From positions 1,364,001 to 1,428,000 of the forward strand of contig BCIO01000001.1 in NCBI GenBank assembly GCA_001599975.1: a stretch of 64,000 bases of DNA. The letters are read 5' to 3'. Below the pieces are notes generated by a model. That model was not told the origin of the DNA and did not search any database. It saw nothing but the letters and a program-made list of their open reading frames with translations. This DNA is from Cystobasidiopsis lactophilus (lineage: Eukaryota > Basidiomycota > Agaricostilbomycetes > Agaricostilbales > Chionosphaeraceae). How positions within the stretch are numbered: position 1 is the stretch's first letter; every line of letters starts with the position of its first letter. This document shows positions 1-64,000 of the stretch, piece by piece. The position numbers and the translations under genes are program-made.

Positions 1-3000
1 GTCCCCAATGGTTCAGAAGAGGTCGGACAAATTCAGACCTGGCGCACCTTGGAGATGAAGCTCGCGCCACAGTGGAGCAGGTTGAACGTGTTTCCAAATT
101 GGGCGTAAGCCTTCACCACCGACTTTGGGAGATTGAAAGCTCCACAGACTTCGTCGTACTTTTCCGGCGTAGCGAGAGACCAGAGGCCTTGGAACTCTGC
201 GTTGTGCAGCGAAAGGCAAACCGGCATGACTTCTGGGAGTAGGTAGAGTGGAACATGCGCCGCGTGGTAGTCGTTGATGTGGTAGATGTCGGGCGCGAAG
301 CGGCGGAAGCACTCGCTGCATTGCCAATTACACCGTGTTCTTGCTGGACAAGGAAGAAGAGCACTCACGCGACACACTGGCCAAAGGTTGAGTAGTACAA
401 GCTGCTGGACAAGTCGTCCATGCGAGCGGGATAGGGCTGGGACTTCGTTTGCTTGCGGAAGATTGGATTGTCGAGGATAATGTAGTTGACGTTCTCGACA
501 ACATAAAGCGTGACGTCTACCGGGTAGGTCTCGTTGAAGAGGGTAACCTCGATGGGTTCCATACGCTGGCCTTGAGGGTAAACGACGTCGGCCACACTTG
601 GGACGACCCAGAAGAGGTCGACTGTAAGCGAGACTTAGTAGGGAGTCCGGCTGTCTGCGCATCACCACGTACCATCTTTCATGACCTTTCCCATAAGGCT
701 GTAGCATGGAAGACTTAAGTGGGCAAAGACGACAGGACGGACGCCGGAAGACTTACCTGGACATGACTCCAAGCCCCCCGATCTTGACTTTGACATCTGT
801 TCCGAATATTTCGTACTCCAATGTAGCGATCATGACCTTGCGACGAGAAGTCGCGTCGTACGGCCATGAAGTGCGATAGCTCTTGACTGCGTTCGGGAAC
901 TTCAAGGCCAAGGTGGGCATGTTCTGCCAAAAAGTCTTCCTATACTCATAGAGACCTGGAAAGGTGCTCTGAACAAGGCTCTGCTTTGGTTGTCCGAATC
1001 CAAATATGTTGATCCGGATGCCATAGTAGAGCTTGTGGAAGAAGTAGACCGAAAGCAACGCGGACAACACCGGCTTTGAAGGCCACCGAATCAGCTAGAG
1101 CAAAGCATACGGGCAAGGAGATCGACAAACCACCACCAGGAACAGGACCCAGACAGAGATGCTGATAGCCCAAGACGATTGCGGGATTGTTTTGTAGGTG
1201 AGGTCGCTAGCATTAACAGTGACGTGGTACGACAAATGCTTGCCTTCAATAGGCGGCGGCAAGATGATGTAGTCGAAGACGAGAGTGTTGCTGGTCAATG
1301 CAGTGTCAGCTTTGAAGAGGGCAGGTGTGTCCGGAGCACCCACGGTGGTAGTTTCTGCAATGCTTTGGATTAGGCGAGCGACGTTAGAGCACTCCAGCGA
1401 TAAGACTCACATCAAGCACTCCATCCGACTCCACGTCTCCGTAGAAGAAGTCGCTCTTTGCATCGAAGGGTGTGAGCTGGATGGACGCAGGGAAGGGCGC
1501 CATGATGTCGAAGCGCCAGAGACCACCATCCTTAGCGAAAGACGACTGGACACCCTGATCGAACGCGAACTGGTTGAAATCGCCACGGGCGGCCAAGTTC
1601 GGAAAGATGTCAGCGTCCGTGCCATTGATCGAGACAGTGGCCGTCACAGGTGGTGTGGTGGACGCCGCCATCTCAGACCAGTACTGGAGCTGGACCACCC
1701 AATCCGATGGAAGGCTGGGAGACTTCGCCGTCCACCATTGTCCAGGAATGAAGACCAAAGACTGATAAGGTTGCCAACCACTCCAAGTCTGGCCATGGTC
1801 GGGGGACCATCGGAACGAGTCAGCTCCAATCGCAGTTTGGTTCAAGGTCAAGCCAGCCTCCGCTGCCGCCAAGACGATTGATGGGTTGAAACGGGCGGCA
1901 AGAGGGAAGACGAGCGGGTTGGAAGAAGTGCCCTTGCGAAGCAGGTAATGATCGATGACGCCGCTTCTTGCCGAGAGGTTGCCGTCGAGGACTGCTGCGA
2001 AAGAGGGCACAAGCAAGGTGTGAATGCCGTCTGTGAAGTCCACCAAATTGGCCGTCCACTTTTGAGCGGGGAGGAAGCCACCGTTGAGTGTGGCTTCGCC
2101 GGGCGGACTGTAGGCTCCGCAGACAACGGAATCGGCGTCGATGCGAGCATTGATAGAGGCTTGACTTTCGACTTGGATTGAAGCGGTGACAAATGAGCAG
2201 TCAACTTCTTGGTCGAAAAGGAACGAAATTTCGAGAGTTGTATTGCCAGGCTCCGAAATAATGCGCGCATCGTGTCCGGGGCTGAACTGCACCACTCTTG
2301 GAGGTGGTCGGACAAAGTCTGACACCGGAACCAGGGCTTTGAATCCGTTTGGTCTGCGCGCAAAAGTCAATTTGCAAAAGTGGAGATATTGAGGGCGACG
2401 CACCTCATCGTGACCGAAGCTAAGCAGCCACGGAAGGGTGCGGTGCCATTGTTGTAGTACGGACTGCCACTTTCGGCCAGCTCGTAGACCTCGTACGGCG
2501 GAAAGAGGTTTTGGACCGAGACGCCAGCTTGCCAAGGGGTCGACACCCATAGTTCGCTGCCGCAATCATGGTCGAAAGTCTTGTTCTCGTTGAGGTTGGA
2601 GTAGAGCAGCATTACGCTGGGCACCGTCTCGTTGGCGAAGGCGGTCTGCGTCGTCATAAACGCCCGCTCTGCTGTCCATAGACCCAGCTCGGTTGGGTTG
2701 CCGCTCGAGCCAGGAAGGTACGCGTAGTCTGTCCAGTTGCCGAGTTGAGAAAGCGAAAAGCCGTCTTGGAGAACCGGATACTGGGAGCGCAGCCAGTTCA
2801 TGTGAGAAATGATTTGTCGAGGCCCAGCAGTCGGGTCGAAATGGTCCAACGAGTTCCAATCGTCGTGGCAGCCGTCGAGTACCGAGTCGAATGGCATGTT
2901 AAAGTACTGTTCGCTGCCGAGCTTGTAGCATCCATGGAGCTGCCAGCTGGGGGTGGCTACCATTGGCTGGCGGCCAAAAATGTAGTTCGACGCTTGAGTG

Positions 3001-4818
3001 TCACTCAGCTGTTCTCCGGTCATTAGCTTCGCACACTTCGCAAACTGAGAAGGTTGCGCACCAAGTAGAACTCCTGCTCCTCGCCCCATTGTAGAAGCGG
3101 GATACCGGGCATGAGGAGATGGGTGACGAAAAGCCCGAGCACGTTTTTCTGCGTGCCATTGGTGATTGCGGGCCAGCGGAAGACGTCCTGGTTGGAGGCG
3201 CCATAAAGGTGGCGGGGATCCAATTGGCCAGAGGTCGGCGAGATGAAGTCGTTCGACGTGAGCATCAAGTTCCAAGCGTTGATAAAGTTGGTGTCCACGT
3301 CAAAAGCGATGCCAAGGTCGCCGTCCATGCCAAGGAAGCGGGTCAGCGAGCGATAGATGGAGTAGTGGAAGGCAGCGGAGTCGAAAGCGTTCAAGCCCTG
3401 TGGCCGCAGGAAGAACTCGTCGTCTGATGGGGTCATGTTGAGGGCAAGGCCGATGCTGTCTGGGCGCTGGTCGGGTGTCCGTCCTCGGCCCAGCCAAATT
3501 GAACCCAGGTCGTTGGATCCCGTGATTTCGCCCGTGATCAAGAACTGTTTGAAAGGCACTGCATGAGAAAGCAGCCGCAGAAAAAAGACGGCAGCACTCG
3601 TACATCGGTTTTGCCTCTGGCGAGGGCACATGCGCGAGTGGCTTGAGACCACTGGGCCAAAAAGTCGACCGTCATTTGCAGGCCCTTGTCCACGCGGATG
3701 CCGTCAATGTCGAGCATGTCGATTGCCAAGCAGCCGAATTTGTTCAGCTTTGCCGCGACTTCCGGGTTCCATTCTCGAAGACGATCTTGGACGGATGCGA
3801 ACTTCGAAAGCTGCCTTCGCCAATCGGGGAAAACTCCGAAGGCTCTGTCAAGGCTACGGCTTCAGCGAATGGGAGCGATGGGATAGTGAGGGAATGAACT
3901 GACTCAGTGTCGCCATATTGATCGAATTCAGAGTCGTAACAGCCTTCGAGGAGTCCCAAATCAGACTGTGGCACTCTTCCGCCTGATTCGTTCCAAAAAG
4001 CTGGGTACTGGCAGGTGTTGTTGTAGACATTGTTGAACTGAGGGCAGGAGCTAAGCAAAGCCGGCGCTTCAGCCATGCTCGGAAAGCTCGCTCACCTTGA
4101 AGTCGATGTACTCTGTCATGCCCCACGGCGCATAGTCGGGTTCTTTCCACACGGCCGTGTGCTCGTTGATGGAAAATGGTGTAGACTCCTTCAGGTAGCC
4201 CTCGAACCCAATCATGTCACCAAGCCTGTCCGTTGCCTGAGCTAGTGATTAAAACAAAGGAGACAGTGGGGCCTACGTGGCGAGGGTCATATCGACGACC
4301 AAGAACATGCCCCGGTCATGAACAGCGTCAACAAACGCGCGCCACTCTTCGATGGTGCCGAAGTGAGGGTCGAGGATAGTCTGGTCAAGGCAGCCGTAGG
4401 AGTCCGCCTGCCAAGGCATGTTGACGAACAAGCCGCCAATCAGGTAAATCGCCCGAATGCCCATGCCGTGCCAATAGTCGAGAGTCCTGTTCGTAGTAAG
4501 GCCAATGACGTCCCCTCCATTACGTTGTTGGGTGCTGAGAGGAATCGTTTCGTGCACCGTCCCAAAGAAGTCGTCGTTGTCGGGCTTGCCGTTGGCGAAG
4601 CGGTCGATCATCAACGAGTAGAATGGCAGGCTTCGCCAGCCGGCCGCCGGCGACGGGTTGTAGATGTGACCATCCCAAGATCCGCTGTAATCGACGACGA
4701 GAGCAGAAGGGTCGGGATTCTGGTTGAGGTTGAAAGCGCTCCAGCGTTCATCATATGGCGCTGCGAAAATCGAAGTCGCCAGGTAGCCGGCCAAAGCCAA
4801 CAATACACCCTGCCTCAT
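1..4818 (-). CDS. AGS1: alpha-1,3-glucan synthase, 5' and central part (3' end beyond left edge)
   Basis: Plasma-membrane enzyme that makes cell-wall alpha-1,3-glucan. The N-terminus begins MRQGVLLALAGYLATSIFAA, a signal peptide, at the ATG at 4818. Then comes a GH13 amylase-like region: SLMIDRFANG, DIDGIRVDKG with the nucleophile Asp near 3700, ITGEITG with the acid Glu near 3540, and LYGASNQDVFRWPA near 3190. A beta-rich linker follows, and after about 1070 the cytoplasmic GT5 synthase begins with KVMIATLEYEI and VKIGGLGVMS, later DIYHINDYHAAHVP and SLHNAEFQGLW near 200-280. The model needs many short introns (for example near 4270, 3540-3630, 3050, 1390 and 360). The rest of the synthase and the multi-pass C-terminal region lie outside the window. 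The order amylase-synthase is diagnostic of the fungal Ags/Mok family. It is divergent from ALG14 across a long intergenic region. Confidence 0.93.
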
Positions 4819-6344
4819 ACCTCAAAGAAGCCTTGGGATTGAAGACCTGGAAAGGTGCCGCTGCTGCTTGCGAGTGGACGTCTGCTATCGTTGACTGGTG
4901 GAGCGACAAAGGTGCACAGAAACCTCTGCCCCAATGGCCAAGATTTTCGGCCCTCTCGGCCTGTCTGAGCCACAGCAGCCAGAGACATGAGGTTAGCCGT
5001 CATGGGAGGTGGACTAGTGAGATCGGTAGATCCGCGCCGCAGGCTCAGTAAAAATCAAGCTTTGTCTTCCTTCTCGTCACCAAACACAGCTCTCCCATGG
5101 AAGGGACGATCCGAGACCAACGACTCCAAGGACAAAATGATGTAATGGCAGTGATTGGAATCAATAGGCCGAGAATCCGGGCCATCCGATCTAGCATGAT
5201 GGCCGACAGGCAGTGGCGAGAGGATCCCCAAGATTGGCCTCTGCGCGCGTAAAACGCTTGCAAAAAGTGGGCGTGGCTTAAGCGACAGTCTTCACGGAGG
5301 TCTCGCCGACATCTCGAAGCCATCCCATCAGTGCTATTGCAAGCAAGCGCGGTCGTCCGCTCAAAAGAAGTTGTCCTCTCTCCTGCTGCACACTGACTGT
5401 TCAGCAAGCGGTATACTGCCATCTTGATGCATTATCCTGCCACCACTGCGCACCCAATAACAATAATATGGGAGGAGCGGAATTGTGAGCCGGCCGTTTG
5501 GGCCACGCCACTCCAAAAATTTCAACACTCAGTCCGGGGTCGAGACACTCACCACGCTATAAAAATACTGGCCTGACGTCGGACTCTTGGAAAAGACCAC
5601 TAGCTGCGGATTCTGACTGTACACCTGCCCCAAATTGCCGCTTTCTTTGTGGCCTTCAATAATTAATCATGTCGGGGGTCGCTGCAATTTTGCCGCCCTT
5701 GAGCGACACCTGCCCTCGGCGCCTCCTGCTGCCTACGAATGCTGCTGGCGACCCTGATCTCTTAAAACTCCTATCTGGTGCTTCAACGTGGCGTAGAATG
5801 CCGCCTAGAAGGAGAGACAGCCGGCCGCCGACTCCGGGCCAGTGGGCCATGATTTCACATGCCTCGAACGATGCCCACGTTGACATCCTTGGGATTCGCT
5901 TTGTCCCTTGGCGTCGATCGCTCATTTCACGGCTGCCTCTTCGCACAAGCTTTTGTTCTTATCGCTGAAGTGACCACGCAGTCGAGGCGATCAGGGTCTC
6001 ACTGTCGGATTTCACTTGGCGATCAGACAAGCTCGAGAGATCGGAGGATGGCATCCATTGGGGTTGCTGTGGCAGCTGAGGCGGTGGATGATCCTGGGCC
6101 CAAATCGCCACAATGGCGATAAGAGCTTGTCTTGGACTTTGCTATCTCGGACCCCGAACTACCCTCGAATCTTGCTATAAATGTTCAGTCTATAGAGCAA
6201 TGCATACATACGTCCTATCGACTCCATAGTGTCAATCCAGGAGCCCATCACCTGCAAGCAAAGCTGAAACGGAGGCCGCCCAGCGAATTCGCCACCTCTT
6301 GAGCTGAGCCAACCGACACGGATTGCCAAGCATGCGCCTATAGG
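4819..6344. other. 1.5-kb divergent intergenic region between AGS1 and ALG14
   Basis: No recognisable gene. The longest open frames (5045-5422 minus, 5669-5968 plus) are about 100 codons, have no family signature and no convincing splice pattern. A TATA-like ctataaaaata lies near 5557 on the plus strand, about 110 bp before the ATG of the 5669-5968 frame, so an unknown short transcript cannot be excluded. More simply the region holds the AGS1 promoter and leader and the ALG14 promoter. It is the longest apparently gene-free stretch in the window. Confidence 0.5.
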
Positions 6345-7201
6345 ATGAACCTCCTCGTTCTAGGTCCTGTGGCCTTGACTCTGATCGTTGCACGCATCGT
6401 GTGGGTCACTCGACGAACGCACGCCAGCGTGGGGCGAGCGAAGATCTGCAAGGATTCGGGTCATTTGCTGGTCTTTCTGGGCTCTGGTCAGCCCTTTTGG
6501 CCGCTTGTGCCGGATTTCAAAGTGCTAAATTAGTAGCCCTGAAGGCGGACACACGGCCGAGATGGTGCGCCTATTGGTGCAGCTCGACTTTGGGCGCTAC
6601 TCGCCACGAACCTATTTGGTCTCCTCTGGCGACTCGTTTTCTGCCTCGAAAGCTTACGAACTCGAGTCTTATAAATCTCAAACCTCGGCTACGGTGAGCG
6701 ACCTCTTTGAACGGGTTCTGGGGATCGCACGGGCTCAATGCTCAGTTTACCAGTCCCGAGTTCTGCATGTACCGAGGGCTCGACGGGTCCACCAAAGCTT
6801 CCTTACAGCTCCTTTTACCACCGTATATAGTTTGGCCTGGTGCTTGTGGCACGTCTGCTTGCAGCCTTTCTGGTCAAAGGCAGGCCACGCCGACTTGATC
6901 CTGCTCAATGGGCCCGGGACGTGTGTTCCGATAGCCTACAGCGCCTTCCTTCTTAAGGTTGGTCGTTTGTCCGAGGGTATGACCGTGGGCAAGACCTGAT
7001 GCGAAGGAGGCACGCCAGATCTTGGGCTTGAAGGCGCCGCAAATCGTCTACGTGGAGAGCTTTGCGCGGGTGTCGTCCCTGAGCCTGTCCGGCAAGCTCG
7101 TGCGGCCCATTTCGGACGCCTTTTTGGTGCAGTGGGAGCAGGGGAACAAGGAGGAGAAGTGGTTCTTGGCCAAGAAACAATACCTCGGCTGGCTCTTCTA
7201 A
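6345..7201 (+). CDS. ALG14: Alg14, membrane anchor subunit of the UDP-GlcNAc transferase
   Basis: Alg14 recruits Alg13 to the ER face and together they add the second GlcNAc to dolichol-PP-GlcNAc in N-glycan synthesis. Four exons by eye: 6345-6486, 6545-6693, 6754-6957, 7019-7201, giving 225 residues, which is normal for the family. Residues 1-20 are a hydrophobic membrane anchor. The first splice restores LGSGGHTAEM, the glycosyltransferase-28-like glycine loop. Later come LLNGPGTCVPIA and, after the last splice, VESFARVSSLSLSGKL and a C-terminal YLGWLF, all typical of Alg14. All three introns are 58-61 nt with GT...AG ends, and none of the single-frame open stretches alone would reveal the gene. 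It reads in the same direction as ADO1 downstream. Confidence 0.93.
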
Positions 7202-7661
7202 GAACTCGGGTTCCGACCTCCTTTGGCCGGCCATGCGACGCAGGTGTGTTCTATCACTCTTCGACTTGATCGAATGTCGCTGCCGCCATTCGTCAAGGGA
7301 GGGACAGGGCAGCGCCAATGCTGCAGTCAACCTTCGCCACGGCGCATGAATGGGTCCGATGCAACAGTAACCGACTCCTCTCTTTCGCTTTACTGCTTTC
7401 TCTGACACACCACGTACAGTCTACCCACTCCCTGTGCGCCGGCCAAGTGCGCGAATATCGCCAGCTAGATGATTGGCTTGGGCGGGCCGACTTGGCCCCA
7501 ATGTGTGCTAGCCAACATGCCTCTGTTTTGGGAGAGGCAGTCTTGTAGCATCATTTCGAACACTTCGAGAGTGTGCTACCATCTGAGAGCGAACTGCAAA
7601 GGCCGGCCTTCTCGCTGTTCACAAAGTGTCCCTTTGCGCCTCATCAGCCGAGCTTCTCAAA
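7202..7661. other. intergenic region ALG14-ADO1
   Basis: 460 bp with short overlapping open frames only and no family signal. It presumably carries the ALG14 terminator and the ADO1 promoter and leader. I see no repeat or RNA gene in it. Confidence 0.5.
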
Positions 7662-9134
7662 ATGGCGCCCTCTCTATTCGTGATGGGCAACCCGTGAGCG
7701 ACCCTGGCATGCAGGACCCATTCAGACGGCCAGCTGAGACGCGCTGGTGCCCAATTGCAGCCTGCTGGACATGCAGGTCACGGATGGCCAGGCCGTGCTG
7801 GACAAGTACAACCTCAAGGCCAACGACGCCATCCTCGTCGAAGGCGAGCAAGAGACCATCTACGACCACATCAGGGAGAAGTACTCCATCACCTACGTCG
7901 CGTGCGTCCAGCCAACTGCCTGCCTCCTTGGCGCATCGAACGTGTTTCTCAAATTTTTGTGTGGGCAGCGGAGGTGCCGCCCAGAACGCTGCTAGGGCTG
8001 CCCAGGTTCGTCCCAGACGCTCTCTTTGATGGCCTCGGTAAGACCAGATCTGAGTCCATGGCGAACAGTACTGCTCGCCGCCGAACACGGCCGTCTATGT
8101 TGGCTGCGTGGGCAGCGACGACTTGGCCAAGCAGCTCCTCGCTGCCAACGACAAGGAAGGCCTCCAGACCCTCTACCAGGTCCTACCAGCTGGCTCGGAG
8201 CCCACTGGCGCCTGCGCCGTCATCATCACCGGCCACAACAGGTTCGTGCTCCGTCGCTCTTCTAGCCCCAAACCTTGAGGCCGACCCGCAACTCTCTTTC
8301 GTTCGCAAAAAGGTCTCTCGCCACCAAGCTGGCCGCTGCTGAAAAGTTCTCGCCCTCGCACTTGGACGAGCCCGCCGTCAAGGCCCTCATCGAAGGCGCT
8401 TCCTTCTTCTACATGGAGGGCTTCTTCCTCACCCACGGCCTCGAAAGCGCTTTGAAGCTGGCCAAATACGCCTCTGAGAACAACAAGGTACGTCTGATCT
8501 GTCGACTTTCCTATGATGACAACATCTTGACTTTCGACCGCGACACGCAGACTTTCGCCATCAACCTCTCCGCTCCTTTCATCGCCCAGTTCTTCTCCGC
8601 CCAGCTTGACGAGCTCTTGCCATATGTCGACGTCGTTTTCGGCAACGAGTCTGAAGCAGAAGCTTACGCTGCTGCCCACAGCTGGGAGGTGAGCTTCCCA
8701 CCACCGGTCATATCCCGGGCAGCGTCCGATTCAATGCCCCTTCAGACCTCCTCAGTGGAGAGCATCCCTGCCAAGATTGCAGCCCTGCCCAAAAAGAACG
8801 CCAGCCGGCCCCGCACCGTGGTCATCACCCAGGGCGCCTCCGCCACTATCCTGGCCTCCGCCTCGTCAGACAAGACCCAGACCTTCCCCGTCACCCCTCT
8901 GTCTGAGGATAAGATCGTGGACACCAACGGCGCCGGTGACGCCTTCGCTGGTGCCTTCATGGCCGCCTTGATCGCCGGCCGCAGCCTCGACCAAGCGGTG
9001 GAAGCCGGCCACAAGCTCGGCGCTGCTTCCGTCGGCCAGAGTCAGTCTTTCTCCTCCTCTCCTATGAGACGTTCCTTCTGAGGCTATCTCCAGTCGGCCC
9101 CACCTTCCCGTTCCCCAAACAGCAGATTCTTTAA
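7662..9134 (+). CDS. ADO1: adenosine kinase
   Basis: Phosphorylates adenosine to AMP with ATP; in fungi this clears adenosine from the methyl cycle. Eight exons by eye: 7662-7693, 7761-7901, 7969-8005, 8069-8241, 8313-8487, 8551-8688, 8746-9040 and 9094-9134, giving 343 residues, the normal adenosine kinase length. PfkB/ribokinase signatures: MGNPLLDMQV at the start, GGAAQNAARAAQ after the second splice (substrate loop), YMEGFFLT, VFGNESEAEAYA, and the ATP/anion-hole motif VDTNGAGDAFAGAF with catalytic Asp. It ends FPFPKQQIL, matching the usual adenosine kinase C-terminus. The ATG at 7662 is preceded by caaa. Confidence 0.95.
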
Positions 9135-9446
9135 AAGAAAGGGCCTTAAGGAAAGAACCAAAAGCCGGGTTTTTGCGATATGGACGTATCAGATTCCCTT
9201 GCATCGATAGAGACTGATATCCTCACACAATCACTCTTCTCAATCGCATGCAAAAAAGGGGCATTACAAGCAAAGGATGACTGCCACATGCACGAAAGCT
9301 CGCGAGAGAATTTATAAAGTGTCTGTTCCTTCGGCTTCGTTCTACCGATGCTGTTCACATGAAGAAGGAGGCATCGCGGCCAGTGGCGAGGCCGGTACCT
9401 GTTGGTGCAGAACGCCTTTAGGCGCCGCACCTTTGGGGACAAACAT

Positions 9447-12382
9447 TCATGGCATAAACGCACCAGGCAAGAGCAAGGAGTCCCAGAAGGGCTCGTTCAG
9501 ATCCGACACCATCACTCCACCCCCGTTGCCAAACCATTGCGAAGGCAAAGCGTAGTCGCCGCCCGTCATGGGGAACCCGTGTGGCATCATCAGAACCTCC
9601 GCTGGGACGGCCATGCTTGGGGCCATCTCGACGGTAGGCGACACAGCAGGAGTGATGCTGCGGGCAGGGGTGTTGACTTGGCTTCGAATGTGAGAAGCCT
9701 GCGCGTTGGTGAGTGACAAGATGAATTTGGCCCATTGCGAGGAGACATGGTTCTTGATGGGGCTGATATGCTCCAAGACATCCGACAAGGTGTAAAGTAG
9801 CTCCAAGATGTACGCCTGGTGGTTGTGGAGGTGGGAGAGTTGAGGGCGACAGAAGCGAAGGAGGGAAACGGCCGCGTAGGAAATGCAAACGAAAGTAGCG
9901 TCCGGCTTTGAGATGACTGTCAGTACATTCTAACTCAGACGAAGAGAAGGGACCCAGGCTCACAGCATATTTCAACCAGCCACCTCGTCTGCGAGAACAT
10001 CAGCCCCTAGGACCTAGCTTCTCGAGCGAGAGCACCCACGCGTATTCGTCCCTTGCAATTCGAACACAAGACGAAGCAGCCGTGTAACATATGTTGAAAA
10101 AGCGGGGCGTCTCGCCAGGCGCTCGGGTGAGGGACGCATGCAAGCCAAAGGAGCAGCTGCGTCAAATTATGTGGCGTCAAACACAGTCATCTTCCTCCTG
10201 GCCGCCCGCTCAGTACTTACACGACAAGAATGGAGTAATGATACTTGAATGTTTGACCCATGCGCTGCAGCTGGAGGTTCTTGCGGTCGGCCGAGGTGAC
10301 CACGTCCTTGGCGCGCTCCGTGTTCATCTCGGTGCAGACGGCGCGCCAGGTCATCATTTGATCTTCAAATTGACGACAGATCATCGCAAAGTCGCCGTTA
10401 GCGCCAGTCAGCTCGTAATTCTCCTTGTCGCGCTGCAATCTGCAAGAGCGGGGTGAGCGACATCGTTTTTAGCGACGGAGAGGCGCCCACATTGCCATTG
10501 CCCTTTGCACAACGAGTTCCATGGCTGCAATGTAGCTGGGTGGGCGGTCATTCTGGACCTTGGTCGAATCCAAGTACCTATCGGCGCGCTGGATGATGCA
10601 ATCTTCGGGCAACGTTCGCGGTTTGCCCAGCTGTTGCGACAGTCGTGCGTCCCTTATGAAAGAATACTTTTTGACTTCATGAGACGACGATGTACGGGCA
10701 AATAAGAGAGAAGACGCACCACCCAAGTGCGGACCTGGTTTTTCTGGTCGTCGGTCTGGTCGTCTGCCAATGGCATGTGTTGCGACGGCAATCGATCCAG
10801 CCCAATCTCCTGAAGGATGGCTTTGGCTATGCCCCAGATGATCCAAGTCACGTCCTCCTGGCGTTCTTCCGGGGGCAGCGTTGTGTAGTTGGTGCTGATC
10901 AGCAAGGCCTGTCGTGCCGGTGAGCACCTGAGGACATCTAGAGCATGCGACTCACTTGAAATATCTCAATGGAGCGCCATCCTCTGCTTGGGATCTCGAA
11001 ACAAAGCCGTCTCGCGACCCGGTTCAAGCGAGTCGCGATATCCTGGTGGTTCTCGTGGAAGGTAGCCGCCACCGAACAGACTGTGGCGACACTATAGCTC
11101 AGACCACTAGCTCTCACATCACTCAGAGACAGAAGGTCATCACTCACTGACGGTGAAGAGAATGGGCGAGATTTGGCTGAGCTTCTCAGGCGTGTGAAAT
11201 TTGGGATTGAGCACTGCGAACAAAGCTGCCTTTGTAGGTTAGGCTTTTTGCGCTAACAGAAAAAGGCTGGAAGGTATTGGAGAAACTGACGGTGCATGTG
11301 TTCAAAGTAAAAGTGGAACAACTCCTTGCACGTCTCCCACGGCACGAACTGCAGGATCTCGGGCGTATCGAGGGGTTGCTGGGTGCGCCTGATCATGAGC
11401 TGATTGGGTCGGTGGCGGAAGAAGGCGGCCTCAGGAGCAGTGTCAATCGAGGCGCCGACGGTCGAGAGGGGTGGGAGCTTGCGGGTTTCCTCGTTGTGCT
11501 TGACCGTCTCGGCCTCGAGGATGCTGTGGGGTGCCAGCTCGTCGGAGTTCTTCTGGAGGTAGGGAGAGGGTAAGAGGTTCGGGGACCCATCGCCGCTTCG
11601 GCTGGAGCCCGCATCAGCCGGCGAGGGGGACATGGGGTGGTCGAAGGAGCTGGCGGTCAAGAGGGTCGTTCCAGAAGCGCTGGAAGCAGAGTCGGGGCGG
11701 CGTTGGGGTACGAAGGACAGGGCTGCGGGTTGCCGGGGAGCAATGCTAACAGGGAAGTAGCCGGCCGCTGCAGGCTCAGCGAGGGGCGCCTGGTCGCGCA
11801 AGTAGGCGGGCTCAGTCAGGGCCGTCAGACTTGGGTCGATGGGAATGGGAGGATGCTGCATGGGGAGAAGAGGGCCACCGTAAGGGACCGACGAGCCGCT
11901 GGCGGACGAGGGCGAGCCGAGTTCTGGTGGCGAATCGATGCTGTCGTCGTCGTGTTCCTTTTTGGGCCTCTTGCCAGACCGTCTGGACTCTTCAAAGACG
12001 CATTCCTGTCTGGTGAGCAGGCACCTCTCGCATCTAAATTCAAAAGTGGCACGAGCGTCAACGCTTGAAACATGGGGTTTGTGGCCAACTTACGGCGGGT
12101 TGAGGGATCCCCTGCACTTTGACTTCATCTTCCTGCAGACCTGCGGCAGACGGAGCGACGGTTCTCAGCAAAAGCGTCGGCGGTGCCTCTCCGCTTTCAA
12201 ACGTTCCTCACCAAGCATGCTGCCGACCCTCGCTTGAGCTTCACACGACCAGATTGGTTGTACTCGGTAGGCTGGGCCAAGTGATTGCTATAGACGGTCA
12301 CTTTCCTCTCCATGTTTGCAGGTGGACGTGTGGAGACAAGAGGCGTAACCTCCTCGTAGTCGGATCTCGGTTTGGAGCGCAC
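9447..12382 (-). CDS. Zn2Cys6 fungal transcription factor with fungal_trans middle domain
   Basis: Probable sequence-specific nuclear regulator. Exon 1 (12212-12382) ends in SAACL. The splice to 12140 gives ACLVCRKMKSKC, and the next splice gives PCERCLLTRQECVF, so the full cluster reads C-X2-C-X6-C-X7-C-X2-C-X6-C. A basic stretch (KRPKKE) and a Pro/Ser-rich linker follow. Exon 11253-11861 carries the start of the fungal_trans domain (LFHFYFEHMHRQFLQYLP), continued by LFAVLNPKFHTPEKL, EIPSRGWRSIEIFQ and WIIWGIAKAILQEIGLDRLP (to about 10800). The C-terminus (FWDSLLLPGAFMP) ends at 9447. The start could be 12382 or the second in-frame Met at 12313. It resembles PriB-like regulators, but targets cannot be read from the sequence. 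Several internal introns are only approximate. Confidence 0.85.
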
Positions 12383-12454
12383 GGATAGCGATGCCGTACA
12401 AAGCCACGAAAGACAAGAAGGTGGCCAGCGTCCCTTGCAAGGGTAGTGCTCTCC

Positions 12455-12912
12455 TCAATCGTCCACCTCCAATCCCAGCTCTTCGAAGACTGTCGCGACA
12501 GGAACGCTTTTCGTGGCGGCCACTTTGCCGATGAGGTCGAGACCGCCGTCCTGTGCAGGGCAAAGCGTCAACGGACGAATCGGGGGCCAAATCAGAATGT
12601 GTCCTTACACGTATGTCGTTGTATTGATGCAGCCTAAAGAACGCGCACAATGGATCTTCTTAGGCTCGGTTTCAAGGGCGGAAGGGAAGGCGCCAAGGCT
12701 CACAGCTTGATATGCTCGGAAGTCAAGGACTCCGCCATTTCAATGGTCCTATCATGTTCACAAAGAGGTCAGGCCTGGGACGCTACCAAGATTTGCACAG
12801 CGAGCGCGGGAGAAACGTACAGATCCGGATTTTGAGCCTGAAGCGTTGCCAGCTCCTGCTCGAGCTCCGCCTTGCGGGCCCTGAGTTTGGTCAAAGTCGC
12901 TTCAGAAGCCAT
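12455..12912 (-). CDS. SWI5: Swi5/Sae3 recombination mediator
   Basis: Small coiled-coil protein that with Sfr1/Mei5 loads and stabilises Rad51/Dmc1 filaments. It is hidden because no exon exceeds 100 bp: exons 12821-12912, 12704-12748, 12609-12633 (25 nt) and 12455-12550. Splicing gives an uninterrupted 85-residue protein, the length I recall for the fission yeast protein. The N-terminus is helical (KAELEQELATLQAQNPD), followed by SEHIKLLHQYNDIRDGG and LIGKVAATKSVPVATVFEEL ending GLEVDD. The HI.LLH.YND.RD.G..LIG...A pattern is the Swi5/Sae3 signature. All three introns have GT...AG ends, and phases join exactly. It lies 72 bp upstream of the transcription factor start on the same strand. Confidence 0.88.
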
Positions 12913-13236
12913 GCTTAGGGAGATTGTGAGGTCAACGAAGCCGCCGGAGAGGGCTGGGAGCAAAGAGGTGGCGGCTGAAGCTGGCCAAAGGCGAAGAAGC
13001 CCCCTCGCTTGAAGAGGGTGGCGAGCGGCCTGGTTGCTTTCACGCGTCATTGAGGTCAAAAAGGTCCAGATACTTAGAGACGATGTTCAAGTGATACACG
13101 AGCCCCTAAAGCCCTAAAGCCGCCCAACCCTGACCAACCCTCAGCTCCAAGCGGCCTCCGCCAATTCCACCTTCACAAGTAAGGACCATAAGGATCACTG
13201 CTGCATCATTTTCAGCTCAAGAAGACTTCAAAGAAG
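12913..13236. other. intergenic region between SWI5 and the aspartic protease
   Basis: 324 bp. The sequence 13104-13145 has short repeats of ccctaaagccctaaagcc and ccaaccctga. No gene is seen. It should hold the SWI5 promoter and the protease 3' UTR. Confidence 0.45.
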
Positions 13237-14513
13237 TCATTGAGACCACGTTGAGACCACGCACCGAGCGATAGCTCCTGGCAGAGTCCATTTGCCACTG
13301 CAAATGTTGGAGACCTTCGGCTTCTTGCCGGACCAGGGAGCCGCCTGAGCCATGGCGACGCGCAGGTTCTGAGGATCAAAGACCGTATACGTTTGACGGA
13401 GAAAGGCTGAGCCCAAGATACCCCCTTGACTGGGCGTCAAAGAAAGTGTCAGCCAGCCGCGGCCGCTTTCAGCAGCAAACTGCCTACGTGGAGTTGCCGA
13501 TGGACAAATCCATGTAGCAGGGGCCGTTCCCAGTGATCGCCAAGCTAGCCAACGGGACTTGAATGTTGATGCCGCCAGCAAATGAAAATGTCATTTTGCG
13601 GGTGTCCTTTTTCGGGTTGTAGTTGAGGGGGCAAAAGTAGGCGGGAACGTAAGGGCTATTGGCACCTGGGATCGGAGGGAGGCTGAACTGTGTCGCAATG
13701 GCAGAAGCCAGCTGGGGAGGCAGGATCATTTGGGATGTTCCGCTGTCGAGGAGAAAATGCGCCCATTGGGAGGGGAAGAGGCTGGTGTTGGCTGGCACGC
13801 CAGGTCCGGAAGCAGCGACACCGTTCAAAACCACGTGGTACCATTGGGTCGTGTCGAAGACAGGCACTTGGATCAAGGGCGCCTCTGTGTCAAGTTCAGC
13901 ACGTTAGTGACGACAAATGGCAGAAGAACGGCAACACACTGTAAAGGGTAGAATCAATACCACCAAATGTGACGTGCGACTTGTAGCTCTTGCCAGTATA
14001 GTATTGCGAGGCGGGGTCCAAATACAAGGAGAACGCCATACTGTCGGTGGCGCGGTTCGCCGGGAATGTGAGCAGGCCGCCAGGGTAGCCAGGCTCCGAA
14101 ACGAAGCCGCCCGTGGCGATGCCGGCGCCAAAAGTTCCAGATGCCCCGCGCCCGGCTGTCTTGCTCACAGCAATCTGGGTTCGCTTCAGGAGCTTGCTGT
14201 TGCCGACCACGACGGTATCCATCCACCAGTCGCCGCTGTTTTGTGCGCCACTGTCGAACACCAAGTTGAAGCTATCGTTGATGAACTTGCTGGTCGGGCT
14301 CCGGCTAGGATTGTATTGCCCGTGAGGCACCCAAGTGTCGCCTGACCCTGTGTCGAACATTGGCGAAAAGCCCTTGCTCTTGCCTGCTCCGGTCCCAATT
14401 GTGATGTCTTGTAGGCACATATACTGCCCACACGGCTCGATGGGACTGGTTACCCACGCCCCTTTCACCGTTACCACCAAGCCCATGGCCAACCAAATCC
14501 CCTGCTGCAACAT
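13237..14513 (-). CDS. secreted A1-family aspartic protease
   Basis: Pepsin-like protease, probably exported or wall-bound. The ATG at 14513 starts a signal peptide (MLQQGIWLAMGLVVTVKGAW). The first catalytic Asp is in FDTGSGDTWVP and the second in LLDSGTSQMILP, with flap-region and A1 core motifs between. Three exons are supported: 14513 to about 13950, ending TLY; about 13886 to 13497, starting KAPLIQVPVFD; and 13440 to 13237, reading TQGGILGSAFLRQTYTVFD, the conserved C-terminal A1 motif. The second intron is 58 nt and restores phase exactly. The protein is about 400 residues. There is no obvious long propeptide between the signal and the first catalytic motif, which is short for pepsins, so maturation may differ. 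No GPI tail is seen. Confidence 0.9.
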
Positions 14514-14990
14514 GTCAAACAGAAATCTTTACCTCGGGTGTGGATGGATGGGCGACCAAGAGACCGAAGCTTTTGAAGAATTTAGAGAAAGGCTTTACAT
14601 TTGGGCTTCGACACAAATAAACAAACCGCGATCGGGTGCTTATATGATACATCTGAGGCAGAGTCCAGGTTAAGCCCAACTCCCCGCTATAGCAGGTGCT
14701 TGTGGTTCGTAGAGGAAGAGCAGTAGCCACACGCCACTATTACAGCGCGCACAGAGATCCGCGAGCAAGAAGAGACGGGCGACAGACGGACGCGTTCTTC
14801 AGAGGAATTCATCTGGCAAATCCTAGTTCTCGGTCATTGGCAAAGAGTAGTGAACTTGTACGAGGCTCTATGCAAGAGTCCTAAGGCGTGTTGAAGCTCG
14901 GGGCAAATTGAGAGCTTTCAAGCAAGACGCGTGCGTCTGGTGGCCACCTTTTCGAGACTCTTGGCCAACTCTCGCATCCGTTCAGCATCC
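14514..14990. other. divergent intergenic region protease-SepH
   Basis: 477 bp between two divergent genes. Open frames here are short and carry no family signal. A plus-strand frame enters from before the SepH ATG but has no ATG before 14991. Likely a shared promoter region. Confidence 0.45.
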
Positions 14991-17900
14991 ATGGAGCATG
15001 TCAAGCAGAGCAATGAGTCATGTTGGGCAGGCAAGTCAGGTGGCCGCCACGGACCAAGAAAACAGGAGGCCTCGGCAGCCCTTCTCCCTGCACGACGACT
15101 CGATCTCTCTAGAACTGCCGTGCAAAGCCGAAATAGACTGCATGTGGCTGCAAACAGTGCAGATATGGAGACAGATCGGCTGCCAAACTACCAGGTAACG
15201 CTTCCAACTCGCTCTCGCTTGCCGCCAACTGAAGGCTTGGACGTGAAAGCTGGGCGATGTCTTGGGCAGAGGCGCCTTTGGCGTCGTCTTCAAGGCCTTG
15301 TGAGTGATGCCATATCATCAAAGGCAAGCCCAACTCTGAGATCTGCCCTGCTTTTCAGGAATTGGACGACAGGAGAGACTGTTGCTGTCAAGCAGGTCTG
15401 GCTCTAGCCGCTAATGCCGCCGTCTGGCGTCGCTCAATGTGCTGCATTTAACCAGATTGGCCTGTCCAACATCCCGCAGTCCGAATTGCCCGAGATCATG
15501 GTGCTTCTCCTTCCATTCGATTCTGCACGGACGGTCGCGCTCATCCTGCCACTCAGTCTGAGATTAACCTGCTGAAGAATCTGGATCGTTAGCAGAATAT
15601 CTTACCATCTGAGTGCTCTTCTGATTCGAACTTGTGGCAGACCCCAACATTGTGCAGTATCGAGGCTCGAGCCGCAACTCGGAAAACCTATACATCATCC
15701 TCGAGTATTGCGAAAACGGCTCTTTACACAACATCTGCAAGAGGGTGCGCTTGTCTGTCTTTTGATCACGCATTCAAGGTCAACGATTGGGCAGTTCGGC
15801 AAATTCCCTGAAGCGCTGGTCGCACAATACATCTGTCAGGTTCTGGACGGCCTGCTCTATTTGCACGACCAAGGTGTCATCCACCGCGACATAAAGGGCT
15901 CCAACATTTTGGCAACCAAAGAAGGCAGTGTCAAGTTGGCGGATTTCGGCGTTGCGACCCGAGTGGGACCGCTGAAGGATTCGGCGGTGGTCGGCTCGCC
16001 CTACTGGATGGCGCCCGAGGTCATAGACCAAAGCGGCGCTACTACCGCTTCCGATATATGGAGTGTCGGCGCCGTCGTAATCGAGCTACTCGAAGGCAGC
16101 CCGCCCTATTCCGAATTGGATCCCATGCCAGCCCTCTTCCGCATCGTCAACGATGATTGCCCGCCCCTTCCAGAGGCAGCGTCTGCCATGGCTCGCGATT
16201 TCTTATTGCAGTGCTTCCAGAAAGACTGCAACCTCCGGATTTCGGCCCGCAAACTCCTGCGCCATCCGTGGATGATGGCGGCTCGCAAGCAACTGGAGCA
16301 GACAAAGCGAGAGCAACAGCCGCGGTCGCCTCGGCTTCACAGTGCCTACGATGAGACAGTATACAAGGTGCAAGAGTGGAATAAGGCTCTCGAAGGTGAG
16401 CGCAGTCCGAGCTATCCCTACTTGTGCGGGCGAACTCAATCCTACTTGGGGCCAGCACAACATGCACCTGTCCCGCCCAGATTGACACATCGGCCAAGTG
16501 AAGAGGTTGCTCAGGTCCTCCAGCGGACCTCCAAACTGCAAGGTTCGCGGGAGCCGGCGCCTCGACCCAGCGACGCCGACAAGGAAAATGACGGCGGCGC
16601 GACAGTTCGGCTGCGCAAGGGCGCTCTAAGCGCACCAGAACAGAAGCCGATGCCACTGTCGGCCATTAATCCGCTCGCTGCTCGGATCAAGAAGCAGGCC
16701 GAGAAGGAGGCCGATGTCGAAGAGGAGCCAGAGGACAACTGGGACGGCGACTTTGAAGATGGCATTTCTGTGACCAAGATCGCGGCTCTCGAGAAGAGTG
16801 ATCGTGAAGAGGCACTAGACGAGTTGCAGAAAGGCGCTTCGAAAGCGCTTGTGGAAGACTACTCCGACCTGGTTGACGACGAGACGGCATTTGCCGGCCG
16901 CATCGCAAATCTGAGGGTATGTCCCGTATTCTGTTCCGGCTCAATTGGTTGAGAGCAAATTTGAAACAGCTTGCGAGCGCCGGTCGCATTTTGCACCCGC
17001 GTGATTTGTCTTCTGGGACGGCGGCTTCGGTCAAGAACCTCTCCCGGACTATCAGGGCGCCTGTTCCTCATACAGCTTCGACCTCGAACAGCGACAGCGT
17101 GACCATCAAGCCGAAACGGCCGGCTTCCAAATCCAAGCCCAATGGCGCTGTTGGGATCGCCAAATATGCCGAAATTGCTGAAGAGGATGACGACTTTTCT
17201 GTTCTAGTATCAAGAACGGAGGCCCTTCCTACGGCCTTTGCAGCTTCTGATCTGAAGCTTGCCGACCGGCTCTCTGGCAAGTCGTGGCTTGGTGACGACG
17301 CAGAAGAGGAAGACCCGTTTGCAGAGCTCGAGTCAGAGGAGGAAGAAGTGGCGCCGGTTACCAACCACACAGCCCTGCAGTCTGACGTCGCCAGGGACCA
17401 GATGGCGCGGCTCAATGCGCTGGTGCTCAAGCTTTTGGAGAGCATCACCAATGCCGAGTGCAGCGACTTTGAAGTCAATGATATGTGTCTGCAGCTGGTG
17501 CGTTTGCTCTATAACGTCCATGGTCCAACATCACTCAGCCGGAATTCTGCAGGTCGATTTTCTGGATGCGGAGCCGGAACTTCAGAAGCAGTTAATCAAG
17601 GAGCATGGCGTGCTCGCGCTCCTCGAAGGCCTGCAGAGCCGAACCTCAAGAGACTGCCTCGCGTCCATGTTGCGGATTCTTAACATCGCAAGTACTCGTT
17701 TTGTGCAGAGCTGAACCCTGCTCATTTTTTAAAGTTGAGATTAGGTTGTACAAGAGTCCCCGAGCAACTTGGAAAAGCTTTGCGTGAGTTCTACTGCTGT
17801 TTGAAGTGCTCATACTCTGACGAAGAGCCGCAGCTCCTGGGTGGCTGTCCTGTCGTCATGACATTTGCATCCAATCGGTGGCCAAGAGACATCCGGCTGG

Positions 17901-19658
17901 AGGCCGCTCTTTTCATCGGATCTGTTTGCCGAGCTTCTCTTTTGACTGTAAGCATTCTGTGGGCGCCATCACGGACGATGCTGATTGGTCGTCCGCAGCT
18001 TCAAATGTTCATCAGTTGCCGAGGCTTGCGCGTCTTGGTTGATATGATCGATGAGAGCTATGACGAGCACCGAGACCTAGTTTGGATGGCTGTAGACGGC
18101 ATTCTCCGGGTCTTCGAGATGCAGGTCAGTCCGCGTTCGACTCATGCGCAAAGACTGACTCGAGTTAACTGGGGTTGATCAGGGCTCCGCTCCTCGCAAT
18201 GAATTCTGCCGAGTTCTTGCACAAGAGGGCTTGCTCGCTCCGCTGGCTACTGCCCTCATCCGCAGCGCAGAAGACGCTGACGATCTGGCCGAGTCCGCCA
18301 AAGTCAAAGTTGTCCACATCCTGCTGCTCTTTGCCCAATCCGACCTCAAAGTGCGGGAAGCGCTGGCAGTCAGGCCTGTTGTCACCCGTAAGGCCCTGGC
18401 TATTTAAATGCAGGCGACCAGAACTCACGAATTGGGCCAGGCCTCGTCAAAGCCGTCAACTTGCTGGACGGTGACCTCCTGATATCCGTTCTGAAGACGT
18501 TGAAGAACATCAGCATGTCGCCCAAGTCATTAGATGTCCTCCAGCATGCCAACGCGATTGAGGTTCTGGTGCGGAGCCTGCTCGACCACTTGCATGGCCC
18601 GTGGCACACTGTGAGCCTAGACTACTCTCCCCCTCAAGAAAAGCTTCTGAGTCCTCGGTTTAGGAAATTTCCAACCCTATCGTCAATACGCTGTACAACT
18701 TGTGCCGACTCTCCAAGACCCGACAGGAAGAGGCCGCTTCCTTCGGAGCTGTTCCAGCCCTGATGGATCTAGTCCACGCAAATTCTCCCCTCAAACAGTT
18801 CGCGCTTCCAATACTGTGCGATTTTGCCGCCAGCAGCAAACTCTGCCGCAAGGTGCTATGGCAGCACAAAGGCATGCAGTTCTACCTGGGCCTGCTGGAA
18901 GATCCGTTTTGGGGCAGCAGTGGGTTGGAGTCAATCGCCACTTGGTGCGTGCTCTGTCCATTCATATCAAATCAATGCCAACGGGTTCTCGTCGAGCAGG
19001 CTGGCGGATGAGACAACTCGAGTGGAAGATGTTCTGCTGCAGGCCGACTCGGTCCAAGCTCTTCTGATGGCGTTCGATCAGGCCAAGGCCACCACTTTTG
19101 AAAATCTCCTAGATCCATTCTTGAAGGTGTGTTCATCAGCGGTAACCACGAAGGTCCTAAGGGCGCTCACAAGGCTCTCAGATTTTACGAATCTCGGCCA
19201 CCCTCTCGACAAATTTGGCCTTCCAGCCAGCTTTCAACTCACGGCTCATCGACCGCTTATCCACGCACCCGAAGCCGGTTGTGCGACTCAATCTGTTGCG
19301 CTTGATCAAGACCGTCTGCGAGTCATTGAACGCCACCTCCCGCCGCCGATATGCCAGGACACCCAACCTGAGTCCTACTATCCACAACCTTGCAAAGAAC
19401 GATCCTGCCATGCTCGTTCGCCAGCTCGCCAAGTCGCTTGCTTCGGCTCTGGCAGACCAAGCAGAGGGGCTCAAGAGCAGTAGCGGCACCTCAGAGCGAG
19501 TAAAGCGAAGCCATTCCTCGGTCGGCAATCTGGCCCGAGTGGCGCGTGGCTTGGGTGGAGATGTCCTGGCGAGAATTAGGGTGCCGGGAGAGCCGTCCTC
19601 AGGCCTGAGCCGCTCCAGCACTTCTGCCCAGTTGCGACCCAAGAAGGCTTCAAGCTGA
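14991..19658 (+). CDS. sepH: septation initiation network kinase, Cdc7/SepH family
   Basis: Ser/Thr kinase that acts at spindle pole bodies to trigger septation. ATG at 14991; first exons 14991-15194, 15250-15299, 15359-15395, 15456-15500 and 15557-15587, then longer ones. Kinase motifs appear in order after splicing: LGRGAFGVVFKA (glycine loop), TVAVKQIGL (Lys), EINLLKNLDHPNIVQYRG, IILEYCENGSL, VIHRDIKGSN (catalytic loop), DFGVAT, GSPYWMAPEV and RISARKLLRHPWM. After the kinase come a charged linker (EEEPEDNWDGDFEDG near 16720-16760) and a long alpha-helical, armadillo-like region (LISVLKTLKNISM, LYNLCRLSKTRQEE, LLRLIKTVCESL) to the stop at 19658. This layout and length (over 1,200 residues) match SepH/Cdc7 and not the DDK kinase that shares the Cdc7 name. 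Intron borders in the C-terminal half are approximate. Confidence 0.9.
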
Positions 19659-19866
19659 TACCATTTTGTCCATGCTCTTGTACTATACCCTTCACATAGA
19701 ATACCTGCCTTTCACCTGCACACGGAAACTCTGAACCAAGCGACTCCTCGTGCAAAGTTCATTTGGCACCAGTTCACGGAGTTATTCTCAGGTTGTTCCG
19801 ACTCTAATGTGCTCCTTGCACGACGATCGATAATATACAAGCTATTTTACATACCCCAAGGCCCTT

Positions 19867-20990
19867 TCAGACGCAAACGCAAACTTTGCAAACGCAGACA
19901 GTCTTCGTTTCCTCGATGTGCGCTTTGTGCACCGCCAGCCACGCAGTCGGCATGGGTAGGTCGCCGAGACTGAACAAGCCCCGGTTGTAAGCGCGCCACC
20001 GCGCCAGATTGTCGCGACAGTCTCCAGCTGGGCAGCCACAGGGAGCCCAGTACCAGCATGTGCATCTGCCGGTGGCACACTGCGCGAACCACTCGCCCAG
20101 ATTCCAAGCCTTCCCTTTGCCGCGTGGTGTCGCCTAAGTAGAGCACTTTGAGATGCGATTCGAGCTATGGGATCCGCAGAGGTGGACCCACCTCCAGGTA
20201 GCGGCACTCGGCCCCGCAATAGCATTTGATCACTCGACCAGTGTACAAAGCGTTTTGGTTGTTGGGCGCCAAGCTGGGCTTGCCGTCGGCGAACTCCCAG
20301 TATCCACACCCTTTCTTTGGGCCTTGGGCCCGCCGAATGCTACAGCAGTAAAACTGCCGGCCAAGGTTTTCGTTTTGGGTTCGAGACTGTACCCCCATTG
20401 TTAGCTGGAGAAAGAACTGAGGTTGCGGAGTAACGCACCTCGCAGACGAGTGCGGCCAATTTGCATCCGCACAGCGGAGTGCTGCTCCCGCTGTCCACTT
20501 CCTCCTCTTCAGAATAAGGGCCTTTGATGGTTGAGCCAATGCTGCCTTCACTGGATGAAGAAGCTGCTGAGCTGTCGTCGGAGGGCGAAGGCGAAGGCGC
20601 GCGGTGGCCTTGGGCGGATCCCGACGAGGTCCCGTCATGATCTGCAGCGGAAGAGGTCTGCAACTCGTTGTCTGACTCGGGCTCTTCTTTCTTGATCGTC
20701 GGCTTCTCTTCGACCTCGACTTTGACTTTGATGTCTAATAGAACATGGCATTGAGCAAGCGCATGAGCAAAAGTTTTCACTGAACAGAGCGGACCAAGCG
20801 TTTCGTCGTCCCGCACGTCGACTGGCACTTGACCCGGCGAAGTCACCAGCTCATCCCTTGCGACTTTGAATGACCTATCCGGCAGAAGGTCTTCCGCCGG
20901 ATCTCGGTCTCTCTTCATATGGCTGCTTGAGAGCAGCGAGCGAAGACCGCTTTTGAGATCAGAGCCCCCCTCTAAATGAAATGGGGTCAT
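19867..20990 (-). CDS. GRF-type zinc-finger protein
   Basis: Function unknown; GRF fingers bind single-stranded nucleic acid in several DNA repair and topoisomerase proteins. The ATG is at 20990. The N-terminal half is acidic, Ser/Pro-rich and disordered, with KxE pairs near 20690-20740 (KVEVEE, IKKEEP) of the type often SUMOylated. Splicing at about 20451 and 20393 yields CGCKLAALVCESRTQNEN then LGRQFYCCSIRRAQ and CGYWEFAD, a full GRF finger. A second module starts CYCGAECRYLE and after another intron continues GRCTCWYWAPCGCPAGDC, Cys-rich but not a clear GRF. The last residues are CVCKVCVCV, stop at 19867. Not recognised as TOP3, APE2 or another named GRF protein: no catalytic domain is present. 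A possible intron near 20765 is in frame either way. Confidence 0.75.
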
Positions 20991-21294
20991 CACAGCCCCC
21001 TTTCCGCGCTCTCCGTCGAGTCTTGAAGCTGCAAGAAGAGGCTTCAGTAGGTCGACAATGACTTTGCTACCGACAAAGCTTGCCTGTCCTGCTCTTCAGC
21101 TCAAGGCCATTGTTTGCATAGCTGTTCCTTTCCACGATGAGTGGCGAGAACCGCAAGGTGCCGACCGTCACAACCCGCTCTGGAGGGTTGCACAATGAGA
21201 GAGGAAGTTTCCCAAGTGTCGAATCTCGACACTGCGGTCTGGAAAGAGGATGGATGAGCGGGAGTAGCATAGTGAAGGCGAAGACGAACCCATG
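20991..21294. other. intergenic region between PUS3 stop and GRF gene start
   Basis: 304 bp upstream of the GRF gene and downstream of PUS3, both on the minus strand. No gene or repeat is recognised. It must hold the GRF promoter and the PUS3 3' UTR. Confidence 0.4.
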
Positions 21295-22674
21295 CTACGA
21301 TGCGATCGACAGGTTGTTCACGCCGACTGACGGCTCCTTTGCTAATCGGGCATTCTTGGCAGCAAGCCACTTGGCGTTTTGGATGCTGAAGTGCTCTGCC
21401 CGCGGGCGCTTCAAAAGGGGCACGTAAAGATGAGGTGAGGTGCGAATGTAGCGGTTGGCGCCAAGAGGGATGACAACTTGGGCAGGTTCCTGCTTTTGGC
21501 CGTTGACGGGAGGTAGCACCCGGGGAGAGGGCACCGACTGCTCCGCCTGAATGTGGTGCTGCTGGATCAGGTTTTGAATGGATGGGCCTTCAAGGAAATC
21601 CTTCATCGCCTGCTCGTTGTTGCCGTCTTTCTGCCATGCGACTGAATCCTCGTCAAATTCGCACTTCCAAAGCAGGAGTGGCAGGTCGTTGGCCAATTCG
21701 TAGTCAGGCTTCGTCGGAACGGTGTCCACATCCAGCAGCTTGGAGATGATGCTGGGTTCTTCCCGACCTGCTCCCACCAGAAAGAGGAGTGCAACAGTGC
21801 AGCGCACTTGGTGGTAAAGGAAGGCGGTTCCGTGCAAGTTGAAGACGAAATGCTCGCAAGCCGGATTGGACGGGTCGGTGGGCGCGATGCTGGCCAAGGT
21901 TACTGAACGCCGAAAGTTGGTGATCTGCTTGCTGCCATCAACCTTGCAAAAGTTGCGAAAGTCATGCTCGCCAATCAGCAGGTTGGCCGCCTCTTGCATT
22001 TTGGCGATGTCGAGTGGCGCATTCGAGCTCGACTTGAAGAAGTACTTGTACTGCCTTCCAGTGCAAGAGAAGCGAGAATCAAAGGACGGGTCGACAGGTG
22101 ACCAGGCTAGGATGCGGATGGAAGGTGGGAGGATGCGATTCAAGACGTGTGCATAGTCTTGCTCCTTTCTCGAAGCGGTTGGCTGGCAAACAAGCGGCGC
22201 TGGAAGTGGTGTACGAGAATAGAAGGTGATGTCGTCCTCTGCTGCTCTTGGAAAGTCCTGCCCTGGTCCAACTGCCCCCGTTCCAGCGAGCTCGCTTGCG
22301 TCCAACGCGCTCCGCACCCACAAACTGACCACCTGCCCGCTCGAGCTCACTCCTCTATCCGTTCTCCCACACCGCGAGAAGTCATGAGCCGAAACAGGCA
22401 GGGACGGGTCAATTAGACGAGCAGTGGCCAGAGCCTCGAGCAATTTCTGCTCGACGGTCGGCAAGGGGGTGTCCACATTCTGCAAGGCCAATCCACAGTA
22501 GTGCCAGCCTTCGTAGGAGAACAGCAAGGCGATCTTCCGCCGCGGGTGTTTGCTGAAGTCGAAAGGTTTGCCAGGCGGAGGTTTTTTCTCGACGATTGCC
22601 AGCCGGCGCTGCAGCTGAGCAATCTGGCTTCGTAGTGAAGCTGCTGTTTCCTGCATCAAGCGCAGGTTGGGCAT
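21295..22674 (-). CDS. PUS3: tRNA pseudouridine(38/39) synthase
   Basis: TruA-family enzyme (Deg1/Pus3) that converts U38 and U39 in the anticodon stem to pseudouridine. One open frame without introns, unusual here. The start chosen is the ATG at 22674 (MPNLRLMQETAASLRSQIAQ), giving a coiled-coil N-terminus and 459 residues; the frame stays open upstream to 22968 but that would run into the divergent neighbour. Motifs: KIALLFSYEGWHYCGLALQ, FSRCGRTDRGVSS with catalytic Asp, RQYKYFF, EHDFRNFCKVD (typical of Pus3), and HQVRCTVALLFLVG. The C-terminal 100 residues are a less conserved extension. The PUS3-type FCKVD signature separates it from PUS1. Confidence 0.95.
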   Translation of the reverse strand: MPNLRLMQETAASLRSQIAQLQRRLAIVEKKPPPGKPFDFSKHPRRKIALLFSYEGWHYCGLALQNVDTPLPTVEQKLLEALATARLIDPSLPVSAHDFSRCGRTDRGVSSSGQVVSLWVRSALDASELAGTGAVGPGQDFPRAAEDDITFYSRTPLPAPLVCQPTASRKEQDYAHVLNRILPPSIRILAWSPVDPSFDSRFSCTGRQYKYFFKSSSNAPLDIAKMQEAANLLIGEHDFRNFCKVDGSKQITNFRRSVTLASIAPTDPSNPACEHFVFNLHGTAFLYHQVRCTVALLFLVGAGREEPSIISKLLDVDTVPTKPDYELANDLPLLLWKCEFDEDSVAWQKDGNNEQAMKDFLEGPSIQNLIQQHHIQAEQSVPSPRVLPPVNGQKQEPAQVVIPLGANRYIRTSPHLYVPLLKRPRAEHFSIQNAKWLAAKNARLAKEPSVGVNNLSIAS

Positions 22675-22776
22675 CCAACTGGACCCAACAGTGGATGACG
22701 CAGGTGGCCGACTTGGCGACACCTGCGAGGACGCGACCCTTGCTCCGCTCCCACGATCGCAACCCATCAAAACACA

Positions 22777-24022
22777 ATGCCCGTCGAAAAGGTTTCTACC
22801 AACGCTTCTTGGGGCGGCCAAATCATCAAGTTCAAGGCCAAGTCGGAGAGCCTGGGCGGCCTCGACACTCAATTCAACGTGTTTGTCCCAGCGTCTGCGT
22901 CTGCCGCCAAGTTTCCGGTCCTGTACTACCTTGCTGGCTTGACTTGCACTGAAGATACTGGCGCACAAAAGGGAGGCTTCCTCAGGGATGCAGCGGAGCA
23001 GGGTGAGTTCTTGGAACTGTCATTCAGGCTTTGGCACTGACGAACTTTGGGGAATCGCAATAGGCATTGCTCTGGTTTTCCCGGACACTTCTCCTAGAGG
23101 AGCTGGCGTCGAGGGCGAGGACGATGGCTGGGACTTTGGCACTGGTAGGAGTTTTCGCCTCCACCTCTTACAGCCGCGCTAGCCGACACCCTCCAAACCT
23201 CCTTGCAGGAGCTGGCTTTTACCTCAACGCGAGCAACCCAAAATGGGAGAAGAACTACAACATGTGCGCTCGCTCTTCTAGGGTCTAGGGCTTGAGCCGA
23301 TTTTGGGTGGTGAACAGGGACGCCTTCGTCACTAAAGAGCTGCCCAAGCTGCTGGGCGAGACTGGCCTGCCTTTGGTTCGTGGATGTAACATTTGATCCT
23401 CTGAAGGTTGATCTAATAGTCTATGTTTTTCAAACAGGACACCATCAAGGCCTCCATCTTCGGCCACTCGATGGTGAGCTTGACTTCGCCTAAAGCCCGC
23501 GTCAATTTGAGCTGAGGCAGTTAACTCGAAAAAGGGCGGTCACGGCGCTGTGCACCTTTACCTTCTCTACCCCGAGCTGTACAAGTCGGCGTCGGCGTTC
23601 GCGCCCATTCTCAACCCCACCCAGTGCGCCTGGGGCAAAAAGGCCTTCAGCGGCCCGTCTGGCTCTGACGGCTACTTGAAGGGTGGCATTGAAGAGGGGA
23701 AACGCCGGGACTCGACTGAGTTGATCAAGGGCACCAAGGGCCGCAAGCTGGCCATCTTGGTTGACACCGTACGTTTTTCCTTCGCTCCTCTGCCCACCAC
23801 CTCTAAAGGTTTTCCTTCGTTCGCAAAAAGGGGCTGGGAGACAACTTTCACAAGGACGGCCAGCTCTTGCCGGACAACTTCATCGAGGCGGCCAAGGCAG
23901 CTGGCTATGGCTCGGAGCAGGTGCAAGTGAACAAGCGGGAAGACTACGACCACTCCTACTGGTTCATTCAGACGTTTGGGCCCGACCACATCAACTTCCA
24001 CGCCAGGCACTTGAAGGCGTGA
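22777..24022 (+). CDS. S-formylglutathione hydrolase (esterase D)
   Basis: Hydrolyses S-formylglutathione to formate and glutathione, the second step of formaldehyde detoxification. Seven or eight exons. The start MPVEKVSTNASWGG is at 22777. Ordered motifs: FPVLYYLAGLTCTED (oxyanion region), GIALVFPDTSPRG, GAGFYLNA, KWEKNYNM, then SIFGHSMGGHGA with nucleophile Ser split by an intron near 23475-23535, LYPELYKSASAFAPI, ILVDTGLGDNF with catalytic Asp region near 23760-23840, and DHSYWFIQTF with catalytic His near 23950. The stop is at 24022. About 285 residues, normal for the family. It is divergent from PUS3 with only 102 bp between ATGs. Confidence 0.94.
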
Positions 24023-24228
24023 AGTGCGTGGAGGGAGGAGGCCGTTGTTTAGAGTCACATCTTGCTATGCTTTATGAACTGTCTAGCAACCCCTGCATCA
24101 TCCGAAGAATCTTACAGCGACTTCCTAAGCTACCTTGAGCCTTGAGATCGCCACCCCGAGACCAACTGAGATCAAGGTGCTCTTCCACCGCAACAGCCAA
24201 CTTTTTGTGAGAGCACTCTTGGATCACC

Positions 24229-26172
24229 ATGTCGGCCCGCGTGGCGAGTGAGTCGCTTCTTACTCTCTTCAGTTGAGCCCAAGAGTGAAGCTCAAGCGCC
24301 GAATGAGCAGCCAAGACCAAGCGGTTCGCGCCCACTAAAGTTGCGCCTCGAAAGCCTCCTCCCTCGACTGGGGCGTTGGCCGCTCCTGTCGTTGCAGCTC
24401 CTCCAGCACCGCCAGCTGCCAGTCCTCTGCCGCCACCTCCCGTTGCTCTCCCAGCTGAACCAGAGCCTGCACCTGCGCCGCTGCCGCCGCCGAGGCAGCC
24501 AGAGCCGGAAGTGCGCCAGCAGCCCGAGCGGCGCCAACCTTCGCCCTCACCTCCTCCGCCGCCGCCGCAAGAGGACGAGCCTGAAGACTCTGGCGACGCT
24601 CCAGAAGAGACGATCGACTCGAATGCCGCTTTGCTCGAGGGCATCAAGCGGGCGCTGCTGCAGGCTCCACCCCCAATTCGCCCACCCGGCTCGCCTGGGA
24701 AGGACCAGGATGCAGCTGAGACGCTGGTGTCCATTGGCACTGTGCCCAGCATTGGCGACTACTTTTTGGAGCTGGAAGATGGCCCACCGCTGTTCAACCC
24801 GAAGGAGAACAGCGACCATGAGGGCGAACAACAGGTTTGTCCAATCCACTGCTTTGTGATTGCACTGCGCTTATTCCCCTGCAGCAGACTCTTGGCAAGC
24901 ACAACAGATCGTTTCTGATTCCACGACCGGAAGACGACGAGGGCGAGGACGGCCAACGGCCCAAGAAGCGCAAGCGAACGCGCACCATTCCCATGGACCT
25001 CATCGACGAGCGGCCCATCGACCCCGCCGCCGTCTCCATGGCCGACATCTGCGAGGACAACGGCCAAGGGCGGCCGAGCACCAAGGCTGTGGCGGCTGCC
25101 ATTCAAAAGCGAGAGGAGAAGGCCAGGCGCAAGGAAGCGAGGCGGCGGCAAAAACAGCTGAATGCTCGGACGGCCAGGGGAGAGTCAGTCGAGGGCACGC
25201 CTGCGCCTCAACCGCCCGGGTCGGACGAAGAGCAAACGCCAGCGCCGCCCACACGCCGGCGAGCGAGTGAAAGCGTTGGCCCGAGGCCTCGGCAGGACAT
25301 CATTTCAGAAGTGATAGAAGAGGAGGACGAGGAAGAGGGAGCCCCTCGAGATGAGGAGGAGCCCGAGTTCGTCGAGAGCTCGCTGGTGCCGCAAGCTCGC
25401 ATGCGGAATGGCCGACTGGTGCTCGACGAGACTTCTCTCATGGCTTCCCGCGAAGACGAGGTGCGCTCTGGTTTTCTCTTAGACACACCAGGCGCTGGCT
25501 GACTAGAGGCTTCGCACGGCTCACAGGACGAGGACCACGGCCCGATCATTGACCAGTCGCTCACCGAGCGGCGCATTACCTCAGCCAGCTACAGCAAGCG
25601 CACCAAAGGCACCCGCTGGTCGACCGCTGAGACGGACCTGTTCTACGAAGCTATCCAGCAGAACGGCTCGGACCTAGCCATGATCGCCCTCTATTTCCCC
25701 GGGCGGACGCGCACCCAGATCCGGGCCAAGTGGCGAAGGGAAGATCGCATCGCGCCCGAGAAGATCACCCATGCTCTGATGAACAAAAAAGGCCGTGGTG
25801 AGTCATTCTTCTTACCCCTCCCTTCCAGCCTGCGATGGCTCATTACTGGTGGCGTTCGAAGATATGACTCAATTGTCGCTCCTCACCAAGATGGACCTCT
25901 CCGGCCCGGCACCGGAAGACCCCATGCAGCCATACTACGAAGCTGCGCTCAAAAGGGACTCGGTCACGCCTGGCTTGGGGCCCGACCCTGCCGAAGCCCC
26001 TGCGGCCACCACCACCACCATCACCAATACGACTTCGACCGCCCAGCCGCACACCAACCAGCGCAAAGAGCCGAGCCGACCTGTTGCCGTCGGCAAGAGA
26101 GCTACGGCGTTGGCGGCGGAGCTGGCTGCTAGAGGCGTCGAGCAGGAGATTGTCGAGTCGGACGAGGAGTGA
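24229..26172 (+). CDS. BDP1: TFIIIB subunit Bdp1 (B'')
   Basis: Essential component of TFIIIB for RNA polymerase III initiation. Exons by eye: 24229-24247, 24311-24834, 24885-25460, 25527-25797 and 25862-26172, giving 566 residues with exact phases. Residues 1-20 read MSARVATKTKRFAPTKVAPR after splicing. A Pro-rich region follows (near 24370-24560), then basic KKRKRTRTIPMDLIDE, a helical Arg/Lys-rich block, an acidic block, and the extended SANT domain: TKGTRWSTAETDLFYEAI, GSDLAMIALYFPGRTRTQIR, AKWRRED. The tail includes a Thr-rich run near 26010. The last intron has an alternative acceptor at 25828 with a stronger pyrimidine tract that adds 11 codons in frame. The exon-3 acceptor may also be 24887. 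Its 3' end is duplicated downstream. Confidence 0.93.
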
Positions 26173-26960
26173 AGTTTGGCCTCTCGTCTTGCTCGTGTTC
26201 TTGGGACTTTGTTGTAATTCTTTGCATTGTTAGATATTGTTGTATAAAGGCATATCTCACTCCCGCAAGTTCGCCATGCTGAGAATTGGCATGACCTCAC
26301 CCACGCCGCTTCCTCTCCTTCGCACGACGACTCGAACCATGAAGCACCCTATCTACCGCATGGAGATCGAGCAGCACAATGCGAACATTAAGACGCTGCA
26401 TGCAGATTTGGCCAGAGTGCGAGACGCGGGCGCGGCGGACCAGTACATGGTCGGTGTTCTTGTTCCATGCTGTCAAATGCGCTCGGCTCAATCGCTCACT
26501 TATCAGGAAGATGGATTCAATAGTTCGTCGCTCACTTGGACCATGCAGCTTAGACCAAACAGCAATTGGAGGCCCACAGATGCCATTGCATCGGAAGAGT
26601 GGCAAATTCGCCGTCTGGAGGAGCTCATCGGCCCTCCCAAGGCTCCGTGGTACAAGACCCTCTTCTGCCTTGGATCCCAGTCGAGAGCAGAGCCTCTCCA
26701 GCCTGCCCAAAGGGGAGGCTGAGCGAGCATCCAGTCCGCCCTTCTGGCTCCCTCGCGCTCACCTTCTGTCGCTCAGCTGTTCTTTGGCAGTCTTGTAATC
26801 TACGATACGATTTGACTCACAATAATTCTGGTGGTCTTCTCGTTCACCGAGCCAAGCGTATCAGAGGTCTTGGGTGGCAAAATTCACGAACTCTTCATGG
26901 CCCATTGATATCGCCAGCGGATCTCCAGATTTTCCGCTCTACGACAAAGCTCGCCGTCAC
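26081..26960 (+). repeat. tandem segmental duplication, copy A
   Basis: 880-bp unit: the last 92 bases of BDP1 coding sequence, its 3' UTR, and a small unrecognised gene. It begins ctgttgccgtcggcaagaga and is followed directly by a second copy beginning ctgttggtatcggcaagaga at 26961. The two units can be aligned by eye over nearly their whole length with scattered substitutions and small indels, so the event is not recent. The shared right end is the ttttccgctct / tttcccgctct block. Confidence 0.85.
26339..26722 (+). CDS. unrecognised small protein, duplicate gene copy A
   Basis: Family not recognised. The ATG at 26339 (MKHPIYRMEIEQHNANIKTL) is conserved in copy B, whereas the in-frame upstream Met of copy A is not, so this start is preferred. 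The second half reads ASEEWQIRRLEELIGPPKAP followed by WYKTLFCLG. The frame is open without splicing (128 residues). Comparison with copy B suggests an intron at 26450-26548 (99 nt, GT...AG), giving 94 residues. A stronger-looking acceptor at 26506 would leave 57 nt. Conservation of protein more than of wobble positions between copies suggests real coding. Helical, charged, no signal peptide, no membrane span. The 3' end of BDP1 is about 170 bp upstream on the same strand. Confidence 0.5.
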   Translation: MKHPIYRMEIEQHNANIKTLHADLARVRDAGAADQYMVGVLVPCCQMRSAQSLTYQEDGFNSSSLTWTMQLRPNSNWRPTDAIASEEWQIRRLEELIGPPKAPWYKTLFCLGSQSRAEPLQPAQRGG

Positions 26961-27060
26961 CTGTTGGTATCGGCAAGAGAGCCACGACGTTGACAGCCGA
27001 GCTGACTGCCAGGGACGTCGAGCAGGAGATTGTTGGGTCGGACGTTTGGCCTCTCGACTA
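26961..27060 (+). pseudogene. duplicated fragment of the BDP1 C-terminus
   Basis: Reads IGKRATTLTAELTARDVEQE in the frame matching VGKRATALAAELAARGVEQE of BDP1. It then diverges at the point where BDP1 ends in SDEE and runs to a stop shortly after. There is no promoter, SANT domain or upstream exon, so it is a non-functional relic of the tandem duplication. Confidence 0.75.
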
Positions 27061-27203
27061 ACTCGCTTTTAGGCTTTGTTGTGATCCTTTGGCCAGTTAA
27101 TGTTGTATAGAGGCATATTGCCCTCCTGCAAGTTCACCATGCTGAGAATTGGCATGACCTCCGAACTCGCTCCGCTTCCTGCCCTTGCTCGACGACTCGA
27201 ACC

Positions 27204-28812
27204 ATGAAGCACCCTATATACCGCATGGAGCTCGAGCAGCACAATGCGAACCTTAGGTCTTTCAGTGCAACTCTGGCCAGATTGCGAGACGCGGGTGCAG
27301 TCAACCAGTCCACGGTCGGTGTCCATGTTGCTTGCAGGGTTCGTCACAGGAATTTCTGGCCGCAAAATTTCGCGAAATTTCGTCCAGGAAAGGAAAAGAA
27401 GTAGACTATGACCCTTGTATTTCGCCAACGAAAGATGGAGAAAGAAAGGGAAGTGGATGGGCCGCAAAGCGGAAATTTCGCAAATTTTGTAACATTTCCC
27501 TGACCATCACATGGTCGCGTGCAGACTGCAGCCCAGCTCTGTTGTTCGCGAACCACCAGCTCGCAGGCCTTTTGTTATGATCCTGACTGCTCCCTTGGGT
27601 AGTGTTCGGTCGTGGTCGGTCGCGGTCGCTCGAGATCTGCCCTTCCTGCTTGCCCTGGGCGCCCATCAATTCCGTCGTGTTGATCTGCTCTGCTCTCGCT
27701 TTGATCCCACCCTTGTCTCCCGTGCATATCTGAGTCGCCCATCATTCTCTTCTATCGCCTAGTAGCACTTGCTCGCCGGCTTCGCCGATGCTCAAAAGAC
27801 GCAGAGACTGGGAGCAGCCAAGGACGAGTCAGCCTGCACAGGTGCGCCGATTGTCGTCCTCTCTGCTGTGCTGTTGGCTATGAAAGCTCACGTCAACTTG
27901 CTATGATGCTACAGCCAGTCATGCTGGGCCTCGCTGTGAGCCTATAGGATCGAGGGAGAATGTTGCCGGAAGCTCTCCCGTTTTGCAGCTGCGACCTTCA
28001 CATCTTCCCAATAATGCTGAGTGCGTCTCCCTCGTTCGATCTCTATGTCCAAAGAACCAGACCTCAAATGTATTCAGATCTTTGCTTTCATGAGCCTCCT
28101 GCCGGTGGCGAACACTCTATAGAAACCCCCTTTGCAACTTTGCTTGACTCATCTCCGCTCATCGTGATGTGTTAGCCATCGTTGATCAACGTAGTTCGTG
28201 ACATTGTGAAAACCCAATGGTGCATGCTCTGCAAAAAAGTTTCCGAGAAGGATGCGTTCCGCTCCTTCCGCCCTTCGACGAAATTTCGCGATATTTCCTC
28301 CTCTTCCGCGAAAGAAAAGGAAGTGCTTGCTACATTGCAAGGAAGGAAACGAAATCTGCGCCTACGTCTCCAGGAAAGGGCCTTTCCCAGCGAATTTTTT
28401 CCTGGTCATTTCGTGACGAACCCTGGTTGCTTGCTGTCAACTGCGCTCGGCTCAAGCTCCCACTTATCAGGAAAATGAAATCAACAGTTCGTCGCTTAGT
28501 TAGACTATGGAGCTTAAAACAAACACCAATTTGCGGCCGACAGTTGCCATTGCTTCGGAACAGTGGCATATTCGTCGTTTGGAGGAGCTCATCGGCCCTC
28601 CCAAAGCTCCGTGGCACAAGAATCTCTTCTGCCTTGGATCTGGACCCGAACCAGAGCTTCCCCTAAGGGAAGGCCGACCGGCCAGCCAGTCCGCCCTCGT
28701 TGGCTCTCTCGCGCTGACTTCCTGTCGCTCAGCTGTTCTGCCGCAGTGTGATGAGCCTACGATGCAATGCGACTCGCAAGAATGGAAGCCTTCTTGTCCT
28801 CTACTAAGCTAA
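27204..28812 (+). CDS. unrecognised small protein, duplicate gene copy B, intron carries a transposon
   Basis: Copy B of the 26339 gene. Exon 1 27204-27314 encodes MKHPIYRMELEQHNANLRSF and, like copy A, has exactly 37 codons before a gtcggtgt donor. Exon 2, 28513-28812, encodes LKTNTNLRPTVAIASEQWHI, then RRLEELIGPPKAPWHKNLFC and a tail longer than that of copy A. The interval is 99 nt after removing the element and one target copy, the same as in copy A, and it contains an in-frame stop, so the gene works only if this interval is spliced. With splicing the product is 136 residues. It may equally be a pseudogene: the donor is weak and the intron now exceeds 1.1 kb, far longer than others here. 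Confidence 0.4.
27327..27334. repeat. 8-bp target site duplication, left copy
   Basis: gttgcttg directly before the left terminal repeat, identical to 28426-28433. Copy A has a related empty site (tccatgctgtc in the same intron position), so the insertion followed the segmental duplication or at least hit only copy B. Confidence 0.9.
27335..28425 (+). mobile_element. non-autonomous hAT-like DNA transposon
   Basis: 1,091 bp with perfect 13-bp terminal inverted repeats, CAGGGTTCGTCAC at 27335 and its complement gtgacgaaccctg ending at 28425. It is flanked by the 8-bp direct repeat gttgcttg. An 8-bp duplication and a CAGGG start are the hallmarks of the hAT superfamily. A subterminal 15-bp inverted repeat, tcgcgaaatttcgtc at 27370-27384 and its complement at 28277-28291, and further aaatttcgc motifs near 27473 could be transposase-binding sites. 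No transposase frame is found: the longest internal frames are under 100 codons and have no DDE or hATC signature. It lies inside the predicted intron of the copy-B small gene. The perfect ends and target repeats suggest a fairly young insertion. Confidence 0.85.
28426..28433. repeat. 8-bp target site duplication, right copy
   Basis: gttgcttg immediately after the right terminal repeat, followed by ctgtcaactgcgctcggctc, which continues the sequence seen in copy A (ctgtcaaatgcgctcggctc). Confidence 0.9.
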
Positions 28813-28907
28813 GCATGGACGTCCCGAGCTCTTGGGTGGCAAAACACACACGGATTCCTCTTGGCCCATCGATATCGTAATTGGTGCTACTGGATTTCCC
28901 GCTCTGC

Positions 28908-29471
28908 TCCTTCCTCTTGTCCAAGAGTCTCTTTCCTCGGCGTGAGTCGCTCTCCGATGTCTCCAAAGCTGGACTGTCGCTAAATCGTTCCCTTCGCCAC
29001 TTTCTTGGTAGTTTCCCCTCCCTTCCCGAGCTTCTTTGTCGATGCGAGCTTCTTGTCCATCGAAAAAAATATTCAAGAATCTATCCTGGTAGCTACAGCT
29101 ACAGCCGAGATCCTGCCGATTTACACTCGGACGGATGGGCTTCAGACTTCGTGGCGCTCGAAGGTTTCTCGCGCTGCTGTCTGATGATTGTCCCTGTTCT
29201 CGATAGGAGATTTTCTCTGCATCTTCTCTGATAATGCGCTTGTAGTTTTCGGGTGAAATCAAGAGAAATTTTCGAAGAAACCACCATCACTCATGCGCAG
29301 GATTTTTTTGAGTGGCGACGGCGAAAGGCGAGCGGCAGGCGACTCTTGTCAGCTGTCGACCTCTCGGACCTTGCAGGCTACACCACTGCGAGCCCGTGAA
29401 CGAACACACAGCTCGTTGTTGGCCCCGCCAGCGGCCCGTTGAACAGCAGCAGGCGGCAACAGGCAGCCAAG
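28908..29471. other. RPB2 upstream region
   Basis: 564 bp between the duplication and the RPB2 ATG. Contains pyrimidine-rich runs (ctccttcctcttgtcc, tttcccctcccttcccg) and an aaaaaaatattc tract near 29065, as in fungal housekeeping promoters. The minus-strand frame here has no family signal and I do not call a gene. Confidence 0.45.
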
Positions 29472-33764
<4,293 letters not shown>

Positions 33765-34264
33765 TGTACAACTAGCCGGGACCTCTGCAATCGTCCTTTG
33801 GACTTTCCCAGAGACCCTTTTTGTTCCGCATACTCCTGTACGATTCTAGAACTGCCTAGGTGGCAGTCGGAAGCGGGTGGTCGCCAGGCCGGGTGAAGTG
33901 GCGGGGGTGGCGAACCGTTTTCTTGATCCCGTCCCGTCGTCGCCAACGAATCCTCCAAACTTATTATCTGTATCTTTGCCTGCTATCTAGTGAGAATGTG
34001 TCGCTCTGGTACGCCACTTGGCCAAAGTCGGCGAGAAACGAAAGATCAATGCCGCCGCCCAGCGCCGCAAGGACATTGCGCTGCTCTGCCCTTTCCACTT
34101 TGGGGTGCTCTTTGTTACCTGAACGGAGAACTGTCGAAGTGTGCGGCCAATGGGCAGCTTAGATCTGAATGCGCTCTCTTCTTTGTCAAGAGTTTGCGCG
34201 GTGCAATCGTCTCGCCCTTCGTCTGGCGCTCTTTTTTTCGCCCTGACGACCGCATACGAGCAAA
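33765..34264. other. intergenic region RPB2 to fucosyltransferase-like gene
   Basis: 500 bp. Short plus-strand frames without an ATG context or family signal. A shared 3' UTR and promoter is the simplest reading. Confidence 0.4.
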
Positions 34265-36313
34265 ATGTCTTCAAAAGAGCCGGAGCCCCTTCCTCCAGAG
34301 GACGAAGATTTGGAGGAGACCGCGCCCCTTGTCAAAAGCGAGCCTTCCGCAGACGACCAGCCTCTGACGCCGTCTCCTCACTTCCAACGCCAAAGGTTCC
34401 TGCTGTGGGCGGGTCTAATTCTGACGGCCTTTTTGGCTGCTACGCTTTTCGCTCTTTCGCGCCAGCCTGGGTTCAGAGCATGGGGAGCGGAGGAGGGAAC
34501 TGACCCACTGGACTTGCTCGTCCCTCAGTCTTCAATCTACGATACAATGCCAGCTCTGGCAGAGGATCGTCCTGTTCGGCCAGCAAGCGAGATCGACGCC
34601 GTCTTCTGCCCAGGTGGCAACTGCAAGTTTCTGCTGGTTGTTCAGGTCCGTTTCTTCATCGTTGGACTGCTTGCGTGCAACTGCTCAATGAGAAGGGGCC
34701 TCGCAGATACCCGAGCAAGAGAGTATGGCGGCCAAGCATCTGTACAGCCTCGGCGTGTTGGCGCACGCCCTCAACCGCACCCTTGTCTTGCCACACATCG
34801 AGGACTCTCGGATGCACCTGTGCTTCGCGTCGCCTTTCACGTTCTACTACGAAGGTGTGTTCGCCGTTGCGTTCAAGCAAGACTGGTGCTCATCTATGCG
34901 CCTAGAGGACGCGCTTCGACAGCTCGGCTTCAGCACGATTTTGCAGGATGATTTCTTCGCCTGGGCCAATGGCCGCGACGAGCCTCCTACGGCACAAACA
35001 CTGGTATTCCCTCGAGACTACCGGGCAGAAGAACCAGGCTCCTACGAAGTCCTCCGCAAAGCGGCCGCAGCCTACCTTCCATGGTGGTGGGCCAAGGACA
35101 GGTGCTTCCAAAAGCCTTACTCTTACCTGGCTTTTGGTGACTTCTCGCCCGCTGTATTCTTCGTAAGCGAAGCTTGTCTGGTTTTCTCTCTTGGAGCGCC
35201 CTCTTACCGTCCACTTGCCAGCGGCCGCCTCGCTTCAACAATGATCAAATCATGCTGACCTACAGCGCCTATGCCATCGACATTTTGCGTTCTGCCGACT
35301 TTCTGGCCCAAACAGCCCGAGATAGTGCAGCCATCAACTCCACGCCCGACGTTCTGGCGGTGCACTACCACAGCAGTGGCACCTTCTTGGATTCCGCGGT
35401 TTTGGGCCTGGCTGAGAGCCGGCTCGCTGACCCGAAGATCGACGCCACCGGCATCACGCCGTACACGCACTTTGCTTATGCCAAGTGAGCTTCTTTAGCA
35501 GGCCATAAGCAGCATCTGAACCCCGACTTTAGCACTTGGACATCTCTCGCTCAGCGCATCTCGGACCACCTTGGCAGCTTCATCGCCGTGCATTGGAGAC
35601 AGGAGTCGGTCCAATTGGATCAAATGGCACCTTGCACCGAAGCTTTGCTAGAAGCGCTCCGAATGGTCAACTCTCGCTTTCCGTCCCTTCGTACAGTGTA
35701 TCTGGCAACCGATTTTCCCATCGAGCAGCTGGAGAAAGGCTTCGAGCCGCCCCGGGGCCACTCTGGCACCTTTCGCCTCTCCGAAGAGCACTTCACGTCC
35801 ATGCGCCGAGTCCTGGCTGCTTTTGGGACGGGCGAGATGGGCAACATGCAGCTGACCACACTCGAGCGCGAATTGCATGCGGAATGGCTCCGTGCAGGGA
35901 GTGTTTCTATCGAGAAGATGGACAGCGGGTCGGTCGGGATATTGGACAAGCAGGTCGCTATCGACGCGGCGGTTTTCATGGCTGGCAGTGCGTCTCGTTT
36001 CCTCTTCGTTGGCTTGGGTTCTGAAAAGGCATTTAGCTCCTATCCAATGCGCGCGCCCGTCTTCTTTTACCGAACAAATCAACAACAAGCGAGTGTTCCG
36101 AATGAAGGAGCAGGAGACGGCGGGTGGCGAAAAACGAACGTGGAACTCTGTGCGGGTAAGCGGAAACTCTTTTTCATCATGCCGTGATGCTCTAAATCTT
36201 GATGGCAGCTGTTCGGTCTAGGGAAGGAGGTGGCGGTCGCGCAAGCGCACGAATTTGAAAGGGAGAGGCTGAAATATGGGCTGACCGACTCCTTCAAGCT
36301 GTCCCTATTCTAG
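34265..36313 (+). CDS. O-fucosyltransferase-like type II membrane glycosyltransferase
   Basis: Putative Golgi enzyme, substrate unknown. ATG at 34265; residues 1-45 are acidic cytosolic tail, then one membrane span (LLWAGLILTAFLAATLFALS). The luminal part has CPGGNCKFLLVVQ, a long conserved helix (AAKHLYSLGVLAHALNRTLV, LPHIEDSR), DILRSADFL, then FIAVHWRQESV, the His-x-Arg GDP-binding motif of the O-fucosyltransferase superfamily, LATDFPIEQLE, ERELHAEWLRAG, and VAIDAAVFMAGTP spliced to SSFTEQINNKR. The last exons are 36037-36155 and one ending at 36313, the two introns before them being 35988-36036 and about 36156-36208. About 560 residues, seven exons. The family call rests on HxR and the SSF..I..R C-terminal motif; POFUT versus plant-type membership is unresolved. 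Confidence 0.75.
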
Positions 36314-36656
36314 ATGTAATAGATTTTGAGTGCTACATTGAATCGCCTTCAGCGCCAGCTTGTCTTTGAATCGGCCCAGCGGGCCAAGCCGGTTTGCCAC
36401 CGAGGCCGATTGACTCCTTCTCTACATTCGATGACCTGCCTCGTGTCTGCCTGCCATTCATCGCCTTAGTGGTGCTGTCCTGATGCTATGCTATATGTGC
36501 CGTTTGTCAGCAGACAGCCTATGGAGCCTTACGTCGAGCGGGCCTCCAGCACAGACCTCCGCACCTCGAAGTCAAATCAAGGTCAATCACCCCCAATGAG
36601 TTTGCTCTTGCTCTGCCATAGACTACCATCTGCCCGCTTTTCCTGATTCTGCAACG
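36314..36656. other. intergenic region before the PPxY membrane protein gene
   Basis: 343 bp. Nothing recognised; presumably the terminator of the fucosyltransferase-like gene and the promoter of the next gene on the same strand. Confidence 0.4.
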
Positions 36657-37321
36657 ATGTCCAAAACCAATGCCCAAGAAAGCGAAGTCTTCCGGTAAGG
36701 CGCTCTTTGCTTGCCGTGGCCAAATGTCCCATCTGATGACGAATGCAGCGTCAGGATTGAGGGCTCGTCGGGTTCTACTTTCACACCTTTGGATCAAGAA
36801 GAGAAGCCGCCCGTCTACCCTCCATCCTGTGCTCGGCCGCCAGCTTGTGAGGTCCAGAAAGCTTCCCGCGAGCTGCTCACTCATTAATCCCCGATACAGA
36901 CTCCAACGAGCCCGTCTTTGATACGAATCACTCGGCTGGCTCTGCTGCACGACCACCTGCCTACGACAAGATTGATCGTCCGGCTTCGGAAGCGGCCTTT
37001 TGGGTCAATCCTTTCTTTGCCTATGTATGGGCGCATATCTGACCATATTGGCTTGTTCAGTGGGGCTTCTTGTGCCCTTTGGTGTGGCTGTATGGCATCT
37101 TCCGCCTGTTTCGGCCTCAACAACTGCTCGTCGCTCCTCGAGTCAAAGAGAACGCTTTGCTGGACATTGAAGGTGCAGAGCTCCAGGAAGCTGCATTGAT
37201 CAGTTGGAGAACTCAAGAGGTATTCTATGGGCGTCTTTGTCTGCGCGCCCTGTTCACCTTTGTTGTGGTCGTTGGGGTGGCAAGCTTTGTGCTTGTGTGG
37301 ACGGTTGTCCTCCGACGTTAG
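36657..37321 (+). CDS. small membrane protein with two PPxY motifs
   Basis: Family not recognised. Four exons by eye: 36657-36694, about 36748-36847, about 36900-37023 and about 37060-37321; the third intron would be only about 36 nt, so that junction is uncertain. The N-terminal half is hydrophilic and Pro-rich with PPVY (in EKPPVYPPS) and PPAY (in ARPPAYDKI), both fitting the PPxY motif bound by WW domains of Nedd4/Rsp5 ubiquitin ligases. The C-terminal half has a hydrophobic segment (WGFLCPLVWLYGIFRLF), a charged loop (VKENALLDIEGAELQE) and a strong span (FTFVVVVGVASFVLVWTVVL) ending LRR. About 170 residues. A role as a ligase adaptor is inference only. Confidence 0.65.
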
Positions 37322-37395
37322 GTCATTCAATAAAGCAGGGATGTGGATAACGGAGCAGTCAATATAAAACGATTGGATCCCACAGCGAGAGATAA

Positions 37396-38812
37396 TTAGA
37401 TGCGAGAAGCCAGTAACAGGACAAGGCCCAGAGCGGCCACCACTTGATCGCACGCACGAACTGCCATTGCGTCCGAGGACTGGGAGGTAGAGCTGGTGTG
37501 CGACGAAGAAGGAGGCTTTGTGTGGGAAGGAGCAGAAGTTGGCGGTAGTGAAGAGTTGGTGGCTGAGCCGGTTGGGATGTAGATCGTGGACACGCTGTAG
37601 CTGCCAGTAGTGTTGTTGGTGCTGTTGGACGCCCCCGTGACTGTTGCCGGATTGGTAGGTACAATTGAAAGCTAGGACACTGCGTCAGCGTTGATGGGTA
37701 CAGCTTTCGAGAAGATGCGCGCTGTGGTAGAGGCCGTGCCCGTGCCCGAGAGCATGGCCACCGAAGCCGGCATCGAAACCGCCCCAGGATTCAACGGTTT
37801 TATACCAGCGGGATACCCAACGCCAACGCCAGCAGGAGGCGTGAACGGCTTGCAGTCGTTGGCCTTGAGGAGCGGCACCAGGGTCTTGAAACCCACTCCG
37901 GGGTCGATTCCCGCGCCTGCATAGTTCGCGTTGCCCCACAGACATGATTGCCAGCCAGTCAAATCGCCCTGATCTATCCTGTCTAGCCAATCGGTTGGAC
38001 AAGCAAGTGGCAACGTCGTGTTGTCGCGAATCTCGGGGCCGTGCCGCAAAAACCAAACCTGAAGCGGCGTCAGAATCGACGCGAACTGACAAGAAAGCTC
38101 ACCTCTGTCGCGTAACTGAAGTAATTGGTCGGGCCATCGACGTAAGGAAGGAAGTCGTTTGGATTCATTTTCGCGGCGTCGTCGACCGTTACGATGCCTT
38201 GGTTGATGATGTACTTTGCAAGAGTGGTGATGGGCCACACTGAACGAAACGGAGGTCAAGACCGTTTTGCGAGTCCGGACAAAGCTGAGAAGGCGTACTG
38301 GCATAGGAGCCTTTGCCTATTCGGCGGAGAGTAAGCGTCCGGCAGCAAGTCCCATCCCATGAAGATATGACGAACCTGGTTCTCCTGCAGCACACGGCGA
38401 CCCGCCAGCGCATCCTTCGTAGTAATGGTTGTGGGCCATAGTAAAGCATGCGCTTTCGTTCGTCATTTGAGAAATCGCGACGGCCGCCTGCTCGATGGAG
38501 TACACATTGAAGACAGCGAACGCGTTGTTCAGACCAGTGGCAATTTGGGCCGCGGTAGCGCATTCACTGAGTACTTCTCAATATTGAGGCATCGAAGCTC
38601 CAGGACGCCTCCGCTTACTCGGATCCAACAAAAGTCTGCTTGGGCGGACAAGTTGCCGTGATGAACGCGCTTTGGCGCTGCGGCCCGCATCCGGCCTTCA
38701 GAAGAATGTCCGGCGTCACCACAACAGGCGTATTTGGAGTTGAACAAGTCGTGGCTCGGGCAACAACTGCAAGCCCGAGCAGGCAAACGGCCGACTTCAC
38801 CCAGTCGTGCAT
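37396..38812 (-). CDS. secreted, probably GPI-anchored protein, paralogue 1
   Basis: Family not named with confidence. The ATG at 38812 starts a signal peptide (MHDWVKSAVCLLGLAVVARA). The Cys-rich ectodomain has AFAVFNVYSIEQAAVAISQM and TNESACFTMAHNHYYEGCAG, then a hydrophobic helix AKYIINQGIVTVDDAAKMNP and VWFLRHGPEIR, DLTGWQSCLWG. The layout helix-ESxxF..NH-helix is reminiscent of fungal secreted lysozyme-like (GH19/GH23 fold) proteins, but I cannot confirm catalysis. The tail is Ser/Thr/Pro-rich and ends in a hydrophobic stretch (VVAALGLVLLLASRI), a GPI-attachment pattern. Introns near 38340, 38090 and 37680 are approximate; the last one may span about 37675-37765. A tandem paralogue lies just upstream. 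Confidence 0.7.
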
Positions 38813-39059
38813 GGTTGCAGACAGGGAAGGCTCTTTGGAGTTGCCAGGCTGTAAGGAATTGCCCGGACCCAGTCTGACAGAGGGCGTCGCACCGACGCGA
38901 CGGACAGAACCACTCAGAAGATCCATCATCGTGCATGGACGGTGGTGACTCGAGCCGTGTCGTTTCGCAAACACCAGGTAATAACGATAGCAAATGGCAA
39001 GGACGACAAGGCATACTATACGCAAGGAAATTCGGGTAGGCAAAGAGTCAAGAAACCCT

Positions 39060-40622
39060 TCAAAATTTCGAGGCCCCCAAAGCAGCAGAAATCAACAAAA
39101 GGGCCACCAAGCACATCATTCCACAATGGACCGGAGCAATCGCTGAAAGAGCGCCGGAAGAGGACACGGAGGAAGGAGGTGGTGGCGAGTGGCTTGCGGA
39201 CGTGCTCGGCGCGGTAGACTGGGAATCACCGCTGGCTTCAGTACCAGATCCAGAGGAAGAGTCTGGGATAGTAGTGTTTGAAGCGTTGGTCGTAGCTTGT
39301 GTACCGCCAGTCGTAGCTTGTGTACCGCCGGTTGGGCCTGTTGACAAAGCGGTCGTAGGCACACTGCCATTGCCGCTTGGCGCTGTGGTGGCTCCTTGGC
39401 CACTTCCAGTCTGTGGATTGCCACCAAAGACCGATGCAGGGGCCGTGGGAACAATTGAAGGCTGTCTGGACATCAGAATAGTTCCATTCGGCTGAGGCTT
39501 CTTCGCTCACCCAAGCTGCAGTCTCGGTTCCCGGAGCCGATGGGACCGCGTTTGGGACGGACGCTGTTCCCAAGTTGACAGGAGGAACTCCAGCCGGGTA
39601 ACCAAGGTCAGAGTCGGAGGGTGCCGCATAAGGCTTGCAGTCGTCGGCTTCAAGCAGAGGCAAAATGGCTTTGAAGTACTGGGAGGAGTCTGGGCCGCCT
39701 AAGCAAGACTTCCATCCCGAAGTATCGCCATTATCAAGCATAGTGGTGGACCATCCTGCTGGACAGTTGGTCCCAATCAAGGCCGGGCCGTGAAGAAGAA
39801 ACCAGGCCTGCGAAGGCAACTCAACATCGAGAAAAACTTCAACGGAGCAAAGCGTACCTCCAAAGCGTAGGCGTGATAGTTCCTCGGACCAACCACGAGA
39901 GCTAAGTATTGATTTGGGGTCAAAGTTGCACCTTTCGCTGCGTCGACGATGCCTTCGCTCAGCACGTATTTGGCAACCGATGCCGGCATGAACACTTTAT
40001 GAGAATGAAAATGTCAATGCTGCGCTAGACTGTCACTGTCACAGAAAAGGGACGGACTTGCGTAGGTGCCGTGCCCTGCCTCTAAGATTGAGCTGCCGCG
40101 TTTCAAGAATTCAGAGAGAAGCCCAACCTGGATCGCCATCAGCACACTCTTGGGGGCGCCGTCCTTGCAGTATCCAAAGTGATTATGGGCGTATCTGTTT
40201 TACTAGGATAGTCAAAACAATGATCCGAAAGAACGCAGAGGGGGGAGAACTGGGCGCACTGGAAACACTTCGACTCGTACATCATTTGGCCAATAGTGAC
40301 GGCTGCTTGGCTGAAAGAAGCGATGCCGAATACTGCGTGGGCGTTGTTGATTCCGGTGGCTGCCTGCGCTGCATTTGCGCATTCGCTTGAGCGCTTCTCA
40401 GCACCGAGCAACGGCAGGTGCATAGAAATGGCCTCTAGCTCACTCTGCGCCAATGAGTGGATCTGACGGTGGCGCGCATTTCATGGCCAGACCAGGGCAA
40501 GCGGCAATAAGATGCTCGGGCGTAACTGTAACGTAGGCGTTGGCCGCAGAACAGTTCTTGGCAGAAACGACGCCCGAAAAGGTAGCCAGTATAGCAACAA
40601 GGCAAGCGGATACGAGAGACAT
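39060..40622 (-). CDS. secreted, probably GPI-anchored protein, paralogue 2
   Basis: Paralogue of the 37396-38812 gene in the same orientation. Signal peptide MSLVSACLVAILATFSGVVS from the ATG at 40622. Matching blocks: HAVFGIASFSQAAVTIGQMM, YESKCFQCAQFS, VAKYVLSEGIVDAAKGA, AWFLLHGPALIG, DTSGWKSCLGG, and ADDCKPYAAPSDSDLGYPAG versus NDCKPFTPPAGVGVGYPAG in paralogue 1. The intron before the tail is supported (GTGAGC donor, joining to PSIVPTAPASV). The tail holds two tandem GGTQATT heptads (39290-39331), Ser/Thr-rich sequence and a hydrophobic end (MMCLVALLLISAALGASKF), consistent with GPI anchoring. The residues after ESK differ from the NESACF of paralogue 1, so the sites are not fully conserved. 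Confidence 0.72.
39290..39331 (-). repeat. two 21-bp tandem repeats in coding tail
   Basis: Plus-strand units gtcgtagcttgtgtaccgcc(a/g) at 39290-39310 and 39311-39331, differing only at the last base. They encode two GGTQATT heptads in the Ser/Thr-rich stalk of paralogue 2. Confidence 0.9.
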
Positions 40623-41020
40623 ACTGGCCTAGAGAGGAAGAGAAACCGACGAGGGAATCAAGGCAAGAAGGAAGGTCTGATTCCCTTTATGGCTCTTTTC
40701 GGGGTCGGTACGGAAAGGCCTCCCGTTTTCTCGAGGCACTGACGTCTGGCCGTCTTCTCGTCTATCGTAATAGCTGTCTTGCTCGACTATCATATCCTCA
40801 TGGCACCCAAAAAGGGGGTGCAAGTGAGTCGAACACGCATGAAAACTGCATATGCGCATGAAGGCAAATCGCGAGCAATAGACACGGCTGTTTCTTTGGA
40901 CAAGCAGCATGGGAGACACTAAGGCATAGAGCATGAAGGCAGAGAGACCTCTTTGGCTTAATGCTTTCGACATTGCGGAATAGACAGTGGTTGCTCCGGA
41001 CGAACCATCTGTTCGGGAGG
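40623..41020. other. divergent intergenic region GPI paralogue 2-APC2
   Basis: 398 bp between the divergent start codons. No gene is recognised; open frames here are antisense or upstream extensions. Shared promoter region. Confidence 0.4.
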
Positions 41021-43941
41021 ATGGCGGATGTGGATGCCCTCTTTGACAATGCCCTCGCGTCAATGGGAGGGTCGCTTTTGGAAACACAGATAGTAAGGCG
41101 CGCGTCAGGCCCCAGATTGAGTGTTGACTTCGAGAGCTTCGGCAGGCGTGGCAGAGTGCAACAGCCTTCCTGACTAGGGTGCCCGCCATTGTGCCCACTC
41201 AAGATGTTTTAGACGCTTTTGGTAGACTCAAACAAGCCAAGCTCACTGGCGACTTGCTCAATTCCATCATCGGTGCGCCTCTGTTTTGCAAACGCTGCCG
41301 CAAAAGTTGACCCGAAAGGCGCGCAGGCAACCTCGACAAAGAGTTCGTGCACGTCAGGACTGAAATTGAAGACTATATGACACGATGGGAGGTGAGCTGC
41401 TCCCATCTCCTCCCTGAAAAAACGCTGAATCGACCTCTCGGAAGGCGGAGAGCGACGTGACGCTGGCGATTCAGCTCGTTGGCTTACTCGACCAGCGTTT
41501 GAGCAATCTGAAAGAGCCGTTGAAGTCTGTTGGAGCGTGCGCGTCTTGCTCAAAGTCCCAGGAGCAGACCTGACGCTCGTTTTGCAGCGGTCCATCCGAG
41601 CTGGACGCTTTCGACAGCCGCTTCAGCTGCCTGTTGTTTGAAAGCCTGCCTCACCTCTTCGGCTTCATGCTTTACAACCTTTTTTCTTACCTCCTTGACA
41701 ATGCGACTGACCTGGGCGAACCGGCCACCTTGGCCCAGCGCACGTTGACCGCCTTGCACCACCTCGGCATCCTTGTGCGCTACCGCCCTGTGCTCTTCCG
41801 CTTCATTTACGACCAAATAGAAGTCAAGATCAAGACCGAATGCGCCGGCCAGTGGGATGGTTCGGAGCTGGAGACCATGAACATCTGGGTTCAGAACTCG
41901 GTGTCAGCCTGGGTGAAGCTCATTTTTCACGCAGACAAGGGCAAGCAAACCTCCAAGTGCTTGTATGTCTCATCTGATAGGAAGGTATCGGACAGGCCTG
42001 GACGACATGCTGCAGTATTTCGACCAGTTCGAGCACCACGTCCACAAGACGCTGGGCGACTTAAGGTTTGATTTGCTTTCACTGCCAGTCGCCTCCCCTT
42101 ACGAACGCTTCCCAGGATTGACGAGCTGTTCGACATTATCGTCGAGTACCCGGATTCTCAACCAGCACTAAGCGACTTGAGAATTTGCCTCAGCCGAACT
42201 GGCGACCGGCTTCTGCTGGCCAGCAAGCTTCGCCAAGCTATTCTAAAACGCCTTCTTCATCCAGGCGCCGATACCAAAGACATCTTGGAGCAATATGTCT
42301 CAACCATTCGTTGTCTGCGCCAGCTGGATCCGACAGGAGTATGTGTTTGTTTCGTCGACAGCCTTGCACAAGCTGACAAGGGCTCAGGTGCTTCTTTCTC
42401 GTGTTGCCGAGCCAATTCGATCATACCTTCGGTGCGCCTTCACTGTTCCCGAAGCGAAGTTTGGACTCAATTTATTTCCGAACAGTGCTCGAGAGGACAC
42501 GATCCGCTGCATCATGATCGCATTGATCGAAGACGGGGGCGACTTGGTCGAAGAGATGGAGCGGGAAGGAGCAAACCCGGTCCAGACCATGAACAAGGAT
42601 GCCGAGGACTTTGACGATCCGAAGTGGGTGCCTGACCCTATGGACGCGCCGCCGGGTTAGTCTCAGCTCCCTACACAACACTGTTGGCTGATCTATTAGC
42701 TCTCAGACTTCCATATAAGCCGCACAAACGACATCATTCAGATGCTCGTCAGCATTTACGACACCAAAGACGTCTTCATCAAGGAGTTCCAAATGCTTCT
42801 GGCGCAAAGCCTGTTGGGTGTCCGAGACTACAACATCGATCGCCAAGTGAGACTTTCATTCCGCAATTCCTCCCATCACCTATTGATGCAGGAGAGAGCA
42901 GTTCCGAAACGTCGAAATTCTCAAGCGGCGCTTTGGCGAAACAGCGCTGGCCGGCTGCGAGATCATGCTCAAGGACATTGCCGACTCGAAACGGGTAGAC
43001 CAAAATGTCCACACGTTTGTGATCCAGGCGAGTCCCTGCCTCCGGGTGACAGGCGAGGTCCTCTCTCACGCCGCAAGCGCACAGAACCCGGTGCATCCCA
43101 CTATCGTTTCCCGTATCTTCTGGCCGTCATTACAATCGGCCAACCTCCGACTGCCTTCCAAGATGGCCGCGTGGGTTATTACACCTAGATCTTGCCGCTT
43201 GTTTCTTGACACGCGGCCTTCGGACAGACTCCTTTACACCTACCAGACTTCATTCGGCACCCTCAAACCAGACAGGCGGCTGCGATGGATGCCTCACCTC
43301 GGCACCGTCGAGATCGAAGTCGAGCTCGATGACCGGACGCTGCAGTTAGAAGTCACGCCGCTCCAAGCCGCCATCGTGGAGCTTTTCCAAGAGCAATGTA
43401 AGCCCCTCCCGCCGTTTTCCATCTGTAGTGCACTCTGATCTATCGCGACAGCGACGTGGCTCCTCGCCGATCTGGCGGCACAGCTCGAGCTCAAAGATGT
43501 CGGCTTGGTTCGGAACGCGCTTTACTTTTGGGCGAACCACGGCCTGGTGAAGGAGACGGTGGATCGAGGCTGGCAGCTTTTGGAGTTAGCCAGCCAGGCT
43601 GGGGAAGAGCAAGTCTTCCGAAGTAGGTTCTCGTCTTGACCCGGGCCGCATCTCTCTCCCTCATGCCGACGCGATCAGTTGTCGAGGACGCGCCGCCCGC
43701 CGTCGAGTCCATCAAACAGCAGCAGCTCGACGAGCTCCGGATGCACTGGCAGTTCATCCGCGGCATGCTCACCAACCTCGGCGCTTTGGGCATCGACCGC
43801 CTGCACTCGCAGCTCAGCCGCTTCGTCCCCGACTATGGCTCTCGATCCCAAGCCGAGCTCGAAGCCTTTCTGGAGCTCATGAAGAAAGAAGGCCTGGTGG
43901 AGGCGGGGCCCAACAAGACGTGGAAGCTGGTGGCCTCGTGA
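41021..43941 (+). CDS. APC2: anaphase-promoting complex subunit 2
   Basis: Cullin-like scaffold of the APC/C ubiquitin ligase that binds the RING subunit Apc11. ATG at 41021 (MADVDALFDNALASM); about a dozen short introns. N-terminal cullin repeats: AWQSATAFLTRVPAIVPTQD, DLLNSIIGNLDKEFVHVRTE, HLFGFMLYNLFSYLLDNATD. Cullin-homology region: DILEQYVSTIRCLRQLDPTG, VLLSRVAEPIRSYLR, EDTIRCIMIALIEDG, DIIQMLVSIYDTKDVFIKEF, LKRRFGETALAGCEIMLKDI, FGTLKPDRRLRWMPHLGTVE. The C-terminal APC2 winged helix is HWQFIRGMLTNLGALGIDRL, HSQLSRFVPDY ending at 43941. The LKPDRRLRWMPHLGTV pattern distinguishes APC2 from ordinary cullins, and the neddylation site of cullins is absent as expected. It converges with CSL4. 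Confidence 0.94.
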
Positions 43942-43986
43942 GACGTGCGGAAAATCTTACAGGGGCGAAATTGTACAAGTGTAAAA

Positions 43987-44962
43987 CTACGATGGCTTTT
44001 GCCCAGACGGAGCCGCCACTTTTCGAGCCTCTTCCTTACCCGTTGAGGGATCGACCATGCTTTCCCAGCTCTTGGCGCTTAGGACGTTGCCTTCTGACGA
44101 TAGGGCGTAAACTACCCCTAGATCATTCTCCGCTGTCGAAAGGTAGTAGGACCTGGTGTCGCCCAAAGAAAGCTGAAAGGTTGCCTATCAGGGGGAACCT
44201 TCAATGGGAGCAAGGTGAAAGGCGACTTGCCACCTTGGCCCGAACAATGTCGCCCGGCCTGAAGCAGTTCCAGATCTTGACGCTGTCTTTGTTCGTTTGC
44301 CGCACGTCTTGTACTCGAATCTGTTGAACAGCTCAGCAGTTCAGAACCAAAGTTCTTGGGGAATGAGAACATCGAAAGCACACCACTCCTTGAAAGTCTT
44401 GGACCACTTGGCCTTCGATGGTTTGGATGGCCATTATCGCTTCTGTTTGTACATTTAGAAGATCACACCGGGGAAGGAGACAGTCACAGACGAGGCCTTT
44501 GGATGCGAGTGATTGTGCCGACGACCTGTGAAGCTTTGCTTGAGCACTCTGACCAATTTCCCATCGTATTCACCCACAATTGACCCTCTGTGCGCAATCA
44601 TTACTTAGAATCTCATTGGGCTTACACAAGGGAAGGTCGCCTACAGCTCTGGCACGACGGCCTGCTTGTGCTCTGAATGCGCCAAAACGGAGACGGTCTG
44701 TTGCTTCCGCCCTCAATCTTTTGGCCCTGCCGCCCTCTACGTCAAACTTACATTCCCATCATGCTTGACCTGGCCGACTGTGAAGCCCCGCGAAGCATTT
44801 TCAGAGATCTTGGCCTCCTCTCTTCCGGTGAAAGCCAAAAAATGCTGCCCCCTCACCTGCGCTCGAGAAGAGAGAGCCGTTGCGAACGAATGTGCCCGGA
44901 CCTGCTACTGGCTCTGATCCTGACAACTTCAAAGGCTGGCCAGGCAGAACCAAGGCCGTCAT
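43987..44962 (-). CDS. CSL4: exosome S1/CSL4 cap subunit
   Basis: RNA exosome cap protein that stabilises the ring and guides RNA. Hidden by splicing: exons 44857-44962, 44752-44777, 44645-44697, 44578-44587 (10 nt), 44492-44525, 44384-44442, 44234-44320 and 43987-44172, giving 186 residues with all phases consistent. N-terminal domain: [13 protein letters not shown] and [15 protein letters not shown]1 domain: [20 protein letters not shown], then [24 protein letters not shown] and [20 protein letters not shown]. The C-terminal zinc-ribbon Cys residues of animal proteins are not present (ending [13 protein letters not shown]). Length and order match Csl4. Donors at exons 4 (GTGGGT) and 5 (GTCTGT) are non-optimal. 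It ends 45 bp from the APC2 stop. Confidence 0.9.
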
Positions 44963-45223
44963 GCTGCGCTTCAATTTGGGAGTGCGTGAAAAAGTCGCCG
45001 ACGAACGACAAGAAGCTGCTGTCTGCTATCACGCGCGTGCTATCTTTGAGATGGCCGAGAAGGAGAAGGTGATAGTCACTGAAGAGCCTCCGAGACGAGG
45101 AAGATTTCTTTGTCTCGAAAGGATGGGCCCATTCACCATTCAAATGTCAACTTTGACAGATCGATTGAAGATCGCCGCCGCCTGACTTGACGTCGCTTGC
45201 CTCTTGCCCTCCAACGTCCAAAC
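44963..45223. promoter_or_regulatory. divergent promoter region CSL4 / 45224 gene
   Basis: 261 bp between two divergent ATGs. A plus-strand frame runs through it from inside CSL4 exon 1, but it has no family signal and is treated as a shadow. Confidence 0.35.
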
Positions 45224-47178
45224 ATGTCCACAGCCTATGCCGTTCTCGGGGCGCCGCAGCCAGCCATGAACTCGAACTTCACGCCCAAGACCCCTTTGCC
45301 ACTCCAAGTCGAGAAGGGCATCAAGACGCTCAAACACAAGCTGTCGCACCCCCTCTTCAACAGGCTTTTGAAGGACCACTCGCCGTCGCCGTCGACGACC
45401 AGCTTGGCCTCTGAGAGGCGCTGGGACGCGGCCATCGACGTGAGTTCGAGCTCGTTGCGCCGTCCCAGCAAACTTCCTGACGCGCGGCTGTCAACCACAC
45501 AGTTTTCGCCCAGCGTTTGGAGCAATCACGACTCGGAGGAGTCTCGAGAGGCCTTCCTAGCCCCCTTCGAGCTGGGCCCGGCGCCCTCCAGTCGCAAGGC
45601 CGCCGCCGTCTTGGGTTTGCCCTTCCAGGAGCCGCGCGCCCTTAGGAACTCGGACTCGTCCACCAACTCCAACGCCAAGATACTTCACGCTCGGGTCGTC
45701 AGCAGGAGCCAGGCCACCCCGCGCAGCAAGTCCTCGACCGCCATCGTCTCTTTGCGCGATGATCTGCCTCGACCTTCCGCCAGGCCTGTTGCTCCGTGCG
45801 TTCAACTTCCTCTCAATCTTCGGTGCCATTCAGAAAGCTGATTAAACAAGCTTGGAACGCACCAGTCGCCGACCGAGCCGCTCGTTGAGTGACCTGCGCG
45901 TGCCTCACGACGAGCCCAAACCCCCTTCGTTTCCAACCACAAAGACTGAGCCGTCTACGCCAGGCTCTGCCACCCAATTCGTCCGCCCTCGCCGCATCTC
46001 GGTCTCCACCGCCAGCACCTCCAGCCCGCGCCGGGTGCGCCCACCACCACCTCCCGGCTCGAGCCCACCACCTCGCCGCAAAAGCAGCCACTTGCACCTG
46101 CAGCAATCTACCCTGTCCACAGCCACCGACAGGGCCACCTACTTCTCTGCCTCTTCCCAGCTCTCCCCTTCCAACCCTCCATCGCCGAACAGGCACCCGG
46201 TGGACGACAGCTTCGTCTCGTTCGACAACTCGCGCAACAACACGCCCGGCCCGTTCGACGCCATCACCCCTAGGGAACTGGCCAAGTAGGTTTCGCCCTC
46301 CGACGTCTTTCACCGGGGGTGCGTGCTGATGGACTTGGTGCCGAGATACAGGCTCGCCCAGATTGACGACCCGGACTATGTGGTGCGCGGAAGCTCCCCG
46401 TCTCCGACCTTGCTTCGAATGGAGCGCGAGGTCGCTGCTCACATCCTCGAGGGCGGCAAGCGGTCGGTCACGTTCGCGGACGACTCGGGCTTTGCCGAGC
46501 ACGCCTCTGGCCCAGGCGACGATGCGACGAGCTACTTCTCGTCCCCCTCTTCCAACTCGAACTCCCACCACCGCATGCTTGAGAGCCCGCAGCCTCCCAC
46601 CCCTCCGGCCAAGACTGAAGACTCCAATCGAATGACCAGGACGCCAGAGCCTAGACCCCTCCACCCCGCCACTCCCCATCCCAAACCGAAGGTCTTAATC
46701 AGCCCCGGCTTGGGCGACATGCTCGAGGAGTACACCCGCACTGTGCGTTGATCCTGCTTCCTTAAGATGATGTGGGCTTGATGCAGCAGCTCGCATAGGT
46801 CAACTCTCCCTTCGACACGCAAGAAACCGAATTCATGTGGGGATCGCCCACCGAAGAACGCCACCCTGCAGGTGTCCTCGTAAACCATCAGCTGTGCTTC
46901 TCGCTGATGGGAAGATCTACAGTTCGCCAGTTCCCGCTCTCCAAGCCCACCCCAGCTTCGCACGCCCACGTTTGACTTTCAGTTTGCCGAAGACGACCAA
47001 AAGCTCAAGATCGAGCGCTTGGAGGAGCTGCTCCGCCAAGAGCGCGCCGCCAGGAAGTGGGTGTCTGCTCTTTGCCACCTTCGCCGTTACCGCAGAGTTG
47101 GTATTGAGCTCGTCTCTCAGGCTTGCCGAGCGTCAGTTGAGGGCTGTGCGAGCTCGGCTGGAAGAGGTCGCCATCTGA
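45224..47178 (+). CDS. unrecognised disordered protein with C-terminal coiled coil
   Basis: No family recognised. Exons start at 45224 (MSTAYAVLGAPQPAMNSNFT) and run through junctions near 45798, 46287, 46743, 46873 and 47057 to the stop at 47178; each junction restores frame. Nearly all of the protein is Ser/Pro/Arg-rich low complexity (RRPSRSLSDLRVPHDEPKPP, PPPPPGSSPPP). More ordered pieces are KGIKTLKHKLSHPLFNRLLK near residue 30 and KRSVTFADDSGFAEHA, an RVxF-like phosphatase-docking shape (KSVTF class). The final 45 residues form a coiled coil (DDQKLKIERLEELLRQERAA then LAERQLRAVRARLEEV). It looks like a scaffold or polarity protein, but that is only an impression. About 550 residues. Confidence 0.7.
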
Positions 47179-47440
47179 ACTCGCTCTACCCGCCTTTACT
47201 TCGTCCTGACCTTGATATATGCCCTTCACCGCCAACGCTCTTTTGCGACTCGCACAAACTAATTGCCTTGATTGGTGTCTCTTTGACCTATAATGAAATG
47301 CAACTGCACGATTGAATCGTCACCCTTGAGCTCTACCGCTTGTGCTTCGCGATTTGCCACTGGACCCCTTTCGCCAGGCTCGAGCCAGGAATGTTGCCCT
47401 CCGCCGCCATCGCCTTCACCCATCCTGCACGCTACAAAGC

Positions 47441-49234
47441 ATGCACACGAGAGTCAGTGAAGAGGGCAACAAGGCGGGCGGCGCCCTCAGCCCAGCGGCA
47501 CGCCAATCGGCCTCAGGCGTCGTCGAAGAGAGGGAGGCTGCGCCCGTTCTTCCTCTCGAGGTGCTGGAAGAGATCCTGGCACACTGCGAGCCCTCTTATG
47601 ACCTACTGAATGGCTTCATGTGCCGCCAACTGCTGCCAACCATTCGCCAGAGGCTGTATCGAACGATCATCCTGAAAGACGCCACGAAAGTGCCGGGTCG
47701 GTCCATTCAGCTTGCCTCCACACTTGACGCGCCCTATCCCTGGTGCCCTAGCGACCTCGTTAGACACCTCACGATCTCCACACCGTCAGTGTTCAGTGGC
47801 CAACTGGTTTCCCGATGTCGCCTGCTGGAAAGCCTCACGCTGATACCAAGCGACGGCTTTGGCCTCAGTGACTTCAGAGAAGTAAGACAAGCGCTCGTTC
47901 TATTGCAGGCCAAAGTCTCACTTTTGAAGCAGGCCATACCTGTCAAGAGGCTTGCGCACTTAGCGATTCTCGGCGTGGAGCACTCGGTGTTCACACAGCG
48001 CATATACCCTCTCTTGGCACGCAGCCTCAACGTGAAGAGCGTTGTACTGCGCAAAGCTTGCTTTAACCGGTCCATCCCGGCCGATCATCTCCCCTGCGCT
48101 TCGATCGAAGCACTTCGGCTCTACCGTCTGACCCGCGCCATCAACTTCACACCCTATCGTTTGGACGCTTCGCCATTCTTCACCGCCAAACTGGCCTCGC
48201 TGGACATGGTGGGGCCTCCGTGGGAAGACTGCGCAGCCATTTTGGCGTCGGTTGGACCCACGCTCCAGCGCTTCAAGCTTGACGTGGACTTTGAGCCCAT
48301 CTCCTTTGTTCCCAATCTCTCCGGGTGCCTCAATCTCAAAGAGCTACACCTTCACTGCTTGAAGCGGAGCGAAGCTGGAGTCGACGAAGACATCTTTCTC
48401 GATTCTCTCCCGCCCTCAATCCAAAAGCTGCTGGTGGAAATGGTCAACTTGGAGCAGAACCCTTTTGGGGTTTGGAGCTCTTTTGCATTCAGGCTTGACG
48501 GGGGCGCGCTACCTGATCTTCAAGAGCTGAGCGTCAAGCGGTGGGAGCGTGAGCCTGGGACGGTCACGATTTCGACAACTCGCCCCAATCTGTGCTTTAC
48601 CGCCAGCTCTTTCTTGGACTTGTCGCGCCTCACAAACGAAAGAGACGTGACTCCAGGCCTCGCCGACCCAGCTGCACCTCCCGACGAGTCTCCCGTGCCG
48701 CTAAGCTTTGGACCAGACCAACCGGCAATGCTGCCCTACCCTCGTCCGACTGTCCCGCTTCCAGACCGCCGCAATCACCAGGCTCGACGGTCTTCTGCCC
48801 GCGCGCGACCTGGCCCCGTCCAGGCCTCACAGCGCCCTGGGATGGCTCAACTCAGAGCAGTGCGCATGGCTTTGCGAGGAGAAGGGCCTCGTGTCATTGC
48901 CCCTCTTCCTAGCCGTGCCGCGCATGCACAGCACCCGACTTCGTCTGTGCCAACTGCCCGTACGGCGACATTTGCTGTGCCAGCAACAACTCCTGCCGGA
49001 CAGCAAGTCTTGCCACTCTCGATGCCCTACATGTCTGGTCCGTCTTCGGCACCTTCAAGTCGGCCATCATTACTGCGGCGTCTCTTCCGGCGCCGGGCTC
49101 AAAGCGGCACTTTGGATATCGCGTCTTCGCCGGCGAATGCCCGTGACGCGCATCAAGATCTTTACGAGGAAAGGCGAGCCTACAGGTGGATTCCACATGT
49201 CTTCACCACTTCACTATCCAATCTACTGACTTAG
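47441..49234 (+). CDS. F-box-like / leucine-rich-repeat protein, paralogue 1
   Basis: Likely substrate receptor of an SCF-type ligase by domain style; target unknown. Single open frame from the ATG at 47441 (MHTRVSEEGNKAGG), 597 residues, no intron required. An F-box-like start lies near residue 30 (VLPLEVLEEILAHCEP, then LLPTIRQRLYRTIIL). LRR-like region: LVRHLTISTPSVFSG, AKLASLDMVGPPWEDCAAIL, RFKLDVDFEPISF, LKELHLHCLKRSE. From about residue 400 the paralogue ends, while this frame continues 190 residues as Pro/Arg/Ser-rich low complexity. In 48700-49150 other frames are also long and open, so where the protein truly ends is uncertain. Followed by a tandem paralogue. Confidence 0.75.
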   Translation: MHTRVSEEGNKAGGALSPAARQSASGVVEEREAAPVLPLEVLEEILAHCEPSYDLLNGFMCRQLLPTIRQRLYRTIILKDATKVPGRSIQLASTLDAPYPWCPSDLVRHLTISTPSVFSGQLVSRCRLLESLTLIPSDGFGLSDFREVRQALVLLQAKVSLLKQAIPVKRLAHLAILGVEHSVFTQRIYPLLARSLNVKSVVLRKACFNRSIPADHLPCASIEALRLYRLTRAINFTPYRLDASPFFTAKLASLDMVGPPWEDCAAILASVGPTLQRFKLDVDFEPISFVPNLSGCLNLKELHLHCLKRSEAGVDEDIFLDSLPPSIQKLLVEMVNLEQNPFGVWSSFAFRLDGGALPDLQELSVKRWEREPGTVTISTTRPNLCFTASSFLDLSRLTNERDVTPGLADPAAPPDESPVPLSFGPDQPAMLPYPRPTVPLPDRRNHQARRSSARARPGPVQASQRPGMAQLRAVRMALRGEGPRVIAPLPSRAAHAQHPTSSVPTARTATFAVPATTPAGQQVLPLSMPYMSGPSSAPSSRPSLLRRLFRRRAQSGTLDIASSPANARDAHQDLYEERRAYRWIPHVFTTSLSNLLT

Positions 49235-49479
49235 AATGAAAAGGCTGCGCAGATGGCTCCGGATGGGTTGTTTCTAGTCAACGTTGGGAAGTGGGCCGCC
49301 GATTGACTTGCAATGCATCAGCGTCTCGCATAGTGTGACTGTCCATGGGCGACGTTTGTGATTAGTTGCTGGTGACCACGTCTTTCTCAGACGGTGGCAA
49401 CCTCATTTCGCCCGGTTCGCTCACTTGGAGGGTCTTCCTTATCCCAGCACCTGCCCTTTGGAAAGCCATTTCAAGAGTA

Positions 49480-50650
49480 ATGGCACCTAAGCAGTTTCCT
49501 GTGGAATGCTTTGAGCTCATCTTTGAGCTTGTCGAAGATCCGGCAGATCTCCTGGCATTTTGCGTTTCGTCGGCTTTGCTGCCAGCTGTCCGCTCGAGGC
49601 TCTACCGCACCATTCGACTCACCGCAAAGAACGCGCCAAAGCTCTGGAATACGATCAAGGAGGCGCAGAGGGGCTCGGACGCCAAAGCATGGGAGCCAGC
49701 CGCCCTGATCCGGGCGCTCGAATTTGGACTCGCTGGCACAGGCTCCGACGCCACGTTGTCGTTGTTCTGCAACGTTGCCGCTCGTGCTCTGAATCTGGAG
49801 ACATTGATTCTTAAGGGGGACGCCAGCGTGCTGAAGGATTTGAGCCAGGTGAGAATCCTTCTCCTCCTTATGCTGCAGTGCTGCCTATCCTGACCAAATA
49901 GCACGCCGCTTTCAGAGAGCACCGGTTGCCAATTTGAAGCACCTCGAAATACTTGGAGGCTTGCAGCAACTCCCTTGCAGCACCATTTATCCTCTGTTGG
50001 CTCGTTTAAAGCACCTGGAATCGCTCGTCTTGCGACAGGCTTACTTCGACGACTTCTCGCGCACCCAAACTCTTCGATCTTCTATCTCCTCACTAAGATT
50101 GTTCCGCTTGCATGCTGCTTACGATTCGCCTTCTGTGTACTCGTTGGGCAAAACCCTCATCTTCACACCCACGTTGCAGCGTCTTGACATGGTCGGACCT
50201 CCATGGGAAGACTGTTCGGCCATTCTTGACTCTGTTGGAGAGCAATTGGAATACCTCAAGCTGGATGTGGACTTCGATTCCATCACCAATCTACCACACC
50301 CTTCGGGGTTCTTGGAGCTTCGCCACTTGCACTTACAATGCCTCAAATGGAGTGACGACGGGGACGAAGAGGAGTCTTTTCTGGACGCCCTGCCTCACAG
50401 TGTGGAGGTGCTCGAGTTGGAAATCGTCAATGCAGGAGAGAAACAAGAGCTGATTTGGACCTCGTTTGTCGGCAAGCTCAAGACGTACCAGTTCCTACCG
50501 GCTTTGCAAGAGTTGTCACTTCTTTGCTGGCGCAAAGACGAATGCAAGACCCTGACGACGCCAAAGCGGCCTGGCTTGCAATTCGTCTGCAGCACTTCGC
50601 TGGCGCCTTCGCAACCAGCAAATCGCAAGGCAAAATCCAGCAAACGTTGA
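49480..50650 (+). CDS. F-box-like / leucine-rich-repeat protein, paralogue 2
   Basis: Two exons, 49480-49848 and 49916-50650, joined in phase after a tttcag acceptor, giving 367 residues. Start MAPKQFPVECFELIFELVED is the F-box-like helix, followed by LLPAVRSRLYRTIRL, the same spacing as in paralogue 1. LRR-like part: NLKHLEILGGLQQLPCSTIY, LESLVLRQAYFDD, LQRLDMVGPPWEDCSAILDS, EYLKLDVDFDSITNLPHPSG, LRHLHLQCLKWSDDGDEEES. The LDMVGPPWEDC block is nearly identical in the two proteins while their N-terminal halves differ strongly, so the duplication is old or the block is under constraint. Ends KAKSSKR. Same strand as paralogue 1, 245 bp after it. Confidence 0.82.
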
Positions 50651-50927
50651 GAACACACATCGAAATGTTATCAATCGGAGCGGACTGGATCTCGAGCGCT
50701 TTCGCTGCTGCGCGTGGCGCGAGTAGTTGCCACCAATGCTGGCTGCCTTCAGACCGCTGAATTCATTTCGGCTCAAGTTTGCTTTTAGGACAATGTCTTC
50801 CTGCTCACGTGGAGTAGTTAGCCAAGTACTGTGTTGTACATAGAGTCCCTCGGGGCAAAGCCGCGTGCCGCGCCCGCTGTCGCCTGTGGGCTACAAATTG
50901 GTTGCTGTAAACCGACGAAGGTCTTAT

Positions 50928-53453
50928 ATGGCCCTCGCTTTCTTTGCTAAACGATCCAAATTCCCTGTGTCCAGCTTGCAACGCAGAATGGCCTCCACTG
51001 CGCCGCCTGACTACCTCAAAGTGAGCCGTCCATTGAGCATGACGAATTTTCGGGTGGATGCTGATCTCGATGGGGTTGAAGCTCAAAGATCCCTCTCTTT
51101 GGAAGACGTCTGGTCAGTAAGGCCAGACTAAGCCGACGGGCGATGCTGAAAGGCCGTCTGCCTTGCAGGGTTCATCAACGGACAATGGGTTTCCTCCGAA
51201 ACGACTTTTGACGTGGAGGGTGAGAAACCCCCCTCGACTCTGCGTCGCACTCTGGCTGAATCGTTTCAAAAGACCCTGGCAATGGCCAGATCTGCGCGAA
51301 AGTGGCAGAACTTGGCGTGAAGGAGACCAAGGAAGCCATCGCGCATGCGCAAAAAGCCTTCGAATCCTGGAACAAGACCAATGCAAAGACCCGAGCAGAC
51401 CTCCTCACCAAGCTGTTCCAGCTCTGTACCGAGAATGCCGAGGACCTGGCCAAACTTATCACTCTGGAAAACGGCAAGGCGCTTGTTGATGCCAAAGGCG
51501 AAATTACATACGGGACCAGCTTTTTCGAATGGTGGGCTTCTTGGCATCCTTGAGTCCGTTAGAGTAGCAGTTATTGACCTCGTGAATCAAGGTTCGCGGG
51601 CGAGGCCGTGCGAAACTACGGCCAAGTTGTGAGGCGGCTGGCGTGCCCTCCCCCGCGACATCAGGCTGAAGCTCTGCCAGGTTCCTGCCTCTGCCGACGG
51701 CATGCGTAACATTGTCATCAAGCAAGGCGTCGGTGAGCTCCCGCCCGAGCTTTGCAGACGTGTGGCTCACCAGTTGATTGTCAGGTGTCTGTGGCTTGGT
51801 AAGCCTTCAACCCAATCATGGAACCTCGCATGCCGCACCACTGACCCTTCACATTCTCGTCAGATTACACCTTGGAAGTAAGCTTGATTGATCGACGCCA
51901 ATTGAATGCTCTCATTTGTTTTCAAAAGTTTCCCCAACGCAATGATCACTAGGAAGCTGGGTGCAGCTCTTGCTGCTGGAGCCACTGTGGTTGTGAGTTG
52001 CGCTTATTGTGATCTTTTCAGCCCAACGTAACTCTCGGAGCAGCTGAAAGCGGCCCATGAAACTCCGCTGAGTGCTCTGGCCCTGGCCGAGTTGGTCAAG
52101 CGAGCGGGCTTTCCCGATGGTGTCTTCAATGTCATCACTTCCAAGAAGGAGCTGGTTGAGGTTGGCAAGGAGCTATGCGAAAACCCGACTGTCCGCAAGA
52201 TCTCGTTCGTCAATCCCTCCTATCGGCCCAATTCGGGGCCTGAATCCTGCCACCAATAGCTTTACAGGGTCGACGAGGGTGGGCAAGTTGCTCATGGCAC
52301 AGGCTGCATCGACGGTTAAGGTGCGTTTAAGAATGCCTATCACGATGCGCCGGCCTCAGGGCGAGGCGCTTTAGAAATGTTCGTTCGAACTGGGTGGCAA
52401 CGCACCTTTGTGAGCTTTCTGATAGCTTTTACAATCCGACTCAAACACTTACATTCCTGACAGTATTGGTCTGCTCGCGCCTTCTGCTATCTATTGGACG
52501 CGTATTGACGATCACTTCTGCGGCAGTTTTCGATGATGCCGACGTGGATGCTGCCGTCACTGGCGCCATCGCGTCCAAATTCCGCGGCAGCGGCCAGACC
52601 TGCGTGTGCGCTAACCGCATTTTGGTGCACAAGGACATCTACTCTGAGTTCGCGGCCAAGCTCGCCGAGGCCGTGAACAAGTTCAAAGTCGGCTATGGCT
52701 TCGATGTGCGCTAATTTGTTTTATGTCCTGTCGACCTCTCAAAGTCTAAACTCTGGCTGTTCAGGAGGGTGTCACCCACGGCCCTCTCATTCATGCAGCA
52801 GCCGTGGACAAGGTCGAGTCGCACGTTAAGGATGCCACTTCCAAGGGCGCTTCGGTCGTCATCGGTGGCAAGCGCATCAAGGTCGGTCTACACTTGATTT
52901 CAGCACTCAGGATTGGCTCATCCCGGTGCACCAGGGCAACTTCTTCCAACCTACCGTTTTGAGCGAGGTTACTCGTGATGCCTTGGTCAGCGACGAAGAG
53001 ACCTTCGGGCCAGTATGTGCTTTGACTGTGCTCAAAGGAGAATTCAACTCATGGAAGACCGTGTTTAGGTTGCTGCCCTGTATAAGTTCAGCACAGAAGA
53101 AGAGGCGATCGCTTTGGCCAACGACACTGACGTTGGCCTGGCTGGCTACTTCTTTGCTCGAGACATCGGCCGCATCTGGAGGGTTGCTGAAGCTCTTGAA
53201 GTGGGCATGGTCGGCGCCAATGTACGTTATTCATGCGATTCGCGTTGGCGCGCTAACGCACAAAACGAACAGACCGGCCTCATCAGCCAAGCTCAAATAC
53301 CTTTTGGCGGCGCAAAACGTGAGCAATTCATTTTCAAGTTATCAGAACAGTCTGATCGCAGTTGCAGAGAGCGGTTTCGGTCGAGAGGGCTCGTCTTTCG
53401 GCATCGGCGAATACCAAACCATCAAGCTCATCGCCATGGGCGGCCTCGCTTAG
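50928..53453 (+). CDS. UGA2: succinate-semialdehyde dehydrogenase
   Basis: Oxidises succinate semialdehyde to succinate with NAD(P), last step of the GABA shunt. About a dozen exons. ATG at 50928 gives [20 protein letters not shown], a basic, amphipathic presequence-like start; a second in-frame ATG at 50988 ([11 protein letters not shown]) fits a cytosolic form. Order: [54 protein letters not shown] (cofactor), [29 protein letters not shown] (catalytic Glu), [14 protein letters not shown] (catalytic Cys near 52610), [23 protein letters not shown] ending at 53453. The LITPWNFP and GQTCVCANR forms are typical of SSADH (GabD) rather than other aldehyde dehydrogenases. Confidence 0.93.
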
Positions 53454-53520
53454 TTCCAATAATGTGCTTTTTGTCGTAATGTCTCCTGGAACATGGTACA
53501 TGCAATTCCCGATCCTATCA

Positions 53521-54389
53521 TCAGCCCAGTTTCAACCAGCTCTCAACCGCCTTTTCCAATTGCTCCACCGCTGCCACCCAAAAGTGATCGGCTCCCTCGA
53601 TGCTAATGCTCCCTATAGTAGAGACTTCAGATCCAATGAACAACGAAGTAGGGCAATGGGAAGAGCGCCTACGAAAGCTCGCTCCCTTTGAAGCGAGAGT
53701 GTTCGCCCAAGCTTCGTATTTCCCTGAGCCAGTGAACTCGTCGCGCGTTCCTTGCACAGCCAGCACCTCTCCTCCATCTTCCACCACAGTCTCCAAGCCA
53801 GCCGTAAAAGCCGACGAGCGAAAGGCCGTCAGTGCCCATAAGACGGAGAGCGGGAAGCCGACCAGAACCCTTCGCACCCGCACGGCCGGACCCAAGTGTG
53901 ACGGTGATTTGGCCAAGCACACTGGAAGGGATCCGGCTGAGTAGCCGAGGAAGAGAAGCTCGGTGATGCCTGCCGCAGCGGAGCAATAATTGTCGATGGC
54001 AGCTTGGAAGTCCTCGGACTCTCTGCAGAAGCTCATGAGCTTTGAATAAAGAGAGGAAACGAGCCAAACTTGCGGAACGCAAGAAAATGAGCACGACCCT
54101 TGGCTCTTGCCTACCCCTCGAGCACTGACAACGGAGAACTCCTCAGCAACGCACTGGCACAACGCAGAAATCCGCCGCACTTGACTTGAATGCAATCGAA
54201 CCCATAGTCTACGACCAATTGAGTCAATGTCCCCACGACGTGGTCGTTGAAGCTGCCACCGAGCCGACCGAGAGGGTGGCCAATGAAGGCCAGCTTGGTC
54301 GAAGGCGCAGCTCCAGCGACGAACAAGCGAGTCTGCAACTGGACGCCCCCGCTGCCTTCGATCATGATCTCTTGAGGCCTTGAAGCCAT
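53521..54389 (-). CDS. alpha/beta hydrolase
   Basis: Serine hydrolase of unknown substrate. ATG at 54389 (MASRPQEIMIEGSGGVQLQT), three exons. The first ends in GFDCIQV and splices to NARGVGKSQ, the NxRGxGxS turn common in this family. A second intron leads to the core with LLFLGYSAGSL (nucleophile Ser in GYSAG). The oxyanion strand reads LAFIGHPLGRLGGS, and the C-terminus carries ADHFWVAAVEQLEKAVESWL with the catalytic His and an acid in QGTRDEFTG. The order resembles COG2945-like small hydrolases. About 225 residues. Convergent with SSADH, 67 bp apart. Confidence 0.83.
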
Positions 54390-54875
54390 CCCTTCAGCAC
54401 GCGAGGCTGATCCCCTGAGCTGAGCCTGAGTGGCGATTTGGCTGGCTGGAGGAGCGAGTTGTCGCGCGGCAGAGGACAGAGGGTCTGATTCAAGATCAAC
54501 GTGCACTTCGTCCTCTCAGGTAGGACAGGCAGGCTCGAGAACGACGACAATCAGAATCCGTCCTCCACTGCAAGGACACCAGTCAATGTCGAAGCAGGCC
54601 TTGTCGGCAGGGCAACGGTCGCCCCTGGGCTCTGTCTGGGTTCCACTACAGGCTCGAAATCCAGTCAAGACGAAGACCAACGCTGGGCCGACCACGGCAA
54701 AGAGGCGAGAATGCGTCTTGCGCTCGAACAACGTCGTGACCCTTGGCCGCTGGTTCGCCACTGGTCTCCTCCGATGCTGCCTTAGATCTGTTCTGTCACA
54801 AGCGACAAGCAAGCGAAGGAGGATGGGTCGCAGCTCCCAAGAACGGGTGGATAAGTTGCTATTGGCGAAGCTCAA
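54390..54875. other. divergent intergenic region hydrolase / 54876 gene
   Basis: 486 bp. Overlapping open frames on both strands (up to 180 codons on the minus strand) lack family signal. Two plus-strand ATGs at about 54592 and 54823 offer alternative first exons of the downstream gene but do not join it in phase as well as 54876. Confidence 0.4.
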
Positions 54876-56773
54876 ATGGTCGCTGTTCGCTTTCTTTTGG
54901 CTCTTGTTGCCCTCTTGGACGCGCGGCTGAGACTGCTGGGTACGGACAGAGCTGGAGCGCTGGCTGAGTTTGCAGACAAGGACTGGGGACCGCAACCAAT
55001 AACCGTGGGCGTCTCTGCCGCTTGTTGACAGGATGGACAGGGGAAGCTGACACGCCACCCGGCCTGCAGCTCGAGGCGTTCGTGGACGAGCTGGACGTCG
55101 ATTCGAAGTCTTCCAAGCGCCTGTTCGAGGCGCTCATCCGCGAGACCCTCGCCAAGCGCAAGGGGCCCAGCTCCAGCTCTAGTTCCAACCCCAAGCCCGG
55201 CGAGACTGGTTCGCCCAGCTGGCCCTCGCTGCCCTCCGTCCCAGCTGCAGCTGCCGCCAGTACCAGCAGCGCCAGGCCTCGAGCGCTGGCCTCGGCAAGC
55301 GAGGCCGCCGCCTCGTCAGCGACGCCTCAAGGCGGGCCATTCTGGCAGTGGACGAGCGCTGTTCGCCCGCCTTCGACCTCCTCATCACGGGCCACGCTGG
55401 CGACCCGAATCCCCCCAGTGCCAGGCCTCGAATCGCCACCGCCTCCTCCGCGAGACATCCAGCAACTTGCCCTCCGACGCTTGCTCCGACGACCCTCGCC
55501 GGACGTCCCTCTCTACGAGTCGACTTGGTCGCCGCTCTCCCCTCCTTTGCCACCCCCGCCAGCACCCGCTAACGACGCCCGCTCCATCTTGGACCAACTC
55601 ACCCAAGAAGTCAACGCCCAACTTGGCCACCCTCCTTCGGTCTATCGCCACTTCGTGCCCTCTCCGCCTCATTCCCCTTTATCCGACTCTAATGGTTCGG
55701 ATCACCATGCCTGCGACTCGGACGACGAGCTTCGGGCTACTTTGACTCGCGCCGAGACGCAGCGCATCGCAGCCGAGCGGCCGGAATTGGTCGAAAGCCT
55801 GCAAGAGCACGAGATCTGGCGGGAGGCTAGGGACGTGGTGTCCAGGCGGGAGATTTTGACCTATGGCACTACTTCGGCCGCCACCACCCGCCACCGCCGC
55901 GAGGCCCGCCAGTCGGCTAGACGGCAAGGAGGCTCCCAGGCCACCTCCATCAATCCGGCCGTCATCTCTCCGCCACAGAACACTGCGCCTTCGCCCTCGG
56001 GCTCTCGCCCCTCGGAGCGATCGCCATCCACCCTGCAGCGCTCCAACTCGATCCGAAGGTCAGGCGTGCGCCTTTCGCGCTGGCTCGCTCGAGATCCCAT
56101 CGTCCGCTCTGCTTCCACCGCCTCCTTCGAGCCACCTCCGGACGTCTCCGCCTTTCTTGAAGCTCCCAATGTGCGACTCGAAGAGCTGGAGCAGCCACAA
56201 GGCCCCTTCAGCTCCGACTTTGCAGCTTTCTCCCAGCGCCGGCGGATACGGGCAAGAGAGGACCGGGAGACGGCGGACGCGCCCTCCAGCGTTGGCGCAA
56301 CGGAAGGAGGTCCCACCACCACCACCTTTTCTGAAGAGGACTCCAGAGAGGCGAACAGGCGGTTCGCAGCGTTCGCCAGCAGCTTCGCCCCGCCTGAGCC
56401 GGCGATTTCGGAAGCCGATCTGCGCACGCTAGAGGAGCTGTCTGCCCGCCAGCGCCGCGTGGCCTCGGAGGCCCTTTCTTACTTTAGAAGCTCTGGCGGC
56501 CCACAGGACGCCACCGAGCAGCTCCGCTCCACGCTCGATCAGTCGGTGGCCCTGCAGCAGGCGATCGACCGCTTTCGCTCCTCCGCCGCTTCTGGCAGCG
56601 GCGCCAGCAACGCTGGCGCGCCTGTTTCCCTCGAGTTCTCTTCTGGGCTCCAGACACTGCGGGCTTCCATCGAGCGGGCGGAGCGATTGCTGAACATCGG
56701 CAGCCAGGACGAGGACTCGCTTTCGGGCCACGACTTGCTCACCGCGCAACAGTTCTTAGCTTCTACCTTGTAA
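54876..56773 (+). CDS. unrecognised disordered protein
   Basis: No family recognised. The main exon, open from 54968 and used from 55032 to the stop at 56773, encodes over 570 residues with no methionine at all, so the start must lie upstream. The best model is exon 1 54876-54939 (MVAVRFLLALVALLDARLRL) joined across a 92-nt intron (gtacgg...gttgacag) in exact phase to GWTGEADTPPGLQLEAF. Content is Ser/Pro/Ala-rich with short ordered helices: FVDELDVDSKSSKRLFEALI, RSILDQLTQEVNAQLG, TQRIAAERPELVESLQEHEI, SGLQTLRASIERAERLLNIG. No signal or transmembrane segment is firmly indicated; the exon-1 hydrophobic run is too short on its own. Divergent from the hydrolase gene. Confidence 0.65.
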
Positions 56774-56983
56774 AATGTGTTCTTGCAGTGTACTATACAG
56801 GCTCGCTTGCGAAATTTGACCTTCGCCACTTCAGCCCCGGCAAAACTTGAACTCGAGCAGTCGAGCTTGCCCAGCAGCAGCGATCTCGCTTCCAGTGTTC
56901 TTGCTTCGAGCACCCTTGGCTATACTCTGTCCATACCTTTGGAAGGTCCTACCTAGACGACACCCTCTCCAGGAGCGCGCAAC

Positions 56984-58911
56984 ATGAGCGACGCTGAGGA
57001 GGAAGAGCCAACTCGCCGGCCAACGCCTCCGCGCCGAGCCCTGTCCTTCCCAAAATTCACAGAGTTCTCGATGGTGCACATCCAGCCCCTTTCGACAGAT
57101 GGGACGCGCCGTAAGCCAGAGCACTTTCTACGTCACGTTCTCGAGGGCTCAAATTCGTTTGGGGCATCGGCAGCTCCTTCGCCTGACTACGACAAAACGC
57201 CCAGCCTGTACGAAACCTTTGGGCCAGGGATGAGGAAGACGCTCAGTTTCAAGAACTTGATGGAGCTGGACGCGGTTCAGCTTAGGAATCGATTGTGGAA
57301 AGAGCCCAAAGCGTCTGGCAAGCGACCCAAAGACCTTGATCAGCTTATTGCCTGGGCAGTAAGTACTGCTTTGCGCAACCCTTCGATTGTATCTAAAGAC
57401 CATAGCAGATCCGCGGTGGCACCCGGGCTTTCTTACTGGCGTACTCCGGGCGAGCGGCGTTCAACGTCCTCCTCCTGCTGGCCGCCGCCTTGAAGAAGCG
57501 CCGCATTTCGCGCATCGTCATCTTGCACGCGCTGTTTGGCGAGACCTGTGTCCGCTTTGGGCTGCTCCTCGGCTTGTTCGCCGGCCTCTACCGCTCCGTC
57601 TTCCACGCTCTCCGCTTGTACAACCCAGGGCCCAGAGGCATAGGAAAGGAAGAGAGATGGCATGCTCCTCTGGCTGGAGCCGTTGCATCGCTGGCTCTAT
57701 TGGCGGAACGCAAGGAGGCTCGGTTGGCGATCGCCCAGCAAATCTTCGTCCGCAGCTTACAGGGCCTGTACCACCGCTTCAGCCGACGTGGCTTGCACAT
57801 TCCACATGGCGACATCCTACTCTTCGGTCTGGCCTCGGGCCAAATCATGTGGGCCACTTCCCTTCTGCGTCGGAGCAAGCGGTTGACACTATGCTAGGTT
57901 TTCATGGCTCATGCTCCCGGATGCTCTCGCCAAATCTTATCGAGTGTGGATCACGGACGCATCCAACATGCCCCGAGCTCTGGCCCACGTCCAAAGGGCA
58001 CGCGCCTTCCGAGAGGCATTGCCAATCGCTTCTGCGGAAAACATTCTCGACACTTGGCGGAAGGTCACCCCTGCCAACCAAACCTTGATGGCATCTGCGA
58101 TCGAGGCAGCAAAGCAAGGGGATGACGGCCCACCTTTCGCCTTGTGTGCATTCAACCACCCAAATACGGACCTCTGCACGGCCCACATCCTCAAGCTCTG
58201 GCCGATGGTGTTCCGGTGGTGCTTGCCGCTGTATGCCGGCTTGCATTTTGTCCCGCCTTTGATTTTGCGTCGCAAAGCTTTCATGAAACAGTACGTGCAT
58301 GTCGCCACGGCACAGCTTTCATTCGCTCACGTGGAGTGGCGCAGCCCGATGAAATGGCTGGAGCGCTCGCTGTCAGGCACTTTGCGATCCTCTGCCTTCT
58401 TGGCGTCCTTTGTGGGCATTTACCAAGCCTGCGTCTGCTTTCAACGCTTCGCGTTCTACCTGCTGGCGGCGCGAGGCCACTCGAAAGTGGCGAATCTGCT
58501 GACCCATCGCTACTGGGCTTGGCTCTTCGGTTTCAACACGTGTGCAGCCTTGTTTTGGGAACAGAAGGGGCGACGAGAAGAGCTGGCCCTTTACGTCCTA
58601 CCCAAAGCGCTCGAGTCCGGGTTCATCACTCTTCGGCTGCGCAAGCTCGTTCCCCAACGGATTCCTGGCGGCGAGCTGTGGTTAAACGCAGTCGGTGTTG
58701 CCCTGTTGATGGACATCTGGCAGCGCGAAAGAGAGGTTAGCCTAATTCCATTTCACGCTCTCCGTTGCAGCCCGGCTTATCCAAATCTTGCAAATGGCAA
58801 GGCTCTGTCGCGCATTGTCTCTTTGGTGCTGTGGCAATCAGTGGGCAATTAGAGCCAGTAGAGATTCATTTCGTAGTGTCTGGAAGCATCTCGCAAGTCG
58901 CCGACGCTTGA
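56984..58911 (+). CDS. TMEM135-like integral membrane protein
   Basis: Related to vertebrate TMEM135, a peroxisome and mitochondrion-linked multi-pass protein. Exons: 56984-57360, about 57410-57848, 57898-58735 and a short last exon. The third junction is well supported: removing 57849-57897 (49 nt) gives GLASGQIMFSWLMLPDALAK and then SYRVWI, which matches the family pattern. Other landmarks: RGGTRAFLLAYSGRAAFNVL, FGETCVRFGLLLGLFAGLYR, AGAVASLALLAERKEARLAI, RGLHIPHGDILLFG, and NTDLCTAHILKLWPMVFRWC. About six hydrophobic segments. The C-terminus is unsure: without the small 35-nt intron at 58736-58770 the stop is at 58852, with it at 58911. N-terminal 100 residues are hydrophilic. Confidence 0.8.
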
Positions 58912-59052
58912 GGATCGCCCTCCCGATTTGTTCCTCGGTCTGCCAGACGAAGTCCGTGGCCAAGCCAGGTGACTCGAAGTTTTCTTCGACTTGGTCAGCC
59001 AACGACTTCGATTTGTGAAGCTACATACATTGCTTGAGATAAAGCACAGAGG

Positions 59053-61142
59053 ATGAAGAGGACTCTGCTCGCGGGCGCCATTCGCTCCTCGACTCAGCTC
59101 CAACCCCGCCCAGCTGCAAAAATGGCTTTCAGCTCGAGCTCCGGCCGCCAGTCCGAGGCTTTCTCCATTGATCCACCATCGGTCCAAGAAGAGGAGGCCA
59201 AGCTGAACAAGACGACGGAGGAGATCCAGGCTTGGTTCGACTCCCCCCGCTTCGAGGGCATCAAGAGGCCTTACACCGCCAAGGATGTCGCCATCAAGCG
59301 TGGCACCTTCCCCATCAACCCGCTCAACCCTGTTAATATCCAGGCGCAAAAGTTATTCGCCGTGCTCTCGCGAGCTGCGAAAGCGAAGAAGCCCGTCCAC
59401 ACCCTAGGCGCGATCGACCCTGTGCAACAATCCCAGATGGCTCCCAACCAAGAGGTCGTCTACATTTCTGGCTGGGCTTCTTCTAGTGTCCTCACTACAG
59501 CCATGAACGAAGTCGGCCCTGATTTGGCCGATTACCCATACACCACGGTGCCCAACCAGGTGCAGCGTATGTTCAAGGCGCAGCAGCTGCACGACAGGAA
59601 GCACCTCGATGAGCGTTTCTCAAAGTCGGCTGCCGACAGGGCCAAGCTGCCTTACGTGGATTACCTCCGCCCCATCATTGGTGAGTTTCCTGCCCGCAGC
59701 ACATAATTTCGGAGCTGACCTCTTTGTCCACAGCTGATGGCGACACCGGGTAGGCTTCCTTGTGCTTTCGCTCTGAGGGCACCGCTGACAGATGAGATGG
59801 GAATAAGGCACGGAGGCCTCTCGAGCGTCATGAAGTTGGCCAAGATGTTTGGCGAGAGTGGCGCGTCCGGCGTTCACTTCGAGGACCAGCTGCACGGCGG
59901 CAAGAAGTGCGGCCACCAAGGCGGCAAAGTTCTTGTGCCTATTTCGGAGCACGTCTCGCGCTTGATTTCCTGCCGCATGCAGTGGGACATCATGGGCATC
60001 GAGTCGCTGGTCATCGCCCGCACCGACGCTGAAACCGGCAAGCTCATTTCCAGCACGGCCGACACTCGCGACCATGAGTTCTTCTTGGGTGTCGAGGTCA
60101 CGGACCCCAACTTCAGGCCGTTGGCCGAAGTCATCGCCAAGGCCGAGTCCACCGGTGCTTCTGGCGCCGAGGTGAACGACATTGAGGCCAAGTGGATGAA
60201 GAGTGTCAAGCTGGTTACTTTCAAGCAAGGTGAGCCTCCCTTCGCCAGGCCTTCCCCAGAGCGACGCTGACGTTCGCAATACCCAGCCTTTGAGAACGCT
60301 GTCAAGGCGGCTCACGGCGAAAGCGCGGTCTCTGCCAAAGTGCAAGAGTACGATGCTAAGCTCACGCCAGAGTCTTCCATCCGTGACATGAAGCAAGCGG
60401 CTAAGGAGATTCTGGGCACCGAGGTGGCGTGGGACTGGGACCTGCCTCGCACCCGAGAGGGCTACTACCACTACGCTGGCGGTATCGAGGTGAGTTGATT
60501 GCTGCACAGAAGCTGGGTAGAGCTAATTCGTCCGTCTGCAGGCTGCTGTCAAGCGCGTCAAGGCCTTTGCGCCCTACGCCGACATGCTATGGCTCGAGAC
60601 GAAGACACCTGATGTCAAGCAAGCTACCGGCTTTGCAGCGGACATCCACAAGGACTTCCCCGGCAAGTGGCTGGTCTACAACCTTTCGCCTTCGTTCAAC
60701 TGGTCAGCCCAAGGCTTCACCGACGAGACCCTCAAGTCCTTTGTCTGGGATCTTGGCCAGGCCGGCTTCGTCTTCCAGCTCGTCAGCTTGGCTGGTCTGC
60801 ATGCTGATGCTACCATTTTCCGTGAGTCCATTCGTGTCATGGAGATCTCAAGAACGGGGTCTCATCGTGCATCTAGACGAACTGTCCACCCAATTCAAGA
60901 CCGACGGCATGCTGGCGTACGTCAACCTCATCCAATCGCGCGAACGTCAATCTGGCTGTGATGTCTACACTCATCAAAAGTGGTCAGGCGCCAGCTATAT
61001 TGACAGGCTGCTCAACAGTACGCTCTCCTTTCAAAAAAAGGACCTGATAATTCGCGCTGACCCTTGTCTCTCTCTAGTTGTGGCTGCGGGTTCTTCTGCA
61101 ACGGCAGCCAGCGGAGCTGACTCGACTGAGCACTCGTTTTAA
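59053..61142 (+). CDS. ICL1: isocitrate lyase
   Basis: Cleaves isocitrate to glyoxylate and succinate in the glyoxylate shunt. The ATG at 59053 gives [20 protein letters not shown], a basic Ser/Arg-rich start; a second ATG at 59122 (MAFSSSSG) gives a shorter form. Exon 1 59053-59680 ends PII; a 16-nt exon 59734-59749 supplies ADGDTG; exon 3 begins 59808 with [12 protein letters not shown]. Catalytic loop [13 protein letters not shown] lies near 59910. Then [100 protein letters not shown], ending STEHSF. The [12 protein letters not shown] form suits isocitrate rather than 2-methylisocitrate lyase. No SKL-type tail is seen. Six or seven introns. Confidence 0.94.
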
Positions 61143-61213
61143 ATTCTTGTACACGCTGCCTGATGTCTCGCACAATTTATTACAAATCCATCATCTGCCG
61201 ACCTCGTTGTTCA

Positions 61214-62245
61214 TTATCCAATTTTGAGCGGAGAGATCCAGACTGTGGCATTGTGCAAGTCTTTCATACTGCGGTGGAAGCTCACATGCTCGCAGTCGAT
61301 GTCGCCATTGGCATCGAGATTGAAGTAGTGCGCCCCGACGGTTTTGGAGGTTCGATAGAGAGCGAATCCGTTGAAAGCAGAATCCACAGCGAGCCAGTCA
61401 TCCGGGTCCCGCCCTTCCAGCTCGGCCGTGATCTCTTCTCGATACTTGACGGTCACTTCCAACCCTCCATCAGGGCCCCAACAGTTGATGGGATACTCGG
61501 AGGATCTAAGAGCCCAGATGTCGTAAAAGAAATCGCGAGAGAACGAGAGCATGTCCCAAGACTCGTTGCGAAGGGCTTGACGGATGAAGGGCGCTGAATC
61601 GACCAATCGACTGGCGAACTCGTTGTCGCTGTCGAAGGCGGCGAAGAACGGCCAATCATCGGAACCGCTGCTGTGGACGTGCGCAAGAAGGGTGTTTCTG
61701 CCGTGCGCAAGACGCCTAGCAAGCAAAGCAATACGCAAGGGTATCGAGTCTTCAGCAACAGGATCCAAGAATATAAGAACGAGTCGATGTACATACCTTG
61801 TCCGCTCGCCAAATTCCAAGTGCTCTGAAATGAAATCCACTCGACGCGGATCAAGCGCTTTTAACTCTGTCCAAGAGAGCCTGTTAAGTTGGTGAGAGTT
61901 TGAGACGGGCGGTGGCGGCTCACCTTCGAGAATCTCTTGAGTGCCATCTTTGGAATCGTTCTCATAGAAGAGGATGCGCCAATCTCCCAGCTCCAGCAAG
62001 CTCGCAAGGTCGTAGAGACTCGAGACGACGGTGCGAAGACTGGATGACACGTCGCGCACAGTGCCCACAAATATCACCCTGGGCAGCTTGGCCCACTCAT
62101 CCTCGAAATTGGCCCGGGAAAAGGAGGCAGGCAATACGGGAGGAGTCGAATGGATGTTGAACATGCAGTATATCAGAAGAAGAGACAGAGAACAGAATGT
62201 GAAGAGAAAACTGATGGTGGGCAGCAATGTCATGGCGCACTTCAT
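61214..62245 (-). CDS. putative glycosyltransferase, CAP59-like (GT69-related)
   Basis: Type II membrane glycosyltransferase of a family that includes Cryptococcus CAP59-type capsule mannosyltransferases. ATG at 62245, then one membrane span (LLPTISFLFTFCSLSLLLIY). Two introns whose lengths are multiples of 3 (66 nt and 81 nt) can be removed; this joins LFYENDSKDGTQEILE to ALDPRRVDFISE, and LEFGERTR to RLAHGRNTLLAHV. The family core is FVGTVRDVSSSLRTVVSSLY, the FYENDSKDGT turn, FAAFDSDNEFASRL with a DxD metal motif, and INCWGPDGGLE. The C-terminal FNLDANGDIDCEHVSFHRSM is the conserved CEHxxFH end. Without splicing 343 residues, with splicing 294. The specific sugar and acceptor are not known. 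Confidence 0.75.
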   Translation of the reverse strand: MKCAMTLLPTISFLFTFCSLSLLLIYCMFNIHSTPPVLPASFSRANFEDEWAKLPRVIFVGTVRDVSSSLRTVVSSLYDLASLLELGDWRILFYENDSKDGTQEILEGEPPPPVSNSHQLNRLSWTELKALDPRRVDFISEHLEFGERTRYVHRLVLIFLDPVAEDSIPLRIALLARRLAHGRNTLLAHVHSSGSDDWPFFAAFDSDNEFASRLVDSAPFIRQALRNESWDMLSFSRDFFYDIWALRSSEYPINCWGPDGGLEVTVKYREEITAELEGRDPDDWLAVDSAFNGFALYRTSKTVGAHYFNLDANGDIDCEHVSFHRSMKDLHNATVWISPLKIG

Positions 62246-62794
62246 GTTCGGAGCGCAGTAGCTCCCTTGAAGCCCCCAGCGTAGGTGGTCGCTGTCTTCT
62301 GCAAGACCCTGGAGACGAAGAGACGACCTTGAAACAATAGGCCGTCCGAATTCCGTCCGTGGTTCGGTCTAATCACTGGCAAGCCGCCTTCTGGTCTTCT
62401 GGTGGCCGTCGTCGGTGCCAATCGCAGGTGATCTCGCCTCTTCCTGACCTTGCGGGCACCACTTAAAAGAGCCATGCTGACATAGATCGCGTTTGCATCT
62501 TCAATACTGCTCATGGTCTGCCCGCAAGTCGTGGTCTGGGGCAACGAGAGAGGAAAGCCTTCGAGGGGGCGCCGCTTGCACTTGCGCCAACTTGAATGCA
62601 AGACTTCATCCCATGCTCCACGGTGATGGTGATCTCTTCCAGACCGTCAAGCGCCTGGGGCCCCGTTAGGTCGCCTTCACTGTTGCGAAGCCCCACAGTT
62701 TGGTGCTCCGCCTTCAAGGGTATCGAAATGCCACACTGGCCCTGGAACGACGACGTTAGCTCTAGCTTGACAAAGTGTCTGTCTTGATAGCAAT
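62246..62794. other. intergenic region glycosyltransferase / SDR
   Basis: 549 bp between divergent genes. The minus strand has open stretches with some coding-like composition (near 62240-62760) and ATGs such as MSSIEDANAIYVSMALL at about 62514, but they do not connect in phase to the glycosyltransferase and show no family. Left as intergenic. Confidence 0.35.
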
Positions 62795-64000
62795 ATGACG
62801 ACCAAGATGATTGGACGAGAGACCACGGCCGAGGAAGCTGCCCAAATCTTCGCCCACGAGATTCACGGAAAGACTGTGCTTGTGACTGGAGTGACCCAGG
62901 GTAACTAACCTAGCTATACGGCCTCTCCAAGCTCGAATTGACCAACTTCCAGGTGGGATTGGATTTGAAACGGCCAGAGTCATCGCCAAGGAAGGTGGCG
63001 AAGTCATTTTGGCGGCTCGCTCCCAAGACAAGTGGGCTGCTGCCTGTTGACACCCTTCCTATTAATCACTCACAGTTCTACAGGCTCACAGCGGCTAGAG
63101 ATGCCATCTTGAAGGAGACTCCAGTTGGTAAGTCCGCAAAGACCTTGGCGTAAAGCTGCTGAGCGAAGACCAGCATCGCTGCGCCTCCTTCTGCTGGACT
63201 TGGGTACGTTGCAGCGGATGACGAATATGTCGGCTATAAATGACAAGTTCGTGGCACAGCCGACCCAAAGTCGATTCGGCGAGCCGCGCAAGAAGTTCTT
63301 GACGACGCGGCGCCACTGTGAGCTAATCTCGGATGGACTCGCATCTGGCACTGAGTGCCTTCTCGCAGCGATGTCCTAGTAAACAACGCTGGCATCCTGA
63401 ATCCCCCGGTTTGGACAAAGTCGGCGTACGAGAACATTGAAGCCCAGCTGGCCACCAATCTGCTCGGGCCATTTCTGCTCACCATGCTCCTCAAGCCCAA
63501 GCTGGCAGCATCCAAAGCGCCACGCATTGTCAACCTGGCCAGCTCTGCCCATGGTTTCTCTGGCATCAACTTCGAAAACCCAGGTTTACTGCCTCCCAAA
63601 TCGTATGACGCCTGGACGGCCTATGGCCAATCTAAAACGGGCGTTATCCTATTCACTAAAGAGCTGGCCAAGCGCTGGAAAGCTATCGATGCAGTTTGTT
63701 ACTCCTTACACCCCGGCTTGTGAGTTCCGCTTCCGTCTTTCATGTGGTGGTTGGCCACAGAATGAATTGATGGGTCACCAGCATCACGACAAACATACAG
63801 CAGAATCAGAAGCCTGGCTTGCTATTAAATCTATTGGGGCTGTGGCACTTCTTTAGAGCCGGCATGTTGGAAGGTCTGGCGCTTTCCCCATTCGGCCTTA
63901 TCGGCTGTGCTCACCAGTAGCATCGCCAGGCTACAAGTCTGTTGAACAAGGGGCTACCACGTAAGCTGCGCTCCATTGCAGCAGCTTCTTGACGATTGCT
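62795..64000 (+). CDS. short-chain dehydrogenase/reductase, partial at right edge
   Basis: NAD(P)-dependent oxidoreductase of the retinol-dehydrogenase-like type; substrate unknown. ATG at 62795 (MTTKMIGRETTAEEAAQIFA). The first intron (gtaactaac...ccag) is removed to give KTVLVTGVTQGGIGFETARV, the Rossmann TGxxxGIG, followed by AKEGGEVILAARSQDK. Later DVLVNNAGILNPPVW (NNAG), RIVNLASSAHGFSG with catalytic Ser, and SYDAWTAYGQSKTGVILFTK with YxxxK. The last visible exons read ITTNIQQNQKPGLLLNLLGL, then GYKSVEQGATT, and the gene continues past the window edge. Between them are several introns under 100 nt, not all settled (especially 63020-63390). Confidence 0.85.

Follow-up and report, generated by a model that had tools for sequence, protein, structure and literature searches.

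We interpret the 1091-bp sequence described here as a cut-and-paste DNA transposon of the non-autonomous type, belonging most likely to the hAT superfamily, and give this reading a probability of roughly 0.87. It lies within the second unit of a tandem duplication, while the first unit presents a paralogous empty site, and this built-in reference fixes both element ends as well as the order of events, with the duplication coming first and the insertion afterwards. An earlier note on this DNA had proposed a hAT-like non-autonomous transposon; the gapless empty site upholds an insertion with perfect ends, while the hAT part of the proposal is a matter of fit on anatomy. Coordinates of the features (Table 1) refer to the window, meaning the whole stretch of DNA analysed, 64 kb in length, and literature values come from excerpts of the cited papers.

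Table 1. Features of the element and of the duplication in which it resides.
Feature	Position	Strand	Remarks
Non-autonomous hAT-like element	27335-28425	.	1091 bp; insertion backed by paralogous empty site
Left terminal inverted repeat (TIR), CAGGGTTCGTCAC	27335-27347	+	13/13 against the right end
Right terminal inverted repeat	28413-28425	-	reads GTGACGAACCCTG on the + strand
Target-site duplication (TSD), left copy GTTGCTTG	27327-27334	.	
Target-site duplication, right copy GTTGCTTG	28426-28433	.	
Left subterminal region	27348-27514	.	GC 0.437; AAATTTCG/CGAAATTT at 27365, 27373/27375 and 27473; boundary set by eye
Right subterminal region	28250-28412	.	GC 0.503; CGAAATTTCG palindrome at 28279-28288; boundary set by eye
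15-bp subterminal inverted repeat, left arm TCGCGAAATTTCGTC	27370-27384	+	
15-bp subterminal inverted repeat, right arm	28277-28291	-	
Internal filler	27515-28249	.	735 bp, GC 0.537; without CGAAATTT motif; no recognised protein
Unit 1 of the tandem duplication, paralogous empty site	26079-26940	+	contains BDP1-like C-terminal codons
Single 8-mer GTTCCATG at the unit-1 empty site	26462-26469	+	
Unit 2 of the tandem duplication, left of the element	26959-27334	+	308/373 aligned bases identical to unit 1
Unit 2 of the tandem duplication, right of the element	28434-28905	+	361/462 aligned bases identical to unit 1

Both tips of the element read CAGGG, the TIRs agree at 13 of 13 positions and differ at position 14, and the two flanking copies of GTTGCTTG are identical at 8/8. 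The perfect 13-bp inverted termini, the perfect 8-bp target duplication and the 15-bp subterminal inverted repeat claimed in the earlier note were thus all recovered, the last of them as TCGCGAAATTTCGTC at 27370 (+) and 28277 (-). Structures combining 13-bp ends with an 8-bp duplication, with arms no more than 6 kb apart, occur exactly once in the 64-kb window, and that single case is the element itself; in 60 first-order Markov shuffles of the window, the end-plus-TSD geometry never appeared. Under a relaxed scan, which allowed up to one TSD mismatch and up to 4/13 end mismatches in ends beginning with CA and at most 8 kb apart, six candidates including the element were obtained, and the other five agree at 9-10 of the 13 end positions, with an imperfect TSD in four of them.

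The duplication measures about 0.87 kb, its start lying within the final codons of a BDP1-like gene, and its second unit is split by the element. Translations of the flanks had pointed to the same arrangement, since both repeat an upstream stretch, and blastn within the window paired 26079-26470 with 26959-27335 (78.7%) and 26459-26940 with 28423-28905 (75.6%). Once the element and one TSD copy were removed, unit 2 aligned with unit 1 at 669/835 identical positions (80.1%; Jukes-Cantor 0.231), with 40 gap columns, none of which falls at the junction. Among join offsets from 0 to 24, an offset of 8 scored best (172, the next being 167), whereas retention of both TSD copies opened an 8-base gap in the alignment and lowered the score to 156. 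The check for an empty site, run here on a paralogous and not an orthologous site, therefore gave a gapless unit 1 with a single 8-mer, GTTCCATG, and as this 8-mer stands alone and without a footprint, unit 1 appears never to have been occupied. Since unit 1 runs gapless across the insertion point, the insertion is, on the evidence of this alignment, younger than the flanking duplication. Unit 1 holds the final BDP1-like codons, PVAVGKRATALAAELAARGVEQEIVESDEE, together with the stop, and the tail of unit 2 is similar but altered, reading PVGIGKRATTLTAELTARDVEQEIVGSD before it diverges. The possibility that the repeated flanks are coding was dropped, because the matching stretches other than the BDP1-like tail lie in different frames and contain stops.

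In regard to the age of the insertion, the estimates assume neutral change and equal rates. If the element had inserted immediately after the duplication, with 0.099-0.129 changes per site and copy since then, the 16 TSD and 26 TIR bases would all have stayed unchanged with a probability of 0.003-0.013, and such low values suggest that the insertion probably followed the duplication only after a clear lapse of time. Dating from the TSD alone was abandoned, as the corresponding probability of no change is 0.11-0.19, and the 95% upper bound obtained in that way is 0.17 changes per site. Taken over all 42 unchanged bases, this bound falls to 0.069 changes per site. The recency claimed in the earlier note is accordingly retained in the sense that the insertion postdates the duplication, but in a weaker form than originally stated, as up to about 7% of per-site change is allowed.

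The element is classed as non-autonomous because it measures 1091 bp and yields no transposase match, whereas autonomous hAT elements are 2.5-5 kb long, and short copies related to BuT2 span 532-927 bp (PMC3942097); an autonomous element would also bring its own transposase. The absence of a transposase frame, already claimed from the sequence alone, is borne out by the Pfam search of 17 of the 33 frames between stops, each 30 aa or longer, that overlap the element, where no match rose above the family cut-off and no transposase was seen. Below the cut-off, these frames gave matches to Cor1 (E = 0.19) and zf-TRM13_CCCH (E = 0.099). Likewise, Pfam revealed no transposase in 33 further ORFs of the window, where frames of 110 aa or longer between stops number 231, and both Rfam matches obtained for 26900-28900 stayed under the gathering score.

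The ends of the element are distinguished by the motif CGAAATTT/AAATTTCG, which gives six matches at four places within 330 bp of end sequence, none in the 735-bp middle, and four matches at three places in the remaining 62.9 kb of the window. The Bonferroni-corrected Poisson p for this clustering is 4e-9, a value that is optimistic because the end boundaries were chosen after viewing the sequence and palindromes were counted twice. The clustered motifs look like the subterminal repeats of hAT elements, and their distances to the tip are unequal between the two ends. The BED site of Hermes, AAGT/AAGC, was also considered as a subterminal repeat of the element and was dropped for lack of enrichment, its two forms occurring 3 and 2 times in the ends against expectations of 2.4 and 4.2. 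The GC content of the left end is unusually low, being equalled by just one of the 2503 stretches, 165 bp long and overlapping, that were compared from outside the element, and the GC content of the right end is unremarkable (209 of 2503). The subterminal motif at 27368-27377 and 28284-28293 includes TTTCGCGA(A/T)A, which we take to resemble an E2F-type site, and binding of a host factor to this putative E2F-like site is possible.

The distribution of the motif bears also on the origin of the middle, which could be filler DNA acquired by the element. This reading, which overlaps with the preferred one, is rather unlikely as a separate account: the GC content of the middle lies closer to that of the window (0.564) than does that of the left end, and the CGAAATTT motif is missing from it, yet the comparison of the middle with the window, by blastn and with 23 frame pieces of at least 25 aa (29 matches at E ≤ 1, lowest E 0.027), brought up no convincing similarity, and the frames scanned gave no Pfam match above cut-off; the middle may nevertheless come from another part of the genome. 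We infer a function for the CGAAATTT motif, and an origin of the element either by internal deletion or by filler acquisition.

Assignment to hAT probably holds, judging from the anatomy, that is, from the tips, the TIR length, the TSD length and the clustered subterminal repeats. Elements of this superfamily have TIRs of 10-25 bp and TSDs of 8 bp (PMC3942097), with the tip consensus (T/C)A(A/G)NG (PMC4958966), and the 13-bp TIR, the 8-bp TSD and the CAGGG tips all agree with these values. TSD length alone is an imperfect marker of hAT, as Zisupton elements also produce 8 bp, and some hAT elements of rust fungi have 7-bp TSDs (PMC12730594). The element could be a non-autonomous member of another superfamily with an 8-bp TSD, for instance Zisupton (KDZ) or P, and this we regard as improbable. 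KDZ transposases are present in fungi, and two Kyakuja families of Laccaria share the CA..TG tips with our element; however, the same two families are given in the excerpted source with 7-bp TSDs and no TIRs (PMC12730594), whereas the element has TIRs of 13 bp, and its CAGGG tips agree with the hAT consensus (PMC4958966) as well as with the Mar family (PMC3517528). A chance or mis-assembled inverted repeat in place of an insertion, with which the single copy in 64 kb would be consistent, is hardly credible in view of the 0/60 shuffles and of unit 1 aligning straight across the site with one 8-mer, an empty paralogue by which it is largely refuted. For P elements, the TSD is likewise 8 bp, and among hAT elements the target preference nTnnnnAn extends to the Ac group. 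Hermes prefers nTnnnnAn and TcBuster nnnTAnnn (PMC10512250); at the single site available, GTTGCTTG fits the former with T at position 2 but not at position 7, which is also T, and fits the latter at neither of positions 4-5, which are GC.

Returning to the hAT reading, the likeness to the subterminal repeats of Hermes and Kat1 makes it most likely that the element would be mobilised in trans, by a transposase of the hAT type. This enzyme, supplied from elsewhere, would bind at the clusters of CGAAATTT-type repeats in the subterminal regions and cut at the CAGGG tips, the excised DNA would be joined to a target with an 8-bp stagger, and repair would leave the 8-bp duplication. In this way, the element would have entered unit 2 of an already existing tandem duplication, downstream of the BDP1-like gene. 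A more specific proposal, which we consider unlikely, is that the element belongs to a fungal hAT lineage of its own, with a transposase that would recognise the CGAAATTTCG palindrome, together with an overlapping TTTCGCGAAA, through several subterminal sites, would have a target preference unlike that of Hermes or TcBuster, and would be supplied by an active partner still mobilising the element in the same genome.

Searches for relatives, in the window and in viral, plasmid and prokaryotic collections, found none. Apart from the element and its two ends, blastn of the element within the window brought up only short matches of chance level, the best one outside being 21 bp long (E 0.058), and against plasmids and phages there was no match at E 0.01. 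Scans of IMG/VR with exact patterns gave 2, 9 and 28 loci, and at least 60 loci with the end pattern were found in prokaryote genomes, where about 120 are expected by chance (257 Gb, both strands). As these are viral and prokaryotic collections, the lack of relatives in them tells little. The 99 loci that were fetched contain 74 inverted end pairs at most 6 kb apart, with up to three mismatches per end, and flank likeness was found for just one of the 74 (L078), at 6/8 bases, which is the chance level. Two loci (L001 and L002) were set aside as near-identical sequence around one same match, without a partner end. Another two (L064 and L071) have 34 bp in common (88%, E 2e-5); this stretch falls on the subterminal motif used as the search pattern, and the two were rejected because both contigs have a GC content of 0.64 and long frames. 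The IMG/VR contigs L068 (10080-10260) and L065 (580-760) appear by eye to be mutual relatives with several close TTTCGCGAAA-like palindromes, and no further likeness of these two to the element was seen. Among the papers searched by text, none contained the 13-mer or its complement, and 12-mer pieces of the end turned up in three. For one of the three, a plant hAT paper (PMC4958966), the match is a coincidence, being part of a PCR primer inside a transposase gene.

The duplication lies between two genes, in DNA that is eukaryotic and presumably fungal. Upstream of the element is a gene for a Myb/SANT protein (Pfam Myb_DNA-bind_7), presumably the TFIIIB subunit BDP1, and downstream of the duplication is the gene for RPB2, the second subunit of RNA polymerase II (29472-33261, with a candidate start at 29472). 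Its main body occupies two frames, 30243-32159 and 32092-33261, and the frame changes look like introns. The closest solved RPB2 structure is entry 3h0g, which we take to be that of fission yeast. A tRNA search of the window found none. Elsewhere in the window, a minus-strand frame at 11256-12089 contains RCERCLLTRQECVFEESRR, which recalls a fungal Zn2Cys6 cluster, with no Pfam match, and isocitrate lyase is present in pieces at 59719-61139 (+), where Pfam ICL matches lie in two separate frames that are probably exons. Should an active partner exist, the element could be put to use for endogenous mutagenesis or, in strain comparisons, as a marker. Beyond such uses, it is an ordinary non-autonomous transposon of a known kind, and what is new here is the internal empty-site control.

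Among known systems, Mar, a MITE family of the hAT (Buster) type in Drosophila with TIRs of the form CAG(G/A)GGTAGGC, resembles our element in being short and non-coding, in having short TIRs tipped by CAGGG or CAGAG and in its 8-bp TSD (PMC3517528). As excerpted, the same source describes Mar TSDs that fit nnnTAnnn, which the TSD of the element does not, and many Mar copies along with relics of the full-length form, whereas the element, non-coding and 1.1 kb long, was seen in one copy in the 64-kb window; MITEs are short, non-coding and numerous. Hermes and Ac/Ds also share the 8-bp TSD and short TIRs, and Ds relies on a partner, as our element would have to do too (PMC10368747, PMC10512250). 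The subterminal repeats of Hermes, bound by BED domains, are asymmetrically placed (PMC10368747), a trait that the element has in common with them. On the other hand, the element shows no enrichment of AAGT/AAGC, the repeat of Hermes, and its TSD agrees with the Hermes preference at position 2 only. Kat1, a domesticated hAT protein of a yeast, is dependent on TIRs, and the authors of the study propose that it needs subterminal repeats as well (PMC4763223). The element that it cuts in Kluyveromyces lactis is, like ours, fungal, hAT-type and non-autonomous, with a repeated subterminal motif, present there six times between the TIRs, but it differs in its imperfect TIRs starting with GTATAC and in belonging to a domesticated mating-type switching system (PMC4763223).
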